From: Actinomycetospora succinea
Lineage (GTDB): Bacteria > Actinomycetota > Actinomycetes > Mycobacteriales > Pseudonocardiaceae
NCBI RefSeq assembly: GCF_004363095.1
Contig: NZ_SNYO01000001.1
Span: 248,001 to 312,000 of the forward strand
DNA length: 64,000 nucleotides
Direction of reading: 5' to 3'
The notes below the pieces were generated by a model. It ran no database searches and was not told the origin of the DNA. It was given only the letters and a program-made list of their open reading frames with translations. Positions within the stretch are counted from its first letter, which is position 1. Every line of letters begins with the position of its first letter. Shown here piece by piece: positions 1-64,000 of this stretch. The translations under genes and the position numbers were made by a program.

Positions 1-8
1 TGCGAGGA

Positions 9-458
9 GTGCGGAAGTGCTCACGGACCGGGTGTGGTCACGCGGCCGTGGCCACCCTGACCTATGTCTACTCGGACTCGACCGCCGTGGTCGGTCCGCT
101 GGCGACGAGCGCCGAGCCGCACTCCTACGACCTCTGTGAACGCCACGCCGTCCGCCTCACCGCCCCGCGCGGGTGGGAGGTCGTGCGCTACGAGGGCGAG
201 TTCCCGGCGGAGCCCTCCGCCGACGACCTGACCGCCCTCGCCGAGGCCGTGCGCGAGGCCGGGCGGGCCGACCGCCCGCTCGACGGCGGCGACGGCCGGG
301 CGCGGGTGACCGCCGGGTCGGGCCTGGGGCAGGGGCTCCCGGGCCCGCCGCCGGGGGTGGCGAGCGGCATGGCCGGCGGCGTCGGCGGCGGTGTCGCGAG
401 CACGCCGACGGGCCGTCGGGGCCACCTCCGGGTGCTGCCCGACCCCGCCTCCTCCTGA
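9..458 (+). CDS. DUF3499 family protein (possibly 5'-truncated by window edge)
   Basis: A 149-residue protein whose first 60 residues carry the conserved DUF3499 core: the paired cysteines in KCSRTGCG, then TYVYSDSTAVVGPLAT and EPHSYDLCERHA. CxxxxC plus CxxH looks like a small zinc-binding site, but that role is inference. The C-terminal third is glycine/proline-rich and poorly conserved in kind. The GTG at 9 has no room for a ribosome site inside the window, and homologues usually have a few residues before RRCSRTGC, so the true start may lie upstream of base 1. In mycobacteria a DUF3499 gene sits beside whiB2 and the manB cluster, which fits manB following here. Function unknown. Confidence 0.8.
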   Translation: MRKCSRTGCGHAAVATLTYVYSDSTAVVGPLATSAEPHSYDLCERHAVRLTAPRGWEVVRYEGEFPAEPSADDLTALAEAVREAGRADRPLDGGDGRARVTAGSGLGQGLPGPPPGVASGMAGGVGGGVASTPTGRRGHLRVLPDPASS

Positions 459-584
459 CCCGTGCACTGATCGTTCCCGGACGGTCCGGGCCGTCCCGGA
501 ACGGTCGTGGGCCACCGTTCACCCATCGGCGGACGTGCCCGCCCGGCGGGCGCAGGGTGTCGGTCGCGCCGATAGGCTGAGGAC

Positions 585-2027
585 GTGGCCAGTGCGCAGC
601 AGGGGACACGAGAGGCTCCGGACAGGGCCCAGGTGATCGACCAGGTCATCAAGGCCTACGACATCCGCGGGCTGGTGGGCAGCCAGCTCGACACGACCTT
701 CGTCCGCGACGTGGGTGCGGCCTTCGCGCGGGTCCTGCTCGACGAGCAGGAGCAGGGCACGGGGTCGGGCCTCGGCGGCGGCAAGGGCGTCGTCGTCGCC
801 CACGACATGCGCGAGTCGTCGCCCGAGCTCTCCGAGGCGTTCGCCGAGGGCGTCACGTCGCTCGGCGTCGACGTCGTCGCCATCGGCCTGGCCAGCACCG
901 ACGAGCTCTACTACGCCTCGGGCGCCCTCGAGATGCCCGGCGCGATGTTCACCGCCAGCCACAACCCGGCGACCTACAACGGCATCAAGCTCTGCCGCGC
1001 CGGCGCGGCGCCCGTGGGCCAGGACTCCGGGCTCGACGAGATCGCCGCGCTGCTCGACCGCGGGCCGGGCGAGGTCACCCCGGACTCCGGCGCGCGCGGC
1101 ACCGTGAGCCACCGCGACCTCCTCGAGGACTACGCGGCGTTCCTGCGCTCGCTGGTCGACCTCTCGGGCATCCGCCGGCTCTCGATCGTCGTCGACGCGG
1201 GCAACGGCATGGCCGGGCACACCGTGCCCGCGGTGACGGACCCGCTGCCGATCGAGGTCGAGCCGCTCTACTTCGAGCTCGACGGCTCGTTCCCCAACCA
1301 CGAGGCCAACCCGCTCGACCCCGACAACCTGCGCGACCTGCAGCGCAAGGTGATCACGCTCGGCCGCGTCGACGCCGGTCTGGCCTTCGACGGCGACGCC
1401 GACCGCGTGTTCCTCGTCGACGAGAAGGGCGACGCCGTCAGCCCCAGCGCGATCACCGCGCTCGTCGCCAGCCGCGAGCTGGCCAAGCACCCCGGCTCCA
1501 CGGTGATCCACAACCTGATCACCTCGCGGGCCGTCCCCGAGATCGTCACCGAGGCCGGCGGCACGCCCGTGCGCTCGCGGGTCGGGCACTCGTTCATCAA
1601 GGGCACGATGGCCGAGACCGACGCCGTGTTCGGCGGGGAGCACTCGGCGCACTACTACTTCCGCGACTTCTGGCGCGCCGACTCCGGCATGCTCGCGGCC
1701 CTGCACGTCCTGGCCGCCCTGGGCGAGCAGGACCGGCCGCTCTCGGAGCTGATGGCGCAGTACTCGCGCTACGCCGCGTCGGGCGAGGTCAACTCGACGG
1801 TCGACGACCCGCGCGCCGTGATGGCCGAGGTGGAGCAGACCTTCGGTGGGCGCGACGGCGTCACCACCGACGACCTCGACGGTCTCACCGTGACGCTTCC
1901 CGACGGCTCCTGGTTCAACCTGCGCCCGTCCAACACCGAGCCGCTGCTGCGGCTCAACGTCGAGGCCGCCGACGACGACGCCGTGGCCGCGCTGCGCGAC
2001 GAGGTCCTCGGCCTCGTCCGCGGCTGA
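585..2027 (+). CDS. manB: Phosphomannomutase/phosphoglucomutase
   Basis: Interconverts mannose-6-phosphate and mannose-1-phosphate, feeding GDP-mannose for mannosylated lipids, glycoproteins and polysaccharides in the cytoplasm. The 480 residues contain the whole alpha-D-phosphohexomutase signature set: the phosphoserine loop TASHNPATYNG (Ser125), the metal site DGDADR, the sugar-binding GEHSAHYYF and the phosphate loop RPSNTEP. Length is normal for the family. The GTG start has no Shine-Dalgarno; instead TAGGCT at 573-578 ends 6 bases before it, as in leaderless transcripts. It heads a run of four same-strand genes with small gaps (manB, Trm112-like, SIS isomerase, manA), matching the order in Mycobacterium. 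Phosphoglucomutase activity as a side reaction is possible and cannot be excluded from sequence. Confidence 0.95.
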   Translation: MASAQQGTREAPDRAQVIDQVIKAYDIRGLVGSQLDTTFVRDVGAAFARVLLDEQEQGTGSGLGGGKGVVVAHDMRESSPELSEAFAEGVTSLGVDVVAIGLASTDELYYASGALEMPGAMFTASHNPATYNGIKLCRAGAAPVGQDSGLDEIAALLDRGPGEVTPDSGARGTVSHRDLLEDYAAFLRSLVDLSGIRRLSIVVDAGNGMAGHTVPAVTDPLPIEVEPLYFELDGSFPNHEANPLDPDNLRDLQRKVITLGRVDAGLAFDGDADRVFLVDEKGDAVSPSAITALVASRELAKHPGSTVIHNLITSRAVPEIVTEAGGTPVRSRVGHSFIKGTMAETDAVFGGEHSAHYYFRDFWRADSGMLAALHVLAALGEQDRPLSELMAQYSRYAASGEVNSTVDDPRAVMAEVEQTFGGRDGVTTDDLDGLTVTLPDGSWFNLRPSNTEPLLRLNVEAADDDAVAALRDEVLGLVRG

Positions 2028-2048
2028 TCCGACCGAGGAGGAGACCCG

Positions 2049-2291
2049 ATGCCGCTCGGTCTGGACCCCGACCTGCTGGAGATCCTGGCCTGCCCCGCGC
2101 CCGACCACGGCGCGCTGCGCCCGGGCACGCCCGAGGACGCCGAGGCCCCCGCGTTGACCTGCACCGTCTGCGACCGGCGCTACCCGGTCACCGACGGCAT
2201 CCCGGTGCTCCTGTTGTCCGAGGCGACCGGGGGCCCCGAGCACCTCGGGACGCGAAGCGGAGCGGAGCCGGACCCGACGGCTCGGGGGTGA
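2049..2291 (+). CDS. Trm112-like small zinc-ribbon protein
   Basis: An 80-residue protein of the Trm112/UPF0434 type. It has LEILACPAPDHGAL near the N-terminus and LTCTVCDRRYPVTDGIPVLL further on, the usual layout of short bacterial Trm112-like proteins. The CxxC (CTVC) and the earlier single cysteine are candidate metal ligands; the first CxxC of classic members is reduced to one cysteine here. The ATG is preceded by GAGGAGGAG at good spacing. It lies between manB and the SIS gene, 21 bases after the first and 6 before the second, so it is almost certainly cotranscribed. Eukaryotic Trm112 activates methyltransferases; the role of the actinobacterial form in a mannose-phosphate operon is not known. 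Confidence 0.85.
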   Translation: MPLGLDPDLLEILACPAPDHGALRPGTPEDAEAPALTCTVCDRRYPVTDGIPVLLLSEATGGPEHLGTRSGAEPDPTARG

Positions 2292-2297
2292 GCCACG

Positions 2298-3422
2298 ATG
2301 CTCGACGACGCCCTGCTCTCCGACGAGTCGCGCCTGATCGCCGCCGACCACGACGGCATCCTGCGCGCGGTGGCGACTGCGGGCGCCCAGGTGCGGGCGA
2401 CGGCGGAGGCCGCCCGTGAGGCCGGCGTGCACCGCGAGCTCGCGGGCCTGCGGCCCCGCGCGCTGGTGCTGCTGACCCGGCCCGGCACCACCGAGTCCGC
2501 CTGCCGGCTGATGGCCGCGCTGCTGACCCCGACGGCGCCGCTGCCGGTGATCGTCAGCGGGGTCGCGCCTCCGTGGCTGGGCCCGCTCGACGTCGTCGTC
2601 GCCACCCACCGCGGGCGCGAGGGCGACCCGGTCGAGGCCGACGTCGCCGAGTCGGTGCACCGCGCGGTGCGCCGCGGCGCCCACGTCGTGCTCACCGGGC
2701 CGGGTGAGGGCCCGGCGGCGGCCGCCGGCGCCGGGCGCGCGCTCGCGGTCACGCCCCGGATGACCGTCGGGGTCCCCGGCGAGGACCTCGACGGGCTCGA
2801 CACCGCCACGGTGCTGGCCACCGGCCTGGCCGTGGCCGGCGCGCTCGAGCTCCTCGACCTGGACCTCGACGACCTCGCCGACCGCCTCGACGCCGAGGCC
2901 GAGCGCGACGGCCCGCGCGGGGAGGCGTTCGTCAACCCGGCGAAGAGCCTGGCGCTGCGCCTCGCCGAGCGGACCCCGCTGCTGTGGGGCGCCGACCCGG
3001 TCGCCGGCCTGCTCGCGGGTTACGGCGCGACCGTCCTGGCCACCCACGCGGGGGTGGTCGCCCAGGCCACCACCGCGGCCGCGGCCGGCGCCCAACCGGC
3101 GCTGCGGGCCCGGCTGGTCGAGAGCTCGGGGGAGGCGTCGATCTTCGCCGACCCCTTCGACGACCCGGCCCCGGCGGCGCCGCCGCCCCGGCTGGTGCTG
3201 CTGGCCGTGCGTGAGGACCTCACGACGCGGCGGCTCGTCAGCGACGTCGGCGCCCGCCATCCGGGCGCGGACGTCCTGGAGATCGACGACGTCGAGCTGG
3301 CGGGGGAGGGCCCGTCGCCGGACGCGCTGCGCGCGGCCGTGCTCGCCACCCGGCTCGACTTCACCGCGGTCTACCTCGGCCTGGCCCTCGGGGCGCGGGC
3401 GCCCGGGGTCCGCACCGCCTGA
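2298..3422 (+). CDS. SIS-domain phosphosugar isomerase-like protein
   Basis: A 374-residue protein related to the bifunctional phosphoglucose/phosphomannose isomerase family and to mycobacterial Rv3256c, which has the same neighbours. The N-terminal half (LLSDESRLIAADHDGILRAV, then a hydrophobic PVIVSG stretch and a VVVATHRG strand) resembles a degenerate SIS sugar-binding fold. The second half includes NPAKSLALRLAERTPLLWG and LEIDDVEL. Classic catalytic residues are hard to place, so activity is uncertain: it may be a weak isomerase or a regulatory partner of ManA/ManB. It sits tightly between the Trm112-like gene and manA (24-base gap). Assignment to the SIS family is firm from context and fold-like pattern, function is inference. 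Confidence 0.8.
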   Translation: MLDDALLSDESRLIAADHDGILRAVATAGAQVRATAEAAREAGVHRELAGLRPRALVLLTRPGTTESACRLMAALLTPTAPLPVIVSGVAPPWLGPLDVVVATHRGREGDPVEADVAESVHRAVRRGAHVVLTGPGEGPAAAAGAGRALAVTPRMTVGVPGEDLDGLDTATVLATGLAVAGALELLDLDLDDLADRLDAEAERDGPRGEAFVNPAKSLALRLAERTPLLWGADPVAGLLAGYGATVLATHAGVVAQATTAAAAGAQPALRARLVESSGEASIFADPFDDPAPAAPPPRLVLLAVREDLTTRRLVSDVGARHPGADVLEIDDVELAGEGPSPDALRAAVLATRLDFTAVYLGLALGARAPGVRTA

Positions 3423-3446
3423 CCCACGACACGGAGGCACCAACAC

Positions 3447-4661
3447 GTGGAGGTCCTCAGGGGCAGCGTGCGCACGTACGCGTGGGGCTCCCGGACGCAC
3501 CTCGCCGAGCTCCTCGGTGACCCGGTCCCCTCACCCCACCCGCAGGCCGAGCTCTGGCTCGGCGCGCACCGCGACGAGCCCTCGCAGCTCACCGAGGGCG
3601 GCCGGTCGCTGGCCGACGTGCTGCGCGACGACCCGGCCGGCTCGCTCGGCCCGTCGCGCCGTGAGCGCTGGTCGGACCGGCTGCCCTACCTGCTCAAGGT
3701 GCTGGCGGCCGAGGAGCCGCTGAGCCTGCAGGCCCACCCGTCAGCCGAGCAGGCCGCGGCGGGCTATGCGCGCGAGGAGGCGGCGGGCGTGCCGCGCACC
3801 GCCGCGGACCGGAACTACCCGGACCCGCTGCCGAAGCCCGAGCTGCTCTGCGCGCTCACCGAGTTCCACGCGCTGGCGGGGTTCCGCGACCCGGCACAGA
3901 CCGTGCGCCTGCTGCGGGCCCTCGACGTGCGGGCGCTCGACCACCACACCGAGCTGCTCGCCGCGCAGCCCGACGCCGACGGCCTGCGGGCGCTGTTCAC
4001 CACGTGGATCACGCTGCCGCAGCGGGCGGTCGACGACCTGGTGCCCGCCCTGCTCGACGGCTGCGTGGCGCACGCCCGCGCGCACGGCGAGTTCACCACC
4101 GAGGCGCGCACGCTGCTCGACCTCGGCGAGCGCTACCCCGGGGACGCCGGGGTCCTCGCCGCGCTGCTGCTCAACCGCGTGGCCCTGCAGCCCGGGCAGT
4201 GCCTCTACCAGCCGGCGGGCTCGCCGCACTCCTACCTGGCCGGGGCCGGCGTGGAGCTCATGGCGAACTCCGACAACGTCCTGCGCTGCGGGCTGACCCC
4301 GAAGCACGTCGACGTCCCCGAGCTGCTGCGGGTGCTCGACTTCGCGCCCGGCGCGCCGACGCTGCTCTCCGGGGAGGGCGAGGGACCCGTCACCCGGTTC
4401 GCGCCGTCGGAGTACTTCAGCCTCGCCCGCTGCGCGTTCGACGGCACCGAGGAGAAGGACGCCGACCTCGGCATCGAGGGCCCCCGGATCGTCATCGCCG
4501 TCGAGGGCACCGTCCGGCTGGGCACGTCGCGGGGCCAGACCCGGGACGTCGCGCGCGGCACGGCCGCCTGGGTGCCGGCGTGCGACGGCCCGGTGACGAT
4601 CGCCGCGGTCGACGGCCCGGCGCTGGCGTTCGCCGCGGCGGACGGGCTGGGCGACGGGTAG
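3447..4661 (+). CDS. manA: Mannose-6-phosphate isomerase, class I
   Basis: Zinc enzyme that converts fructose-6-phosphate to mannose-6-phosphate, the entry to the GDP-mannose pathway served by the upstream manB. The 404-residue sequence has the class I hallmarks: an early RTYAWGSRTHLAELL, the zinc-site helix region LKVLAAEEPLSLQAHPS, KPELLCALTEFHALAGFR, and the cupin core LYQPAGSPHSYLAGAGVELMANSDNVLRCGLTPKHVD. The GTG start at 3447 follows a GGAGG at good distance. Length is typical for type I PMI. It closes the mannose cluster; the next gene has its own promoter-like TAGATT and ribosome site, so the operon probably ends here although I see no clear terminator. Confidence 0.95.
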   Translation: MEVLRGSVRTYAWGSRTHLAELLGDPVPSPHPQAELWLGAHRDEPSQLTEGGRSLADVLRDDPAGSLGPSRRERWSDRLPYLLKVLAAEEPLSLQAHPSAEQAAAGYAREEAAGVPRTAADRNYPDPLPKPELLCALTEFHALAGFRDPAQTVRLLRALDVRALDHHTELLAAQPDADGLRALFTTWITLPQRAVDDLVPALLDGCVAHARAHGEFTTEARTLLDLGERYPGDAGVLAALLLNRVALQPGQCLYQPAGSPHSYLAGAGVELMANSDNVLRCGLTPKHVDVPELLRVLDFAPGAPTLLSGEGEGPVTRFAPSEYFSLARCAFDGTEEKDADLGIEGPRIVIAVEGTVRLGTSRGQTRDVARGTAAWVPACDGPVTIAAVDGPALAFAAADGLGDG

Positions 4662-4753
4662 GAGCCCTCGCGCGGGCCGGGCGTTAGATTTCACCCAGCA
4701 CTCACATCTCGCCCAGATCAGAACCGGCCGAGTCCATCCCCTGGAGGCACCCC

Positions 4754-5713
4754 GTGTCCGCATCCGGAGGCGGCAAGGCGATCATCGCCGCGCTGGCCGC
4801 CAACGCCGGCATCGCCGTGGCCAAGTTCGTCGGCTTCGTCATCACGGGCTCGTCCTCGATGCTCGCCGAGAGCGTCCACTCGGTCGCCGACACCGGCAAC
4901 CAGGGCCTGCTCCTGCTCGGCCGCAAGCGCGCCAAGCGGGCCGCGACGCCCGAGCACCCGTTCGGCTTCGGCCGTGACCGGTTCTTCTACTCGTTCGTCG
5001 TGGCGCTGCTGCTGTTCAGCCTCGGCTCGGTGTTCGCGATCTACGAGGGCATCCACAAGCTCTCGTCGCACGAGGAGCTGACCTCGCCGATCGTCGCGGT
5101 GGTCATCCTCGTCGTGGCGATCGTGCTCGAGGGGTTCAGCTTCCGGACCGCCGTGCACGAGTCCCGCGAGCTCAAGGGCGACGCCACCTGGTGGGGCTTC
5201 ATCCGCCAGTCGGTCAACCCCGAGCTGCCGGTCGTGCTCCTCGAGGACACTGGCGCGCTGATCGGCCTCGTCCTGGCCCTGGGCGGCGTCGGCCTCTCCA
5301 CGCTGACCGGCGAGCCGATCTGGGACGCCGTGGGCACCATCTGCATCGGCGTGCTGCTCGGCGTCATCGCGGTCATCCTCATCGTCGAGACGAAGAGCCT
5401 GCTCATCGGCGAGGGCGCGAGCCCGCCGCTGGTCCGGACGATCACGGACTCGCTGGTCGGCGGGCCCGTCGAGCGCGTCATCCACCTCCGGACCCAGTAC
5501 CTCGGTCCCGAGGAGCTGCTGGTCGCCGCCAAGATCGCGGTCTCGTCGTCGCTGCCGACCGAGGTGGTCGCCGAGGCGATCGACAACGCCGAGGCCCGGC
5601 TGCGCGCGGCGGTGCCCGAGGCCCGACTCGTCTACCTCGAGCCCGACCTGGACCGGAGCGACGCCGGGCCCGTCGACGAGGCGCTCGACCCCACCCCCGC
5701 TGAGCCGCGCTGA
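4754..5713 (+). CDS. Cation diffusion facilitator (CDF) family transporter
   Basis: Inner-membrane metal/proton antiporter of 319 residues that would export a divalent cation such as zinc, cobalt or manganese; the metal cannot be told from sequence. Hydrophobic segments recur through residue 230. The first contains the family motif SSMLAESVHSVADTGNQ with the HxxxD metal ligands, followed by HPFGFGRDRFFYSFVVALLLF. The C-terminal 90 residues form the cytoplasmic dimerisation domain (VERVIHLRTQYLGPEELLVAAKI). GTG at 4754 has GGAGG six bases upstream. A perfect hairpin follows the stop at 5719. A paralogue with the same layout is encoded at 32397-33419; both are of the longer type with an inserted loop between membrane segments. 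Confidence 0.9.
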   Translation: MSASGGGKAIIAALAANAGIAVAKFVGFVITGSSSMLAESVHSVADTGNQGLLLLGRKRAKRAATPEHPFGFGRDRFFYSFVVALLLFSLGSVFAIYEGIHKLSSHEELTSPIVAVVILVVAIVLEGFSFRTAVHESRELKGDATWWGFIRQSVNPELPVVLLEDTGALIGLVLALGGVGLSTLTGEPIWDAVGTICIGVLLGVIAVILIVETKSLLIGEGASPPLVRTITDSLVGGPVERVIHLRTQYLGPEELLVAAKIAVSSSLPTEVVAEAIDNAEARLRAAVPEARLVYLEPDLDRSDAGPVDEALDPTPAEPR

Positions 5714-5718
5714 TCGCG

Positions 5719-5750
5719 GCCGACCGGACGCCGCGGGGCGTCCGGTCGGC
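5719..5750 (+). terminator. Intrinsic-type hairpin after the CDF gene
   Basis: Perfect 14-bp inverted repeat (GCCGACCGGACGCC, loop GCGG, GGCGTCCGGTCGGC) that begins six bases after the CDF stop. No U-tract follows, as usual for high-GC actinobacterial terminators. Confidence 0.75.
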
Positions 5751-5867
5751 ACAACGAGGTGAACACGCCGTCACGGATCTGGTCGTCTCCGTACTCATCC
5801 GGGGGGTCTGCGGGCGTAAGGTCCCGCCCGACCACGGACTGATTCGGTCGGACCTTCAGGAGTGCCC

Positions 5868-7424
5868 ATGACGTCGACCCAGCCGCAAGGCGGGCTCTTC
5901 CGGACCAAGTCGGTGGAACAGTCCATCGCCGATACCGACGAGCCGGGCAGCAAGCTCCGGCGCGAGCTCGGTGCCTTCGACCTCACCGTCTTCGGTGTCG
6001 CCGTCCTCATCGGCGCCGGCATCTTCACCATCACGGCGCGCGTCGCCGGCGACATCACCGGCCCCGCCATCGCGATCTCGTTCGTGATCGCCGCGATCGC
6101 CTGCGGGTTCGCCGGCCTGTGCTACGCCGAGTTCGCCTCGACGGTGCCGGTGGCCGGCAGCGCCTACACGTTCTCCTACGCGACGTTCGGCGAGTTCATC
6201 GCCTGGATCATCGGCTGGGACCTCATCCTCGAGTACGCCCTCGGCGCGGCCGTGGTCTCGAAGAGCTGGGCGCAGTACCTGGGCGAGCTCTTCGGCGGCA
6301 GCAGCACCGCGGCCTCGCTCGAGCTCGGCCCGGTGACCTTCGACTGGGGCGCCGTGCTGGTCATCGGCGCCCTGACGGTGGTCCTCGTCCTGGGCATCAA
6401 GCTCTCGAGCCGGGTCAGCACGATCATCACCTCGATCAAGGTGCTCGTCGTGCTGCTCGTCATTGTGGTCGGCCTGTTCTACATCAAGGCCCAGAACTAC
6501 TCGCCGTTCATCCCGCCGCCCGGGGGCGAGCAGGAGAGCGGGGGCGGGGCCGACGCGTCGCTGCTGTCGCTCATCGCGGGCAGCGAGGGGTCGACGTTCG
6601 GCATCTACGGCCTGCTCGCCGGCGCCTCGCTCGTGTTCTTCGCCTTCATCGGCTTCGACGCGGTGTCCACCACCGCCGAGGAGACCAAGAACCCCCAGAA
6701 GGACCTGCCCCGCGGCATCCTCGGCTCGCTCGGCGTCGTCACGGTCCTCTACGTCGCGACGTCGCTCGTGCTGGTGGGCATGGTCAGCTACACCCAGCTC
6801 GCCACCCCGCCCGGCAGCGAGGAGAGCGCCACGCTGGCCACGGCGTTCTCGCTGGTCGGCGCCAACTGGGCGTCCACGGTGATCTCCATCGGCGCGCTCG
6901 CCGGCCTCACCACCGTCGTCATGGTGCTGATGCTCGGCCAGAGCCGGGTCTTCTACGCGATGAGCCGCGACGGGCTGCTCCCGCGCAACCTCGCGCAGAC
7001 GGGCTCCCGGGGCACCCCGGTGAAGATCACGATCATCATCGGCGTGCTGTGCGCCGTGCTGGCCGGTTTCTTCCCGATCGACGAGCTCGAGTCGATGGTC
7101 AACATCGGCACGCTGTTCGCTTTCGTGCTGGTCGCGGTGGGCACGGTCTACCTGCGGCGTCGCCGGCCCGACCTCCAGCGGAGCTTCACCGTCAAGGCCC
7201 TGCCGGTGGTGGCCACGCTCGCGGTGATCAGCTGCCTGTGGTTGATGATCAACCTGACCGTCGAGACGTGGATCCGGTTCATCGTCTGGATGGTCCTCGG
7301 CGTGGTCATCTACTTCGCCTACTCGCGCCGCAACTCCGTGCTCGGCAAGCGCGAGCGCGGCGAGGAGGCCTCGGTGACCAACCCGGGCGGCGGCCCGACC
7401 GCTCCGCCGACCCAGCCGCAGTAG
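5868..7424 (+). CDS. APC-family amino acid permease
   Basis: Twelve-helix amino acid/polyamine/organocation transporter, 518 residues, in the cytoplasmic membrane. The N-terminus shows the cationic amino acid transporter signature: [38 protein letters not shown] and [20 protein letters not shown], with the unwound-helix GAGIF motif that binds the substrate amino group. [15 protein letters not shown] between helices 8 and 9 is another family motif. It resembles the permease that also lies between manA and ahcY in M. tuberculosis (Rv3253c). ATG 5868 is preferred over GTG 5862 because AGGAG at 5858-5862 is correctly spaced only for the ATG. The exact substrate is unknown. A shared terminator separates it from the convergent acyl-CoA synthetase gene. 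Confidence 0.92.
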
Positions 7425-7437
7425 CCCTGCGCACGAC

Positions 7438-7469
7438 AGCGCCCCCGGAGCCTCGGCTCCGGGGGCGCT
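7438..7469. terminator. Bidirectional terminator hairpin
   Basis: Perfect 14-bp stem (AGCGCCCCCGGAGC / GCTCCGGGGGCGCT) with the four-base loop CTCG, lying between the stops of two convergent genes (permease at 7424, acyl-CoA synthetase at 7479). It can serve both transcripts. Confidence 0.85.
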
Positions 7470-7478
7470 CGTCGTCGC

Positions 7479-9113
7479 TCAGGCCTTCGCGGGCGCCTGG
7501 TGGCCGGCGAACTTCTCGCGCAGCGTCTTCTTCGAGAACTTGCCCGTCGAGGTCTTGGGCACCTCGTCGATGAAGACGACGTCGTCGGGCACCTGCCACT
7601 TCGCGACGCGGGTCGCGATGTGCTCGAGCACGGCCTCACGGGTGAGCTCGACGCCCTGCTTCGGCACGACGCACGCCAGCGGGCGCTCCGACCACTTCTC
7701 GTCGGGGATCGCGATGACGGCAGCCTCGGCGACGCCCTCCATCGACATGATCTCGTTCTCGAGGTCGACCGACGAGATCCACTCGCCACCGGACTTGACC
7801 AGGTCCTTGGTGCGGTCGACGAGCTTGACGTAGCCGTAGCGGTCGATCACCGCCACGTCGCCGGTCTTGAGCCAGCCGTCCTCGGTGAACTGCTTGCCGC
7901 CGTCCTCGTTGCGGTAGTACGAGGCGGCGATCCACGGCCCGGCGGCCTGGAGCTCGCCGGAGGTCTCGCCGTCCCAGGGCAGGACCTCGCCGGAGTCCGG
8001 GTCGCAGATGCGCAGGTCGACCAGCGGCGACGGGGTGCCCGCCGTGGCGCGCACGTCGGCGAGCTCGTCGTCGCCGAGGTCGTCGTGGACGCTCTTGAGG
8101 ACGCCGGTGGTGGCGATGGGGCTGGTCTCGGTCATGCCCCAGGCCTGGGTGATCGGCAGGCCGATCTTCTTGCGCCACGCCTCGGACAGCGACTTCGGCA
8201 CCGCCGACCCGCCGCAGAGCAGCAGGCGCAGGTCGGGCAGGTCGCCCTCGGAGAGCTCGGGCAGGACGCCCATCCAGATCGTCGGGACGCCCGCGGTGAC
8301 CGTGACCTCGTGGTCGCGCAGGATGCCGGCGATCGCCTTGGGGGTCATGTTCGGCCCGGGGAAGACGATCGAGGAGCCGGCGAACACCGCCGCGTACGGC
8401 GTGCCCCAGGCGTTGGCGTGGAACATCGGCACGATCGGCAGCAGGGTGTCGCGCTCGACGAGCCCGGCGACGTCGGCCATGAGCACGGCGATCGAGTGCA
8501 GCACCGAGCTGCGGTGCGAGTAGACGACGCCCTTGGGGTTGCCGGTGGTGCCCGACGTGTAGCACATCGCGGCGGCCTGGTTCTCGTCCGCGATCTCGAA
8601 GCGGCCGGCGAACGGCTCGACCGAGGCGAGCAGCTCGTCGTAGTCGAGGACGCGCTCGTCCTCGGGGATCGCCACGTCGGCGCCGTCGTCGATGACGATC
8701 ACCTTGCGGACCGTCGTCATCTCGTCGACGTGCGGCCAGAACTGCGGCAGCAGCGAGCGGTCGACGAAGACGACCTCGTCCTCGGCGTGGTTCGCGATGT
8801 AGATCAGCTGCTCGGTGAACAGCCGGATGTTCAGCGTGTGCAGCACGCGCCCGCTGCACGGCACGGCGAAGTACAGCTCGAGGTGCGCCGGGCTGTTCCA
8901 GCTGAACGTGCCCACCCGGCCCTCGGCGGAGACGCCGAGGGCGTCGAGCGCGGCCGCGGCCCGCCGGACCCGCTGGGCCCAGCTCGCGTAGTCGGTCCGG
9001 TGCACCGTGCCGCCCGCGCCGACGCCGACGATCGGCTTGTGGGCGAAGAGCTGCTCGGCGCGGTGGAACACGTGCGGCAGGGCGAGCGGGTAGTCCTGCA
9101 TCTGTCCGAGCAC
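7479..9113 (-). CDS. Long-chain fatty acid--CoA ligase (AMP-binding)
   Basis: Adenylate-forming enzyme of 544 residues that activates a fatty acid with ATP and CoA. It has the phosphate-binding loop [18 protein letters not shown] (from about residue 185), [10 protein letters not shown] as the adenine motif, [12 protein letters not shown], and the C-terminal [15 protein letters not shown] plus [13 protein letters not shown] with the catalytic lysine. The pattern fits medium/long-chain FadD proteins closest to the alkK/FadD group. I take GTG at 9113 as start because AGGAGG lies eight bases upstream and the protein then begins at the conserved [16 protein letters not shown] region; an open frame continues to 9311 without support. 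Substrate chain length cannot be read from sequence. It is transcribed toward the shared hairpin at 7438. Confidence 0.93.
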
Positions 9114-9350
9114 GTCCGTGGCCTCCTGGATGACCGTTGTCCCCGGGCGGGGTCGTCTTGTGGTTCCGATCACGCATCCTACGTTTCCGGCGCCCGGAAT
9201 CACCCCCTCGCCGGAATCGGCGCCGTGGCGATCACGCGCGGTGGTGTGCGCGGTGTGACCCGGTCGACGCGCTCCGTGGGGACCCGAGCCGGACCTGCGC
9301 GGACGGGTCACCGGATGCGTGCGTCCGGTCCCGCGCGCGGCGCGCTGCGG

Positions 9351-9379
9351 TTGACCGGCTATGGGGCCTGTGCTGGACT
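9351..9379 (+). promoter_or_regulatory. Candidate sigma-70 promoter for the ahcY leader
   Basis: TTGACC at 9351-9356 and TGGACT at 9374-9379 are separated by 17 bases, giving an expected start near 9386. That start would place the whole candidate riboswitch (9420-9503) in the transcript. The -10 hexamer is imperfect, so this is a moderate call. Confidence 0.45.
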
Positions 9380-9419
9380 TCTGTCACGGCATCGATCGCA
9401 CACCTCGTGCGAACGGAAG

Positions 9420-9503
9420 CTGTCGAGTGGCGCTGCAACGGACGGCCCGATCGCTGGGGCGTCCGCCACGCTCGGCAGTGGTCCGCACCATCGCAAGGGC
9501 GCC
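9420..9503 (+). promoter_or_regulatory. Candidate S-adenosylhomocysteine (SAH) riboswitch upstream of ahcY
   Basis: The segment can fold into the SAH-riboswitch layout. P1 pairs CTGTCGAG (9420-9427) with CTCGGCAG (9471-9478), one G-U. The junction TGGCGCTGCAA (9428-9438) matches the family core GCGCUGCRA. P2 pairs CGGACG (9439-9444) with CGTCCG (9460-9465), and GCCACG-CTCG follows, close to the family GCCAGGCUCG. A small stem TGGT/ACCA (9479-9490) and a pseudoknot between GGCGC (9429-9433) and GCGCC (9499-9503) complete it. SAH riboswitches normally switch on S-adenosylhomocysteine hydrolase genes, and ahcY is the next gene. The 150-base gap to the ATG is longer than usual, so the mode of control is unclear. 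Confidence 0.72.
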
Positions 9504-9654
9504 TGTGGATGGTGGTGAACCGTGCTTGCAGGTCTTCTGAGAGTCCCGTGACGTCCCGGTGTGTCCCGCCCACCGGTCGAGACGCACCCCGCGCGCACGG
9601 GCTTCGGAGACCTCACGGTCCGCCATCGGCCCCAACCCGAGAAGACGAGGAGTC

Positions 9655-11139
9655 ATGACGAACGCAGTGGGCACCGTCAACGAGAAGTACGCCGAGAAGA
9701 ACGGCATCGACTTCGCCGTGGCCGACCTGGGCGAGGCCGACTTCGGGCGCCGGGAGATCCGGCTGGCCGAGCACGAGATGCCCGGCCTGATGGCCCTGCG
9801 CCGGGAGTACTCGGAGGCCAAGCCGCTGCACGGCGCGCGCATCTCCGGCTCGCTGCACATGACGGTGCAGACCGCCGTCCTCATCGAGACCCTGGTGGAG
9901 CTGGGCGCGGAGGTCCGCTGGGCCTCCTGCAACATCTTCTCCACCCAGGACCACGCGGCCGCCGCGGTCGTCGTCGGCCCGCACGGCACGGTCGACGAGC
10001 CGAAGGGCATCGCGTGCTTCGCCTGGAAGGGCGAGACGCTGGAGGAGTACTGGTGGTGCGCCGAGCAGATGCTCGCGTGGCGTGACGCCGACACCCGCGG
10101 CCCGAACATGATCCTCGACGACGGCGGCGACGCCACGATGCTCGTCCACAAGGGCGTCGAGTTCGAGAAGGCCGGCGTCGTCCCCTCGACCTCCGCCGAC
10201 GACCCCGCCGAGTACGGCGTCGTCCTCGAGACCCTGCGCCGGTCGCTGCAGGAGGACCCGCAGCACTGGACCAAGGTCGCGGCCGGCATCAAGGGCGTCA
10301 CCGAGGAGACCACGACGGGCGTCCACCGCCTGTACGAGTTCTTCGAGCAGGACAAGCTGCTCTTCCCGGCGATCAACGTCAACGACTCGGTCACCAAGTC
10401 GAAGTTCGACAACAAGTACGGCTGCCGCCACTCGCTCGTCGACGGCATCAACCGTGCGGTCGACGTGCTGATCTCCGGCAAGAAGGCCGTCGTCTGCGGC
10501 TACGGCGACGTCGGCAAGGGCTCCGCCGAGTCGCTCGCGGGCCAGGGCGCCCGCGTGACGATCACCGAGTCGGACCCGATCTGCGCGCTCCAGGCGCTCA
10601 TGGAGGGCTACGACGTCAAGACGCTCGACAGCGTCATCGACGAGGCCGACATCGTCATCACGACGACCGGCAACAAGGACATCGTCACCCTCGACCACAT
10701 GAAGCGGATGAAGCACCAGGCGATCCTGGGCAACATCGGCCACTTCGACAACGAGATCCAGGTCGAGAAGCTCGAGAAGTCGAACGCGACCCGGATCAAC
10801 ATCAAGCCGCAGGTCGACGAGTGGAAGTTCGAGGACGGCCACTCGATCATCCTGCTGAGCGAGGGCCGGCTGCTGAACCTCGGCAACGCCACCGGCCACC
10901 CGAGCTTCGTCATGTCGAACTCGTTCGCGAACCAGACGATCGCGCAGATCGAGATCTTCACCAAGCCCGGTGAGTACCCGATCGGCGTGTACCGCCTGCC
11001 CAAGCACCTGGACGAGAAGGTCGCGAAGGTCCACGTTGAGGCGCTCGGCGCGGAGCTGACCAAGCTCACCAAGGAGCAGGCCGAGTACATCGGCGTCGAC
11101 GTCGAGGGCCCGTACAAGCCGGAGCACTACCGCTACTAA
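9655..11139 (+). CDS. ahcY: Adenosylhomocysteinase
   Basis: Cytosolic NAD-dependent enzyme that splits S-adenosylhomocysteine into homocysteine and adenosine, relieving product inhibition of methyltransferases. The 494 residues match the long actinobacterial form (about 495 in M. tuberculosis). Visible motifs include [35 protein letters not shown], the substrate-region [28 protein letters not shown] and the NAD loop [10 protein letters not shown] near residue 282. The C-terminal KPEHYRY ending is the invariant tail whose Lys/Tyr close the partner subunit's NAD site. ATG 9655 has GAGGAG just upstream; an open frame reaching back to 9559 is not supported. It is preceded by a candidate SAH riboswitch and followed by a strong hairpin, so it is probably transcribed alone. 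Confidence 0.97.
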
Positions 11140-11243
11140 GAGTCGCGGCAAGCCGGTTCGACACCTCGCGCTCCTTCGTCGCGTGATGTGTCGACGTGCG
11201 GCGCCGCGCGGGTGCCACCGGCTGAGGTGACCACCGGCTGACC

Positions 11244-11286
11244 GAAGGGCCCCTTCGCTCGAACTACTCGAGCGGAGGGGCCCTTC
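11244..11286 (+). terminator. Terminator hairpin after ahcY
   Basis: Nineteen-base-pair stem with one G-U pair: the arm beginning GAAGGGCCCCTTCGC pairs with the arm ending GGAGGGGCCCTTC across the loop ACTAC. It lies 105 bases after ahcY and before the tmk promoter-like TAGGGT. Confidence 0.8.
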
Positions 11287-11323
11287 GCTCGGACCGCACA
11301 GGGCCGCCGCATAGGGTTCCGCC

Positions 11324-12040
11324 GTGGGCGTGATGGTGGCCGTCGAGGGGCTCGACGGCGCGGGCAAGGCGACGCTGGTCGCGGCGCTCGCCGACGCCGC
11401 CGCGCGCCGGGGCGCCAGCGTCAGCACACACGCGTTCCCCCGCTACGACGCCGACGTCCACGCCGGGCTCGCCGGCGAGGCGCTCCACGGCGCGCACGGC
11501 GACCTCCGGTCCTCGGTGCACGCGATGGCCGTGCTGTTCGCGCTCGACCGGGCCGGTGCCGCCGCCGAGCTCACGGCGGCGAGGGACACCCACGACCTCG
11601 TCCTCGTCGACCGCTACGTCGCCTCCAACGCCGCGTACGGGGCGGCGCGGCAGGAGCAGGACGCCGACGGGGAGTTCGTCGCCTGGGTGCACGCCCTCGA
11701 GATCGAGCGGCTCGGGGTGCCGGCGCCCGACGCCCAGGTCCTCGTCCGCGTGCCGGGGGACCTGGCCGCGCGACGGGTCCGTGAGCGGGCCGCGGCCGAT
11801 CCGTCCCGTACTCCGGACGGTTACGAGTCCGACGCGGCGCTCCAGGCCCGGTGCGCGCAGGTGTACGACGAGCTCGTCGCGCGGACATGGCTCGCGCCCT
11901 GGTCGGTGGTCGGGGCCGACGAGGGGCACGACGCACTCACCCGAACGGCTGAGTCGGTGGTCGCAGAACGACTCGGGACCGGAACGTCGGGCGATATCTC
12001 GTCCGGATCGTCGGTGAGAAGTGACACCATTGAGACATGA
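11324..12040 (+). CDS. tmk: Thymidylate kinase (dTMP kinase)
   Basis: Phosphorylates dTMP to dTDP for DNA synthesis. The protein (238 residues) aligns by eye with the mycobacterial Tmk: P-loop EGLDGAGKATL at residues 8-18, then HAFPRYDADVHAGLAGEALHG, the DRA motif region FALDRAGAA, and DRYVASNAAYGAARQEQ. As in mycobacteria the P-loop has Ala after the lysine rather than the usual Ser. TAGGGT (11312-11317) ends six bases before the GTG at 11324, which suggests a leaderless start; ATG 11333 is an alternative. The stop overlaps the mtrA start (ATGA at 12037), so tmk is translationally linked to the MtrAB two-component system, the same arrangement as in M. tuberculosis. Confidence 0.93.
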   Translation: MGVMVAVEGLDGAGKATLVAALADAAARRGASVSTHAFPRYDADVHAGLAGEALHGAHGDLRSSVHAMAVLFALDRAGAAAELTAARDTHDLVLVDRYVASNAAYGAARQEQDADGEFVAWVHALEIERLGVPAPDAQVLVRVPGDLAARRVRERAAADPSRTPDGYESDAALQARCAQVYDELVARTWLAPWSVVGADEGHDALTRTAESVVAERLGTGTSGDISSGSSVRSDTIET

Positions 12041-12714
12041 GCTCGCGGATCCTCGTGGTGGACGACGACGCCTCGCTGGCGGAGATGCTGACGATCGTCC
12101 TCGAGGGCGAGGGCTTCGAGACGACCGTCGTGAACGACGGCCCGGGCGCGCTGCCGGCCCTGCGCGAGAACGCGCCGGATCTCGTCCTGCTCGACCTCAT
12201 GCTCCCGGGGATGAACGGCATCGACGTCTGCCGGGCGATCCGCGCGGAGTCCGGGGTCCCGGTCGTGATGCTCACGGCCAAGACCGACACGGTGGACGTG
12301 GTGCTCGGGCTGGAGTCCGGCGCGGACGACTACGTGGTCAAGCCGTTCAAGCCCAAGGAGCTCGTCGCGCGCATCCGGGCGCGGCTGCGGCAGTTCCCGT
12401 CCGAGCCCGCCGAGCAGATGCAGATCGGCGACGTCACGATCGACGTCCCGGCCCACCAGGTGCGCCGCGACGGGCGCACCATCCCGCTGACGCCGCTGGA
12501 GTTCGACCTCCTGGTGGCGCTCGCCCGCAAGCCGCGCCAGGTGTTCACCCGCGAGGTGCTGCTCGAGCAGGTCTGGGGCTACCGGCACGCGGCCGACACC
12601 CGGCTGGTCAACGTCCACGTGCAGCGGCTGCGCTCGAAGGTCGAGGTCGACCCGGAGCACCCCGAGGTCGTGCTGACCGTGCGCGGGGTGGGGTACAAGG
12701 CCGGCCCGCCCTGA
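12037..12714 (+). CDS. mtrA: Two-component response regulator MtrA
   Basis: OmpR/PhoB-type DNA-binding regulator, essential in mycobacteria and tied to DNA replication, cell division and envelope maintenance. The 225-residue protein has a receiver domain with the acidic pair in VVDDDAS, phospho-acceptor Asp53 in LLDLMLPGMNG, Thr80 and the conserved Lys102 in VVKPFKPKEL. The winged-helix effector domain follows (LTPLEFDLLVALARKPRQV, VWGYRHAADTRLVNVHVQRL). The sequence is almost unmistakable as MtrA. It overlaps tmk by four bases and is 13 bases ahead of mtrB, so kinase and regulator are made together. Confidence 0.97.
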   Translation: MSSRILVVDDDASLAEMLTIVLEGEGFETTVVNDGPGALPALRENAPDLVLLDLMLPGMNGIDVCRAIRAESGVPVVMLTAKTDTVDVVLGLESGADDYVVKPFKPKELVARIRARLRQFPSEPAEQMQIGDVTIDVPAHQVRRDGRTIPLTPLEFDLLVALARKPRQVFTREVLLEQVWGYRHAADTRLVNVHVQRLRSKVEVDPEHPEVVLTVRGVGYKAGPP

Positions 12715-12727
12715 TCGGCGTGTCCCC

Positions 12728-14569
12728 GTGCTGACCAGCGTCCGTCGCCGGCTCGACCGCTTCGCGGCCGAGCGCGTCGGCCAGGTCCGCGTGCTGTGGC
12801 GCCGCTCGATGCAGCTGCGGGTGGTGCTCTCGACGCTCGCGATGTCGATCGTCGTCGTGGCCGTGCTCGGGCTCGTGCTGCAGACGCAGATCGCCGACCG
12901 GCTGGTCCAGGGCAAGGAGCAGGCCGCCCTCATCCAGGCCGACATCTCGCGGCAGGCCCTCGAGCGCGACCTCGCCCGCATCGACCCGGACCGCGACGGC
13001 GCTCAGGCCGTGCTCGACGACGTCCTCGACCGGCTGTCCACCAGCGGGCGCGACGCCGGGTCGAACGGCGTGACCCGCGGCAGCGACCCCACCAGCGACG
13101 CCGGCGCGTTCGACGCGGTGCTCATCGCGGGCTCGGACACGCTCGGGTCGGTGCCCGGCGCGCTGCCGACGGTGCCGGGCGGCTCCACCGGCGAGATCAG
13201 CGCCGGCCCGGCGCAGGTCATCCCTCCGCAGCTGCGCGCGCCGGTGCTCCAGGGCTTCCTCGCCACGAAGTACCTGACGGTCGCCTCGGCGGGCCAGGCT
13301 GCGCCGGTGCCGACGCTGGTCGTCGGCCAGCCGGTGCGCACCGCCGGGCGCAACCTGCAGCTCTACCTGCTCTTCCCGCTCTCGGCGGAGCAGCGCACGC
13401 TCGCGCTCGTCCAGAGCACGCTCGCGCTCGCGGCCGGGGTGCTGCTCGTGCTGCTCGCGGGCATCTCGTCGGTGGTGACGCGGCAGGTCGTGCGCCCGGT
13501 CCGCCAGGCCGCCGACGTCGCCGAACGCTTCGCCGACGGCCACCTCGACGAACGCATGCCCGTGCACGGCGACGACGAGGTCGCCCGGCTCGCGGAGTCG
13601 TACAACGAGATGGCGGCGAGCATCCAGTCGCAGATCCGCCAGCTCGAGGAGTTCGGGGCCCTGCAGCGCCGGTTCACCTCCGACGTCAGCCACGAGCTCC
13701 GCACCCCGCTGACCACGGTGCGGATGGCCGCCGAGGTGCTGCACGCACAGGTCGACCCGAGCGAGGTCACCGCGGCGCGCTCCGCCCAGCTGCTCGTCGA
13801 CGAGCTCGACCGCTTCGAGACGCTGCTGTCCGACCTCCTCGAGATCAGCCGCCTGGACGCGGGCATGGCCGAGCTGGGCCTCGAGCTCGTCGACGTCGCC
13901 TCGGTGGTGCGGCGGGCGGCCGAGACCGTCCGGCACCTCGTCGACGACACCGCGACGCCCCTGCTGCTCGACCTGGGCGACGCCGACGAACCCGTGCTCG
14001 CCGAGGTCGACCCCCGCCGCGTCGAGCGCATCCTGCGCAACCTGCTGGCCAACGCCATCGACCACGGCGAGAGCAGGCCGATCGAGGTGCGCCTCGCCGC
14101 CGACGAGGGCGCGCTCGCGGTGGTGGTGCGTGACCACGGGATCGGCCTCAAGCCCGGCGAGGCGGGGCTGGTGTTCAACCGGTTCTGGCGGGCCGACCCG
14201 TCGCGCCAGCGCCGCAGCGGCGGCACCGGCCTGGGGCTCGCGATCAGCCTCGAGGACGCCCGCCTGCACGGCGGCTGGCTGCAGGCGTGGGGCGAGGTCG
14301 ACCGGGGCGCGGTGTTCCGGCTGACGCTGCCCCTGCGCCACGGCGAGCGACTGCGCACGAGCCCCCTGCCCCTGCTGCCCGTCGCGGCCTCGCCGGCCGC
14401 CGCGGACCCGGGCATCCACGACGCCGCGCCCACCACCGGCACCGCGCTGCCCCCGATGGATGCGGACGACGGCGGCGACGACGACCTCGACCTCGACGAC
14501 GACGGCTTCCCCGAACCCTTCCCCCAGCCCTCGCCGCCCTCCGACCCCGGCACGTCGGTGGCGCGGTGA
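12728..14569 (+). CDS. mtrB: Two-component sensor histidine kinase MtrB
   Basis: Membrane sensor kinase partner of MtrA, 613 residues. Two membrane segments (about residues 32-56 and 224-250) flank an extracytoplasmic loop; a HAMP linker (RPVRQAADVAERFADGHLDERM) follows. The dimerisation domain has the phospho-acceptor His322 in SDVSHELRTPLTTVR, and the ATPase domain shows the N box (NLLANAIDHGE), DHGIGL, FNRFWRADPSRQR and the G2 box GGTGLGLAIS. The C-terminal 90 residues are an acidic, proline-rich tail (runs of Asp, then PFPQPSPP) beyond the kinase core. The last bases overlap lpqB (GTGA at 14566). Starts at a GTG 13 bases after mtrA. Confidence 0.96.
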   Translation: MLTSVRRRLDRFAAERVGQVRVLWRRSMQLRVVLSTLAMSIVVVAVLGLVLQTQIADRLVQGKEQAALIQADISRQALERDLARIDPDRDGAQAVLDDVLDRLSTSGRDAGSNGVTRGSDPTSDAGAFDAVLIAGSDTLGSVPGALPTVPGGSTGEISAGPAQVIPPQLRAPVLQGFLATKYLTVASAGQAAPVPTLVVGQPVRTAGRNLQLYLLFPLSAEQRTLALVQSTLALAAGVLLVLLAGISSVVTRQVVRPVRQAADVAERFADGHLDERMPVHGDDEVARLAESYNEMAASIQSQIRQLEEFGALQRRFTSDVSHELRTPLTTVRMAAEVLHAQVDPSEVTAARSAQLLVDELDRFETLLSDLLEISRLDAGMAELGLELVDVASVVRRAAETVRHLVDDTATPLLLDLGDADEPVLAEVDPRRVERILRNLLANAIDHGESRPIEVRLAADEGALAVVVRDHGIGLKPGEAGLVFNRFWRADPSRQRRSGGTGLGLAISLEDARLHGGWLQAWGEVDRGAVFRLTLPLRHGERLRTSPLPLLPVAASPAAADPGIHDAAPTTGTALPPMDADDGGDDDLDLDDDGFPEPFPQPSPPSDPGTSVAR

Positions 14570-16392
14570 GGCGCCGGACCCCGCGCGTGCTGCTCGCCCT
14601 GGCCCTGCTCCTGGCGCTCGCCGCCGGCTGCGCGTCGGTCCCGGGGTCGTCGGACGTCACCGTGCTGCGCCGGGTGGGCGACGCCGCCGAGCCCACCGCC
14701 CCGCCCGGGCCCGCCCGCGACGCCGGGCCGCTGGAGACCGTGCGCGGATGGGTGCTCGCGTCCGGGGCGACCGCCGAGCGCCACCAGGCCGCGCGGGCGT
14801 TCCTCACCCCCGGCGCGGCCGGGACCTGGGACGACGGCGCGGCGCCGGTCGTCGTCAACGACCAGGTGGACACGGTGTTCGCCGACCGCCCGGCCCCGGG
14901 CGGCCAGGCCGCGGTGCGCATCCGGGCGACGGCGCTGGGCGTGCTGACGCCGGAGGGCGTGTTCGTCGCCGGGGTGCGCCCGGTGGAGGTCGACGTCGGC
15001 CTCACCGAGCAGAACGGCCAGTGGCGCATCTCCTCGCTGCCGACGGGCACGATCGTGCGCCGCTCCGACCTGCGCGCCAACACCCGCCCGGTGCGCACGT
15101 GGTTCCTCGACACCCGCCGCACGGGCCCCGTCTCCGACCCCCGCTACCTGGCGACGAGCCCGGCGCGGTCGGTGCCGACGCGGACGATGCAGTACCTGCT
15201 CGCCGGGCCGTCGGAGTCGCTGGCGGGCGCGGCGGTGAGCTCGCTGCCGGCCGGCACGACGCTGCGCTCCGACGTCTCGCTCACCCCCGAGGGCACCGCG
15301 GTGGTCGACCTGTCGCGCACCGGCCCGCTGGACGAGCCACGGCGCCGCGAGATCGCCCAGCAGGTGACGCTGACCCTCGCGGGCATCGGGGTCTCGCAGG
15401 TGCGCCTGCTGGTCGACGGCGAGCCGCTGCTGGCGGGCACCCCGGAGATCGCCGTCGGCGACACCCTCCAGGGCCTGCCCCCGGAGGTCGCCCGCCGCCC
15501 CGACCTGCCGGTGGACCCGGTCGTCGGCGGTCCCGGCGACACGGAGGTGCCGGTGCTCGTGGCCGACAGCGGGCGGCTGCGCCTGCTCTCCGGCGAGCCG
15601 GCGGGCGGCCCCGCCGGGCGCGGCGCGTACCGGGCGGTGTCGGCGTCGGCGAGCTACGAGGGCGACGTGGCGGTGGTCGCCGAGGACGTCCCGAACGGCG
15701 ACCCGGCGGCCCGCCGGGCGCGGCTGCTCACCGGGGCCGGGGGCGCCGAGCTCGCCGCCAGCGGCATCGAGGGCCGCTCGCTGGCCCGGCCCTCCTGGAC
15801 CCCGGACGGCACCGAGGTCTGGTCGGTGCAGGACGGCAGCACGGTCGTGCGCGCGGCGCGCACTGAGCCGGGCGCGGCGGTCCGGCCCGTCGCCGTCGAC
15901 ACGTCCGCGCTGGCCGGGGTCGGTCTCGCCCCCGCCCCGGGCGCCATGGGGTCGGTGTCGGCGCTGCGCATCTCGCCGGACGGGTCCCGGGTCGCGATGA
16001 TCTCCGGGGGCCACGTGCTCGTCGCGGCGATCGCCCGGGACGGCGCGGGCGGCGCCCGGCTCGGGTCGGTCACCGAGCTGCGCCCGGAGGCGCTCGACCA
16101 GGCCCTCGACGTCGGCTGGACGCGTACCGACCAGCTCGTCGTCGTCGGCAACCGCGCCGACCGCCCGGTCACGCTCGCCTCGGTGGACGGCCTCGACGTC
16201 GAGTCCCTGTCCACGACCAACCTGACGCCCCCGGTCACCGCCGTCGCGGCCCGGCCCGGGCGCCCGCTCGTCGTCGCCGACCAGGGCGGCACCTGGACCC
16301 TGCCCCTCGACGGCGGGAGCACCACCGGGGGCGACGTCTGGCAGGCGGTGCCGGGCTTCGGCGCGGGCACGGTGCCGGCCTACCCGGGCTGA
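14566..16392 (+). CDS. lpqB: Lipoprotein LpqB
   Basis: Surface lipoprotein that in mycobacteria interacts with the MtrB sensor domain and modulates MtrAB signalling. The 608-residue protein begins with a signal peptide ending in the lipobox LAAGC (Cys22). The middle carries a GerMN (sporulation/germination) domain (about residues 195-310, including TMQYLLAGPSESLAGAAVSSLPAG and VVDLSRTGPLDEPRRREIAQQ), and the C-terminal half is a predicted beta-propeller (SPDGSRVAMISGGHVLVAAI). GTG 14566 overlaps the mtrB stop by four bases, so expression is coupled to the kinase. Order mtrA-mtrB-lpqB is conserved in mycobacteria and related actinobacteria. Confidence 0.95.
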   Translation: MRRRTPRVLLALALLLALAAGCASVPGSSDVTVLRRVGDAAEPTAPPGPARDAGPLETVRGWVLASGATAERHQAARAFLTPGAAGTWDDGAAPVVVNDQVDTVFADRPAPGGQAAVRIRATALGVLTPEGVFVAGVRPVEVDVGLTEQNGQWRISSLPTGTIVRRSDLRANTRPVRTWFLDTRRTGPVSDPRYLATSPARSVPTRTMQYLLAGPSESLAGAAVSSLPAGTTLRSDVSLTPEGTAVVDLSRTGPLDEPRRREIAQQVTLTLAGIGVSQVRLLVDGEPLLAGTPEIAVGDTLQGLPPEVARRPDLPVDPVVGGPGDTEVPVLVADSGRLRLLSGEPAGGPAGRGAYRAVSASASYEGDVAVVAEDVPNGDPAARRARLLTGAGGAELAASGIEGRSLARPSWTPDGTEVWSVQDGSTVVRAARTEPGAAVRPVAVDTSALAGVGLAPAPGAMGSVSALRISPDGSRVAMISGGHVLVAAIARDGAGGARLGSVTELRPEALDQALDVGWTRTDQLVVVGNRADRPVTLASVDGLDVESLSTTNLTPPVTAVAARPGRPLVVADQGGTWTLPLDGGSTTGGDVWQAVPGFGAGTVPAYPG

Positions 16393-16514
16393 GCCGTCTC
16401 GTCGCGGCCACCTGGTCGGGCTCACCCGTCCGCCGTCCCCATCGGCCGAACGCGTCCCCAGGCCCGCGGGCCGGAGCTGGCCCCGGGCAGGGGTCCGGCC
16501 CGACCCTGGTCGAC

Positions 16515-17264
16515 GTGGCCCGCCGGACCGACCGCCCGCTGCACGAGGCGTTCCTCGCGCTCGCCGACCTGGTGCTCCCGTCGCCGTGCGCCGGGTGCGG
16601 GCTCGACGGCGAGCGCTGGTGCGCGGCGTGCCGCGACCGGTGGCGGCAGCCGGCACTGCTCGACCTGCCGGACCTGCCGCCCGTCCTCGCGCTCGCGCCC
16701 TACGCGGGCAGCCCGCGCGAGGTCCTGCTGTCCTACAAGGAGCGCGGCCGCCGCGAGCTCGCCCGCCCGCTCGCCGAGCTGGTCACCGACGCGCTGCGGG
16801 CCGGCGGGGTGCCGCCCGCGGCGCTCGTGCCCGCGCCGTCGCGGCCGTCCGCCGCCCGGGCCCGCGGCGGCGACCACATGGCCCGGCTGGCCCGGGCGGT
16901 GGTGGCGTCGAGCCGGTCGCGCGGGGAGGTGCCGTGCGTGTCCCGCGCCCTGGCGATGGGCCGCGGCGCGCTCGACGCCGTCGGGCTCGACGCGGCCGCC
17001 CGCGCGGACAACCTGGCCCGTCACCTGCGGCTGCGGCCGCGCGGGCTGCCCCCGCCGGGGTGCGCGGTGGCGCTGCTCGACGACGTCCTGACCACCGGCG
17101 CGACGGCCCGGGCCGCCGCGGGCCTGCTCGCGGCGGCCGGCCGGCCGGTCGACGTGGTGGTCGTGCTGACCGTGGCCGGGTCGCGTGGCCGGCGGACGCT
17201 CACCCGGGTGGGGTCGGACGGGCAACCGGGTGGTCACCCACCCGGGCGCCGACACGCTGCGTGA
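16515..17264 (+). CDS. ComF family amidophosphoribosyltransferase-like protein
   Basis: A 249-residue ComF/GntX-like protein. The N-terminal zinc ribbon is visible as CAGC and CAAC (CxxC pairs, about residues 21-41), and the C-terminal phosphoribosyltransferase fold has the PRPP-binding loop VALLDDVLTTGATARAAA. ComF is a DNA-uptake protein in competent bacteria; in actinobacteria the homologue sits between lpqB and the hibernation factor without known competence, so its job is unclear and salvage or DNA-related roles are guesses. The GTG start at 16515 lacks a clear ribosome site and lies 123 bases after lpqB. Length is normal. Confidence 0.9.
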   Translation: MARRTDRPLHEAFLALADLVLPSPCAGCGLDGERWCAACRDRWRQPALLDLPDLPPVLALAPYAGSPREVLLSYKERGRRELARPLAELVTDALRAGGVPPAALVPAPSRPSAARARGGDHMARLARAVVASSRSRGEVPCVSRALAMGRGALDAVGLDAAARADNLARHLRLRPRGLPPPGCAVALLDDVLTTGATARAAAGLLAAAGRPVDVVVVLTVAGSRGRRTLTRVGSDGQPGGHPPGRRHAA

Positions 17265-17484
17265 ACCACCCGCGCGGGTGTCGTCCGAGAGGTCGTCTCC
17301 GGACGGATCGGACCTTCCATCAGAACGGGAGTTGTCACTACGGTGACGCCTCACATCCTGAGTCGGTGAACGACAGGAGGCGCGAACGCAGTTTCGACGC
17401 GGTCCCGGTCCCGGCGAGGCATGCCGATCCGATCCCTCCCCGACGAGCGGGCCGCGCACCGTATCCCCAGACCGGGAGGTCGTC

Positions 17485-18168
17485 TTGGAGATCGTTGTCT
17501 GCGGACGGAACGTCGAAGTCCCTGAACACTTCCGCGAGCACACGGCAGACAAACTGGGCCGTCTCGAGCGCTACGACCACAAGATCGTCCGGATGGAGGT
17601 CCAGCTCTCCCACGAGCCGAACCCCCGTCGTTCCAAGAACTGCCAGCGCGTGGAGATCACCGGTCGCGGACGCGGCCCCGTGGTGCGCGGCGAAGGGTGC
17701 TCCAACGACTTCTACTGCGCGATGGACCAGGCCGTCGCGCGCCTCGAGGCCCGCATGCGCCGCGCGCACGACCGCCGTCGCGTGAGCCACGGCCGCCGCG
17801 TGCCGACCTCGGTCGCGCAGGCGACCGGCGGCCTGACCGTCCCGGAGGCCGCCGTCGGCTCCTCCGCCGCGGCGGCCACCGAGGTGCTCGAGCGCGAGGT
17901 GCCCGCCGAGGGCTGGGAGATCGACGTTCCGGCCGCCCGCGTGCCGGCCGACGACACCGCGGCCCTCGAGGACATCGACCCGTACCTGCCCGGACAGGTG
18001 GTGCGCACCAAGGAGCACCACGCGATCCCCATGACGATCGACGACGCGCTCTCGCAGATGGAGCTCGTCGGCCACGACTTCTTCCTGTTCTCCGACAAGG
18101 ACTCCGGCCGACCGAGCGTCGTGTACCGCCGCCACGGCTACGCCTACGGCGTCATCGCGCTGGTCTGA
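17485..18168 (+). CDS. hpf: Ribosome hibernation-promoting factor, long form
   Basis: Binds the 30S decoding site and dimerises idle 70S ribosomes into 100S particles in resting or stressed cells. The 227 residues have the N-terminal S30AE domain ([23 protein letters not shown]... then [20 protein letters not shown]) and the C-terminal dimerisation domain typical of long HPF ([49 protein letters not shown]). The start is a TTG at 17485, supported by GGGAGG five bases upstream and by the universal M/VEIVVxGRN beginning. It lies between comF and secA as in mycobacteria. A big hairpin at 18181 follows. Confidence 0.94.
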
Positions 18169-18180
18169 GGCTCGACAGGA

Positions 18181-18240
18181 CAGCGGGCACCGGGCCCGTT
18201 CCCCGCAACGCCTACGATGGGGAACGGGCCGGTGCCGCTG
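18181..18240 (+). terminator. Large hairpin between hpf and secA
   Basis: Exactly 60 bases form a nearly perfect 22-bp stem: the left arm CAGCGGGCACCGGGCCCGTT plus CCCC pairs with GGGGAACGGGCCGGTGCCGC plus TG, with two single bulged G residues and a 14-base loop. It can terminate hpf transcription. The loop holds TACGAT (18212-18217), a good -10 hexamer that would start secA transcription inside the right arm, so promoter and terminator may be superimposed. Which role dominates is inference. Confidence 0.7.
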
Positions 18241-18307
18241 TGTACCCCGCGGCGTGTGCCGGGCCCGCAGAACCGTGGCGCCGAGTAGGACGAGCGAGGT
18301 CACCACC

Positions 18308-21502
<3,195 letters not shown>

Positions 21503-21518
21503 TCCTGGGCCGACGCGC

Positions 21519-22049
21519 CTACCCCGGCCACAGCGTCACCAGGTGCCACCGGCCTGGGTCGGCGGGCCCGTCGTCCACGCGCTCGAGCCGGGCGGCGAGG
21601 GCCCGGGCACGGTCCTGACCGGGGAGGACGGCCGCCACCTCGGCGGCGCGCAGCCCGACCGCGCACACCCGCAGCCCGCGCAGGGCGGCTCCGGGTGGGC
21701 CCGGGCGTGTCCGTGCCGCCGAGCGGGGTGACGGCGCGGCGCGGACGAGCGTGGCCAGCGCGTCGGGCGTGAGCAGGGCGTCGAGGTGCCGCGGCGGCCG
21801 GCGCCCGGCGAGGACGTCGCCGACCGCGGTGAGCAGGCGCGCCGCCAGCGGGCGCAGGGCGGCGGCGAGGCGGTCGAGGTCGTGCTGGGCGTGCCGGGCG
21901 TCCCGGGTCGGCGGTGGGGCCGGTCCGGCGGGCGCCGCCGGGCCGGCGAGCACCTCGTCGAGCGGGCGCACTCGCGGGGCGGGCACGGCACCCACCCGCC
22001 GGGCGCGGGCAGGGGCGGTCGCGGGGACGGCGGAGCTCACGGCGATCAC
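21519..22049 (-). CDS. Rv3235 family protein (DUF6459-like)
   Basis: A 176-residue protein that matches the Rv3235 family by pattern: a proline/alanine-rich start with RVRPLDEVLAG, then an alpha-rich core with LRPLAARLLTAVGDVLAGRR, PPRHLDALLTPDALATLV and the closing ARLERVDDGPADPGRWHLVTL. Function is unknown in every organism. Its position next to secA mirrors Rv3235 near secA1 in M. tuberculosis. The start is uncertain: GTG at 22049 follows GGAGGA by three bases, GTG at 22040 by twelve, and GTG at 22064 lies upstream of that site. It converges on secA with only 16 bases between stops. Confidence 0.75.
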   Translation of the reverse strand: MIAVSSAVPATAPARARRVGAVPAPRVRPLDEVLAGPAAPAGPAPPPTRDARHAQHDLDRLAAALRPLAARLLTAVGDVLAGRRPPRHLDALLTPDALATLVRAAPSPRSAARTRPGPPGAALRGLRVCAVGLRAAEVAAVLPGQDRARALAARLERVDDGPADPGRWHLVTLWPG

Positions 22050-22156
22050 GGGTCCTCCCGGCACACGCGGCGGGCGGGGCCGGGGGAGGACCGGTCCGCG
22101 GGAACGGGACCGAGGCTAGGCGCGCGGCCGCGTCCGGGAGGGCCGTTCGGGAGAAG

Positions 22157-22933
22157 TCAGCCCCGGCGCCGGGCCAGCTCGAAGCACGCCACCGAGGCGG
22201 CGACGGCGGCGTTGAGCGACTCGACGCCCTCGGCCAGCGGGATCGTCACCGTCCCGTGCAGCTCGGCGCGCACGTCGTCGGTGAGCCCGTCGGTCTCGCC
22301 GCCCACGACGAGGGCGACGCGGTCGGGGAGCTCGGCGTCGAACAGGGAAGTCTCGGCGAGCCCGTCCAGCCCGAACAACAGGAACCCGGCCCCGGCCAGG
22401 GCGTCGAGGCCGTCGGCGGCCGTGCGGGCGCGCAGCACGGGGGCGTGGAACGCGACGCCGGCCGAGGCCTTGATCACGAGTGGGTCGATGGACGGGGCGC
22501 CGCGCCGGGGCAGCAGCACGCCCTCGAGGCCGGCGCCGGTGGCCGAGCGCAGGATCATGCCGACGTTCGCCGGGTTGGTCAGGCCGTCGAGCACGAGCAC
22601 GCGGGCGGGCGCGTCGGGGGCTAGGTCGTCGAGGAAGTGCTCGAGCGGCCGCATCCGCGGGGCGACGACGTCGGCGAGCACCCCCTGGTCCTGGCGCCCG
22701 TTGCCGGCGAGGACCTTCACCCGCTGCGCCGACGCCCGCTGCAGCACCAGGCCGCGGGCCCGGGCGGCCTCGGTGAAGGTGCGCACGGCGTCGCGGTCGG
22801 CGCCCTCGGCGAGCACGACCTTGTCGACCTCCAGCGCGGGGTCGCCGAGGGCCTCGAGCACCGGCTTGCGCCCGTACACCGTCACGAAGGCGTCCTTCGG
22901 TGAGACGGGGCGTGAACCGGGTGAGGGCGACAT
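22157..22933 (-). CDS. TrmH/SpoU family rRNA (2'-O) methyltransferase
   Basis: SAM-dependent ribose methyltransferase with the SPOUT trefoil-knot fold, 258 residues. An N-terminal L30e-like substrate domain (VYGRKPVLEALGDPALEV) precedes the catalytic domain. The three SpoU motifs are visible: motif 1 LTNPANVGMILRSA, motif 2 ALVVGGETDGL and motif 3 IPLAEGVESLNAAVAASVACFE. The likely target is a 23S rRNA guanosine (RlmB-like), but the family also includes drug-resistance enzymes and tRNA methyltransferases, so the site is not certain. ATG 22933 has CAGGCT seven bases upstream, which suggests a leaderless message. It is divergent from the acyltransferase gene with 66 bases between. Confidence 0.88.
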   Translation of the reverse strand: MSPSPGSRPVSPKDAFVTVYGRKPVLEALGDPALEVDKVVLAEGADRDAVRTFTEAARARGLVLQRASAQRVKVLAGNGRQDQGVLADVVAPRMRPLEHFLDDLAPDAPARVLVLDGLTNPANVGMILRSATGAGLEGVLLPRRGAPSIDPLVIKASAGVAFHAPVLRARTAADGLDALAGAGFLLFGLDGLAETSLFDAELPDRVALVVGGETDGLTDDVRAELHGTVTIPLAEGVESLNAAVAASVACFELARRRG

Positions 22934-22999
22934 CACGACCAGCCTGGCAGACCGCCCGACCCCCGGCCCCGGCTCGGTCCCTGTGCGACGATCGCGACC

Positions 23000-24415
23000 A
23001 TGCCGGACCGCCTGTCGGCGCTGGACGCCTCGTTCCTCTACATGGATCAACCGACGACTCCGATGCACGTCGGGAGCGTGTCCATCTTCCGGAAGCCACG
23101 GTCCGGGTTCGACTACGACGGCCTCGTCGACCTGATCTCGAGCCGGATCGGGCTGGTCCCGCGCTACCGCCAGAAGATCCGCGAGGTCCCCGGCCGCATG
23201 GCCCGTCCGGTGTGGATCGACGACGTCGACTTCGACGTCACCTACCACGTGCGGCGCTCCGCGCTGCCGCCTCCGGGCACCGAGCGGGCGCTGTGCGACC
23301 TCGTCGCGCGCCTCATGTCGCGGCCGCTGGACCACACCCGGCCGCTGTGGGAGATGTACCTCGTCGACGGGCTCTCCGGCGGGCGCGTGGCCCTGGTCAC
23401 CAAGACCCACCAGGCGATGGTGGACGGGGTCGCGTCGATCGACATCGGCCAGGTCGTGCTCGACGACACCGCGAGCGGGCGCCCGACCCCCGAGGACGAG
23501 TGGACGGCCCGCCGGGAGCCGTCGTCGTGGCAGCTGATCTACGACGCCGTGAGCGAGAACGTCTCCCGCCCCGGCAACGCCGTCGAGGCGGCCCGGGACG
23601 CGGTGCGGGACGCGGCGGACACCGTCACGAAGGTCGCGGGCGTGGCCGGCGGCCTGTTCTCGGCGGTGCGCACGGCGGTGCGCCCGGCGCCGGTGAGCCC
23701 GCTGAACGTGCCGATCTCCACCCAGCGCCGCTTCTCGATGACCCGCACCGACCTCGAGGACTACCGCGCCGTCCGCCGCGCCCACGGCGGCACGATCAAC
23801 GACGTCGTGCTAGCCGTGATCTCGGGGGCGCTGCGCAACTGGCTGCTCTCGCGGGGCGCGACGGTGTCGCCGACGACGACGATGCGCGCGATGGTGCCGC
23901 TGTCGGTGCGCGGGGACGCCGAGACGACGGGGTCGATCGCGGGCGCCGGGCTGCTCGGCAACCAGATCGCGTCGTTCCTGGTCGACCTGCCCGTCGGCGA
24001 GCCCAACCCGGTCCTGCGGATGCACCACGTCGCGCACGCGATGCGGGAGCACAAGGAGTCGGGCCAGTCGGTCGGGGCGAACGCGCTGGTCCGGGTGGGC
24101 GGGTTCGCGCCGCCGACGCTGCACGCGCTGGGCGCGCGGGCCGCCAACGGCTTCGCGCGGCGCCTGTTCAACCTCGTCGTCTCCAACGTCCCGGGCCCGC
24201 AGCACGCGCTGTACGCGGCGGGGGCGCGGATGCTCGAGATGTACCCGGTGGTGCCGCTGGCGAAGGGGCAGTCGCTCGCGGTGGGCCTGACGTCCTACGA
24301 CGGCGGGGTGTTCTACGGCTTCAACGCCGACCGCGACTCGATGGCCGACGTCGACGAGCTGGGTGAGCTCGTCACCGAGTCGCTGGCGGAGCTGCGGGCG
24401 ACGGTGCCGCGGTGA
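23000..24415 (+). CDS. WS/DGAT family O-acyltransferase
   Basis: Wax ester synthase/diacylglycerol acyltransferase family member, 471 residues, expected to acylate diacylglycerol or a fatty alcohol for storage lipid. The start MPDRLSALDASFLYMDQPTTPMHVGS is classic. PLWEMYLVDGL, then the active-site region, NDVVLAVISGALRNWL, RAMVPLSVR and NLVVSNVPGPQ follow. The catalytic HHxxxDG motif reads HQAMVDG here, so the second histidine, usually the general base, is a glutamine; activity is therefore doubtful or altered. In M. tuberculosis the Rv3233c/Rv3234c acyltransferases sit at the same place. The downstream patatin starts 10 bases later, making a small lipid operon. Confidence 0.9.
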   Translation: MPDRLSALDASFLYMDQPTTPMHVGSVSIFRKPRSGFDYDGLVDLISSRIGLVPRYRQKIREVPGRMARPVWIDDVDFDVTYHVRRSALPPPGTERALCDLVARLMSRPLDHTRPLWEMYLVDGLSGGRVALVTKTHQAMVDGVASIDIGQVVLDDTASGRPTPEDEWTARREPSSWQLIYDAVSENVSRPGNAVEAARDAVRDAADTVTKVAGVAGGLFSAVRTAVRPAPVSPLNVPISTQRRFSMTRTDLEDYRAVRRAHGGTINDVVLAVISGALRNWLLSRGATVSPTTTMRAMVPLSVRGDAETTGSIAGAGLLGNQIASFLVDLPVGEPNPVLRMHHVAHAMREHKESGQSVGANALVRVGGFAPPTLHALGARAANGFARRLFNLVVSNVPGPQHALYAAGARMLEMYPVVPLAKGQSLAVGLTSYDGGVFYGFNADRDSMADVDELGELVTESLAELRATVPR

Positions 24416-24425
24416 GGGGCCTGCG

Positions 24426-25382
24426 GTGAGCCTGGGCCTGGTGCTGGGCACCGGCGGTCAGCTGGGCTACGCGTGGACGATCGCGGCGCTGACGACCTGG
24501 GAGCAGGAGACCGGGCGCGACGCGCGCGAGGCGGACGTGCTGATCGGGACCTCGGCGGGCTCGGTGATCGCCGCGGCGCTGGCCAGCGGGGTGCCGGTGG
24601 CGGACATGCTCGCGCAGCTGCTCGACCCGCCGCCCGCGCCGTCACGGCCGAAGGGTGCCCCACAGTCGACGGCGCGGCGGGGCCTGCCCCCGATGCCGCG
24701 GGTCGGGCCCGGGTCGCTGCGGCTGCTGGGCGAGATCGCCCGCAGCCCGCGCCGCTTCCCGCCGCTGGCGTTCGGGGCGGCGCTGCTGCCGACCGGCCGC
24801 GGCGACACCACCGGCCTGCACCGCTGGGCCACGAAGTGGGCGCACGAGCAGTGGCCGGAGGCGCCGCAGGTGCGGATCGTCGCGATGGACTACGACAGCG
24901 GCGCCCGGGTGCCGTTCGGGCGGACCGGGGCACCGCCCGCGTCGATGGCCGAGGCGGCGACGGCGTCGTGCGCGGTGCCGGGCTGGTTCTCGCCCGTGCG
25001 GATCGGCGGGCAGCGCTACGTCGACGGCGGCGTGTGCTCGGCGACGTCGGCGGACCTGCTGCTCGACCCCGACCTGCCCCGCGTCGACGAGGCCCTCGTG
25101 CTCGTGCCCCTGGCCCGGTCGGGGGAGTCGCCGGACGTGTGGTCGAATCCCGTCGGGGCCACGGACGGCTGGCTGCGCGGGCTGATCGGCGGACGCTCGG
25201 CCCGGGAGATCGCCCGGGTGCGCGCGGCCGGGATCACCGTGACCGAGCACGCGCCGGACGCCGAGGACCGGGCCGTGACCGGCTGGAACGTCATGGATCC
25301 CCGCAAGCAGGCCGAGGTCGCGCAGGTCGCGCTGCGGACGACGGCGGCGCGCTGGGAGCGGGAGAGGACAGGGGAACGGTGA
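24426..25382 (+). CDS. Patatin-like phospholipase family protein
   Basis: Ser-Asp dyad lipid acyl hydrolase of 318 residues. The oxyanion loop GTGGQLGYAW (residues 8-17), nucleophile elbow GTSAGS (Ser43) and the DGG catalytic aspartate (Asp200) are all present, so an active enzyme is likely. There is no signal peptide, suggesting a cytoplasmic enzyme acting on storage or membrane lipid. GTG 24426 is chosen because the glycine-rich patatin start follows immediately; the frame stays open upstream into the acyltransferase gene without meaning. The stop overlaps the next gene (GTGA at 25379). Together with the WS/DGAT gene upstream it suggests lipid turnover. Confidence 0.87.
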   Translation: MSLGLVLGTGGQLGYAWTIAALTTWEQETGRDAREADVLIGTSAGSVIAAALASGVPVADMLAQLLDPPPAPSRPKGAPQSTARRGLPPMPRVGPGSLRLLGEIARSPRRFPPLAFGAALLPTGRGDTTGLHRWATKWAHEQWPEAPQVRIVAMDYDSGARVPFGRTGAPPASMAEAATASCAVPGWFSPVRIGGQRYVDGGVCSATSADLLLDPDLPRVDEALVLVPLARSGESPDVWSNPVGATDGWLRGLIGGRSAREIARVRAAGITVTEHAPDAEDRAVTGWNVMDPRKQAEVAQVALRTTAARWERERTGER

Positions 25383-25882
25383 GGATCTACGTCCCGGCCA
25401 CGGTGGCCGGCCTGCGGCGGCTGCTCGACGACGAGCAGCTGCAACCGCTCTCGGGCACCGCCTTCGCCCTGACGCCGCGCCTGCGCGAGGCGTACGCGTC
25501 GGGCGACGACGAGGAGCTCGAGTACGTGGCGATGAGCGAGGCGGCGCGGGCGTCGCTGCGCCTGCTGGCCACCGAGCTGGCCGAGGACCCGTCGGCGCCG
25601 CCGCGGCGGGCGGTGGTCAGCGCGGACGTCGACGACGTGACCCTGCGTCCCGACCTCGACGACGCCGTGGTGCGGGTGGCGGGCCCGATCCCGATGGCGC
25701 GGCTCGCGGCCGTCCACCTCGACCTCGAGGAGGCCGGCGGCGCCGTGCGGGCCGCGGCGGCGGTCGTGGACGCCGCCGACCTCGGCGACCCGGACGCGGA
25801 GTTCACCCTCGGCGAGGCCGAGGACCACGAGCTCGCCTGGTACGGCGTGCAGGAGCTCCCGTTCGTGCTCGAGCTGCTCTGA
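25379..25882 (+). CDS. DUF6912-like conserved protein
   Basis: A 167-residue acidic protein with the pattern of an actinobacterial family I know as DUF6912: start MRIYVPATVAGLRRLLDDEQL, then FALTPRLREAYASGDDEELEYVAM and a closing AEDHELAWYGVQELPFVLEL. No catalytic motif, signal peptide or membrane segment is visible. The GTG start overlaps the patatin stop by four bases, so the two are translated together. Function unknown; the operon hints at lipid metabolism but this is weak. Confidence 0.72.
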   Translation: MRIYVPATVAGLRRLLDDEQLQPLSGTAFALTPRLREAYASGDDEELEYVAMSEAARASLRLLATELAEDPSAPPRRAVVSADVDDVTLRPDLDDAVVRVAGPIPMARLAAVHLDLEEAGGAVRAAAAVVDAADLGDPDAEFTLGEAEDHELAWYGVQELPFVLELL

Positions 25883-25936
25883 TCTCATACCTCCGGGGGA
25901 GACGGATCCGGTCCCTCGGGGTGATTCGCGCTGTCG

Positions 25937-25957
25937 GGGGACGGTCCTACCGTCCCC
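25937..25957. promoter_or_regulatory. Perfect inverted repeat over a promoter-like hexamer
   Basis: GGGGACGGT / ACCGTCCCC, a 9-bp perfect dyad with a three-base centre CCT, ends four bases before the ATG at 25962. It contains TACCGT (25948-25953), a possible -10 hexamer for the membrane-protein gene. Either an operator or an RNA hairpin terminating the upstream operon. Confidence 0.45.
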
Positions 25958-25961
25958 GGGC

Positions 25962-26570
25962 ATGAGCCGCGCCGCGACGACCTCGAGCCCTCCTCGTGCC
26001 GTCGCGGCGGGGCCTGTCCCCGGGGGGCGCGGTGGCGGCCTCCGGCGCACGGCCGGGCGTCGCCTGGCCTACGGCCTCGGCCTGCTCCCCGCCTCCGCGG
26101 GGGTGATGACGGCGGTGGCGATCAGCGGCCCCGCCGGCGGTGTGGACGCCGCGCGGCGGCACCTCGTCTGCGGCGGCTTCACCCCGTCGTCCGTGCGCGA
26201 CCGGGTCCGCGGCGCCCGGGTGATGGTGCACGGGGTGCTCGGGGTCGTGGTCGGGCTGCTCTTCTGGTGGCTGGCCTGGATGGCGCTGCTGGCCACCGCG
26301 CGGGGCCCGTTCTACGGGTTCGTCGTCGCCGGGCCGTACGACGACGCCTGGGGCGGCCCGGGCCTCGTCGGGGCGTGGGCGGCGCACGCGTGGGCGTGGG
26401 TCGGGGTGCTGGTGGTCGTGGCGCTGCTGTGGTGGGGGCTCGCGGCGCTGCACGTGCGGCTCACCGAGTACGTGCTGGGCACCCGCCGGCGGCGGTGGGT
26501 CCTGCCCGTGGCGGCGGTGGTGGTCCTCGCCGCGGTGCTGCTCGTCGTGGGCTGGGCGCGGCAGATCTGA
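25962..26570 (+). CDS. Hypothetical membrane protein
   Basis: A 202-residue protein I do not recognise. After a basic, Pro/Gly-rich N-terminus (about 35 residues) there are hydrophobic stretches at about 40-58 (YGLGLLPASAGVMTAVAISG), 90-112 (GVLGVVVGLLFWWLAWMALL), 140-160 (WAWVGVLVVVALLWWGLAAL) and 175-195 (PVAAVVVLAAVLLVVGW), so four membrane spans are likely. The layout recalls the membrane 'sensor' domain found before histidine kinases, but no kinase or regulator follows, so that link is weak. No Shine-Dalgarno; TACCGT lies eight bases upstream. The next gene is the SOS-controlled HNH gene 46 bases on. Confidence 0.7.
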   Translation: MSRAATTSSPPRAVAAGPVPGGRGGGLRRTAGRRLAYGLGLLPASAGVMTAVAISGPAGGVDAARRHLVCGGFTPSSVRDRVRGARVMVHGVLGVVVGLLFWWLAWMALLATARGPFYGFVVAGPYDDAWGGPGLVGAWAAHAWAWVGVLVVVALLWWGLAALHVRLTEYVLGTRRRRWVLPVAAVVVLAAVLLVVGWARQI

Positions 26571-26607
26571 GCGAAGCGTCCGTGAGTGTCGGTGGTGGCC
26601 GGTAGAC

Positions 26608-26623
26608 TCGAACACATGTTCGA
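26608..26623. promoter_or_regulatory. LexA SOS box overlapping the start codon of the HNH gene
   Basis: TCGAACACATGTTCGA is a full match to the actinobacterial LexA operator TCGAAC-N4-GTTCGA. The ATG of the DUF222-HNH gene (26616-26618) lies inside it. TAGACT (26603-26608) serves as a -10 hexamer ending seven bases before the ATG, so the transcript would be leaderless and LexA would block it at the start site. Confidence 0.9.
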
Positions 26624-28643
26624 TGACGGCTACCAGGAGGTGCCGGCGGGGCTCGAGGAGCTCCCCGTCGGCGCCGGGCTGGCCGCCGTGCTCGAACGGA
26701 TCGATCCGCTGCGGGTGTCGCCGTACGACACGGTGCGGCTCGTGGCCGCCCAGCACCGCCAGCTCGCCCACCAGCAGGCGTGCTTCCACGTCGCGGCGCG
26801 CGAGGCGTCGCTAGCCGACCCCGCGGCGCCGGGCGGGCGTGCCGAGCTCGACGTGCCGGCGGCCGGCGACGAGCTGCGGGCGGTGCTGGCGGCGTCGCGC
26901 ACGGCGGTGGGCCGGGTGCTCGACCTCGCCGAGGCCGCCGAGCGCCACCCCCGCCTCGGGGCGGCGTGGCAGGCGGGGCGGGTCGACGAGCAGCGGGTGG
27001 CGATCCTCGTGCGCCGGACCGCGCCGCTGTCGCAGGAGCACGCGTCCGAGGTGATCGAGCGGCTCGTGGACGAGGCGGGATCGCTGACGCTGTCGCGGCT
27101 GATCGACAAGGTCGAGGCGCTGGCCAAGGCGCTCGACCCGGAGTGGGCGGAGAAGCTCTACCGGCGGCACCGTCGCCAGCGCCGGGTACGGGCACGCTGC
27201 ACCGAGGCCGGCACGGTGAACATCTCGGCGATGGACCTGCCGCTGCCGGGCGGGGTGACCACGACCCGCCGGATCCACGCGCTGGCCGCGCGGGCCCAGG
27301 CCGCGGGACACCCCGGGCTGATCGACACCATCCGCGCCGACACCTTCCTGGCCGTGTGGGATCCCGCCCACGCGGGCGCCTCCGAGGAGGAGATCGTCGC
27401 GGCGGTGCTCGCGGCCGCCCTGCCCGACGACCCGCAGCCACGGCGCACGCCGGACCCGGCCGATGCTCCGCCGGAGGACCCGCCGTCGACCCCGTCCCGC
27501 AGGCGGCGGTCGACGCGGCAGTCGCGGTTCGAGCTGCGGGTCGGCCTGGCGACGCTGCTCCGGATCGACGACCGCCCGGCCCGGCTGCCCGGCTGGGGCG
27601 TCGTCCCGGCGGGCACGGCCCGCGAGCTCGCCGCGGCGTACGGCGACGCCGAGTGGCGGGTGGCGGTCACCGACGAGAGCGGGGCGCTGATCGCCGCCCT
27701 GATCACGCGCCACCGCCCGAGCGAGGCGACCACCACGCCGCAGGAGCCGCCCATCGAGGGTGCGCCGCGACCGGTGGTCGAACTGCACGTCCCTGAGGCG
27801 GCGCTCGACGCCCTGCGCCCCGGCGACTTCCCGGGCTGGGCGCGGCTGCTCACCGACCTGCAGCACCAGCTCGCCTGCTGGCGCACCGCCCGCGCCGAGG
27901 ACCGTGCCGCCCGGGAAGCGGAGCAGCGTGCCGCCGAGCAGCGCGCGGCCGAGGAACGAGCGGCCAAGGAGTGGGCCGCGGAGCAACGAGCCGCCGAGGA
28001 CCAGACGGCCGAGGACCGAGCTTCCGAGCTCAGCCCTGCCTCCGAGTGTTCGGCGGCCGACGCTCCCGGCAATCCGACCGCCGGGCTGTCGCCGTTCGGT
28101 CAGACCATCGGGCCGGACGCCGCCGCGTGGGAGCGGATCGCGGCGCGGCGGCGTCGAAGGGCCCGGGAGGCCGTCGCCCGCTTCCCGTCGGCGGCGTTGC
28201 GGCGCTGGATCACGATGCGCGACCGCTCCTGCGTCTTCCCGCCGTGCGGGGCGTCGGCGCTCGAGGCGGAGATCGACCACACCCTGTCGGTGCTCGAGCG
28301 CGGGCTCACCGTCGGGTCGAACCTGGGCCCGGCCTGCGGACACGACCACGACCTCAAGGACCAGGGCTGGCAGCTCGACCAGCCCCGGCCGGGCTGGTTC
28401 AGGTGGACCAGCCCCACCGGTCACACCTACGACCGCCCGCCACGGCCGGTGGTCGACGACCTCCCGGCGGCCCATCCGCCGGCCGTCCGGTCGAGCGCCG
28501 AGCCGCACCAGTACGCCGACGACGGGCCCCTCTGGGAGAACGACCCGTACCCGCGGACACCGGCGCGAGCTCCGGCGCCCGAGACACCCCCACCGACCGG
28601 CCGCCCGCCACCGCCGGACGACCCGGATCCGCCGCCGTTCTGA
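26616..28643 (+). CDS. DUF222 / HNH endonuclease domain protein (13E12-type)
   Basis: A 675-residue member of the actinobacterial DUF222-HNH family (13E12 repeat type). DUF222 spans roughly residues 30-350 (GRVLDLAEAAERHPRLGAAW, RVDEQRVAILVRR, FLAVWDPAHAG), and the HNH nuclease domain is at about 530-590: CVFPPCG, EIDHTLSV and CGHDHDLKDQGWQ. Between them is a charged repeat region of alternating EQRAAE and related units (about 425-480), probably a long helix. ATG 26616 is the family's usual MFDDG start and sits inside a LexA box, so expression should be DNA-damage induced. Substrate DNA is unknown. A paralogue with the same promoter design is at 48880-50559. Confidence 0.9.
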   Translation: MFDDGYQEVPAGLEELPVGAGLAAVLERIDPLRVSPYDTVRLVAAQHRQLAHQQACFHVAAREASLADPAAPGGRAELDVPAAGDELRAVLAASRTAVGRVLDLAEAAERHPRLGAAWQAGRVDEQRVAILVRRTAPLSQEHASEVIERLVDEAGSLTLSRLIDKVEALAKALDPEWAEKLYRRHRRQRRVRARCTEAGTVNISAMDLPLPGGVTTTRRIHALAARAQAAGHPGLIDTIRADTFLAVWDPAHAGASEEEIVAAVLAAALPDDPQPRRTPDPADAPPEDPPSTPSRRRRSTRQSRFELRVGLATLLRIDDRPARLPGWGVVPAGTARELAAAYGDAEWRVAVTDESGALIAALITRHRPSEATTTPQEPPIEGAPRPVVELHVPEAALDALRPGDFPGWARLLTDLQHQLACWRTARAEDRAAREAEQRAAEQRAAEERAAKEWAAEQRAAEDQTAEDRASELSPASECSAADAPGNPTAGLSPFGQTIGPDAAAWERIAARRRRRAREAVARFPSAALRRWITMRDRSCVFPPCGASALEAEIDHTLSVLERGLTVGSNLGPACGHDHDLKDQGWQLDQPRPGWFRWTSPTGHTYDRPPRPVVDDLPAAHPPAVRSSAEPHQYADDGPLWENDPYPRTPARAPAPETPPPTGRPPPPDDPDPPPF

Positions 28644-28688
28644 CGATCGACGCGCGCGGCCTCGACCGGCCCGAGGAGCGGTGCTTCC

Positions 28689-29165
28689 TCAGGGCCGCTC
28701 GAGGTACGCCGCGAGGTTGGCCAGCGACGAGGCGATGCCGATCTCGTGCACGGCCTGGTCGATGCCCGAGGGGACGTCGGTGGCGGTGACGACGACCTCG
28801 GTGCCGTCGTCCACCGGCGCGAGGCTCCAGGTCATCGTCATCGTGCCGGCGTAGGCGGGGTCCTCGGAGTCGAAGACGGCGCGCTGCACCACGGTCTCGC
28901 CGGGCACGAGGTCGGCGAACTCCACGTCGACGACATCCTGGGCGTCCGAGGTCTTGCCGGGCGCGTCGGTGGGGTCGAGGTAGGTCAGCACCATGCGGAA
29001 GCCGCCGCCGGGCCGTGGGTCGAAGTGCTCGAGGCGCCCCGTCATGCCCTCCGGCGGCAACCAGGCCTCGAGCCGCTCGCCCTCGACGAGCGCGGCGTAG
29101 ACGTCCTCGGGGGTGGCGGCGATGGTCCGGCTCCCGCGGTCGGTGCGGCCCTCGAGGCGACTCAT
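28689..29165 (-). CDS. SRPBCC (AHSA1-like) domain protein
   Basis: A 158-residue START-fold protein. The beginning SRTIAATPEDVYAALVEGERLEAWLPPEGM and the middle HFDPRPGGGFRMVLTYLD are typical of AHSA1-type polyketide-cyclase-like proteins, as is the end DQAVHEIGIASSLANLAAYLE. Such proteins bind small hydrophobic ligands in a deep pocket; no specific ligand can be named. There is no ribosome site, but TAGCCT ends seven bases before the ATG at 29165, consistent with a leaderless message. It converges on the HNH gene (45 bases between stops) and follows the NERD gene on the same strand with a 32-base gap. Confidence 0.85.
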   Translation of the reverse strand: MSRLEGRTDRGSRTIAATPEDVYAALVEGERLEAWLPPEGMTGRLEHFDPRPGGGFRMVLTYLDPTDAPGKTSDAQDVVDVEFADLVPGETVVQRAVFDSEDPAYAGTMTMTWSLAPVDDGTEVVVTATDVPSGIDQAVHEIGIASSLANLAAYLERP

Positions 29166-29197
29166 GGGGGCGAGGCTAGCGAGCGGTCCGGCCGCGC

Positions 29198-29971
29198 TCA
29201 CAGCTCCCGCGTCCAGGTGCCCAGCCGCCGCGCCACGGCGTAGAGCTCGTCGATCTCGTCGTCGGCCAGCACCGCGGGCAGGGCCGTGATCAGCCGCGGG
29301 AGCCCGGCCGGCGTCGCGACGAGGACGCCCTCCGGGGTCGACCCGCCCGGCGCGGTGGTCACCGACGCGGCGACGACGGCGAGGGCGCCCGTCGCGGGCG
29401 GCGCCACCCCGGGGTCGTCGCTCCGCGCGGCCCCGAGGAGCCGTCCGGCGCGCTCGGCCTCGGCCCGTATGCGGGGCACGTGGTCGACGGGCTCGCGGTC
29501 GACGGTCATCCGGTCGCCGTCGACGCGCACGGCCCGCCCGTGGTGGTGCTCGGTGTTCACGACGACCAGGCCCGGCGGGCCGAGCAGGACGTGGTCGAGG
29601 TCGCCGTGCCCCGGCCCCGTCGGCACGGCGTGCAGCACCCGCCACGGCGGGCGGCGCTGCGCGAGCGGGCCCGCCTCGGTCATCCCGCGCAACGCCTCCG
29701 CGAGCCGCACCTCGCCCTCGGCGCCCGCCGGCCAGGACCGCCCGCTCCGGTCGTCGGCCGGACCCGGCGTCCGCGCGGCGAGGTCCTGGTCCTCGTCAGC
29801 AGGTGGAGGACCAGCCGGAGCCGGCACCGGCAACCACCGCGCGAGTTCCGGCATCCCGGGCCGCGGGGCGTACCAGCGTTTCGCCCGCCAGTCCCACTGC
29901 GCGCCGGCGGCCTTGGCGTCGTCCTTCTCCCCGAACGGCACGTCCAGCCACGGCTGCTGCTCGCGGACCAT
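29198..29971 (-). CDS. DUF5710-NERD domain fusion protein
   Basis: A 257-residue protein with two recognisable parts. Residues 8-36 (WLDVPFGEKDDAKAAGAQWD, then RAKRWYAP) match the DUF5710 motif, a short module found in primase-like and mobile-element proteins. From about residue 80 a nuclease-related NERD domain follows: GAEGEVRLAEALR, then the core GHGDLDHVLLGPPGLVVVNTE with the Asp and Glu expected in restriction-endonuclease-like folds. The usual Lys after Glu (ExK) is not obvious (NTEHHHG), so catalysis is uncertain. It probably acts on nucleic acid, but no substrate is known. Upstream gene on the same strand is the photolyase-like gene, 36 bases away. Confidence 0.72.
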   Translation of the reverse strand: MVREQQPWLDVPFGEKDDAKAAGAQWDWRAKRWYAPRPGMPELARWLPVPAPAGPPPADEDQDLAARTPGPADDRSGRSWPAGAEGEVRLAEALRGMTEAGPLAQRRPPWRVLHAVPTGPGHGDLDHVLLGPPGLVVVNTEHHHGRAVRVDGDRMTVDREPVDHVPRIRAEAERAGRLLGAARSDDPGVAPPATGALAVVAASVTTAPGGSTPEGVLVATPAGLPRLITALPAVLADDEIDELYAVARRLGTWTREL

Positions 29972-30007
29972 GGCTCACCCTGGCACGAGACCCGGACACA
30001 GGGCCGC

Positions 30008-31246
30008 TCACCGGTCCGGCTGCGCCGGCATCCCCTTGCGCCAGGCCGTGAACGACTGCATCCGCCCGGCGCGCGGCCGGAAGAGCCACGGGTACGGGTG
30101 CACGACGGCCGGCTCGAGCTCGGCGGCGCGCCGCCGGAAGCCGGGCACCGGCGCGAAGGTCACGGCGAGGCGGCGCCCGGCGAGCTCGTCGGCCACCCGC
30201 CCGCGGTGGATCTCGACGGGCCGCCGGGTCGCGAGGTCGGCCAGCGTCTCGGCGAGGAACACCAGCCGCTTGCCCGAGAGCGTCAGCCGCCGCAGCAACG
30301 GCTCGTCGAAGCAGAACACCGCCGGGACGTCGGGGTGCGCGGCCAGGGCAGGGTCGGCGTCGCCGAGCGACTCCGCGGTCAGCCACACGGCGTCGACCTC
30401 CCCCGACGGCGACGACTCCGGCCCCGCGGTCACCGCCGGGTCGGGGTCGCCGCGCAGCAGGTCCGAGATCGGGGCCCGGGTGGTGCGCTCGTCCGCCGGC
30501 CACGACGCCACCGGGCACGCGTCGCGCAGCGCGCACCCGCGGCACAGGGACGGCGCCCGCTTCTGCACCTGCCACCGCGAGAACGCGTAGGCCTTCCCGT
30601 TGCCCGCGCCCGTCGTCCACTGCCAGTTCAGGCGGTTGGCGGCCCGGGAGCCGTCGAGGAGGTGGGTGAAGAACGCCTCCTCGCCGTCGCGCCAGCGGGC
30701 GCCGGCGCGCACGGTCCACTGGCTGGCCAGCCACATCCGCGTCTGGTTCACCAGCCAGCCGTCGGTGTGGAGCTCCTCGAGGGTCGCGTCCATGCACGCC
30801 ATGTCCCGCGGCCACGGCTCGTCCCACGGCTCCGGCGGTGACGGCGGGTGGGCGCGCAGCTCCTCGCGCAGCGCGGGCTCGCCGTCGCGGCCGAAGCGGG
30901 CGTAGAGGTGCCGGGTGAACTCCTGCCAGGTCAGCTCGTCGCGGTACTTGCGGCGGTCGTTCGCCGGCGCGTCGGCGACGTGGTCCCACAGCGCGGGCAG
31001 GCCGACGAGCTGGTAGCGGATGTACGGCGACATCCGCGAGGCCCCGCGCCGCGACTCGGGCAGCACCTGGTTGCGACGGCCCGCGTAGCCGGTGACGTCG
31101 AGCGCGGCCAGCGCCGCGTCGGCCGCGGTCTGCCCGCCGCGGAACGAGCGCGACGCGGCAGGGGTGTCGCACGCGAGGTCGGCGAGGTGCTCGCGGACGA
31201 ACGCCACCGCGGCGTCGGGGCCCGGCGCGGGCACGGGGAGCTGCAT
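30008..31246 (-). CDS. Photolyase/cryptochrome-like protein with reversed domain order
   Basis: A 412-residue flavoprotein candidate. Residues 1-250 match the FAD-binding domain that is normally C-terminal: GRRNQVLPESRRGASRMSPY, DELTWQEFTRHLYARFG, DGWLVNQTRMWLAS, and LLDGSRAANRLNWQWTTGAG. Residues 285-405 match the alpha/beta antenna domain that is normally N-terminal (VDAVWLTAESLGD, FCFDEPLLRRLTLSGKRLVF, VPGFRRRAAELEPAVVHPYP). Cys151, Cys235, Cys238 and Cys244 are placed like the four ligands of the iron-sulfur bacterial cryptochromes/photolyases (one before the GWxxNxxRM helix, then CxxC and a close fourth). The likely role is DNA repair or light sensing. ATG 31246 is chosen; a TTG at 31273 is possible. 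Confidence 0.75.
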   Translation of the reverse strand: MQLPVPAPGPDAAVAFVREHLADLACDTPAASRSFRGGQTAADAALAALDVTGYAGRRNQVLPESRRGASRMSPYIRYQLVGLPALWDHVADAPANDRRKYRDELTWQEFTRHLYARFGRDGEPALREELRAHPPSPPEPWDEPWPRDMACMDATLEELHTDGWLVNQTRMWLASQWTVRAGARWRDGEEAFFTHLLDGSRAANRLNWQWTTGAGNGKAYAFSRWQVQKRAPSLCRGCALRDACPVASWPADERTTRAPISDLLRGDPDPAVTAGPESSPSGEVDAVWLTAESLGDADPALAAHPDVPAVFCFDEPLLRRLTLSGKRLVFLAETLADLATRRPVEIHRGRVADELAGRRLAVTFAPVPGFRRRAAELEPAVVHPYPWLFRPRAGRMQSFTAWRKGMPAQPDR

Positions 31247-31283
31247 CCACCAGCGGTACCCCGTCGTGGGCAATCATGCGCGG

Positions 31284-31877
31284 GTGACCATCGACCACCT
31301 CCTCGACGCCGCCCGCGCCGACGGACGCCGCCGCCTGCTCGGGATCGTCGGCGGCCCCGGCGCGGGCAAGTCCACGCTCGCGGCGTCGCTCGCGGGCCCC
31401 GGCGTCGCGGTGGTCGGGATGGACGGCTGGCACCTCGCGAACTCCGTCCTCGACCGCCTGGGCCGCCGCGACCGCAAGGGCGCCCCCGACACCTTCGACG
31501 CCGCGGGCTACGTCGCCTTCCTCGACCGCGTCCGCTCGCGGGAGACGACGGTGTGGGCGCCCGAGTTCCGCCGCGAGGTCGAGGAGCCGATCGCCGGGGC
31601 GCTCGAGGTCCCGCCCGACGCCCTCGTCGTCGTCACCGAGGGCAACTACCTGCTGCTCGACGACCCGCCCTGGGACGGCATCAGGGCGCTGCTCGACGAG
31701 GCGTGGTTCGTCGCGCCCGACGAGGACGTGCGCCGCGCCCGGCTCGTCGCGCGCCACGAGCACCACGGCCGCAGCCACGCGGAGGCCGTCGCCCGCGCGG
31801 ACGGCAGCGACGCCGCGAACGCCCGGGTCATCGCTGCCACCGCACACCGGGCCGACCGCGTCGTCGAGAGCGGCTGA
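31284..31877 (+). CDS. Nucleoside/nucleotide kinase family P-loop protein
   Basis: A 197-residue P-loop kinase of the uridine kinase/pantothenate kinase-like superfamily. Walker A is GIVGGPGAGKSTLAASL; VVGMDGWHLANSVLDRLGRRDRKGAPDTFDAAG carries the usual substrate Asp and the RKGAPxTFD signature of this subfamily; VVVTEGNYLLLDDPPW and the lid RARLVARHEHHGRS complete it. Members include fructose- and pantothenate-type kinases, so the substrate is open. GTG 31284 is the only reasonable start. It is divergent from the photolyase-like gene with 37 bases between starts. Confidence 0.85.
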   Translation: MTIDHLLDAARADGRRRLLGIVGGPGAGKSTLAASLAGPGVAVVGMDGWHLANSVLDRLGRRDRKGAPDTFDAAGYVAFLDRVRSRETTVWAPEFRREVEEPIAGALEVPPDALVVVTEGNYLLLDDPPWDGIRALLDEAWFVAPDEDVRRARLVARHEHHGRSHAEAVARADGSDAANARVIAATAHRADRVVESG

Positions 31878-31944
31878 CCACCCGTCGGGACCAACCCCGA
31901 CCACGTTCGGTGGTGCCTCCTCCGACGAACCAGGGCCATCCTGC

Positions 31945-31960
31945 TGTGACTCGCGACACA
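31945..31960. promoter_or_regulatory. CRP/FNR-like palindrome
   Basis: TGTGACTCGCGACACA matches TGTGA-N6-TCACA with one change and sits within a larger CTGTG/CACAG dyad (31944-31961). It lies 14 bases upstream of the SnoaL-like start at 31975, a position more suited to repression than activation. Confidence 0.4.
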
Positions 31961-31974
31961 GAAGGGGCACGGCC

Positions 31975-32400
31975 ATGGGGATCGACGAGCTCGCGCGCCA
32001 GACCATCGACAACTTCAACCGCGCCGACTGGGACGCCATGCGGGCGATGATGGGACCGGATTCGGTCTACGAGGAGCCCGCCACCGGCCGCGTCCTCACC
32101 GGCGCCGACGACATCCTCACCGCTCTGCGCGACTGGCGCACCGGCGTCCCGGACTGCACCGGCGAGGTCGTCCGGATCGTCACCGACGGCGACCTGGCCG
32201 TCCTCGAGCTCGTCTGGCGCGGCACCCAGTCCGGGCCGCTCTCCGCGGGCGCCACGACGATCCCGCCGACCGGGCGCGCCTTCACGTCGTGGGCGTCGAT
32301 GTGGCAGACCTGGCGCGACGACAAGCTCGTCGCGAACCGCCACCACCAGGACATGCTCGGCATGCTCGTCCAGCTCGGCGTGGTCCCGGCGCCCGCCTAA
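31975..32400 (+). CDS. Nuclear transport factor 2 / SnoaL-like protein
   Basis: A 141-residue cone-fold protein. IDELARQTIDNFNRADWDAM, VYEEPATGRVLTGADDI and the strand pattern around VVRIVTDGDLAVLELVWRGT are typical of the SnoaL-like polyketide cyclase/NTF2 group (ester cyclase type). No catalytic assignment is possible; many members are orphan hydrolases or isomerases. ATG 31975 has AAGGGG upstream. The stop overlaps that of the convergent CDF gene by three bases. A CRP-like palindrome precedes it. Confidence 0.85.
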   Translation: MGIDELARQTIDNFNRADWDAMRAMMGPDSVYEEPATGRVLTGADDILTALRDWRTGVPDCTGEVVRIVTDGDLAVLELVWRGTQSGPLSAGATTIPPTGRAFTSWASMWQTWRDDKLVANRHHQDMLGMLVQLGVVPAPA

Positions 32401-33419
32401 CGAGCGTCGTGCTCGCGCTGCCAGGTGGCCAGCAGGGTGCCGTAGCGCTCGAGCACGGCGGCGCGCATGTCCGGGTCGGTGCGCGGCACGGGCTCGATGA
32501 AGACCTGGTCGAGGTCGGGGAACCGGTCGTGCAGCTCGTCGTCGAGCCGCACGCACGCGCGTTCGAGGTCGGCGGCCGTGAGGGTGTCGACGAAGTCGAC
32601 GCGCGCGCAGAGCAGGACGCTGTCGGTGCCGGTGAGCATCGACTGCAGGTCGACGACCGTGTCGACCTCGGGGGCGTCGGCCAGGTGGTCGAACACCGCC
32701 CGCAGCACCCGCGGCTCCGCGGACCGGCCGATCAGCAGGTTCTTGTTCGTGCGCCCGAGTGCGTAGGCGACGAACACCAGCAGCAGGCCGATCATGATCG
32801 ACGCGACGCCGTCCCACACCGAGGAGCCGGTCAGCTGGTGCAGGCCGACGCCGAGCGCCGCGAAGACCAGGCCCACGAGCGCCGCGGAGTCCTCGAACAG
32901 CACGCTCTTGACCGTCGGGTCGTCGGACAGCCGCAGGTAGCGCACGAGCGAGAGCCGCAGCTCGCGCTTCTCCCGCCACACCTGCCGCACGGCCTGCTGC
33001 CACGACGTGCCCTCGATGAGGAACGACAGGAGCAGCACCCCGTACGCGACCCAGGCGTACTGCTCCTCGGCGGGGTCGCGGGGGTGCTCGACGATCGTCC
33101 GGATGCCCTCGATGATCGAGTAGGCGGCGCCGGTGACGAACACGGAGACCGCCGCGATCATCGCCCAGAAGAAGCGCTCCTTGCCGTAGCCGAAGGGGTG
33201 GCTGCGGTCCGGACGGCGCCCGGAGCGGCGCAGCGCGGTGACGAGGAAGACCTCGGTGGTGGTGTCGGCGACCGAGTGCGCCGCCTCCGCGAGCATCGCC
33301 GACGAGCCGGTGAGCAGCCCGGCGACCAGCTTGAGCACGCCGACCAGCACGTTCGACGCCAGCGCGAGCAGGACGGTGAGCGTGGACTCCCCACCGGTGG
33401 AGCCCTCGTCCTCGCTCAC
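32397..33419 (-). CDS. Cation diffusion facilitator (CDF) family transporter
   Basis: A 340-residue metal-efflux protein and paralogue of the gene at 4754-5713. The membrane part holds LTGSSAMLAEAAHSVADTTTE with the HxxxD metal site, HPFGYGKERFFWAMIAAVSVF and YSIIEGIRTIVEHP; a long cytoplasmic insertion (WREKRELRLSLVRYLRLSDD) and the dimerisation domain (VDTVVDLQSMLTGTDSVLLC) follow. GTG 33419 overlaps the rsgA stop by four bases and uses GGGAGA in the end of rsgA as ribosome site, so the two are translationally coupled. The metal is unknown. The rsgA-to-transporter coupling is unusual and may simply be operon packing. Confidence 0.9.
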   Translation of the reverse strand: MSEDEGSTGGESTLTVLLALASNVLVGVLKLVAGLLTGSSAMLAEAAHSVADTTTEVFLVTALRRSGRRPDRSHPFGYGKERFFWAMIAAVSVFVTGAAYSIIEGIRTIVEHPRDPAEEQYAWVAYGVLLLSFLIEGTSWQQAVRQVWREKRELRLSLVRYLRLSDDPTVKSVLFEDSAALVGLVFAALGVGLHQLTGSSVWDGVASIMIGLLLVFVAYALGRTNKNLLIGRSAEPRVLRAVFDHLADAPEVDTVVDLQSMLTGTDSVLLCARVDFVDTLTAADLERACVRLDDELHDRFPDLDQVFIEPVPRTDPDMRAAVLERYGTLLATWQREHDAR

Positions 33420-34441
33420 GTCTCCCACGCCGGCGTGCGGAGTGCCTCCAGCACCCGGCGCAGCGCCTCCTTGCGGGCGGGGGAGAGGCGGCCGGCCGCG
33501 ACCTCCGCGTCCAGCGCGCACTCCGGGTCGGCCGGCGGACCGAGGTGCCCGCAGCCCCGCGGGCACTCCTCGATCGCCGCGGCCAGGTCGCCGAACGCCG
33601 CCACGACGTCGTCCGGGGCGATGTGGGCCAGTCCGAAGGACCGGATGCCCGGGGTGTCGATCACCCAGCCGTCGAGGTCCGGCAGGGCCAGGGCCACCGC
33701 CGACGTCGACGTGTGCCGCCCCTTGCCGACCCCGGAGACCTCGCCGACCGCCCGGTCGGCATCCGGGACCAGCTGGTTGACCAGCGTCGACTTGCCCACC
33801 CCGGAGTGCCCGATGAGCGCCGACACCCGGCCTGCGACGACCTCGCGCAGCGCGGCGGGGTCCTCGTCGGCGCGGGTGACGACGACGGTGAGGTCGAGGG
33901 CGGCGTAGTTGGCGGCGAACTCGTCGGGGTCGGCGAGGTCGGCCTTCGTCAGGCAGAGCACCGGCTCCAGCCCGCCCGCGTAGGCGGCGACCAGGGCGCG
34001 GTCGACGAAGCCGGTGCGCGGGACCGGGTCCGCCAGCGCCGTGACGATCACCAGGTGCGAGGCGTTGGCGACGACCACCCGCTCGTAGGGGTCGGTGTCG
34101 TCGGCGGTCCGGCGCAGGACGCTCGAGCGCTCGGCGACCCGCACGATCCGCGCGAGCGCGTCCTCGCCACCGGAGACGTCCCCGACGAGCCCGACCTGGT
34201 CGCCGACGACGACGGGCGTGCGCCCCAGCTCGCGGGCCCGCATGGCGACGACGCGCAGCTCCGGGTCGTCGTCCGGGGCGCACGTCCACCGCCCGCGGTC
34301 GACCCCGACGACCATCGCCTCCGTTGCGTCGGCGTGCTCGGGGCGGCGCTTGCTGCGCGGGCGCGTGCCCCGGCCGGGCCGGATCCGGACGTCGGACTCG
34401 TCGAGCCGGGACGCCGCGCCCCGCCCGCCGCCGCGTGTCAC
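33416..34441 (-). CDS. rsgA: Ribosome small subunit-dependent GTPase A
   Basis: Late 30S assembly GTPase, 341 residues. The circularly permuted order of GTPase motifs is clear: G4 LTKAD comes first, then G1 GHSGVGKSTLVNQL (about residue 210), then G3 DTPGIRSFG. An OB-fold precedes them and the zinc finger ends the protein (CPRGCGHLGPPADPEC with the C-C-H-C ligands). The basic N-terminus (RIRPGRGTRPRSKRR) is common in actinobacteria. The GTG at 34441 lies 10 bases after the aroA stop, so aroA-rsgA-CDF form an operon; aroA-rsgA adjacency is also seen in M. tuberculosis. Confidence 0.95.
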   Translation of the reverse strand: MTRGGGRGAASRLDESDVRIRPGRGTRPRSKRRPEHADATEAMVVGVDRGRWTCAPDDDPELRVVAMRARELGRTPVVVGDQVGLVGDVSGGEDALARIVRVAERSSVLRRTADDTDPYERVVVANASHLVIVTALADPVPRTGFVDRALVAAYAGGLEPVLCLTKADLADPDEFAANYAALDLTVVVTRADEDPAALREVVAGRVSALIGHSGVGKSTLVNQLVPDADRAVGEVSGVGKGRHTSTSAVALALPDLDGWVIDTPGIRSFGLAHIAPDDVVAAFGDLAAAIEECPRGCGHLGPPADPECALDAEVAAGRLSPARKEALRRVLEALRTPAWET

Positions 34442-34451
34442 CCTCCCGGCC

Positions 34452-35765
34452 TCAGACCCCGACCCCGGCGCCGACGAGCTCGGGCCAGTCGGTGGCGAAG
34501 TCGGGGAGGGTCTTCGTGGTCGCGGCGACGTCGTCGATCGTCACGCCGGGCACGACGAGCCCGACGATCGCGCCGGCGGTGGCCATCCGGTGGTCGGCGT
34601 AGGCCCGCCAGGGCCGCGTCGGCGCGCCGAGCGGCGCCGGGGCGATCTCCAGCCCGTCCTCGGTCTCGGCGACGCGCGCGCCGACGGTGCCGAGCTCGGC
34701 GACGAGGGCGGCCAGGCGGTCGGTCTCGTGCCCGCGGATGTGCGCGACCCCGCGCAGCCGCGACGACGCCCCGTCCCGCGCGGCGAGTGCGGCCAGGGCG
34801 GCGACGGTGGGCGTCAGCTCGCTGACCTCGTGCAGGTCGACGTCGACGCCGGTCAGCCGGTCGGGCCCGCGCACGGTCAGGCCCTCGGCGGTCAGCGTGA
34901 CCTGCGCGCCGAACGCCTCCAGCACGCGGCGCACCACGCCGCCGGGCTGCAGGTCGGTGTCGGGCCAGCCGGCGATCGTCACCTCGCCCGCCGTGGCCAC
35001 CGCGGCGGCCAGGTACACGGCGGCCCCGGACAGGTCGGGCTCGACGTCGATGTCCGCGGGGGCGGTGACGGGACCGGGGGCGACGTGCCAGCGCGCCGCG
35101 TCCTCGGCGACCGTCACGCCCGCGGAGCGCAGCATCGCCACGGTCATCGCGACGTGCGGCAGCGACGGGACGCCGCGCGCGCCGGAGTGGGTGACGGTGA
35201 CCCCGCGCGCGTAGCGGGCGCCCGAGAGCAGCAGGCCCGAGACGAACTGGCTCGAGGCCGACGCGTCCACGGTGACCTCGCCGCCGACCGGGTGCGGACC
35301 GCCCGCCACGGTCAGCGGCAGCGCCTCGCCGGTGACCGCCACGCCCAGCCCGCGCAGGCCCTCGACGATCCCGCCCATCGGCCGCTCGCGGGCGCGCGGG
35401 TCGCCGTCGAGCACCACGGGATCGTCGGCGAGCGCGGCCAGCGGCGGGACGAAGCGCATCACCGTGCCCGCGAGGCCGCAGTCGACGTGCGCGGCGCGGA
35501 AGGTCGCCGGGGCGGTGATGGCGATGTCGAGGGTGCCGGCGCGGCCCTCGGAGGTCGTCACGTCGGCGCCGAGCGCCTCCAGGGCGCCCGCCATCAGGGT
35601 CGTGTCGCGCGAGCGGGCGGCGCCCCGGACGCGGCGGGTGACGCCGTCGGTGCCGAGGGCGGCGAGCACCAGCGCCCGGTTGGTGACCGACTTCGACCCG
35701 GGCACCGACACCGTGCCCCGCACCGGCGCGTCGGCGGTCGGGGCGGCCCAGGGCTGATCGGTCAT
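34452..35765 (-). CDS. aroA: 3-phosphoshikimate 1-carboxyvinyltransferase (EPSP synthase)
   Basis: Sixth step of the shikimate pathway: joins phosphoenolpyruvate to shikimate-3-phosphate. The 437-residue protein has the family N-terminal motif VPGSKSVTNRALVLAALG (Lys25), the DCGLAGTVMRF loop, SSQFVSGLLLSG, the EPDLSGAAVYLAAA region and the closing ADHRMATAGAIVGL. GDPRARERPMGG lies between. Start ATG 35765 is supported by GAGAGGA eight bases upstream; the frame remains open to 35822 but lacks homology there. It leads the aroA-rsgA-CDF operon and is divergent from the SRAP gene. Confidence 0.95.
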   Translation of the reverse strand: MTDQPWAAPTADAPVRGTVSVPGSKSVTNRALVLAALGTDGVTRRVRGAARSRDTTLMAGALEALGADVTTSEGRAGTLDIAITAPATFRAAHVDCGLAGTVMRFVPPLAALADDPVVLDGDPRARERPMGGIVEGLRGLGVAVTGEALPLTVAGGPHPVGGEVTVDASASSQFVSGLLLSGARYARGVTVTHSGARGVPSLPHVAMTVAMLRSAGVTVAEDAARWHVAPGPVTAPADIDVEPDLSGAAVYLAAAVATAGEVTIAGWPDTDLQPGGVVRRVLEAFGAQVTLTAEGLTVRGPDRLTGVDVDLHEVSELTPTVAALAALAARDGASSRLRGVAHIRGHETDRLAALVAELGTVGARVAETEDGLEIAPAPLGAPTRPWRAYADHRMATAGAIVGLVVPGVTIDDVAATTKTLPDFATDWPELVGAGVGV

Positions 35766-35820
35766 GCGCACATCCTCTCGCGATCGCCGCCGTGTCGGAC
35801 CCCGGTGCCAGGATGGAGGC

Positions 35821-36603
35821 ATGTGCGGCCGCTACAGCCAGGCCAAGGACCCCGCCACCCTCGCCGAGGAGTTCGACGCCGTCGACGCCACCGACGGGGC
35901 GTGGCCGGGCCCCGAGTACAACGTCGCGCCCACCGAGACCGTGATCGGCGTGGTCGACCGGCACCCCCGCGACGCGAACGGGCAGGCCGACCCGCAGGCC
36001 CTCGAGCGCAGCCTGCGGGCCATGCGCTGGGGGCTGGTGCCGGGGTGGGCCGACGACCCGAAGGTCGGCAGCCGAATGATCAACGCGCGGTCCGACTCGC
36101 TGACCAGCAAGCCCGCGTTCCGCCGCGCGGTCAAGGGACGCCGCTGCCTGCTCCCCGCCGACGGCTGGTTCGAGTGGCAGAAGGACGGCCCCGGCGGGCG
36201 GAAGGTGCCGTACTTCATCACCCTGCCGGGCGGGAAGTCGCTCGCGTTCGCGGGGCTGTGGGAGACCTGGCGGCCCAAGGACGCGCCCAAGGACACCTCG
36301 CCGCTGATCAGCACCACCGTGGTCACCATCGACGCCGCCGGCCCGCTGGTCGACATCCACCACCGGATGCCGCTGGTGCTGCCCGCCGAGCGCTGGAAGG
36401 CCTGGCTCGACCCCGACAACGACGACCCCACCGACCTCCTCGAGCCGCCCCCGCCCGAGCTGCTCACGTCGTTCGAGCTGCGCCAGGTGTCCACCAAGGT
36501 CAACAACGTGAAGAACCACGGGCCGGAGCTCGTCGAGGAGAGCCACGACGAGCCCGAGCAGCAGGGCCTGGAGCTGGATCTCGACGTGCCCGCGACTCAA
36601 TGA
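35821..36603 (+). CDS. SOS response-associated peptidase (SRAP, YedK/HMCES type)
   Basis: Covalently traps abasic sites in single-stranded DNA through Cys2. The 260-residue protein starts MCGRYSQ as required, with the catalytic set Cys2, Asn88 (MINARSDSL), Glu118 (GWFEWQ) and His180 (DIHHRMP), and the conserved AMRWGLVPGWADDPK. The true start is ATG 35821 because Cys2 must follow Met1. CAGGAT ends six bases before it, compatible with a leaderless message. No LexA box is visible here. The stop overlaps the next gene. The same gene lies next to aroA in M. tuberculosis (Rv3226c). Confidence 0.95.
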   Translation: MCGRYSQAKDPATLAEEFDAVDATDGAWPGPEYNVAPTETVIGVVDRHPRDANGQADPQALERSLRAMRWGLVPGWADDPKVGSRMINARSDSLTSKPAFRRAVKGRRCLLPADGWFEWQKDGPGGRKVPYFITLPGGKSLAFAGLWETWRPKDAPKDTSPLISTTVVTIDAAGPLVDIHHRMPLVLPAERWKAWLDPDNDDPTDLLEPPPPELLTSFELRQVSTKVNNVKNHGPELVEESHDEPEQQGLELDLDVPATQ

Positions 36604-37214
36604 TCACGGTCGAGACCCCCCACGGCCCGGCGCAGGTCCAGCTCGACGAGCCCGACGGCGCGCCGCGCGGGCTGCTCGTGCTCGGCCACGGCGCCGGCGG
36701 GGGCATCGAGGCGCCCGACCTGCTCGGGGCGCGCTCCGCGGCCCGCGACGCCGGGCTCGCGGTCGCCCGCGTGCTCCAGCCCTACCGCGTGGCGAACCGC
36801 AAGGCCCCGCCGCCCGCGGCGCACCTCGACGCCGCCTGGGCCGCTGTGCTCGCGGCGCTCACCGAGCGGTTCCCGGACACCCCGCAGGTCCACGGCGGAC
36901 GCTCCTCGGGCGCGCGCGTCGCCTGCCGCGGGGCCGCGACGCTCGGCCCGGTCGCCGTCCTCGCGCTCGCGTTCCCGCTGCTGGCGCCGGCCCGCCGCGA
37001 CGGCACCCGGCCCGACCGCGGACCGGAGATCGACGCGGTCACGGTGCCCGTGCTGGCGGTCTCCGGCGAGCGCGACCGCTTCGGCATCCCGGAGCCGACG
37101 GCGACCCGCGAGGTCGTCGTCCTCGCGGGCGACCACTCGCTGAAGGCGCGCGGGCCGGTCGCCGCGGCGGTCGGCCCCTGGCTGGAGAGGGTGCTGGCGC
37201 GCGCGACCGTCTAG
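36600..37214 (+). CDS. Alpha/beta hydrolase (KANL3/Tex30-like)
   Basis: A 204-residue hydrolase-fold protein. LLVLGHGAGGGIEAPDLLGA near the N-terminus and VHGGRSSGARVACRGAA as nucleophile elbow (GGRSSGAR) mark the KANL3/Tex30-type family; VPVLAVSGERDRFGIP carries the acid and LAGDHSLKARG the histidine. An active serine hydrolase is likely but the substrate is unknown. ATG 36600 overlaps the SRAP stop, so the two are translated together. It converges on the TetR gene with overlapping stops (37211-37214). Confidence 0.87.
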   Translation: MITVETPHGPAQVQLDEPDGAPRGLLVLGHGAGGGIEAPDLLGARSAARDAGLAVARVLQPYRVANRKAPPPAAHLDAAWAAVLAALTERFPDTPQVHGGRSSGARVACRGAATLGPVAVLALAFPLLAPARRDGTRPDRGPEIDAVTVPVLAVSGERDRFGIPEPTATREVVVLAGDHSLKARGPVAAAVGPWLERVLARATV

Positions 37215-37786
37215 CCCGGGGCGAACGCCCGCCGGGCCACGGCGTGCAGGGCCGTGCGGCGACGCGCGTGGTCGCCGGCCGGGTCGTCCGGCGCGGCCGC
37301 GATCACCGTCGCCGCGGGGGACCAGGACATCGACAGCGCGATGACCATCGAGTAGACGTCGCGCGGGTCGAGCTCGGGGTCGATCAGCCCCTCGGCCTGC
37401 GCGGTGCGGACGGCGTCCAGCTTCGCGGCGACGTCCTTCGCGGCGGTGGTGAGCAGGTCGCCGGTCGGCACGCGCTCGAGGCGCGCCCACGCCGCGAGCA
37501 GGATCACCGACGGCTTCTCGAGGTAGGCGTCGTAGAGCCGGACCGCGTAGCCCGCGAGGTCGGTGGCGTCGAACGGGACGAGGTCGACGATCAGCGCCAG
37601 GTGCTCGGCGAACACCGCGTCGAACAGGCCGTCCTTCGACGAGAACCACGCGTAGATCTGGGCCTTGTTGGCCTCGGCGGCGTCGGCGATCCGGTCGACG
37701 CGCGCGCCGGCGATGCCGTACCGCGAGAACTCCGCGGTCGCGGCGTCGAGCAGCCGGCGGCGGGTCGCCGTTCCGTCACGGGGCAC
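37211..37786 (-). CDS. TetR family transcriptional regulator
   Basis: A 191-residue repressor. The N-terminal helix-turn-helix is clear: RRRLLDAATAEFSRYGIAGA, VDRIADAAEANKAQIYAWF, SSKDGLFDAVFAEH. The rest is an all-helical ligand domain (TetR_C type). GTG 37786 is preferred over TTG 37804 because TACTCT ends seven bases upstream and the TTG falls within an operator-like repeat. It is divergent from an alcohol dehydrogenase gene, and two GTAACC-containing repeats lie between them, so it probably represses itself and that gene. The inducer is unknown, perhaps an aldehyde or alcohol. Confidence 0.9.
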   Translation of the reverse strand: MPRDGTATRRRLLDAATAEFSRYGIAGARVDRIADAAEANKAQIYAWFSSKDGLFDAVFAEHLALIVDLVPFDATDLAGYAVRLYDAYLEKPSVILLAAWARLERVPTGDLLTTAAKDVAAKLDAVRTAQAEGLIDPELDPRDVYSMVIALSMSWSPAATVIAAAPDDPAGDHARRRTALHAVARRAFAPG

Positions 37787-37796
37787 GGCCGTGAGA

Positions 37797-37816
37797 GTAA
37801 CCAACTGGTCGGTTAC
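37797..37816. promoter_or_regulatory. Operator-like inverted repeat GTAACC-N8-GGTTAC
   Basis: Perfect 6-bp arms GTAACC and GGTTAC separated by AACTGGTC. The repeat covers the -10-like TACTCT of the TetR gene, fitting autorepression. Confidence 0.65.
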
Positions 37817-37831
37817 GTGCTACGGTCTCAA

Positions 37832-37845
37832 GTAACCAAACGGTT
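37832..37845. promoter_or_regulatory. Second operator-like half/dyad (GTAACCAAACGGTT)
   Basis: A second GTAACC copy followed after four bases by GGTT, 35 bases (centre to start) from the first repeat and 24 bases before the dehydrogenase start. Imperfect dyad; likely a second TetR site. Confidence 0.5.
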
Positions 37846-37868
37846 TGTTTGTCGAGGGAGGACCGCTC

Positions 37869-38909
37869 ATGCGTCAGGTCACCGGCTGGGCCGCCGACGC
37901 CCCGGGTGCCGCGCCGGCTCCGTGGGGCTTCGAGCGCCGCGACCCGCGCGGGGGCGACGTCGTCGTCCGCGTCACCCACTGCGGCGTCTGCGCCACCGAC
38001 CGGCACGCGCTCGCCGCGGGCGACCCCGCCGCGTTCCCGCTGGTCGCGGGCCACGAGATGACCGGGGTGGTGGAGGCCCTCGGCGCCGACGTGGACGACC
38101 TCGCCGTCGGCGACCGGGTCGCGGTCGGCAACATCATCGATTCGTGCCGCACCTGCCGGTCGTGCCGCGCCGGGCGCGAGAACGACTGCGAGGCGTTCCC
38201 GACCCTGACCTACGGCGGCGAGGACCGGGTCTCCGGCGGGATCACCCAGGGCGGGTTCTCCACCGAGATCGTCGTCGACCGCCACTTCGTGTACGCCCTG
38301 CCCGCGGGCCTCGACCCCGCAGGGGCGGCGCCGCTGCTCTGCGCGGGGATCACCACCTGGGCGCCGCTGCGGCGCTTCGGCGCGGGCCCGGGCACGACGG
38401 TGGGCGTCGTCGGGGTCGGCGGCCTCGGGCACCTGGCGATCAAGTTCGCCCACGCGCTCGGCGCCGAGACGGTCGCGCTGACCACCAGCGAGGCCAAGGC
38501 CGACGCCGCCAAGGCGCTGGGCGCCGACGACGTCGTCCTCACCCGCGACCCGGACGCGCTCGCCCGCCAGGCCCGCCGCTTCGGCCTCCTCCTCGACACC
38601 ACCGGCCACCCGCTCGACCTCGCCCCGTACCTGGGCGCCCTGGCGGTCGACGGCACCTACGTCCTCGCCGGCATCCCGCCGGAGGGCCTGCGGATCGACC
38701 CGATGAGCCTCGTCGTCGGCGAGAAGCGGATCGCCGGCACCGGCAGCGGCGGCGTCCCCGCCACCCGCGAGATGCTCGACGTCGCGGCGGAGCACGGCAT
38801 CGTCGCCGACGTCGAGGTCGTCGGGCCCGACCGGCTGCCCGAGGCGCTCGCCCGGCTCGGTCAGGGCGACGTCCGGTTCCGCTTCGTGGTGGAGATCGCC
38901 CGCAGGTAG
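37869..38909 (+). CDS. Zinc-dependent alcohol dehydrogenase
   Basis: Medium-chain dehydrogenase/reductase, 346 residues, closest by motif to the cinnamyl-alcohol dehydrogenase/YahK group that reduces aldehydes with NADPH. Catalytic zinc ligands Cys38 (HCGVCATD) and His62-Glu63 (AGHEMTGVV) are present, structural zinc ligands Cys93, Cys96, Cys99 and Cys107 also, and the cofactor loop GVVGVGGLGHLAIKFAHALG. ATG 37869 has GGGAGG seven bases upstream. Divergent from a TetR gene with operator-like repeats in between. Its end overlaps the convergent WYL pseudogene by 49 bases. Confidence 0.93.
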   Translation: MRQVTGWAADAPGAAPAPWGFERRDPRGGDVVVRVTHCGVCATDRHALAAGDPAAFPLVAGHEMTGVVEALGADVDDLAVGDRVAVGNIIDSCRTCRSCRAGRENDCEAFPTLTYGGEDRVSGGITQGGFSTEIVVDRHFVYALPAGLDPAGAAPLLCAGITTWAPLRRFGAGPGTTVGVVGVGGLGHLAIKFAHALGAETVALTTSEAKADAAKALGADDVVLTRDPDALARQARRFGLLLDTTGHPLDLAPYLGALAVDGTYVLAGIPPEGLRIDPMSLVVGEKRIAGTGSGGVPATREMLDVAAEHGIVADVEVVGPDRLPEALARLGQGDVRFRFVVEIARR

Positions 38910-39830
38910 CGCTCCCCGGTCACCCGCAGCTGCTCCACCAGCTCCGGCGGGCCCTCGACGCGGAAGTCGAGATCGAGCATCCCGACGTAGGCCGCCACGG
39001 TGGCGACGCTGTCGGCGCCCGTGACGAGCACGCAGCTGTGCGCGTCGCGGGGCTCGACCACGCCCACCGCGGGGTTGATCCGCGCCAGCACCTCGGACGC
39101 CGGCGCCGCCACAACGATCCGGGCGTGCACCGACCACCCCGCGGCGGCCACCTCGCGCAGCACCAGGTCGGTGAGGTCCTCGGGCGGCTCGACGGGCGTG
39201 AAGCGCGGCCCGCCCGGCGTCCGCAGCGCCAGCCCGTCGGCGCGCAGGACGGTCCAGGCGCCTCGGTCGGGCGAGCGCACCACCACGTACCAGCGCCGCT
39301 CCCAGCTCACGAGCCGGTAGGGCTCGAGGAGGCGGGCGGGGCCGTCGTCGCCGACCCGCAGCGCGACCCGGTCCCGGATCGCCTCCGCCACCGCCCGCAG
39401 CAGCGCGGGGTCGACCTCGGGGTCGGGGGCGTCGGACCCGGTGTTCCCGGGCCCCTGCGCCGTGGTCTCGACCAGCGCGGACACGGTGCGCCGCAGCCGC
39501 GACGGGAGGACCCGCTCGAGCTTGGCGAGGGCCCGGGCGCTGGTCTCCTGCACGCCGGCGAGCCCCGTTCCAGCGCGCAGCCCGAGGGCGATGGCGACGG
39601 CCTCGTCGTCGTCGAGCAGCAGCGGGGGGAGCGACGCCCCGACCCCGGTAGCGGCCCGCGCGCCCGGTCTCCGCGTCGACGGGGTAGCCGAGCTCGCGCA
39701 GGCGGGCGACGTCGTTGCGGATCGTCCGGGCGCTCACGCCCAGGCGCTCGGCGAGCTCCGGCCCCGGCCAGTCGGGCCGGGACTGCAGCAGCGAGAGGAG
39801 GGCCAGCATCCGGGCGGAGGTGTCGCGCAC
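38861..39830 (-). pseudogene. WYL-domain (YafY-type) regulator, single-base frameshift
   Basis: The reading frame is broken. The N-terminal part (from GTG 39830) encodes a DeoR-type helix-turn-helix: ARMLALLSLLQSRPDWPGPE, then LGVSARTIRNDVARLRELGY. At the + strand CCCC run 39643-39646 the frame shifts by one base; removing one base restores RYRVGASLPPLLLDDDEAVA and joins the C-terminal part, which holds the WYL core (LEPYRLVSWERRWYVVVRSP). Total length 970 bases is 3n+1. It could be a true pseudogene or an assembly error in a homopolymer. If intact it would be a regulator of about 323 residues divergent from the epoxide hydrolase gene. CAGTAT lies seven bases before its GTG. Confidence 0.8.
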
Positions 39831-39893
39831 GAGCTGAATACTGCCCGGAAACGAGGAACGAAACGTGCCTGGTTGCTTCCTATCGTTCTCCCC

Positions 39894-41021
39894 ATGAGCA
39901 GCACAGAGATCACCCCCTTCACCGTCGACGTCCCGCAGGCCGACCTCGACGACCTCGCCGACCGGCTCGCCCGCACCCGCCTGCCGCGCCCCGCCCCCGG
40001 CGACGACTGGGACTACGGCACCCCGAACCACTACCTCGCCGCCATGGTCGAGCAGTGGCGCACGACCTTCGACTGGCGCGCCCAGGAGAAGCGGATGAAC
40101 GCCGTGCCGAACTTCCTGACCGAGATCGACGGCCAGACGATCCACTTCGTGCACGTGCCGTCGGCCGAGGCGGACGCGACGCCGCTGCTCCTGCTGCACA
40201 CCTACCCGGGGTCGTTCGCCGAGTTCCTCGACGTGATCGGGCCCCTCACCGACCCCGTCGCCCACGGCGGCCGCGCGGAGGACGCGTTCTCGGTGGTCGT
40301 CCCGTCGATGCCGGGGTTCGGGTTCTCGACGCCGGTCGCCGACCGCGGCTGGACGATGGCGCGGGTCGCGCGCACCTACGACACCCTCATGCGCCGGCTC
40401 GGGTACGAGAGCTACGGCGCCCACGGCAGCGACGGCGGCGCGCTCGTCGCCCGCGAGCTCGGCCTGCTCGACCCGTCCGGGTTCCTCGGTCTGCACGTCC
40501 TGCAGCTGTTCAGCTTCCCGTCGGGCGACCCCTCGGAGTTCGAGCGCCTCGAGCCGTCGGACTATGCCGGCCTCGAGCACATGCAGTGGTTCCAGAAGGT
40601 CGGCGGCTACAACCAGATGAACGGCTCGCGCCCGCAGACCGTGGCCGTCGGCCTCGCCGACTCGCCGGTCGGGCAGCTCGCCTACAACGAGCTCTTCACC
40701 TCGTTCGGCAACGGCACCAGCCTCGTCACCGAGGAGCAGATCCTCACCCAGGTGTCGCTGTACTGGCTGACGAACACGGCCGCGACGGCCGTGCGCTACC
40801 ACTTCGAGGAGGCGCACTCCGGCGTCGAGCCGCGGGTGAGCGCCGCCCGCACCGGCGTCCAGGTGTTCGCCGACGACTTCCAGACGATCAAGGTGTTCGC
40901 CGAGCGCGACAACACGGACGTCGTCCACTGGAGCCGCCACGAGCGCGGCGGGCACTTCGCGGTCCTCGAGCTGCCGGAGGTCGTCGTCGCCGACCTCTGG
41001 ACGTTCTTCAGGACGAGCTGA
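39894..41021 (+). CDS. Epoxide hydrolase family protein
   Basis: A 375-residue alpha/beta hydrolase with the N-terminal EHN domain of microsomal-type epoxide hydrolases (FTVDVPQADLDDLADRLART, then DDWDYGTPNHYLAAMVEQWR). HTYPGSFAEFLDVIGPL is the oxyanion HGxP-type loop (HTYPGS), the nucleophile Asp180 lies in YGAHGSDGGALVAREL, and GGHFAVLELPEVV holds the catalytic histidine. Enzymes of this kind open epoxides to diols. ATG 39894 has no ribosome site, but TATCGT ends seven bases upstream, so the message may be leaderless. It is divergent from the broken WYL regulator that would have been its natural controller. Confidence 0.9.
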   Translation: MSSTEITPFTVDVPQADLDDLADRLARTRLPRPAPGDDWDYGTPNHYLAAMVEQWRTTFDWRAQEKRMNAVPNFLTEIDGQTIHFVHVPSAEADATPLLLLHTYPGSFAEFLDVIGPLTDPVAHGGRAEDAFSVVVPSMPGFGFSTPVADRGWTMARVARTYDTLMRRLGYESYGAHGSDGGALVARELGLLDPSGFLGLHVLQLFSFPSGDPSEFERLEPSDYAGLEHMQWFQKVGGYNQMNGSRPQTVAVGLADSPVGQLAYNELFTSFGNGTSLVTEEQILTQVSLYWLTNTAATAVRYHFEEAHSGVEPRVSAARTGVQVFADDFQTIKVFAERDNTDVVHWSRHERGGHFAVLELPEVVVADLWTFFRTS

Positions 41022-41496
41022 TCTCGGCCAGCGCACCGTTCGTCGCGGCGACGAGGTCGTCGGGGGCCAGCTCCATCTGCAGCCCCCGTCGGCCCGCCGA
41101 GCAGTAGACGGTCTCGTGCTCGGCCACCGAGAGGTCGATCACGACGTCGAGCGCCTGCCGCGTCCCGAGCGCGGAGATGCCGCCGACGACGTAGCCGGTG
41201 AGCCGCTGCGCGGCGGTGGCCTCGGCCATCACCGCCCGCTTGCCGCCCCGCGCGGCGGCGAGTGCCTTGAGGTCGAGCGTCCCCGACACCGGCACCATCG
41301 CGAGCACCGGCGCCCCGTCCACCTCCGCGACCAGCGTCTTCAGCACGCGCGCCGGGTCGAGCCCCAGCGCCTCGGCGGCCTCGGTGCCGTAGGCGGTCTT
41401 CCCCGGCGCCGTGTACGGATGTGTCGTGTACGGGATGCCGGCGTCGTCGAGCGCCACCAGGGCCGGGGTCGCCGCCGCCGCTGCTCGTCGCGCCAC
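41008..41496 (-). CDS. ybaK: Cys-tRNA(Pro) deacylase, YbaK/EbsC type
   Basis: Editing hydrolase that removes cysteine mischarged on tRNA(Pro), 162 residues. Family motifs: TPALVALDDAGIPYTTHPY, the catalytic lysine in LGLDPARVLKTLVAEVDG, VVGGISALGTRQALDVVID and LVAATNGALAEI at the end. The GTG at 41496 lacks a ribosome site; TACCCT ends eight bases upstream. It is divergent from sigR, with the SigR-type -35 starting 16 bases from its start codon, so the two promoters overlap. Its end overlaps the epoxide hydrolase by 14 bases. Confidence 0.92.
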   Translation of the reverse strand: MARRAAAAATPALVALDDAGIPYTTHPYTAPGKTAYGTEAAEALGLDPARVLKTLVAEVDGAPVLAMVPVSGTLDLKALAAARGGKRAVMAEATAAQRLTGYVVGGISALGTRQALDVVIDLSVAEHETVYCSAGRRGLQMELAPDDLVAATNGALAEISSS

Positions 41497-41511
41497 GAGG
41501 CCGGAGGGTAG

Positions 41512-41538
41512 GGGAATCCCGTACCCGGTCACCGCGTT
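41512..41538 (+). promoter_or_regulatory. SigR/SigH-type autoregulatory promoter
   Basis: GGGAAT (41512-41517), an 18-base spacer and GTT (41536-41538) match exactly the actinobacterial SigR consensus GGGAAT-N18-GTT. The expected start point (about 7-9 bases on) coincides with ATG 41548, giving a leaderless message for the extended SigR'. Confidence 0.85.
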
Positions 41539-41712
41539 GAGCCGGACATGCCAGCACTGATGACGATGGCGGAGGCCGACACGGTCGCCGCGACGCCGTT
41601 CCACGGCGTGACGTCGTCGGCGGGACCGGGTGTCCTGCGCCCGACGCGGGTAGTCTCCTCGGGATTCATCGACGTCCCGACCGCGCCCGTGGCGCGGCCC
41701 GAAGGGAGCCCC

Positions 41713-42390
41713 GTGGCCGACGCGGCGAGGGCTGTGACTCCTGACCAGTCCGCCGACGAGATCGAGACCGTCGACGTCGCGACCGAGACGCCGGAGGAGC
41801 GCGCGGCGCGCTTCGAGCGCGACGCGATGCCGATGGTCGACCAGCTCTACGGCGCGGCGCTGCGGATGACCCGCAACCCCGCCGATGCGGAGGACCTGGT
41901 CCAGGAGACGGTGCTCAAGGCGTACTCGTCGTTCGCCTCGTTCCGTCCCGGCACGAACCTCAAGGCGTGGCTGTACCGGATCCTCACCAACTCCTACATC
42001 AACACCTACCGCAAGCGGCAGCGCCAGCCCCAGCAGTCGCCCACGGAGGAGATCACCGACTGGCAGCTCGCCCAGGCCGGTGAGCACTCGAGCTCCGGGC
42101 TCCCGTCCGCGGAGGCCGAGGCGCTGGAGAACCTGCCCGACAACGACATCCGCGACGCGCTGCAGAACCTCCCGGACGACTTCCGGATGGCGGTCTACCT
42201 CGCGGACGTCGAGGGCTTCGCCTACAAGGAGATCGCGGAGATCATGGGCACCCCGATCGGCACCGTCATGTCGCGGCTGCACCGGGGCCGCCGTCAGCTG
42301 CGTGACGCCCTGACCGACACCGCCCGCGACCGCGGGTTCATCCGTGACGGTCAGGCTTCGGCGACCACCGGAGAGGGGGCCCGGCGATGA
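41713..42390 (+). CDS. sigR: Thiol-oxidative stress ECF sigma factor SigR (SigH)
   Basis: Group IV (ECF) sigma factor that controls thioredoxin, mycothiol and protein-quality genes. The 225-residue form has sigma2 ([60 protein letters not shown]) and sigma4 ([50 protein letters not shown]). GTG 41713 has GAAGGGAG upstream. The frame continues without a stop to ATG 41548, adding exactly 55 residues, and a perfect SigR promoter places transcript start near that ATG; this is the SigR' long isoform architecture known from Streptomyces coelicolor. ATGA at 42387 couples it to rsrA. Confidence 0.95.
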
Positions 42391-42725
42391 GCTGCGGTGA
42401 TCACCACGAGACCGACTGCTCCGAGGTCCTCGCCGAGGTCTGGCTCCTCCTCGACCACGAGTGCGACGAGGCGCGCGACGCGCAGCTGCGCCGCCACCTC
42501 GACGAGTGCGGGCCCTGCCTGGCCCGCTACGGGCTCGAGGAGAAGGTCAAGACACTGCTGAGCCGCAGCTGCAGCGGCGAGCACGCGCCCGCCGGGCTGC
42601 ACCAGCGGCTGCGCGAGCAGATCCGCGCCACCGTGCTCGAGCAGGCCCAGGTATCCGTCGAGCGGAGCCCGGCCGGCACCGTCGTCGAGGTCAACCACAC
42701 CCGCGTGGAGTCCTGGAAGAGCTGA
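42387..42725 (+). CDS. rsrA: Redox-sensing zinc anti-sigma factor RsrA
   Basis: ZAS-family anti-sigma factor, 112 residues, that holds SigR under reducing conditions and releases it on disulfide formation. The HxxxCxxC motif is HLDECGPC (His37, Cys41, Cys44), and Cys3, Cys11 and Cys62 sit at the positions known from S. coelicolor RsrA, including redox-active Cys11. The start overlaps the sigR stop by four bases. A perfect terminator hairpin follows at 42738. The mycobacterial counterpart is RshA. Confidence 0.96.
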
Positions 42726-42737
42726 GCACCACGACGA

Positions 42738-42771
42738 AGGGCCCGTCCGCGATCACTCGCGGACGGGCCCT
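42738..42771. terminator. Terminator hairpin after rsrA
   Basis: Perfect 15-bp stem AGGGCCCGTCCGCGA / TCGCGGACGGGCCCT with loop TCAC. It separates rsrA from the convergent bL37 gene and can act on both. Confidence 0.85.
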
Positions 42772-42787
42772 GTCGTGTCCTGCACGG

Positions 42788-42862
42788 CTAGGCGTGGGGA
42801 CGCTTGCCGTGATTCGAGCTCTTCTTCTTGCGGTCCCGCTTCTGGCGCGCGCGCTTCGACAT
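42788..42862 (-). CDS. Small ribosomal-associated protein bL37 (AURKAIP1/COX24 type)
   Basis: A 24-residue, very basic protein reading MSKRARQKRDRKKKSSNHGK then RPHA. It matches the short actinobacterial AURKAIP1/COX24-domain protein found in mycobacterial 50S structures and named bL37. It is too short for routine gene calling, but the sequence is characteristic. It lies on the minus strand between the rsrA terminator and pdtaS. No clear ribosome site is seen; the message may be leaderless. Confidence 0.87.
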   Translation of the reverse strand: MSKRARQKRDRKKKSSNHGKRPHA

Positions 42863-42909
42863 GCGTCCATCGTCCCATGTCGCGGGCGCCCGACCCGCGC
42901 GGTGGTTGG

Positions 42910-44424
42910 ATGATCGCCGTGGGGAACCGCGGCCGGCCGGTGTCGACGCTGTCGAACCTGCTGGCCGCGCACACCGCGCTGTCCGGCGCGGCGGCGGCGC
43001 ACCTCCAGCGCGTGGTCGCCGAGTGGCAGCTGCTCGCGGACCTGTCGTTCGCCGACTTCCTGCTGTGGGTGCGCACGACGGACGGCGACCTCCTCTGCGT
43101 CGCCCAGAGCCGCCCGACGACGACGGCGACCGCTCATCCCGAGGACATGGTCGGCGTGCGGGCCTCGTCGAGCCAGCACCCGCAGCTCGACCGGGCCTTC
43201 GCGGACACCACGATGCGCCGCGAGGACCAGCCGCGCTGGCACCGGGGCCGTTCGGTGCGCCGCGAGGTGGTGCCGGTGCGCGAGCTCGGCGGGGGCGAGG
43301 TCGTCGCCGTCCTGGGCCGCGACACCAACCTCGCCGCCCCGCGCGTGCCGAGCACCCTCGAGATCTCCTACACGGCCGTCGCGGCGGACCTGTGCCAGAT
43401 GGTCGCCGACGGCACCTTCCCGACCGCCGAGGGGCGCGACGAGGGCCGTTCGTCGCCCCGGGTGGGCGACGGACTGGTGCGGATCAGCACGTCGGGCCGT
43501 GTGCTCTACGCGAGCCCGAACGCCGCGTCGGCGTTCCACCGCCTCGGCTGGAGCGAGGAACTGGTCGGGGTCGACCTCGCGACGGTGGTGCGCGAGGTCG
43601 CCGACGACGCGTTCGAGGGCGGCGACGCGGCCGAGCACGTGCGCGGCGCGCTGACCGGCACCCCCTCGCAGCGCGCCGAGCTCGAGGGCCACGGCGCCAC
43701 GGCGGTGCTCCGCGCGCTGCCGCTGCACCCGCGGGGGGTGCCGAGCGGGGCGTTGGTGCTGGTCCGCGACGTGACCGACGTCCGCCGCCGCGACCGCGCC
43801 CTGCTGAGCAAGGACGCGACGATCCGCGAGATCCACCACCGCGTGAAGAACAACCTCCAGACCGTCGCGGCCCTCCTGCGCCTGCAGGCCCGCCGCACAC
43901 CGCACTCGGAGGCCCAGGAGGCGCTCACCGAGTCGGTGCGCCGCGTCGCGTCGATCGCGCTGGTGCACGAGGCGCTGGCCGCGTCGGTGGACGAGAAGGT
44001 CGACATCGACGAGGTGCTCGACCGCGTGCTGCCGATGATGAACGACCTCACCCGCCCCGGCGCCCGGATCGCGATGCGCCGCGAGGGCGAGGTGGGCGTG
44101 CTGCCGGCGGTCATGGCGACGCCGCTGGTCATGGTGCTCACCGAGCTCGTCGCCAACGCCCTCGAGCACGGGTTCGCCGAGCGGGCCCCGGGCACCGTGG
44201 TCATCGCGGCGTCGCGCACGGCCGCCGAGCTCGAGGTGGCGGTCCGCGACGACGGCCGCGGGCTGCCCGAGGGCTTCTCGCTGGAGCAGGCCACGGGCCT
44301 CGGCCTGCAGATCGTGCGCACGCTCGTCGACTCCGAGCTCGCCGGCACCCTGCGGATCCTCCCGGGCGAGGAGGCGGGCACGCGCGCGGTCCTCACGGTG
44401 CCGCTGCAGCACCGCGGCCGCTGA
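42910..44424 (+). CDS. pdtaS: Sensor histidine kinase PdtaS
   Basis: Soluble sensor kinase of the PdtaS/PdtaR antitermination system, 504 residues. No membrane segment is present. An N-terminal GAF domain (LSNLLAAHTALSGAAAAHLQ...) and a PAS domain (DGLVRISTSGRVLYASPNAA) precede a HisKA_2-type dimerisation region with the phospho-acceptor His309 in EIHHRVKNNLQTVAALLRLQ, and an ATPase domain (ELVANALEHGF, DDGRGLPEGF, GLGLQIVRTLVDSEL). Mycobacterial PdtaS (about 501 residues) lies in the same order beside whiB1 and signals to an ANTAR RNA-binding regulator encoded elsewhere; no PdtaR is in this window. ATG 42910 is chosen. Confidence 0.92.
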   Translation: MIAVGNRGRPVSTLSNLLAAHTALSGAAAAHLQRVVAEWQLLADLSFADFLLWVRTTDGDLLCVAQSRPTTTATAHPEDMVGVRASSSQHPQLDRAFADTTMRREDQPRWHRGRSVRREVVPVRELGGGEVVAVLGRDTNLAAPRVPSTLEISYTAVAADLCQMVADGTFPTAEGRDEGRSSPRVGDGLVRISTSGRVLYASPNAASAFHRLGWSEELVGVDLATVVREVADDAFEGGDAAEHVRGALTGTPSQRAELEGHGATAVLRALPLHPRGVPSGALVLVRDVTDVRRRDRALLSKDATIREIHHRVKNNLQTVAALLRLQARRTPHSEAQEALTESVRRVASIALVHEALAASVDEKVDIDEVLDRVLPMMNDLTRPGARIAMRREGEVGVLPAVMATPLVMVLTELVANALEHGFAERAPGTVVIAASRTAAELEVAVRDDGRGLPEGFSLEQATGLGLQIVRTLVDSELAGTLRILPGEEAGTRAVLTVPLQHRGR

Positions 44425-44437
44425 GGCACACACACGA

Positions 44438-44475
44438 AGGCCCCGGCGCCGTCTTCGGGGGACGGCCCGGGGCCT
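44438..44475. terminator. Terminator hairpin between pdtaS and whiB1
   Basis: AGGCCCCGG-C-GCCGTC pairs with GACGGC-CCGGGGCCT: 15 pairs with one bulged C and a seven-base loop, 13 bases after pdtaS. It lies 136 bases past the whiB1 stop on the other strand. Confidence 0.75.
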
Positions 44476-44611
44476 GCGTGACGATCGGTCGGACGCGTGG
44501 GGAGCGAGCGTCCGACCCGATCCCGGCGCGGTGGGGGAGCGTTCTCGAGAGTGCGCCGGGGGTCGGTGGTCCAGGGCGAGGACGCCGGGGAGTGGACGTC
44601 CTCGGTCCGGA

Positions 44612-44866
44612 TCAGAAACCGGTGTGCACCTCGGGCCGCACGCCGTGGCGCTTGAGGGCGCGGCGCTCGTCCTCGCTCGCACCGCCCCAGACGCCGGCGT
44701 CCTGACCCGACTCGAGCGCCCACTTCAGGCACTCGGTCATCGCCGGGCAACGCCGGCAGACGCTCTTGGCGCGGGCGATCTGCGAGAGCGCGGGGCCACT
44801 CGTGCCGACGGGGAAGAACAGTTCCGGGTCCTCGTCGCGGCAAGCAGCGTCGTTCCGCCAGTCCAT
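44612..44866 (-). CDS. whiB1: WhiB1 iron-sulfur transcriptional regulator
   Basis: An 84-residue Wbl protein that binds a nitric-oxide-sensitive [4Fe-4S] cluster and the sigma factor domain 4. Cluster ligands Cys9, Cys37, Cys40 and Cys46 are present (AACRDEDPELFFPVG, VCRRCPAMTECL), followed by the invariant turn GVWGGASEDERRALKR. WhiB1 identity rests on the MDWRNDAACRDEDPELFFPV beginning and the position beside pdtaS. ATG 44866 has GAGGA upstream. The leader has a 7-bp hairpin at 44886 and the upstream spacer (478 bases) holds two palindromes, so regulation is probably complex, as in M. tuberculosis. Confidence 0.96.
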   Translation of the reverse strand: MDWRNDAACRDEDPELFFPVGTSGPALSQIARAKSVCRRCPAMTECLKWALESGQDAGVWGGASEDERRALKRHGVRPEVHTGF

Positions 44867-44885
44867 CGTTCTGAGCTCCTCGGTG

Positions 44886-44907
44886 GGTGCGCCTCGGGGA
44901 GCGCACC
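44886..44907 (-). promoter_or_regulatory. Leader hairpin just upstream of whiB1
   Basis: GGTGCGC / GCGCACC with an eight-base loop lies 20-41 bases before the whiB1 ATG and ends near the ribosome site. It may modulate translation. Evidence is the perfect pairing only. Confidence 0.4.
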
Positions 44908-45108
44908 GGTCGTGGTCGTTGTGTTCTCGACCTCGTCACGACGCGGTGTGGCGCCGTGACCAGCCAACGGAGATCAGGGACACTCACTGTCGCCCGATCT
45001 CCCGCCCGACGCTCGCTTTTCCGAACGACGGACCCGACCGGTCCGGAGCACCCGGCCCCGGAGGGCCGTGCGTCCTTCCCGGCATTCGCGGGGGATGCGA
45101 TTCAATCT

Positions 45109-45196
45109 GCAGGACGTGACCTGCGAGATCGAGTGCCAAGCGGTTCGGCGGGCGAACTCGGTCGGTGAGTGGAATTGCGCAGACGGTCATGACCGT
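45109..45196. promoter_or_regulatory. Two dyads in the long whiB1-dagK spacer
   Basis: The 478-base stretch 44867-45344 has no convincing gene. It contains GCAGG-N6-CCTGC (45109-45124) and the perfect 14-bp palindrome ACGGTCATGACCGT (45183-45196), both upstream of whiB1. They are candidate regulator sites. The region looks less GC-rich than its surroundings. Confidence 0.4.
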
Positions 45197-45344
45197 TCGG
45201 CTGCGACGAGCGACGATTACAGCACGACGAACCGTCCACCCGTCCGTGACCCCACGACGAACGGCAGCAGGTGGACTCGATTCAGAAGCCCGTCGACCGC
45301 CCGTCGGGCTTCACGCGGACTTCACGCGGGTTCGTTCAGGGGCC

Positions 45345-46265
45345 TCAGACGACGACCCGCAGCGCTTCCGGGACGGCGACGAACTCGACGTCGCTGCGCT
45401 GTCCGAGGTGGTCGCCGTCGACCTGGAGGTTGACCGGCACCTCGCTGGTGATCCGCAGCGCGGGGGCGTCGTCACGCTGCACGACGGACTTCAGGCCGGC
45501 CGCCCCGTCGCGGCTGAGGACCTGGTTGATGAGGCGCAGCACCGTCGGCAGGCCCACGGACTTGAGGGCGAAGAGGCCGAGGCCGGTGTCGAACGAGCAG
45601 CCGGGGTTGGTGCGCACCGGGCGGGGCCCCAGGTAGGTCCACGGGTCGGTGTTGGACACGATCGCCAGCCGGACGCCGGGCACCGGCTCCTCGCCCGCGA
45701 TCTCGACGGTGAGGTCGGGCGGGTCGAGGCGGGTGCGCGTCCAGCGGCGGATCGAGGTGGCGACGTAGCGGGTCGGGGTCGCGTCGTGACCCCGGCCGCG
45801 GGCGCGCTCCATGGAGGCGATGACGTCGGCGTCCCACCCGAGCCCGGCGTTGAAGCTGAACCACCGCTCGTCGGCGCGCCCGAGGCCCACCGTGCGCGAG
45901 CGGCCCTCCGCGAGGGCCGTCAGCAGCGTGTGGGTGGCCTCCAGCGGCTCGCGGGGCAGCCCCAGGGCGCGCGCGAAGACGTTGGCCGACCCGCCCGGCA
46001 CCACGCCCAGCGCCGGGACGCCCTCGCCGGGGCCGTCGGCGAGCAGGCCGTTGAGCGCCTCGTTCACGGTGCCGTCGCCGCCGAGGACGATGACGAGGTC
46101 GACGGCCTCGGACCGCGCGCGGGCGGCGAGCTCGGCCGCGTGGCCCCGGTACCGGGTGGCGACGACGTCGAGCTTGATCTCGCTGGCGAGCGCGTGCGCG
46201 ATGACGTCCTGACCGGCCGCCGTCGTCGTGGTGGCCGAGGGATTGGCCACGAGCAGCGCACGCAC
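45345..46265 (-). CDS. Diacylglycerol kinase family lipid kinase
   Basis: A 306-residue DagK/YegS-type lipid kinase (counterpart of Rv3218). The nucleotide motif LVIVLGGDGTVNEALNGLLA (GGDGT at 62-66) is preceded by the ALLVANPSATTTTAAGQDV start and followed by LGVVPGGSANVFARALGLP and FSFNAGLGWDADVIA. It would phosphorylate diacylglycerol or a related lipid at the membrane. GTG 46265 is preferred since TACGGT ends seven bases upstream (leaderless arrangement) and the protein then begins MRALLVANPSAT like homologues; GTG 46274 overlaps that hexamer. Confidence 0.9.
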   Translation of the reverse strand: MRALLVANPSATTTTAAGQDVIAHALASEIKLDVVATRYRGHAAELAARARSEAVDLVIVLGGDGTVNEALNGLLADGPGEGVPALGVVPGGSANVFARALGLPREPLEATHTLLTALAEGRSRTVGLGRADERWFSFNAGLGWDADVIASMERARGRGHDATPTRYVATSIRRWTRTRLDPPDLTVEIAGEEPVPGVRLAIVSNTDPWTYLGPRPVRTNPGCSFDTGLGLFALKSVGLPTVLRLINQVLSRDGAAGLKSVVQRDDAPALRITSEVPVNLQVDGDHLGQRSDVEFVAVPEALRVVV

Positions 46266-46354
46266 GTCGCTCACCGTAGACGCCGTGCCCAGTCCGATCG
46301 GGGGGTGTGGTCCCGGGATGTCGCCCATCTCTCGGCGCTCCCTACGCTGAGCGT

Positions 46355-46705
46355 GTGACCGCCCCGCCCCGCCCCGTCCGCCTCGCGGCCGTCGGCGTGC
46401 TCGTCGAGGGCGTCGTGGGGGTCGTCGTGGCGGTGCTGATGGCCACCGAGGGCGTGGGGTTCGCCGTGTGGGGGTTCGTCCTGCTCCTGGCCCTCGGGCT
46501 CGGCGTCGTGGGTGTCGTCCTGCTGCGCGGTGAGCGGGGCGCCCGCGGGCCTGCGCTCGTCGCCCAGCTCCTCACCCTCGGGTGCGCGTTCTACGCCGCC
46601 GTGCCCTCGCAGCGCCCGGAATGGGGCTTCCCGGTCATCATCGCGGCCGCCGCCGTGCTCTACGGCCTCCTCTGCGCGCCCGCGCGCGCGTGGGCGGAGC
46701 AGTAG
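46355..46705 (+). CDS. Small integral membrane protein (Rv3217c-like position)
   Basis: A 116-residue protein with four hydrophobic segments: about 8-27 (LAAVGVLVEGVVGVVVAVLM), 32-52 (VGFAVWGFVLLLALGLGVVG), 66-82 and 91-107 (FPVIIAAAAVLYGLLCAPAR). No soluble domain or catalytic motif. The gene neighbourhood (next to the DagK-type gene) corresponds to Rv3217c, a conserved integral membrane protein of unknown function. TACGCT ends six bases before the GTG at 46355 and there is no ribosome site, so the message is probably leaderless. It is divergent from dagK. Confidence 0.8.
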   Translation: MTAPPRPVRLAAVGVLVEGVVGVVVAVLMATEGVGFAVWGFVLLLALGLGVVGVVLLRGERGARGPALVAQLLTLGCAFYAAVPSQRPEWGFPVIIAAAAVLYGLLCAPARAWAEQ

Positions 46706-46722
46706 GTTCGACAGGCGTGGCC

Positions 46723-47280
46723 ATGAACGTGATGCACCGCCGGCTGTGCCGCTCCGACCGCTGGGCCGAGCGGATGCACGGCCAGGTCCTGCCGTGGGCG
46801 CTCGAGGGCCTCGACCTCGGCGGTGACGTCCTCGAGATCGGGCCGGGCTACGGCGTGACGACGCGGTGGCTGGTCGAGCGGACGGGCCCGCTGACCGCCG
46901 TGGAGGTCGACCCCCGGTTGGCCACCGACCTGGACCGCCAGATGGCGGGGCGCGTCGACGTCCACACGGGGGACGGGGCGCGGCTGCCGTTCCGCGACGC
47001 GAGCTTCGACGTCGTCGTCTGCTTCACCGTGCTCCACCACGTGCCCTCGGTCGCCCAGCAGGACCGGGTGTTCGCCGAGGCGGCGCGCGTGCTGCGCCCG
47101 GGCGGGGTGTTCGCCGGGTCGGACAGCGTCCGGAGCCTGCGGTTCCGGCTGCTGCACGTCGGCGACACGATGGTGGTCGTCGACCCGGCGACGATGCCCG
47201 ACCGGCTGCGCGACGCCGGCTTCTCCGAGGCGTCCGCCGACGCCGGCGAGCGGTCGTTCCGGTTCCGCGCCGGGCGCTGA
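46723..47280 (+). CDS. Class I SAM-dependent methyltransferase
   Basis: A 185-residue Rossmann methyltransferase. Motif I is VLEIGPGYGVTTRWLVER, followed by the acidic end of beta-2 (VEVDPRL), DVHTGDGARLPFRDASFDVV and the post-motif loop EAARVLRPGGVFAGSDSV. The N-terminus (MNVMHRRLCRSDRWAERMHG) is common among small phospholipid/ubiquinone-type methyltransferase relatives. The substrate is unknown. ATG 46723 or GTG 46717 may be the start; TAGGTT lies eight bases ahead of the GTG. It starts 17 bases after the membrane protein stop. Confidence 0.85.
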   Translation: MNVMHRRLCRSDRWAERMHGQVLPWALEGLDLGGDVLEIGPGYGVTTRWLVERTGPLTAVEVDPRLATDLDRQMAGRVDVHTGDGARLPFRDASFDVVVCFTVLHHVPSVAQQDRVFAEAARVLRPGGVFAGSDSVRSLRFRLLHVGDTMVVVDPATMPDRLRDAGFSEASADAGERSFRFRAGR

Positions 47281-47289
47281 CCCGCGTCC

Positions 47290-47928
47290 CTAGTGCCGGT
47301 CCGCCGGCGGCGGCGGGGGCTCGACGAGCCCACCGGGGGCGTTGAGCAGGTCGATGCGCGGCACCCCGCGCTCGTGGCCCAGCACCGTCACCGACGCCGC
47401 GTCGAACGCGAACCCGACCCCGGCCGCCGGCCCGAGGCCCAGGTAGCGGGCGATGAGCACCCGCCCGGCGTGCCCGTGGCCCACGAGCACGACGTCGCGG
47501 GCGGCGAGCTCCTGCTCGGCGTCGGCGAGGACGTGGTCGAGGCGCGCGGCCACCTCGTCGCCGGTCTCGCCGCCCGGGCTGGGGTGGCTCCACACCGTCC
47601 AGCCGGGCACCTCCTCGCGGATCTCGGGGGTCGTGCGGCCCTCGTAGGCGCCGTAGTCCCACTCGACGAGGTCCTCGCGCACGGCCGACGGCTCGAGGCC
47701 CGCCAGACGGGCGGTGTCCTCCGCGCGGCGGCGGGGGCTGGTCCACACCGCGGGGGGTGGGACGTCGGCGCCGCGCAGCGTCTCGAGCAGGCGCCCGGCG
47801 GTCCGCGCCGCCTCCTGGCCCTTCTCGGTCAGCGGGAGGTCGGTGCGGCTGGTGTGCCGCCCGTCGCGGGACCACTCGGTCTCGCCGTGCCGCAGGACGT
47901 AGATGCGTCCGATCGGGGTCGCGCTCAC
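47290..47928 (-). CDS. Histidine phosphatase family protein (phosphoglycerate mutase-like)
   Basis: A 212-residue phosphatase/mutase with the phosphohistidine motif YVLRHGETEWS (His14), the second arginine in SPRRRAEDTARLAG, Glu in DLVEWDYGAYEGR and the second histidine in VVLVGHGHAGR. The closest known relative in position and motif is Rv3214 (gpm2), which is annotated as a mutase but acts as an acid phosphatase, so phosphatase activity is more likely here. Start GTG 47928. It converges on the methyltransferase gene with 9 bases between stops. Confidence 0.88.
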   Translation of the reverse strand: MSATPIGRIYVLRHGETEWSRDGRHTSRTDLPLTEKGQEAARTAGRLLETLRGADVPPPAVWTSPRRRAEDTARLAGLEPSAVREDLVEWDYGAYEGRTTPEIREEVPGWTVWSHPSPGGETGDEVAARLDHVLADAEQELAARDVVLVGHGHAGRVLIARYLGLGPAAGVGFAFDAASVTVLGHERGVPRIDLLNAPGGLVEPPPPPADRH

Positions 47929-47967
47929 GAGGGCGTTCCTACCCGGTCGGGGGCCCGTTCACAGCGA

Positions 47968-48000
47968 CGCGCCCGCCCCCGGGTGTCGGGGACGGGCGCG
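47968..48000 (-). terminator. Terminator hairpin after sodN
   Basis: A 14-pair stem with one mismatch (CGCGCCCG-C-CCCCG against CGGGG-A-CGGGCGCG) and a five-base loop, 25 bases after the sodN stop. Confidence 0.65.
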
Positions 48001-48025
48001 CCGGGCGTGTCTCGTGCGGGCGGTC

Positions 48026-48439
48026 TCAGCCCTTCTTGGTCTCCCAGAAGATGTCCGAGATCTCGGCGATGTAGTCGAGGACCTGCTGACCGGTCTGCGG
48101 GTCCATCGACGACTTGGCGCCGTCGGCGCCGCCGCCCGCGGCCTTGGTGGCCTTGTTGAACAGCTCGTGGAGCTGCGGGTACTTCTCGAAGTGCGGCGGC
48201 TTGAAGTAGTCCGTCCACAGCACCCAGAGGTGGTGCTTGACGAGGTCCGCGCGCTCCTCCTTGATCTGGATGGCGCGGGTCCGGAAGGCCGGGTCCTCGT
48301 TGGACTGGTACTTCTCCTGGATCGCCTTGACCGACTCGGCCTCGATCCGGGCCTGAGCCGGGTCGTAGACGCCGCAGGGGAGGTCGCAGTGCGCGGTGGC
48401 CTCCAGACGCGGGTGAAGGACGCTGGAGAGCAGTCCCAT
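48026..48439 (-). CDS. sodN: Nickel superoxide dismutase
   Basis: Cytoplasmic Ni-SOD precursor, 137 residues. A 16-residue leader (MGLLSSVLHPRLEATA) precedes the mature N-terminus HCDLPCGVY, whose His17, Cys18 and Cys22 (mature 1, 2 and 6) form the nickel hook. The rest (ARIEAESVKAIQEKYQ, EERADLVKHHLWVLWTDYFK) is the four-helix bundle. The mature size of 121 fits the family. ATG 48439 has GGGAGG upstream. The divergent neighbour encodes the SodX protease that must remove the leader. In Streptomyces Ni-SOD genes are repressed or induced by nickel through Nur; a dyad between the genes is the best operator candidate here. Confidence 0.97.
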   Translation of the reverse strand: MGLLSSVLHPRLEATAHCDLPCGVYDPAQARIEAESVKAIQEKYQSNEDPAFRTRAIQIKEERADLVKHHLWVLWTDYFKPPHFEKYPQLHELFNKATKAAGGGADGAKSSMDPQTGQQVLDYIAEISDIFWETKKG

Positions 48440-48472
48440 CTCGCCTCCCTCTTCCTGGTGAGGAATGGTGAT

Positions 48473-48492
48473 CGTTCCGACGTCAGAGAACG
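48473..48492. promoter_or_regulatory. Dyad in the sodN-sodX divergent region
   Basis: CGTTC-N10-GAACG (CGTTCCGACGTCAGAGAACG) lies 34 bases from the sodN start and 40 from sodX. It does not resemble the Streptomyces Nur box; a different or diverged regulator is implied if functional. Confidence 0.35.
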
Positions 48493-48531
48493 TACCCCTG
48501 ACCCCGTCCGCCGACACGTGGAGCGCCGCCG

Positions 48532-48873
48532 GTGAGGAGCCCTCGTGAGCGGCTGATCACGCTGTTCGGGCGCCGTCCACGCCGTGTCCTCGTGCGCGGC
48601 GGCTCCATGGCTCCGACGCTGCGTGACGGCGACGTCGTCCTCGCGCTCCCGGGCGCGACCGTCCGTCCCGGCGAGCTCGCCCTCGTCCGGTGGGCGTCGC
48701 GGCCCGCGCAGCTCTCGGTGAAGCGCGCCGCGCTCGCCTTCGACGACGGCTGGTTCGCGGTCGGCGACGCCCCGGAGGCCTCGACCGACTCCCGCACCCT
48801 CGGTCCCGCGGAGGCGCTCGGACCCGTGCGCTGGCGACTCTGGCCCCGGCCGGGACGCCTGCACGCGCGGTAG
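48532..48873 (+). CDS. sodX: Ni-SOD maturation signal-peptidase SodX
   Basis: A 113-residue S26-type serine protease that cuts the SodN leader. The nucleophile Ser25 is in VRGGSMAPTLRDGDVVLA and the general base Lys64 in LSVKRAALAF, the signal peptidase I dyad; GWFAVGDAPEASTDSRTLG is the third conserved box. It lacks a membrane anchor, as expected for the cytoplasmic SodX. GTG 48532 is the only workable start. It is divergent from sodN and its end is 6 bases from the convergent HNH gene stop. Confidence 0.93.
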   Translation: MRSPRERLITLFGRRPRRVLVRGGSMAPTLRDGDVVLALPGATVRPGELALVRWASRPAQLSVKRAALAFDDGWFAVGDAPEASTDSRTLGPAEALGPVRWRLWPRPGRLHAR

Positions 48874-48879
48874 TCCTCC

Positions 48880-50559
48880 TCACACGGCCGGCCGCTTCCA
48901 CGGGTCGCCGGGTGGCGGTTGCGCCTCGCGGCGTCGCCAGGAGTCGAGGTCGCGGGGCCAGCCGGGGTCGGGGGTGTCGGGTTCGGTGTCGCGTTCCCAC
49001 CACGGTGGGTCGAGCTCGGGTGAGCGCACCGACCAGCGGTGCCCGGACGGGGAGGTCCAGGTGATCACGGGCGCGGCGCCGCCGTCGGGGTCGGGGCTCA
49101 GGGCGGCGGACCATCCGCCGTGGGTCTTGATGCGGTGGTGTCGTCGGCAGGCGGGTTTGAGCTTGTCGGCGCGGGTGGGTCCGGCGCCGCCGCCGGGGCG
49201 GTGGTGCTCGTAGCGCGCGACGTGGTCGAGGTCGCAGCGTGACGCGGGCACCCGACATCCCGGGGCGGCGCAGGTCATGTCCCGCGCGCGCACGAAGTCC
49301 TGCATCGAGGCGGGTGGTCGGTAGCGGCGGGCGTCGAGGTGGGACGCGGTGCCGGTGACCGGGTCGGTGAGCAGTCGCCGCCACCACGCGTCGGGGTTGC
49401 TGGCGAGGCGGCGGGCCATGGCGGCGGGGATCGGGCCGTGGCCCTCGAGTTCACCGGGGCGATCGGAGAACCCGGCGAGCACGTCCCACCCGATCGTCAC
49501 CCGCACCTCGGTGCGCACCGGCGACCGCGTGCCACGCCGCACGCCGCGCACCGGGTCACGCGCGTCGCCCGAGTCGCTGCCGTCGGGCAGCGTCTCGTCG
49601 CCGGTCGGGTCATCGCCGGTCGCGCCGTCACCACCGGCGGCGTCGTCGCCGGTTGCCTTGTCCACGCCCGCGTCGTCCCCGGTTGCGGTGTCCTCGGCCG
49701 TGGCTGCGGGGTCGTCCGGGCAGCAGTCGGGGTCGCAGGGGACGCCGTGGGCGGCGGCGCCGTCGAGGATCAGGTCGCGGGTGGTGTCGCCACGTTTCTG
49801 GACCATGTCGCGCGGGGCGTCGGGGTCATCGCCGGCCCGTCGGGCGACGGCGTCGATCACGGAGTACACGCCGCGGGCCTGGTCGGCGGGCAGGCGCAGC
49901 TGCAGTACCCCGGTGGCGCCGTGGTCGTCCGACCAGTACCGCAGGCCGCGCTTCCTCATCGCCTGCTCGGGGCGTCGGCGGATCATGTCCGGCGCCAGGC
50001 GGGTGATGATCCGCCGCACCACATCACGCAGCTGGGTGGGCGTGCGATCCCGCGGGGTCCGCGACCACAGCTCGGCGTCGACCAGCCGCGCGGTCTGCGG
50101 GTCGCAGCTCTCGACCTGCTCGAGCACCACCCGCGCATGACCCAGCGAGATCCGCCCTTCTTCGAGCGCGGCGAGGGTGTGTGGCAGCCGGTCGAGCAGC
50201 ATCTCGGCCTGGAACACCCGGATCTCACCGGTGCGCGGCGCCACCCGCCCCAGCGCGGCGACCTCCATCGCCACCGACTCCGCCACCAGCTCCGCGCGCC
50301 CGGCCCCCCGCGCGGTCGCCTGGCGGGCCTGCAGGTACTCGGCGGTCTCGCGGTAGAGCCGACCGGCCGCCCAGTTCGCCAGCGCCTCGTACCCGGCGAG
50401 GCGCTCCGCGGCGTCGTAACCCTCGTCGACGGCGAGGTCCACCGGCTCCGAGGCCTCCAGCGCGGCCGCGAGCTCCGGGCCCGGCGTCCACTGCGACCAG
50501 CACGGCGACGCGGACGGACGTGGTTCCTCGACCACCGCCGTCCACCCGCTGTCGAACAC
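48880..50559 (-). CDS. DUF222 / HNH endonuclease domain protein (13E12-type), second copy
   Basis: A 559-residue member of the DUF222-HNH family. The N-terminal DUF222 part (YDAAERLAGYEALANWAAGR, ISLGHARVVLEQVE, PADQARGVYSVIDAVARRAG) is followed by a Asp/Gly/Thr-rich repetitive stretch (units like ATGDDA, about residues 275-330) and the HNH domain: CAAPGCRVPASRCDLDHVAR, KLKPACRRHHRIKTHGGW. It differs in sequence from the copy at 26616 but has the same start arrangement: the GTG start (50559) lies inside a perfect LexA box, with TAGAGT seven bases upstream. DNA-damage induction is therefore expected; target and effect are unknown. Confidence 0.9.
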   Translation of the reverse strand: MFDSGWTAVVEEPRPSASPCWSQWTPGPELAAALEASEPVDLAVDEGYDAAERLAGYEALANWAAGRLYRETAEYLQARQATARGAGRAELVAESVAMEVAALGRVAPRTGEIRVFQAEMLLDRLPHTLAALEEGRISLGHARVVLEQVESCDPQTARLVDAELWSRTPRDRTPTQLRDVVRRIITRLAPDMIRRRPEQAMRKRGLRYWSDDHGATGVLQLRLPADQARGVYSVIDAVARRAGDDPDAPRDMVQKRGDTTRDLILDGAAAHGVPCDPDCCPDDPAATAEDTATGDDAGVDKATGDDAAGGDGATGDDPTGDETLPDGSDSGDARDPVRGVRRGTRSPVRTEVRVTIGWDVLAGFSDRPGELEGHGPIPAAMARRLASNPDAWWRRLLTDPVTGTASHLDARRYRPPASMQDFVRARDMTCAAPGCRVPASRCDLDHVARYEHHRPGGGAGPTRADKLKPACRRHHRIKTHGGWSAALSPDPDGGAAPVITWTSPSGHRWSVRSPELDPPWWERDTEPDTPDPGWPRDLDSWRRREAQPPPGDPWKRPAV

Positions 50560-50567
50560 GTGTTCGA
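50552..50567. promoter_or_regulatory. LexA SOS box overlapping the start codon of the second HNH gene
   Basis: TCGAACACGTGTTCGA, a perfect 16-bp palindrome matching TCGAAC-N4-GTTCGA. The GTG start (minus strand, 50559) is inside it, and TAGAGT (minus strand, 50572-50567) is the -10 candidate ending seven bases before the start, identical in geometry to the box at 26608. Confidence 0.92.
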
Positions 50568-50855
50568 CTCTACCGCCTCCACACGGGAGAAGTAAGGGGA
50601 AAAGCCGTGGAATGACGAGCGGTTCGCGGCGCGCCGGGTGACCCCGGACGCAGACACGACCCCCGCCGACGCGCGAGTATTCGCCCCGACCGGGCGAGTG
50701 AGCACCAGCCCGGGCCGCGCGCCCACCCGCGCCGACGGCCCGCCCGGCGCCCGCCGACCGCGGGCGCCGTCCTTCCGCTCCCGCCCGGGTACCCCGACCT
50801 CGGCAGCCGACCTCCGGGACCGCCGCCGCCCCCCACCCGCCCGCTTGGAGCCACC

Positions 50856-52103
50856 GTGAGCGAAGACGCCACCACGAACCAGCCCTCCCTCGACGGCCGC
50901 GACATCACCGACGAGGAGGTGTTCGAGTCCCACGAGGGCGGCAAGCTCTCGGTGACGCCGACCGTCGGGCTCTCCGGCCGTCGCGACCTCTCCATCGCCT
51001 ACACGCCCGGGGTGGCGAAGGTCTGCCGCGCGATCGCCGACGACAAGGCGCTCACCGCCCGCTACACGTGGACCCACCGTCTGGTGGCCGTGGTCTCCGA
51101 CGGCACCGCGGTGCTCGGGCTCGGCGACATCGGCCCGCGCGCCTCGCTGCCCGTGATGGAGGGCAAGTCGGCGCTGTTCAAGGCGTTCGCCGACCTCGAC
51201 TCGATCCCGCTGGTCCTCGAGACCACCGACGTCGACGAGATCGTCGAGACGCTCGTGCACCTGCGCCCGAGCTTCGGCGCGGTCAACCTCGAGGACATCG
51301 CGGCCCCGCGCTGCTTCGAGATCGAGCGCCGGCTGATCGAGGCGCTCGACTGCCCGGTCATGCACGACGACCAGCACGGCACCGCGATCGTGGTGCTCGC
51401 GGCGCTGCGCAACGCCGCCCGTGTGCTGGGCCGCGACCTCGCCGCGCTCAAGGTCGTCGTCAGCGGCGCGGGGGCGTCCGGGGTGGCCTGCGCGAAGATC
51501 CTGCTCTCGGCGGGGGCGAGCGACGTCGTCGTGCTCGACTCCCGCGGCGTCATCCACGCGGGCCGCGAGGGCATGAACGTCGAGAAGATGGCGCTGGCCG
51601 AGGAGACCAACCCGCGGGGCGTGCGCGGGGACCTCGCCGCCGCGGTGGAGGGCGCCGACGTGTTCCTCGGCCTCTCGGGCTCGACCATCCCCGAGTCGGT
51701 CATCGCCTCGATGGCCGAGGGCGGCATCGTGTTCGCGCTGTCCAATCCCGACCCGGAGATCGACCCCGAGGTCGCGCGCAAGCACGCGGCGGTCGTCGCC
51801 ACCGGGCGCAGCGACTACCCGAACCAGATCAACAACGTGCTCGCCTTCCCGGGTGTCTTCGCGGGCGCGCTCGACGCCGCGGCCCGGCGGATCACCGAGG
51901 CGATGAAGCTGGCCGCCGCCGAGGCGATCGCCGACATCGCCGCCGGCGACGAGGAGTTCGGGGTCGACCACATCGTCCCCAGCGCCCTCGACGACCGCGT
52001 GGCGCCGGCGGTGGCGGCCGCCGTCGCCCGCGCGGCCGCGGAGGAGGGCGTCGTGCGGCGCCACGTGGCGGAGGTCGCGGCGGAGGGGCACGGGCACCAG
52101 TGA
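50856..52103 (+). CDS. NAD(P)-dependent malic enzyme
   Basis: Oxidative decarboxylation of malate to pyruvate, 415 residues (short bacterial form without the phosphotransacetylase tail). Motifs: ISIAYTPGVAKV-type region (LSIAYTPGVAKVCRAI), VLGLGDIGPRASLPVMEGKS, the metal/substrate helix NLEDIAAPRCFEIERRL, MHDDQHGTAIVVLAAL and the cofactor loop VVSGAGASGVACAKILL; SNPDPEI and NQINNVLAFPGVFAGAL follow. NAD versus NADP preference is not decidable here. GTG 50856 has GGAG seven bases upstream. The 296-base spacer from the HNH gene holds no further gene. Confidence 0.94.
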   Translation: MSEDATTNQPSLDGRDITDEEVFESHEGGKLSVTPTVGLSGRRDLSIAYTPGVAKVCRAIADDKALTARYTWTHRLVAVVSDGTAVLGLGDIGPRASLPVMEGKSALFKAFADLDSIPLVLETTDVDEIVETLVHLRPSFGAVNLEDIAAPRCFEIERRLIEALDCPVMHDDQHGTAIVVLAALRNAARVLGRDLAALKVVVSGAGASGVACAKILLSAGASDVVVLDSRGVIHAGREGMNVEKMALAEETNPRGVRGDLAAAVEGADVFLGLSGSTIPESVIASMAEGGIVFALSNPDPEIDPEVARKHAAVVATGRSDYPNQINNVLAFPGVFAGALDAAARRITEAMKLAAAEAIADIAAGDEEFGVDHIVPSALDDRVAPAVAAAVARAAAEEGVVRRHVAEVAAEGHGHQ

Positions 52104-52110
52104 GGCCGTC

Positions 52111-52167
52111 ACCCGGTGGCGCGCGATCCGGTTGTCCACGACGGTGTAGGACGTCGCGCCATCGGGT
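52111..52167 (+). terminator. Long-loop hairpin after the malic enzyme gene
   Basis: ACCCGGTGGCGCG (52111-52123) pairs with CGCGCCATCGGGT (52155-52167): 13 pairs including one G-U, loop of 31 bases. It begins seven bases after the stop. The rest of the 486-base spacer to 52590 shows no gene or clear signal. Confidence 0.5.
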
Positions 52168-52589
52168 ACCGGGCAGCTCCCGCTCCCGGCGTGTCGGTGT
52201 CGCTCACCCGGCGGATCACCCGTCATCCTTCCGGAGGTTGCGGAACGTTCGCGGCGTGATCGGGACCGTTCGTGGCACCCCGGGAGCACCGTCGGTAGGC
52301 CGCTGAGCCGCAGGTGGGTGACCTGGTGGTCCATCGGCCGAGTGGTTCTGGGCCGTCTGCCGCTCGTCGTGGACTCCGTCCGCTTCGGCGCGACGACCGG
52401 TCGGTGACCTCAAGGTCGATCGTCCGTGTCGTGCAGCAGAACGCGTCGGAACTCGCGGTCGCCGCGCGAGGTCCCTCCACGGGGTGATCTACCCGGACCC
52501 GGACCGGGTCTCCTTCGTTGCTGAGACAGACGCGGAGACACCGTTCCATCCGGGGCGGCGGGGGACCCGCGTGCGAGGGGAGCGCAGAC

Positions 52590-55232
52590 GTGGGGAGTGC
52601 CGTGCCGGTGCCGGGCTCGCGCAGCCTCGCCGTCGCCGCTGCGCGACACCGCGCCGACGCGCTCGCGGTCCTTCCCCCCGCCGACGGGGGCCCGGAGGGC
52701 AGCCTCACGCTGCCGCCCGGCGCCGCGCTGCACCACGACGCCCGCGGGCGCATCGTCGCCGTGCGCGAGCAGGTCGTGCGCCTCGTCGACCCCTCCGGCA
52801 CCGTCGAACCGCACCGTGCGCTCGGACGCCCGCTGCACGACCTGCTCGTCGACTTCGGCGCCGTCGACCCCTGCGCGGGCCCCGAGGGCCTGCTGACCGC
52901 GCGGCTGCGGCGCGTGGCAGACGTCCCGCTGCCGGTGCACGTCGTGGTCTGGCCGGACGCGGTGGGCGGGGCGACGCTGGTCCTGGTGCCACAGGCCCCC
53001 TCGTCGGAGCCGGCGCCCGCTCCCGGCCCCTCGGCGGCCGACGTCGAGCGCATCGCGGGCCTCGGGCACTGGGAGGTCGACCTCGCCACGGGCTCGGCGT
53101 GGCTCTCGCCGGCGCTCGCCGAGCTGCTGGGCATCCCGGACCGGGCCGGTCGGCGCGCGGGGGACCTCCTGCAGGCGCTGCACCCCGCCGACCGGCCCGG
53201 GTTCGCCCGCTGCTGGTCCGCCCTGCTCGCCGACGGCACGCCGCTGGAGGCCGAGGCGCGCCTCGGCGACGGCACCGGGCGCATCCTCGAGGTGCACGCC
53301 GCGCTGCGCGGCGACGGCACCGTGCTCGGCACCGCGTCCGACGTCACCTCCCGCCGCCAGGCCGAGGAGCGGCTGCGCACGCTGACCCAGCGCTTCACCG
53401 ACCTGCTCGCGGTCGCCCCCGTCGGGATCGCGCTCTTCGACGACGACGAGCGCATGGTCCAGGCGAACCAGGCCCTCTGCCGGCTGCTGGGCCAAGGCCC
53501 CGAGGCGCTGCGCGGCCGGCGGGCCGACGAGCTGCTCGACCTCGCCGCCGAGACCGCCGTCGTGCCCGGCCCGGTGACGCCGCTGCTCTCGCGCCCGGCG
53601 GGCTCGGCGGGGTCGGTGAGCTGGTCGTGCGCGCCGCGGGCGCTGCGGACCCGCGAGCGCGGCGCGGGCGGCGCCGACGCCGACCCGGTGTGGTGCGAGC
53701 TGCACGTGTCGGTCTCGGTCCACGACGACGGCGGCGTCACCCACCTCGTCGTGTTCACCGACGTCACCGACGCCCGGCGGGTCGAGGCGAGCCTGCGCCA
53801 CCAGGCCATGCACGACGAGCTCACCGGCCTGCCCAACCGGCGCGCGCTGACCACCACGGTGTCGCGGCTGCTGGCCGGCCCGACGGCGCGGCGCACCGGG
53901 GTGCTGTTCTGCGACCTCGACAACTTCAAGCGCGTCAACGACTCGCTGGGCCACGACGCGGGCGACGAGCTGCTCGTCGAGCTCGCGGCCCGGCTGCGCG
54001 AGCGGCTGCCCGCCGGGTGCGCGGCCTCGCGCAGCGCCGGGGACGAGTTCGTCGTGGTCTGCGCCGACGTCGACCTGCACGGCGGGCTGGACGCGCTCTC
54101 GGCCACGGTCGCCGGCATCCTGCGCACCGCGATCCCGGTCCACGGGCAGCTCGTGCGCATCTCGGCGACCGTGGGTGCCGCGGTCGGCGCCACCATCGGC
54201 GCCGACCCGCACACCGACCCCGCTCGCCCCGAGATCGACCCGACGGCCGACCCGGTCGAGCAGGTCCTGCGCCTGGAGCGCGCCACCGAGCTCGCCGGCC
54301 TCGACCCGGCGCCGGGGCACCCGGGCACCGGCGACCTCATGCGCTTCGCCGACGCCGCGCTGTTCGAGGCGAAGAGCGGCGGCACCGGCCGGTTCGCGCT
54401 CGCCGACGAGGCGATCATGAAGGGCGCCGACGAGGCGCTGCGCATGGAGACCCAGCTGCGCGAGGCGATGGTCAACGACGAACTCGTGCTGCACTTCCAG
54501 CCGGTCGTGGGGCCCGACGGGCGCGTGCAGACCGCCGAGGCGCTGGTGCGCTGGCAGCACCCCGAGCAGGGGCTGATCTTCCCGGACAAGTTCCTGCCCG
54601 TCGCCGAGGCCGCCGACCTGATGGGCGACCTCGACCGCTGGGTGCTGCGCACCGCCGTCCGCGAGGCCGCGGTGTGGCCGCCGTCGGGTCCCGACGGGGT
54701 CGTGCCCTCGGTCGCGGTCAACCTCGCGGGCCTGCTGCCCGGCGATCCCGACTTCCTCGACACCGTCCACGAGGCCGTCACCGGCGCGGGCCTGCCCTAC
54801 GACCGCCTGGTGCTCGAGCTCGTCGAGACCTGCCTCGCCGACCTCCCGTCGACGACGCTGCGCGAGATGAACGAGCTGATCGCCGCCGGCGTGCGCTTCG
54901 CGGTGGACGACTTCGGCACCGGCTACTCGTCGCTGTCGCGGCTCACGGGGCTGCCCGCGCAGATCGTCAAGCTCGACCGCGGCTTCGTCCGGGGGGTGGC
55001 GACCGGGGAGTCCGACCGCGCCGTCGCCCGCGCCGTCGTCGACCTCACCGCCGCGATCGGCCAGATCTGTGTGGCCGAGGGCGTCGAGGACTCCGACCAG
55101 TTCGCGGTGCTGCGCGACCTCGGCGTGCACGCCTACCAGGGCTGGCTGTTCGCCCGCGCGATGCCGGGCGAGGCGTTCACGCAGCTGCTCCGCCGCGGGC
55201 CGCTGACCCCGGAGGACCGACAGGCGGGCTGA
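52590..55232 (+). CDS. PAS-GGDEF-EAL cyclic-di-GMP signalling protein
   Basis: An 880-residue soluble protein with the full makeup of a bifunctional c-di-GMP enzyme. The N-terminal 150 residues lack a known domain; PAS-like segments follow at about 150-265 (GLGHWEVDLATGSAWLSPAL) and 275-405 (FTDLLAVAPVGIALFDDDER). GGDEF spans about 410-600: DELTGLPNRRAL, FCDLDNFKRVNDSLGHDAGD and the active site SAGDEF (A replaces the first G, which is tolerated). EAL follows: TAEALVRWQHPEQG, ELVETCLAD, DDFGTGYSSL and EGVEDSDQ, with the catalytic residues present. No membrane segment. GTG 52590 is chosen because GAGGGGAG lies about seven bases upstream; GTG 52602 is possible. Confidence 0.92.
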   Translation: MGSAVPVPGSRSLAVAAARHRADALAVLPPADGGPEGSLTLPPGAALHHDARGRIVAVREQVVRLVDPSGTVEPHRALGRPLHDLLVDFGAVDPCAGPEGLLTARLRRVADVPLPVHVVVWPDAVGGATLVLVPQAPSSEPAPAPGPSAADVERIAGLGHWEVDLATGSAWLSPALAELLGIPDRAGRRAGDLLQALHPADRPGFARCWSALLADGTPLEAEARLGDGTGRILEVHAALRGDGTVLGTASDVTSRRQAEERLRTLTQRFTDLLAVAPVGIALFDDDERMVQANQALCRLLGQGPEALRGRRADELLDLAAETAVVPGPVTPLLSRPAGSAGSVSWSCAPRALRTRERGAGGADADPVWCELHVSVSVHDDGGVTHLVVFTDVTDARRVEASLRHQAMHDELTGLPNRRALTTTVSRLLAGPTARRTGVLFCDLDNFKRVNDSLGHDAGDELLVELAARLRERLPAGCAASRSAGDEFVVVCADVDLHGGLDALSATVAGILRTAIPVHGQLVRISATVGAAVGATIGADPHTDPARPEIDPTADPVEQVLRLERATELAGLDPAPGHPGTGDLMRFADAALFEAKSGGTGRFALADEAIMKGADEALRMETQLREAMVNDELVLHFQPVVGPDGRVQTAEALVRWQHPEQGLIFPDKFLPVAEAADLMGDLDRWVLRTAVREAAVWPPSGPDGVVPSVAVNLAGLLPGDPDFLDTVHEAVTGAGLPYDRLVLELVETCLADLPSTTLREMNELIAAGVRFAVDDFGTGYSSLSRLTGLPAQIVKLDRGFVRGVATGESDRAVARAVVDLTAAIGQICVAEGVEDSDQFAVLRDLGVHAYQGWLFARAMPGEAFTQLLRRGPLTPEDRQAG

Positions 55233-55367
55233 CTCCGCCTGAGACCGGGATCACACCGAACGGTGTCGCCGGGCCTTGATCGGTCGCGGGTGTCGGGGTG
55301 CCCGATTAGATTCACGCTCCGACTCGGTGGCCGTCCCGTGCCGCCGTCCGATCCCGGGAGCAAGAAC

Positions 55368-56465
55368 GTGATCGAGTTCCGGGACGTGGGGAAGCGGTTC
55401 GCCGACGGCACGGTCGGCCTCGAGGAGCTGTCGCTGACGGCCCGCGAGGGCGAGATCACCGTGCTGGTCGGGCCCTCGGGCTGTGGCAAGACCACGTCGT
55501 TGCGCACCGTCAACCGGATGGTGGAGCCGACGTCGGGGTCGGTGCACCTCGACGGGCGCGACGTCGCCGACGTCGACCCGCCCGAGCTGCGGCGCGGCAT
55601 CGGCTACGTCATCCAGCAGGCGGGGCTCTTCCCGCACCGGCGGGTGATCGACAACGTCGCGACCGTGCCGGTGCTCCAGGGCCTCTCGCGCCAGGAGGCC
55701 AAGAAGCGGGCCGCCGAGGTGCTCGAGCGCGTGGGGCTCTCCGCCCTCGCCCAGCGCTGGCCCGCCCAGCTCTCCGGCGGCCAGCAGCAGCGCGTCGGCG
55801 TGGCCCGCGCGCTCGCCGGCGACGCGCCGGTGCTGCTCATGGACGAGCCGTTCTCCGCGGTCGACCCCGTGGTGCGCGTCGAGCTGCAGGACGAGCTGCT
55901 GCGCCTGCAGGCCGAGCTCGGCAAGACGATCCTGTTCGTCACCCACGACATCGACGAGGCCATCCGCCTGGGCGACCGCGTGGCCGTGCTGCGGGTGGGC
56001 GGGCGCCTGGCCCAGTTCGCGCCGCCCGACGAGCTGCTCGCCGCCCCCGTGGACGAGTTCGTGTCCGGGTTCGTCGGCCGCGACCGCGGCTACCGCCGCC
56101 TCGGGTTCGTGTCGGCCACCGCGCTGCGGCTCGTCGACCTGCCCACGCGCGCCGACGCCAACGGCGACTCCCCTGACTCCCCCGATCGGGCCGTGCCGGG
56201 GGAGTGGACGGTGCTGCTCGACGGCACCGAGCGCCCGTCGGCCTGGCTCGGGCCCGACGGCGCGCGCCACGACCTCGGCTCCCTCTACGTCACCGACGGC
56301 GCGGACGCCGCGTCCGACGCGGCCGGCACGCTGCGCGGCGCCCTCGACGCGGCGCTGAGCTCGCCCGCGGGCCGCGGTGTGGCCGTCGACGGCGGGGGCC
56401 GCTACCGCGGCGGCGTCGAGCCGGACGACGTGCTGGCGCTGCTGGACCGGGGTACCACCCGGTGA
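55368..56465 (+). CDS. Osmoprotectant ABC transporter ATP-binding protein
   Basis: ATPase of a glycine-betaine/choline/carnitine-type importer (OpuCA-like), 365 residues. Walker A GPSGCGKTTS (35-44), Q loop YVIQQAGLFPHRRV, signature LSGGQQQRVGVARAL, Walker B VLLMDEPFSAVD and H loop FVTHDIDEA are intact. The C-terminal 110 residues (from about 255) do not show recognisable CBS repeats, which in OpuCA sense ionic strength; the tail has the general size but is diverged. GTG 55368 has GGGAG seven bases upstream. The GTGA overlap at 56462 links it to the first permease gene. Confidence 0.92.
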   Translation: MIEFRDVGKRFADGTVGLEELSLTAREGEITVLVGPSGCGKTTSLRTVNRMVEPTSGSVHLDGRDVADVDPPELRRGIGYVIQQAGLFPHRRVIDNVATVPVLQGLSRQEAKKRAAEVLERVGLSALAQRWPAQLSGGQQQRVGVARALAGDAPVLLMDEPFSAVDPVVRVELQDELLRLQAELGKTILFVTHDIDEAIRLGDRVAVLRVGGRLAQFAPPDELLAAPVDEFVSGFVGRDRGYRRLGFVSATALRLVDLPTRADANGDSPDSPDRAVPGEWTVLLDGTERPSAWLGPDGARHDLGSLYVTDGADAASDAAGTLRGALDAALSSPAGRGVAVDGGGRYRGGVEPDDVLALLDRGTTR

Positions 56466-57097
56466 GGGCGTTCGGCTACGACATCGACCAGCTGGTGATC
56501 GCCCACGTCCTGCTCGCGATCATCCCGGTGATCCTCGGGATGATCATCGCGCTGCCGCTGGGCTGGTGGGCCCACCGGTCGCGGGGCGCGCGCCGGGTGC
56601 TCGTGCCGCTCTCGGGCGCGCTCTACACGATCCCGTCGCTGGCGCTGATCGTGTTCATCCCCGTGGTGCTGGGCACGCCGATCCTCAGCCCGGTCAACGT
56701 CGGCCTGACGCTGACCATCTACACCGTCGCGCTGCTCGTGCGCAGCGTCGCCGAGGCGCTCGACGCGGTGCCCGCCAGCGTCTCGCTGGCCGCGCTCGCG
56801 GTCGGCTACCGGCCCGCCGGGCTGCTGCTCGGCGTGCAGCTGCCGCTGGCCGTCCCGGTGCTCACCGCCGGGCTCCGGGTGGCGTCGGTGTCGTCGTTCT
56901 CGCTGGTCACGGTCGGCGCCCTCGTCGGCATCGAGTCGCTGGGCACGCTGATGACCGACGGCTTCCAGCAGGACTACACGGCGATGGTGGTCACCGGCAT
57001 CGTCGGCTCGATTGCGCTGGCGTTCATCTTCGACGCGCTGTGGCTGGGGCTCGGACGGGCCCTCACGCCGTGGTCGCGGGCGCGGGCGGGGGTGTAG
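56462..57097 (+). CDS. Osmoprotectant ABC transporter permease
   Basis: Inner-membrane permease of 211 residues, OpuCB/YehW-like. Five or more hydrophobic segments and the typical sequences IALPLGWWAHRSRGARRVLV, YTIPSLALIVFIPVVLG, TIYTVALLVRSVAEALDAVP and the coupling (EAA-like) region AALAVGYRPAGLLLGVQLP are present; VGALVGIESLGTLMTDGF is a family marker. GTG 56462 overlaps the ATPase stop by four bases. The second permease begins four bases after its stop. Confidence 0.92.
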   Translation: MRAFGYDIDQLVIAHVLLAIIPVILGMIIALPLGWWAHRSRGARRVLVPLSGALYTIPSLALIVFIPVVLGTPILSPVNVGLTLTIYTVALLVRSVAEALDAVPASVSLAALAVGYRPAGLLLGVQLPLAVPVLTAGLRVASVSSFSLVTVGALVGIESLGTLMTDGFQQDYTAMVVTGIVGSIALAFIFDALWLGLGRALTPWSRARAGV

Positions 57098-57100
57098 GCG

Positions 57101-57856
57101 GTGCTCGGACGTCTCGTCGAGTGGTTCACCGACCCCGCGCAGTGGAGCGGTTCCGCGGGCATCCCGGCCCGGGTGCTCGAGCACCTCGGGTACACGCTGC
57201 TCGCCGTCGCCATCGCCGCGGTCATCGCGCTGCCGGTGGGCGCGGTCATCGGCCACACCCGCCGCGGCGGGCTCGCCGTCGTCGGCGTCGCCAACGGCCT
57301 GCGGGCGCTGCCCGAGCTGGGCGTGCTGGTGCTGTTCGTGCTGCTGCTGGGCCTCGGGCTGCTGCCGCCGACGCTCGCGCTGGTGCTGCTCGCGATCCCG
57401 CCGCTGCTCGCCGGCGCCTACGCGGGCGTCGCGGGCGCCGACCCGGGCGCCGTCGACGCGGCGCGGGGGATCGGGATGCGCGAGCACCAGATCCTCCTGC
57501 AGGTCGAGGTGCCCTCCGCCGTCCCGCTGATGCTCGGCGGGCTGCGCTTCGCGACGCTGCAGGTCATCGCCACCGCGACCATCGCCGCCTACGTGGGCCT
57601 CGGCGGGCTCGGCCGCTACATCATCGACGGCTTCTCGGTGCGCGACTTCCCGCAGATGCTCGGCGGCGCACTGATCGTCGCGGTGCTCTCGATCGTCGTC
57701 GAGCTCGTCCTCCAGGTCCTCGGGCGCCTCGTGACGCCCGGTCCCGACCGCCTCCGGCTGGGGCGCCGTCCCGACGGCACCCCCACTCCGAATCCCGCTG
57801 CGGACGCCCTGACGTCCGCCTCCGCCCCGTCCCACCCAGAGAGGGTCGATCGATGA
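57101..57856 (+). CDS. Osmoprotectant ABC transporter permease
   Basis: Second permease, 251 residues, OpuCD/YehY-like. RVLEHLGYTLLAVAIAAVIA, LPVGAVIGHTRRGGLAVVGV, GLRALPELGVLVLFVLLLGLG, GVAGADPGAVDAARGIGMRE as coupling region, and IAAYVGLGGLGRYIIDGF are characteristic. It pairs with the first permease to form the channel. GTG 57101 starts four bases after the previous stop and the end overlaps the lipoprotein gene (ATGA at 57853). The last 40 residues (proline-rich, TPTPNPAADALTSASAPS) extend beyond the membrane core. Confidence 0.92.
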   Translation: MLGRLVEWFTDPAQWSGSAGIPARVLEHLGYTLLAVAIAAVIALPVGAVIGHTRRGGLAVVGVANGLRALPELGVLVLFVLLLGLGLLPPTLALVLLAIPPLLAGAYAGVAGADPGAVDAARGIGMREHQILLQVEVPSAVPLMLGGLRFATLQVIATATIAAYVGLGGLGRYIIDGFSVRDFPQMLGGALIVAVLSIVVELVLQVLGRLVTPGPDRLRLGRRPDGTPTPNPAADALTSASAPSHPERVDR

Positions 57857-58815
57857 TCCGTTCGCAGCGTCACCAGCCGAGCTCCGCTCCGCTGCGTCGG
57901 CCGCGCCTGCTGCTCCTGGCGGCGGTCGCCGCCGTCGGCGTCCTGCTCGCCGGGTGCGGGGGCGGCTCCGACCCCCTGGCCACCCAGCCCGCCGCGCCCT
58001 CGGCGCAGGGCACGGTGCGCATCGGCTCGGCGAACTTCACCGAGAACCGCCTCGTCGCCGAGATCTACGCGACCGCCCTGGAGACCAAGGGCGTCGCCGT
58101 CGAGCGCCGGTTCGGCATCGGCAGCCGCGAGACCTACTACCCCGCCCTGCAGCGCGGCGAGATCGACCTCGTGCCCGACTACACCGGCAACCTGCTGCAG
58201 TTCCTCGACCCGCAGGCCACCGCCACGGCGTCGGACGAGATCTACCAGCAGCTCACGACGAAGGTCGCCCCGAACCTGCAGCTGCTCCAGCAGAGCGCGG
58301 CGGAGGACAAGGACGCCGTCGTCGTCACCCGCGCCTACGCGACGCAGAACAACCTGCGCTCGATCCAGGACCTCGCGCCGCTGTGCTCGACGATCTCGTT
58401 CGGCGGCCCGCCGGAGTTCCAGCAGCGCTCCTACGGCGTCCCCGGCCTGCAGCGGAACTACAACTGCACGTTCCGCGAGTTCCGCGCCCTCGACGCCGGC
58501 GGCCCGCTCACGGTGGCCGCGCTGCGCGACGGCACCGTCCAGGCCGCCGACCTGTTCACCACCGACGCCGCCATCCCCGAGAACGACTTCGTGGTGCTCG
58601 AGGACCCGCGCTCGAACTTCGCCGCCCAGAACGTGGTGCCGCTGGTCAACCGGGCGAAGTCGTCCGACCCCCGCGTCACCGACACGCTCAACCAGATCTC
58701 GGCGAGGATGGACACCGCCCAGCTGACCCAGCTCAACCAGCGCCTCGCCGGCCCCGACCGCCCCGACCCGGCGCAGGTCGCCCGCGACTGGCTCGCGCAG
58801 GCGGGCATCCAGTAG
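57853..58815 (+). CDS. Osmoprotectant-binding lipoprotein
   Basis: Substrate-binding component (OpuCC/ProX-like, OpuAC domain), 320 residues. Signal peptide with lipobox LLAGC (Cys35) anchors it outside the membrane. The domain begins VRIGSANFTENRLVAEIYATALE, with the conserved RRFGIGSRETYYPALQRGEIDLVPDYTGNLL and a closing LTQLNQRLAGP. ATG 57853 overlaps the permease stop. It completes a four-gene ATPase-permease-permease-binding-protein operon. Ligand choice among betaine, choline and carnitine is not decidable. Confidence 0.93.
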   Translation: MIRSQRHQPSSAPLRRPRLLLLAAVAAVGVLLAGCGGGSDPLATQPAAPSAQGTVRIGSANFTENRLVAEIYATALETKGVAVERRFGIGSRETYYPALQRGEIDLVPDYTGNLLQFLDPQATATASDEIYQQLTTKVAPNLQLLQQSAAEDKDAVVVTRAYATQNNLRSIQDLAPLCSTISFGGPPEFQQRSYGVPGLQRNYNCTFREFRALDAGGPLTVAALRDGTVQAADLFTTDAAIPENDFVVLEDPRSNFAAQNVVPLVNRAKSSDPRVTDTLNQISARMDTAQLTQLNQRLAGPDRPDPAQVARDWLAQAGIQ

Positions 58816-58857
58816 CGGCTCCGGGCACGCCGATCACCCTGTGCCAGGGTGGTCGGC

Positions 58858-59850
58858 GTGCCCCGTCGCGTCCCCGTGGTGCTGGTCGCCGGTCAGCTCG
58901 GTGCCGGCAAGTCGACGCTGGTCAACCACCTGCTGCGCCGCGCCGACGGGGTCCGCATCGGCGTCGTGGTCAACGACTTCGGCGCCGTCGGGATCGACGC
59001 GATGCTCGTGGCCGGGCAGGCCAGCGCGGTGACCTCGCTGGCCGACGGCTGCCTGTGCTGCACCACCGACGCCAACGGCCTCGCCGACCTCCTCGCCGTG
59101 CTGACCGCGCCCTCGGCGCGCCTCGACCTCGTCGTCGTGGAGGCCAGCGGCCTCGCCGAGCCCCGCGAGCTGGTGCGCCTCCTGCTCGATGCCGTGGCCG
59201 GGGAGGCGCGCCACGCGGCGTACGGCGGGCTCGTGGTGGTCGTCGACGCCGTCCGGGGTGAGCCCGACGGCGTCGTCCGGCTCGCCGACCTCGTGGTGCT
59301 CAACCAGGTCGACCGCGTCGACGACCCCGCTCCGCTGCTCGCCGCCCTGCGCGCGATCGCCCCGGGCCCGGTGCTCCCGGTGGTCCGCGGCGCGGTGGAC
59401 CCGGCGATGCTCGTCGACCCGCCCGCCCGCCGCGCCCCGCCCCGGTCGGGCCAGCTCTCGTTCGACGTGCTCCTGCGCGAGGACGCCCACGAGCACGCGC
59501 ACGCCGCCTGGGACAGCGTCGCCGTGGAGCGCGCCGTCCCGCTGGACCCGGCACGGTTCGCGGCGTTCCTCGAGGCGGGGCCGGCCGGGGTGTTCCGCGC
59601 CAAGGGCGTGGTGCGGTTCCCCGGCGCGGCCCCGTTCGTCGTGCAGACGGTCGGGACGGCGATCCGCGTGCGCCCGGCGCCCCGGTCGGTCGACGTCGCG
59701 GGTGCCCGGATGGTGTTCCTCGGCGTCGGTCTCGACGCGGCGGGTCTCGAGTCGGCGCTCGACGCCTGCGCCGCCGACCCCGCGGCGGACGAGCCGTCGC
59801 TCCTGCCGGTGCTGCGCTACGAGGAGTCGGACCGCGTCGACGCCGTCTGA
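58858..59850 (+). CDS. COG0523 (CobW/YjiA/ZNG1) family GTPase
   Basis: A 330-residue G3E GTPase thought to insert or chaperone metals such as zinc or cobalt. Walker A is AGQLGAGKSTLVNHL (residues 11-25), the metal-binding CxCC motif is DGCLCCTTD (Cys64, 66, 67), Walker B lies in LDLVVVEASGLAEP and the guanine motif in VLNQVD. A histidine cluster (DAHEHAHAAWDS) and a CobW C-terminal domain (AGVFRAKGVVRFPGAAPFVV) follow. GTG 58858 is preferred; CAGGGT ends seven bases upstream. The usual zinc-starvation context (Zur box) is not evident. Its end overlaps the convergent monooxygenase gene by 34 bases. Confidence 0.9.
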   Translation: MPRRVPVVLVAGQLGAGKSTLVNHLLRRADGVRIGVVVNDFGAVGIDAMLVAGQASAVTSLADGCLCCTTDANGLADLLAVLTAPSARLDLVVVEASGLAEPRELVRLLLDAVAGEARHAAYGGLVVVVDAVRGEPDGVVRLADLVVLNQVDRVDDPAPLLAALRAIAPGPVLPVVRGAVDPAMLVDPPARRAPPRSGQLSFDVLLREDAHEHAHAAWDSVAVERAVPLDPARFAAFLEAGPAGVFRAKGVVRFPGAAPFVVQTVGTAIRVRPAPRSVDVAGARMVFLGVGLDAAGLESALDACAADPAADEPSLLPVLRYEESDRVDAV

Positions 59851-61457
59851 CCGGCCCCGCTCAGCACGAACCCCTCGTAGTCGGCGTCCGCGACGCCGGC
59901 GAGCTGCTCGCGGTAGGCGGCGTGCCCGGCCATGTAGAACATCACCGCGTTCTTCTTGCCGGGGATGTTCGCCCCGAAGATCCACGAGTCGGCCTGCGGG
60001 AACAGGGTCATGTCGGCGATCTCCCGGCACGTCTCGGTCCAGCGCTCCTCGGCGGCCCGCGTGGGCTCCACCGTGCTCGACGCCGACTCCTCGGTGCGCC
60101 GGACCAGCTCGCCGATCCACTCGACCTGCGCCTCGATGCTCGGCGGCAGGTTGGTGAACGGCCCGTTGGGGCCGAGGATCATGAACATGTTCGGGAAGCC
60201 GGTCGTCGACACGCCCAGGTAGCTGGTGGGGCCGTCGGTCCAGTACTCGTCGATGTGCCGCCCGCCGCGTCCGCGCAGGTCCATCGCGCGGTAGTTGCCG
60301 TCGACGGCGTCGAACCCGGTGGCGAAGACCAGGACGTCGAGCTCGTGCTCGACCCCGTCGGCGGTGCGGACGCCGGACGGGGTGATCGCGTCGATCGGGT
60401 TCTCCTTGATGTCGACGAGCGTCACGTCGTCGCGGTTGAAGACCTCGTAGTAGCCCTCGTTGCACAGCGGGCGCTTGGCGTAGAGGTCGGTCGGCATGAG
60501 CTTCCGGGCCGTCTCGGGGTCGTCCACGATCTCGGCGATCTTCGAGCGGATGAAGGAGGCCGCGGCGGCGTTGGCGTCCGGGTCGGTGGCGATGTCGCAG
60601 AACGTGCCGAACATGAACCGGAAGCCGTTGCCCTTGTCCCAGTTCTCCTGGAACACCCGCTCGCGCTCCTCGGCCGACACCTCCATCGCGTGGACGGCGC
60701 TCTCCTCGAAGCCGAACGCGACGACCGACCCGCGCACCTGCTCCCAGATCGCGGCGAAGTCCTCCTTGGTCCGCGCGACGTCGTCGGGGTCCACCGGGCC
60801 GTTGCCCGACGGGACGACGTACTGCGCCGAGCGCTGGAACACGGTGAGGTGCTCGGCCCTCGGCGCGGCCGCCACGATGAACTGGGTCCCGGTCGAGCCG
60901 GTGCCGATGACGCCGACGCGCTGCCCGGTGATGTCGAGGTCGTCGGGCCACGCGTTGGTGTGCACGAGCCGGCCGGCGAAGTCGTTACGTCCCGGGATGT
61001 CGGGGATGTTGCTCTTCGCGAGCAGCCCGAGCGCGGTCACGAGGTAGCGGGCGGTCAGCCGCTCGCCGGCACCGGTGCTGACCAGCCAGAGGTCGTTCTC
61101 CTCGTCGAAGACCGCCCCGGTCACCTCGGTCGAGAGCTGGATGTCGCGCGCGAGGTCGAAGCGCTCGACGACGTGCTCGAGGTAGGCGAGGACGTCGGGC
61201 TGGTCGAGGTAGCGCGTGCTCCAGTCCCAGTCCTGCAGGAGGTCGGTGTCGAAGGAGTAGCGGTAGACGAAGCCCTCGGTGTCGGACTTCGCGCCCGGGT
61301 AGCGGTTGAAGTACCAGGTGCCGCCGACCCCGCCGCCCTTCTCGAGGACGCGGGTGCGCAGGCCGAGCCGGTCGCGCAGCGTGTGCAGCATGTAGATGCC
61401 GCCGAACCCCGCGCCGATCACGATCGCGTCGAGGTCCGGGGTGACGGGGGTGGTCAT
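59817..61457 (-). CDS. Baeyer-Villiger-type flavin monooxygenase
   Basis: FAD/NADPH monooxygenase of 546 residues that inserts oxygen next to a ketone, giving an ester or lactone. The FAD loop is VIGAGFGGIYMLH (Gly15-17-20), the Baeyer-Villiger fingerprint FAGRLVHTNAWPDD agrees with FxGxxxHTxxWP, the second Rossmann loop is GVIGTGSTGTQFI, and FMILGPNGPFTNLPPSIEAQ is typical of the cyclohexanone/phenylacetone type. ATG 61457 overlaps the esterase stop by four bases, so monooxygenase and esterase are made together: ketone to ester to alcohol plus acid. Natural ketone unknown. Confidence 0.93.
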   Translation of the reverse strand: MTTPVTPDLDAIVIGAGFGGIYMLHTLRDRLGLRTRVLEKGGGVGGTWYFNRYPGAKSDTEGFVYRYSFDTDLLQDWDWSTRYLDQPDVLAYLEHVVERFDLARDIQLSTEVTGAVFDEENDLWLVSTGAGERLTARYLVTALGLLAKSNIPDIPGRNDFAGRLVHTNAWPDDLDITGQRVGVIGTGSTGTQFIVAAAPRAEHLTVFQRSAQYVVPSGNGPVDPDDVARTKEDFAAIWEQVRGSVVAFGFEESAVHAMEVSAEERERVFQENWDKGNGFRFMFGTFCDIATDPDANAAAASFIRSKIAEIVDDPETARKLMPTDLYAKRPLCNEGYYEVFNRDDVTLVDIKENPIDAITPSGVRTADGVEHELDVLVFATGFDAVDGNYRAMDLRGRGGRHIDEYWTDGPTSYLGVSTTGFPNMFMILGPNGPFTNLPPSIEAQVEWIGELVRRTEESASSTVEPTRAAEERWTETCREIADMTLFPQADSWIFGANIPGKKNAVMFYMAGHAAYREQLAGVADADYEGFVLSGAGQTASTRSDSS

Positions 61458-62398
61458 GAGTTCCTCCGGCGGTACCAGGCGGCGATCGCCGCGATCTCGT
61501 CGTCGGCCTCGGGCGCGACGCCGGCCATGAACGGGAAGACGTGCTGCATGTCGTCGACCACCGAGAGCGTTACGTCGGCGCCGGCCGCCTCGGCCACCGC
61601 GGCGAAGCGCACCGCGTCGTCGCGCAGGGTCTCGGCGTCCCCGGCGTTGAGGTAGAGCGGCGGGAGCCCGGTGAGGTCGGCGTGCAGCGGGTTCGCGAGC
61701 GGCGTCCGCGGGTGGATCCGGCCCTCGGCGAGGACGCCGGCGATCATGCTCTCGAGCAGCGGCACGGTGACGAGCGCGTCGGTGGCGGCGTTGGACACCA
61801 GGCTCTCGCCGGTGTTCTCCATGTCCAGCCAGGGGGAGAACGCGATCACCCGCCCCGGCAGCGCCTGCCCCTGGTCGCGCAGCGCCAGCGGGACCGCGAT
61901 CGCGAGGTTGCCCCCGGCCGAGTCGCCGATGGTCGTGATGTCCTCGGGCCGGATGCCACGCTCGACGAGCGCGAGGAAGGCGGCGACGCCGTCCTCGACC
62001 TGCGCCGGGTGCGGATGCTCCGGAGCCCGCCGGTAGTCGAGCACGAACGCCGTCACGCCGAGGGCCTTCGCGACGTGGCCGGCGAGCTTGCGGTGGCTCG
62101 ACGCCGACCCGACCGCGAACCCGCCGCCGTGGGTGTAGAGCAGGACCCGGGTGCGGTCGGCGCCGAGCGGGAGCGTCCAGATCCCCGGGACCCCGCCGAT
62201 CGTCTCCTCGGCGTAGGTCACGTCCTCGGGCTCGCGGGTGGCCTGGTGCCACTCGTCGAAGACGCTGCGGAACAGGCGCGTCGTCAGGTCGGGGGTGGTC
62301 GTGATGATCTCGGTCCAGTCCGCGTAGAGGGCGCGCAGGCTGTCCGACCCGGCCGGCTCGGCCGAGCTCGTGGGGATCGGTGTGCTCGTGTCCGTCAT
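61454..62398 (-). CDS. Alpha/beta hydrolase, hormone-sensitive-lipase type esterase
   Basis: A 314-residue esterase of family IV. The oxyanion motif YTHGGGFAVGSASSHRKLAG, the nucleophile Ser160 in TIGDSAGGNLA, the acid in YLNAGDAETLRDD and the His in DDMQHVFPFM are all present. It lies first in an operon with the Baeyer-Villiger monooxygenase and would hydrolyse its ester product. ATG 62398 has GAGGAGG upstream. It is divergent from an AcoR-type regulator gene with 195 bases between starts, which probably controls it. Confidence 0.92.
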   Translation of the reverse strand: MTDTSTPIPTSSAEPAGSDSLRALYADWTEIITTTPDLTTRLFRSVFDEWHQATREPEDVTYAEETIGGVPGIWTLPLGADRTRVLLYTHGGGFAVGSASSHRKLAGHVAKALGVTAFVLDYRRAPEHPHPAQVEDGVAAFLALVERGIRPEDITTIGDSAGGNLAIAVPLALRDQGQALPGRVIAFSPWLDMENTGESLVSNAATDALVTVPLLESMIAGVLAEGRIHPRTPLANPLHADLTGLPPLYLNAGDAETLRDDAVRFAAVAEAAGADVTLSVVDDMQHVFPFMAGVAPEADDEIAAIAAWYRRRNS

Positions 62399-62593
62399 CG
62401 CGTGCCTCCTCGCACTCCGGTGGACCGGGGCAGGACTCTTCCCCGGCGCGCGGGCCCCGGGACTGTTCCGATCCGGCACACCCCCGCCGCGAAGAACTCG
62501 GGCCGGCGATCTGGCGTCCGGCGTGTGACATGGGGCACTGTGATCCGAGGTCTGTGCCTCGGGGGGCCGACCGACCGAGCGTGCGAGGCATCG

Positions 62594-64000
62594 ATGCGTC
62601 GAGACGAGAGCCGGCCGACCCTGTCGTCGGCCGAGCTGCTGCGCACCCGCCGCAGCCGCGAGGCGCTGGTCGACCAGGGCGTCCTCGTCGCGCCGCCGGG
62701 GCGCGCCGGGGTGCCGTCGGTGATCGAGACGAGCTGGCGGCGGTGCGTGGGGGAGGGCGTGCCCGTCGACCCCGCCCACATCCCGTACCGCGAGCCGGAC
62801 GAGGCCGTCGGCGCCCTGTCCCGTGCTGCCGCGCCGGTCCTGGAGCGCCTGCGGCACAGCTTCGCCGACGTGCCGGTGGCGATGGTGCTCTCGGACGAGA
62901 CCGGCCGGATCGTGGTGCGGCACGCCGAGGAGCGCCGCCAGCGCACCGCGATGGACCGCGCGAGCGCCGTCGAGGGCTCCGACTTCTCCGAGCACGCCGT
63001 CGGCACCAACGGCCTGGGGACGGTGCTCGTCGAGCGGCGGTCGGTGCTGGTGCGCGGCCCGGAGCACTACAACCCGCGCCTGGACGACCTCACCTGCGCC
63101 GGCACCCCGATCATCGAGCCCTGGACCGGCCGGATGCTGGGCGGCTTCTCCCTGGCCTGCGCGGTGCGCGACGTGCACCCGCTGATGACGGCCATGACCT
63201 CCGACATCGGGCGGCAGATCGAGGAGCGGCTGCTCGACGAGGCCGGCGAGCGGCGCCGGCGCCTCGTGCGCTCCTACCTCGCCGTCGACGGCGCCCCGGA
63301 CGGCGCGTTCGTGGTCGACGAGGAGACCCTGCTCGTCAACCGCCGCGGGACCGTCCACGGCGGACCGGAGCTGCACCCGCTGCTGTGGCGGTTCCTCGCC
63401 GAGCGGGCCCCGGGCCGGCCCTGCCGGATGGCGGTCCCCCTGCCGGGCGGGGTCCGCGAGGCGCTCGTCGAGCCGATCCACGACGGCGGGCGGACCGCGT
63501 TCAGCGTGCGGCTGCTGCCGGTCCGCGAGGCGCCGCGCCGCGAGCTGCCCGCGGGGGACGCGCCCGCGCCGGAGCCGTGGCACCACGTCCCGGACGTCGA
63601 CCGCGCCCTGCACCGGGCGCTGCGCCACGGCGAGCGGGTCGCCGTCGCCGGTCCCGCCGGCGCCGGCAAGGCCCACACCGCCCGGCGGGTCCTGCGCGGC
63701 GCGGGGATCGCCGACCCGGTCGTCGTCGACCCCTCCCTCGACCCGGCCTGGTGGACGACCGCCCGGACGGCCGCCCGGGCGGGGCGCGGCGTGCTCGTCC
63801 GGCGCGCCCACGCCGTGCCCGACCGCGACGCCGGGCTGCTCACGGCGCTCGGCGAGACCGGCGCGGTCCTCGCACTCGCCCTCGACACCGACCGGGCGAG
63901 CGACACCGTGCTGGGCGTCGTCCGCCGGCTCGCCACCGTCGTCCGGCTCCCGGCGCTGGCGCAGACCCCCACGCACCTGCCGGCGCTCGTGCGGTCGGTC
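62594..64000 (+). CDS. GAF-domain AcoR-type activator (partial, runs off window)
   Basis: The frame is open from ATG 62594 to the window end (469 residues, no stop). ELLRTRRSREALVDQGVL and VIETSWRRCVGEGVPVD match the start of actinobacterial GAF regulators of the AcoR/MimR type; a GAF domain follows, with the signature EGSDFSEHAVGTNGLGTVLV and TCAGTPIIEPWTGRMLGGF. From about residue 345 comes a reduced AAA+ module: Walker A GPAGAGKAHTARR is kept but the Walker B and GAFTGA sigma-54 contact are not seen. Actinobacteria lack sigma-54, so such proteins activate by another way. A Fis-type helix-turn-helix should follow beyond the window. It likely senses the ketone or ester used by the divergent operon. 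Confidence 0.8.
   Translation, partial: MRRDESRPTLSSAELLRTRRSREALVDQGVLVAPPGRAGVPSVIETSWRRCVGEGVPVDPAHIPYREPDEAVGALSRAAAPVLERLRHSFADVPVAMVLSDETGRIVVRHAEERRQRTAMDRASAVEGSDFSEHAVGTNGLGTVLVERRSVLVRGPEHYNPRLDDLTCAGTPIIEPWTGRMLGGFSLACAVRDVHPLMTAMTSDIGRQIEERLLDEAGERRRRLVRSYLAVDGAPDGAFVVDEETLLVNRRGTVHGGPELHPLLWRFLAERAPGRPCRMAVPLPGGVREALVEPIHDGGRTAFSVRLLPVREAPRRELPAGDAPAPEPWHHVPDVDRALHRALRHGERVAVAGPAGAGKAHTARRVLRGAGIADPVVVDPSLDPAWWTTARTAARAGRGVLVRRAHAVPDRDAGLLTALGETGAVLALALDTDRASDTVLGVVRRLATVVRLPALAQTPTHLPALVRSV

What the first reader, a model, noticed from the sequence alone, without database searches (positions are those of the whole stretch)
30008..31246. Photolyase/cryptochrome-like protein with domains in reversed order and four candidate Fe-S cysteines
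In all standard photolyases the alpha/beta antenna domain precedes the FAD domain. Here the FAD domain (NQVLPESRRGASRMSPY ... NRLNWQWTTGAG) is residues 1-250 and the alpha/beta-like part (VDAVWLTAESLGD ... VVHPYPWLFR) is residues 285-405. Cys151, Cys235, Cys238 and Cys244 take the relative places of the four [4Fe-4S] ligands in FeS-BCP photolyases (84, 3 and 6 residue spacing). A permuted, possibly Fe-S photolyase would be a distinct branch.
Basis: partly seen in the sequence, partly recalled or inferred. Interest (0 to 1): 0.8.

Follow-up and report, generated by a model that had tools for sequence, protein, structure and literature searches.

The report
Reverse-order iron-sulphur DNA photolyase
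This gene encodes a protein of the light-driven DNA-repair (photolyase) family with its two parts in the reverse of the usual order; it likely binds an iron-sulphur cluster and is predicted to mend the commonest ultraviolet damage, but reverse-order relatives are already published, so it is a new member of a known class.

Summary
Window 30008-31246 (minus strand) encodes 412 aa with an FAD domain first (PF03441, residues 103-222) and an alpha/beta domain second. The second part is a genuine photolyase antenna-type domain: profile-profile P = 2.5e-6 against canonical alpha/beta domains (Usp control 0.22), and all 50 listed structural matches of the isolated domain model are photolyases or cryptochromes. 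Cys151/235/238/244 are invariant in all 120 listed relatives and align with the four Fe-S ligand positions of FeS-BCP (6-4) photolyases. The pocket, however, is of CPD type. Reverse order is not new: NewPHLs (2020), short photolyase-like proteins (SPL, 2021) and cyanobacterial Phr4/5/6 (2022) are published, the last with four such cysteines. The window protein belongs to a mainly actinobacterial clade of that class. Two points I did not find in the papers searched: SPLs are said to lack the alpha/beta domain, whereas here it sits at the other end; and the gene is strongly associated with a canonical-order gene of the prokaryotic (6-4) type (PF04244; 22 of 24 carriers against 22 of 272 non-carriers in 296 Actinomycetota), sometimes side by side. 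Cluster, chromophore and substrate are untested.

The parts
30008..31246 (-). gene of the reverse-order photolyase, 412 aa, ATG start (an in-frame TTG at 31273 is possible; many aligned relatives begin near this ATG)
30581..31138 (-). FAD (catalytic) domain core, residues 37-222
30794..30796 (-). Cys151, candidate Fe-S ligand 1
   Evidence: invariant in 120 of 120 listed relatives; aligned with Cys in 12 of 12 FeS-BCP
30542..30544 (-). Cys235, candidate Fe-S ligand 2
30533..30535 (-). Cys238, candidate Fe-S ligand 3
30515..30517 (-). Cys244, candidate Fe-S ligand 4
30392..30499 (-). linker, residues 250-285, variable in the family
   Evidence: alignment; little regular structure in the model (strand 256-257, short helices 262-264 and 270-274)
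30035..30391 (-). C-terminal alpha/beta (antenna-type) domain, residues 286-404
   Evidence: profile comparison, PF00875 in 8 of 49 members, structure comparison

Best explanation
The gene encodes a photolyase-family protein whose FAD-domain region comes first and whose region homologous to the alpha/beta antenna domain comes second, and which likely carries a [4Fe-4S] cluster and would repair cyclobutane pyrimidine dimers (CPDs) with light. Shown by sequence: the order, the homology of both halves, four invariant cysteines in the places of the FeS-BCP ligands, and a CPD-type pocket (Glu104, Trp107, Asn167, Met171, Trp210). Inferred: reduced FAD in the N-terminal domain is excited by blue/UV-A light, passes an electron to a CPD flipped into that pocket and takes it back after the ring splits; Trp208 and Trp185 would feed electrons to oxidised FAD; the cluster has a structural role at the end of the FAD domain; the C-terminal domain would pack beside the FAD domain, as its N-terminal counterpart does in ordinary photolyases, and shield or feed the flavin. 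It likely belongs to the reverse-order class (SPL / Phr6 / NewPHL), as part of a mainly actinobacterial clade; in a sample of Actinomycetota nearly all carriers also hold a gene of the prokaryotic (6-4) photolyase type.
For: FAD domain. C-terminal alpha/beta homology; order shown directly by curated Pfam models in a Deinococcus-type relative, PF03441 at 87-204 and PF00875 at 286-383, both over cut-off (P0140). C-terminal domain of the actinobacterial family against the Deinococcus/Cyanobium one: P 3e-24; the latter against canonical: P 2.7e-13. Confident full-length model: pLDDT 95.9, pTM 0.94. Cysteines. CPD-type pocket. Published relatives: reverse order and four cysteines in Phr4/5/6; P0214, from Cyanobium PCC 7001, is presumably that strain's Phr6. 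Other photolyases: a PF00875 match in 24 of 24 carriers (in G295 only a fragment at a contig end) and a PF04244 match in 22 of 24.
Against: Of twelve A. nidulans FAD-contact residues that I mapped (a thirteenth in the published list was not mapped), seven are identical; Thr240, Leu243, Trp280, Arg287 and Asp382 are Ala69, Met72, Tyr101, Gln108 and Ser200, and Ala69, Gln108 and Ser200 are invariant in the 15 clade rows. The CPD-contact Arg350 is Gln168. PF03441 covers only positions 3-127 of 203. Grouping with the other reverse-order proteins has support 88/86, and AU tests do not reject placing the clade with FeS-BCP (p 0.36) or class I (p 0.43). PMC9426592 predicts the relative Phr4/5 to be a (6-4) enzyme, with UV-C survival data. 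The placement of the C-terminal domain on the FAD domain was not measured.
Confidence: 0.75

Rival explanations
1. It repairs (6-4) photoproducts, like the FeS-BCPs whose cysteines it shares.
For: All four cysteines align with FeS-BCP cysteines; PMC9426592 predicts its cyanobacterial relatives Phr4/5/6 to be (6-4) enzymes, with UV-C survival data in Synechococcus and E. coli.
Against: Glu104, Asn167 and Met171 are present in 15 of 15 clade rows, as in most class I rows (12, 15 and 12 of 15), where 12 of 12 FeS-BCPs have V/I, H and L. 22 of 24 carriers already hold a PF04244 protein. Xu 2021 reported CPD repair for a Rhodococcus fascians SPL (recalled; paper not held).
Confidence: 0.12
2. It is a cryptochrome-like light sensor that has lost repair.
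For: The clade has invariant substitutions near the flavin and at one CPD contact (Ala69, Gln108, Ser200, Gln168), and every one of 24 carriers examined has another photolyase match (PF00875; one only a fragment).
Against: Five of six CPD-pocket positions examined are kept; where a photolyase-related neighbour was found it is a (6-4)-type repair gene (signalling genes were not looked for).
Confidence: 0.1
3. The C-terminal half is an unrelated alpha/beta domain that only looks like the antenna domain.
For: The window's own sequence has no Pfam match there; Foldseek E only 3.4e-3; searching the PDB by sequence with the family profile finds no photolyase.
Against: Profile comparisons, with the chain through the Deinococcus relatives; Usp control negative; 50 of 50 listed structural matches are photolyases or cryptochromes.
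Confidence: 0.04

Closest known systems
Phr4/Phr5 and Phr6 of marine Synechococcus and Cyanobium (PMC9426592; section 5 and passages read)
   Same: FAD domain first, photolyase domain second; four Fe-S cysteines with nearly the same spacing (C169/254/257/263 in RS9916 Phr4)
   Different: The window protein is in another clade, with Gln108, Gln168 and Ser200 where the Deinococcus/Cyanobium rows have Arg (12 of 13), His and Asp (13 of 13 each); one ORF, not split as phr4/phr5; predicted CPD rather than (6-4)
Short photolyase-like proteins, SPL (Xu et al. 2021, MBE; not held, known from citing passages and from recall)
   Same: FAD domain with four cysteines and CPD-type pocket (recalled for SPL). 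Rhodococcus relatives of the window protein are, and each of four Rhodococcus/Rhodococcoides genomes has one such gene and one further PF03441 gene, so the R. fascians protein that was assayed (recalled) is probably an orthologue (inference)
   Different: [quoted passage not shown] here such a domain is present at the C-terminus
NewPHL (Emmerich et al. 2020, NAR; not held, known)
   Same: Inverted order; FAD domain first; the same five CPD-type pocket residues in 8 of 8 NewPHL-type rows
   Different: The C-terminal part of NewPHL-type proteins shows no profile similarity to this C-terminal domain (P 0.81) and the last three cysteines are absent
FeS-BCP / prokaryotic (6-4) photolyases (PhrB)
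   Different: N-terminal DPRP domain (PF04244), His at the Asn167 position, spacing 88-89/3/13

Membership tests
Reverse-order Fe-S photolyases (Phr4/5/6; Fe-S type SPL) | FAD domain N-terminal | tested here: met
Reverse-order Fe-S photolyases (Phr4/5/6; Fe-S type SPL) | photolyase alpha/beta domain C-terminal | tested here: met
   Foldseek alone weak
Reverse-order Fe-S photolyases (Phr4/5/6; Fe-S type SPL) | four Fe-S-type cysteines | tested here: met
   120 of 120 listed relatives; spacing
Reverse-order Fe-S photolyases (Phr4/5/6; Fe-S type SPL) | common descent of the FAD domains | tested here: inconclusive
   grouped at 88/86, alternatives not rejected; without FeS-BCP the reverse-order rows stand apart from class I at 100/99
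Reverse-order Fe-S photolyases (Phr4/5/6; Fe-S type SPL) | bound cluster, FAD and light-dependent repair | not testable with these tools
   needs purified protein
NewPHL (Z-domain type) | C-terminal Z-domain | tested here: inconclusive
   no profile similarity to the NewPHL-type C-terminal part (P 0.81); the Z-domain fold was not modelled
NewPHL (Z-domain type) | no Fe-S cysteines (as stated for Phr7) | tested here: not met
   all four present here
FeS-BCP (prokaryotic (6-4) photolyases) | N-terminal DPRP (PF04244) domain | tested here: not met
   only PF03441 found in the protein at E <= 1
FeS-BCP (prokaryotic (6-4) photolyases) | four cysteine ligand positions | tested here: met
FeS-BCP (prokaryotic (6-4) photolyases) | histidine at the lesion-side position (12 of 12 FeS-BCP rows) | tested here: not met
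   Asn167 here
Class I CPD photolyases | alpha/beta domain N-terminal | tested here: not met
   the FAD region begins near residue 38
Class I CPD photolyases | CPD-pocket residues E283, W286, N349, M353, W392 (A. nidulans; roles recalled) | tested here: met
   E104, W107, N167, M171, W210
Class I CPD photolyases | CPD-pocket residue R350 (role recalled) | tested here: not met
   Gln168, in 15 of 15 clade rows

The most novel reading that the evidence does not exclude
Short photolyase-like proteins are not antenna-less ancestors of the family: at least the actinobacterial, Deinococcus and cyanobacterial ones are full photolyases with the domain order swapped, so rooting the family on their 'missing' domain fails; and in Actinomycetota this reverse-order Fe-S CPD enzyme works as the dedicated partner of a canonical-order Fe-S (6-4) photolyase, with which it is inherited and at times encoded in one transcription unit.
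Probability: 0.4. Interest if true: 0.65.

Novelty: new member of a known kind. Interest (0 to 1): 0.42.

Why it matters
Published accounts differ about this class: one line calls SPLs short, without the alpha/beta domain, and possibly ancestral CPD enzymes; another predicts that reverse-order Phr4/5/6 are (6-4) enzymes because of the cysteines and UV-C survival. The data here say that the alpha/beta domain is present at the other end, and that a CPD-type pocket and Fe-S cysteines occur in one protein. Both points can be tested with a single purified protein. The association with PF04244 genes suggests a two-lesion repair pair that could be tested genetically.

Tried and rejected
Rejected: C-terminal half as an unrelated domain; filing under FeS-BCP or NewPHL (membership table). 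A conserved operon at the window locus: the DUF5710-NERD gene downstream was found in 10 of 104 loci and the kinase-like gene upstream in 13 of 104, the own genome counted; all but one (L082, Nocardioides) are Actinomycetospora loci or the own genome. 24 of these loci have only about 1.5 kb of flank, so this is a lower bound, but no family-wide context shows there.

Led nowhere: PDB search by sequence with the C-terminal profile (three chance hits, none a photolyase). Searches for permuted photolyases: searches found none, 405 papers hold two of the terms, and none of the 15 titles listed concerns a permuted photolyase. Searches touching on a neighbouring or co-occurring FeS-BCP listed no title or abstract start to that effect; only open-licence papers are held, so this is not proof of absence. 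A passage search in PMC12029717 showed ordinary CPD and (6-4) photolyases.

The first look at PF04244 used a smaller sample (19 of 149 genomes); it was replaced by the 296-genome count.

Full report
WHAT IS THERE. The minus-strand ORF 30008-31246 encodes 412 aa, in a genome whose nearest named relatives by this protein are Actinomycetospora (93% identity to A. rhizophila). The homologue search scored 7993 candidates, 3847 at E <= 0.001; the best 120 were listed, and none of these carries a precomputed PF00875. Pfam finds only PF03441 at 103-222 (E 5e-14; profile positions 3-127 of 203). NCBIfam's best match is the 8-HDF-type photolyase model, far below cut-off (65 against 884.6 bits). The best PDB hits are class I photolyases, aligned from query residue 38.

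THE C-TERMINAL HALF. The C-terminal 133 residues of the window protein match no Pfam family on their own; among 49 family members PF00875 (DNA_photolyase) is hit by 8 at E <= 1, best 0.0056, and one member hits DUF1702. HMM against HMM, the 49 C-terminal sequences match 17 canonical alpha/beta domains from the same order at P 2.5e-6, prob 88.8, over columns 8-77 of 133; against 17 Usp domains, another alpha/beta fold, P 0.22. In a wider set the actinobacterial C-terminal profile (117 of 120 proteins gave a segment; 72 after redundancy filtering) matches the Deinococcus/Cyanobium one (103 of 120; 71) at P 3e-24; the latter matches the canonical domains at P 2.7e-13. The C-terminal profile of NewPHL-type proteins (116 of 120; 82) matches none well: P 0.0063 against Deinococcus/Cyanobium, 0.06 against canonical, 0.81 against actinobacterial. 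Usp gave 0.24 (actinobacterial), 0.093 (Deinococcus/Cyanobium), 0.28 (NewPHL-type) and 0.012 (canonical). Of seven relatives scanned, picked, two of them because they are listed with PF00875, P0140 shows PF03441 at 87-204 and PF00875 at 286-383, both over cut-off; P0219, P0214 and P0211 show PF00875 below cut-off in the same place; P0203, P0169 and the NewPHL-type P0245 show none. Of the 120 listed, two have a precomputed PF00875; of the 120, none.

THE CYSTEINES AND THE POCKET. All four cysteines are invariant in the 120 listed actinobacterial-type proteins; in the 120 listed Deinococcus/Cyanobium-type ones they are kept in 120, 118, 120 and 119; of 120 listed NewPHL-type proteins 106 have a cysteine that by motif fits the first, and the other three are not conserved (4 of 8 rows at the first column). 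Spacing is 84/3/6 in 15 of 15 actinobacterial rows and 88-89/3/13 in 12 of 12 FeS-BCPs. Against A. nidulans photolyase, E283, W286, N349, M353 and W392 are kept as E104, W107, N167, M171 and W210, in 15 of 15 rows each; the FeS-BCPs have V/I, W, H, L and W/Y/F. R350 is Gln168. Of twelve mapped FAD contacts seven are identical and five differ (Thr240, Leu243, Trp280, Arg287, Asp382) (the contact list is from PMC9426592; roles in CPD binding are recalled). Trp367 and Trp390 of the electron chain (recalled) are Trp185 and Trp208; Trp141 may stand for Trp314 (12 of 15 rows, in a loosely aligned stretch). I therefore predict CPD and not (6-4) repair, against the prediction that PMC9426592 makes for Phr4/5/6.

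PHYLOGENY. 63 FAD domains (15 actinobacterial-type, 13 Deinococcus/Cyanobium-type, 8 NewPHL-type, 15 class I, 12 FeS-BCP, picked from larger sets) give an actinobacterial clade (one row is a Myxococcota MAG) at 100/100 on a long branch and group the three reverse-order sets at 88/86; the split Deinococcus QL22 protein falls outside the other Deinococcus/Cyanobium rows. AU tests do not reject actinobacterial plus FeS-BCP (p 0.36) or plus class I (p 0.43). Without FeS-BCP the reverse-order rows stand apart from class I at 100/99. Long branches meet, so a single origin of the reverse order rests as much on the shared C-terminal domain as on the tree.

DISTRIBUTION AND PARTNERS. 24 of 296 Actinomycetota genomes carry the gene (E <= 1e-40); 44 of the same 296 have PF04244, the N-terminal domain of FeS-BCPs, and 131 have PF00875 at E <= 0.001, 128 over cut-off. 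22 of 24 carriers also hold PF04244 (the exceptions are G148 and G168), against 22 of 272 non-carriers (Fisher one-sided p 5e-19); within the 131 genomes with PF00875 it is 22 of 24 against 22 of 107 (p 7e-11). Genomes are not independent, so these p-values overstate; the 24 carriers fall in 18 genera. Only 12 of the PF04244 proteins were read: all 12 have the four cysteines. In 5 of 80 named loci an FeS-BCP gene lies within the fetched flank (up to 4 kb): L032 (divergent), and L034 (partial, at a contig end), L052, L056 and L064 (same strand). In two carriers picked from their coordinates (G123, G183) the two genes adjoin on one strand, in opposite orders. The window locus has no photolyase-type neighbour among the nine nearby ORFs scanned; its genome holds two PF00875 photolyases and one PF04244 protein elsewhere.

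LITERATURE. Reverse order is in print. PMC9426592 (section 5 and passages read) describes Phr4/5 and Phr6 with four cysteines and Phr7 with a Z-domain. PMC13274461 (passages) credits Emmerich 2020 with 'NewPHLs or SPLs' of inverted topology repairing CPDs in single-stranded DNA. PMC9649867 (passages; [quoted passage not shown] PMC9498864 and PMC9178010 (passages) cite it for the class and its possible ancestry. Emmerich 2020 and Xu 2021 are not held; that Xu assayed a Rhodococcus fascians protein is recalled. Four Rhodococcus/Rhodococcoides genomes each have the reverse-order gene and one other PF03441 gene, which makes orthology likely.

VERDICT. The added points are the alpha/beta domain at the C-terminus of actinobacterial SPL-type proteins, the CPD-type pocket beside Fe-S cysteines, and the association with PF04244 genes.

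Noticed in passing
P0156, P0158, P0159, P0160: Proteins of 688-709 aa listed with both a uracil-DNA glycosylase domain (PF03167) and PF03441; in P0156 (read) the glycosylase part follows a reverse-order photolyase.
   Followed up: no
L085:1396-2169 and 2166-2687 (Deinococcus sp. QL22 plasmid): The reverse-order photolyase is split into two overlapping ORFs, FAD half and alpha/beta half, as in marine Synechococcus phr4/phr5.
   Followed up: partly
L187 (G123), L186 (G183), L032, L034, L052, L056, L064: Reverse-order photolyase gene beside or near an FeS-BCP (6-4) type photolyase gene, in both orders on one strand and once divergent.
   Followed up: partly
NewPHL-type set P0241-P0360: A cysteine in the motif of Fe-S ligand 1 is kept in 106 of 120 although the other three ligands are not conserved.
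   Followed up: no
window 29198-29971 (-): DUF5710 plus NERD nuclease-related domain protein, 36 bases downstream of the photolyase gene; also beside it in nine Actinomycetospora loci.
   Followed up: partly
window 26586-28643 (+): 685-aa ORF without a Pfam match; by recall its C-terminal part looks like an HNH-type protein of the 13E12 repeat kind.
   Followed up: no
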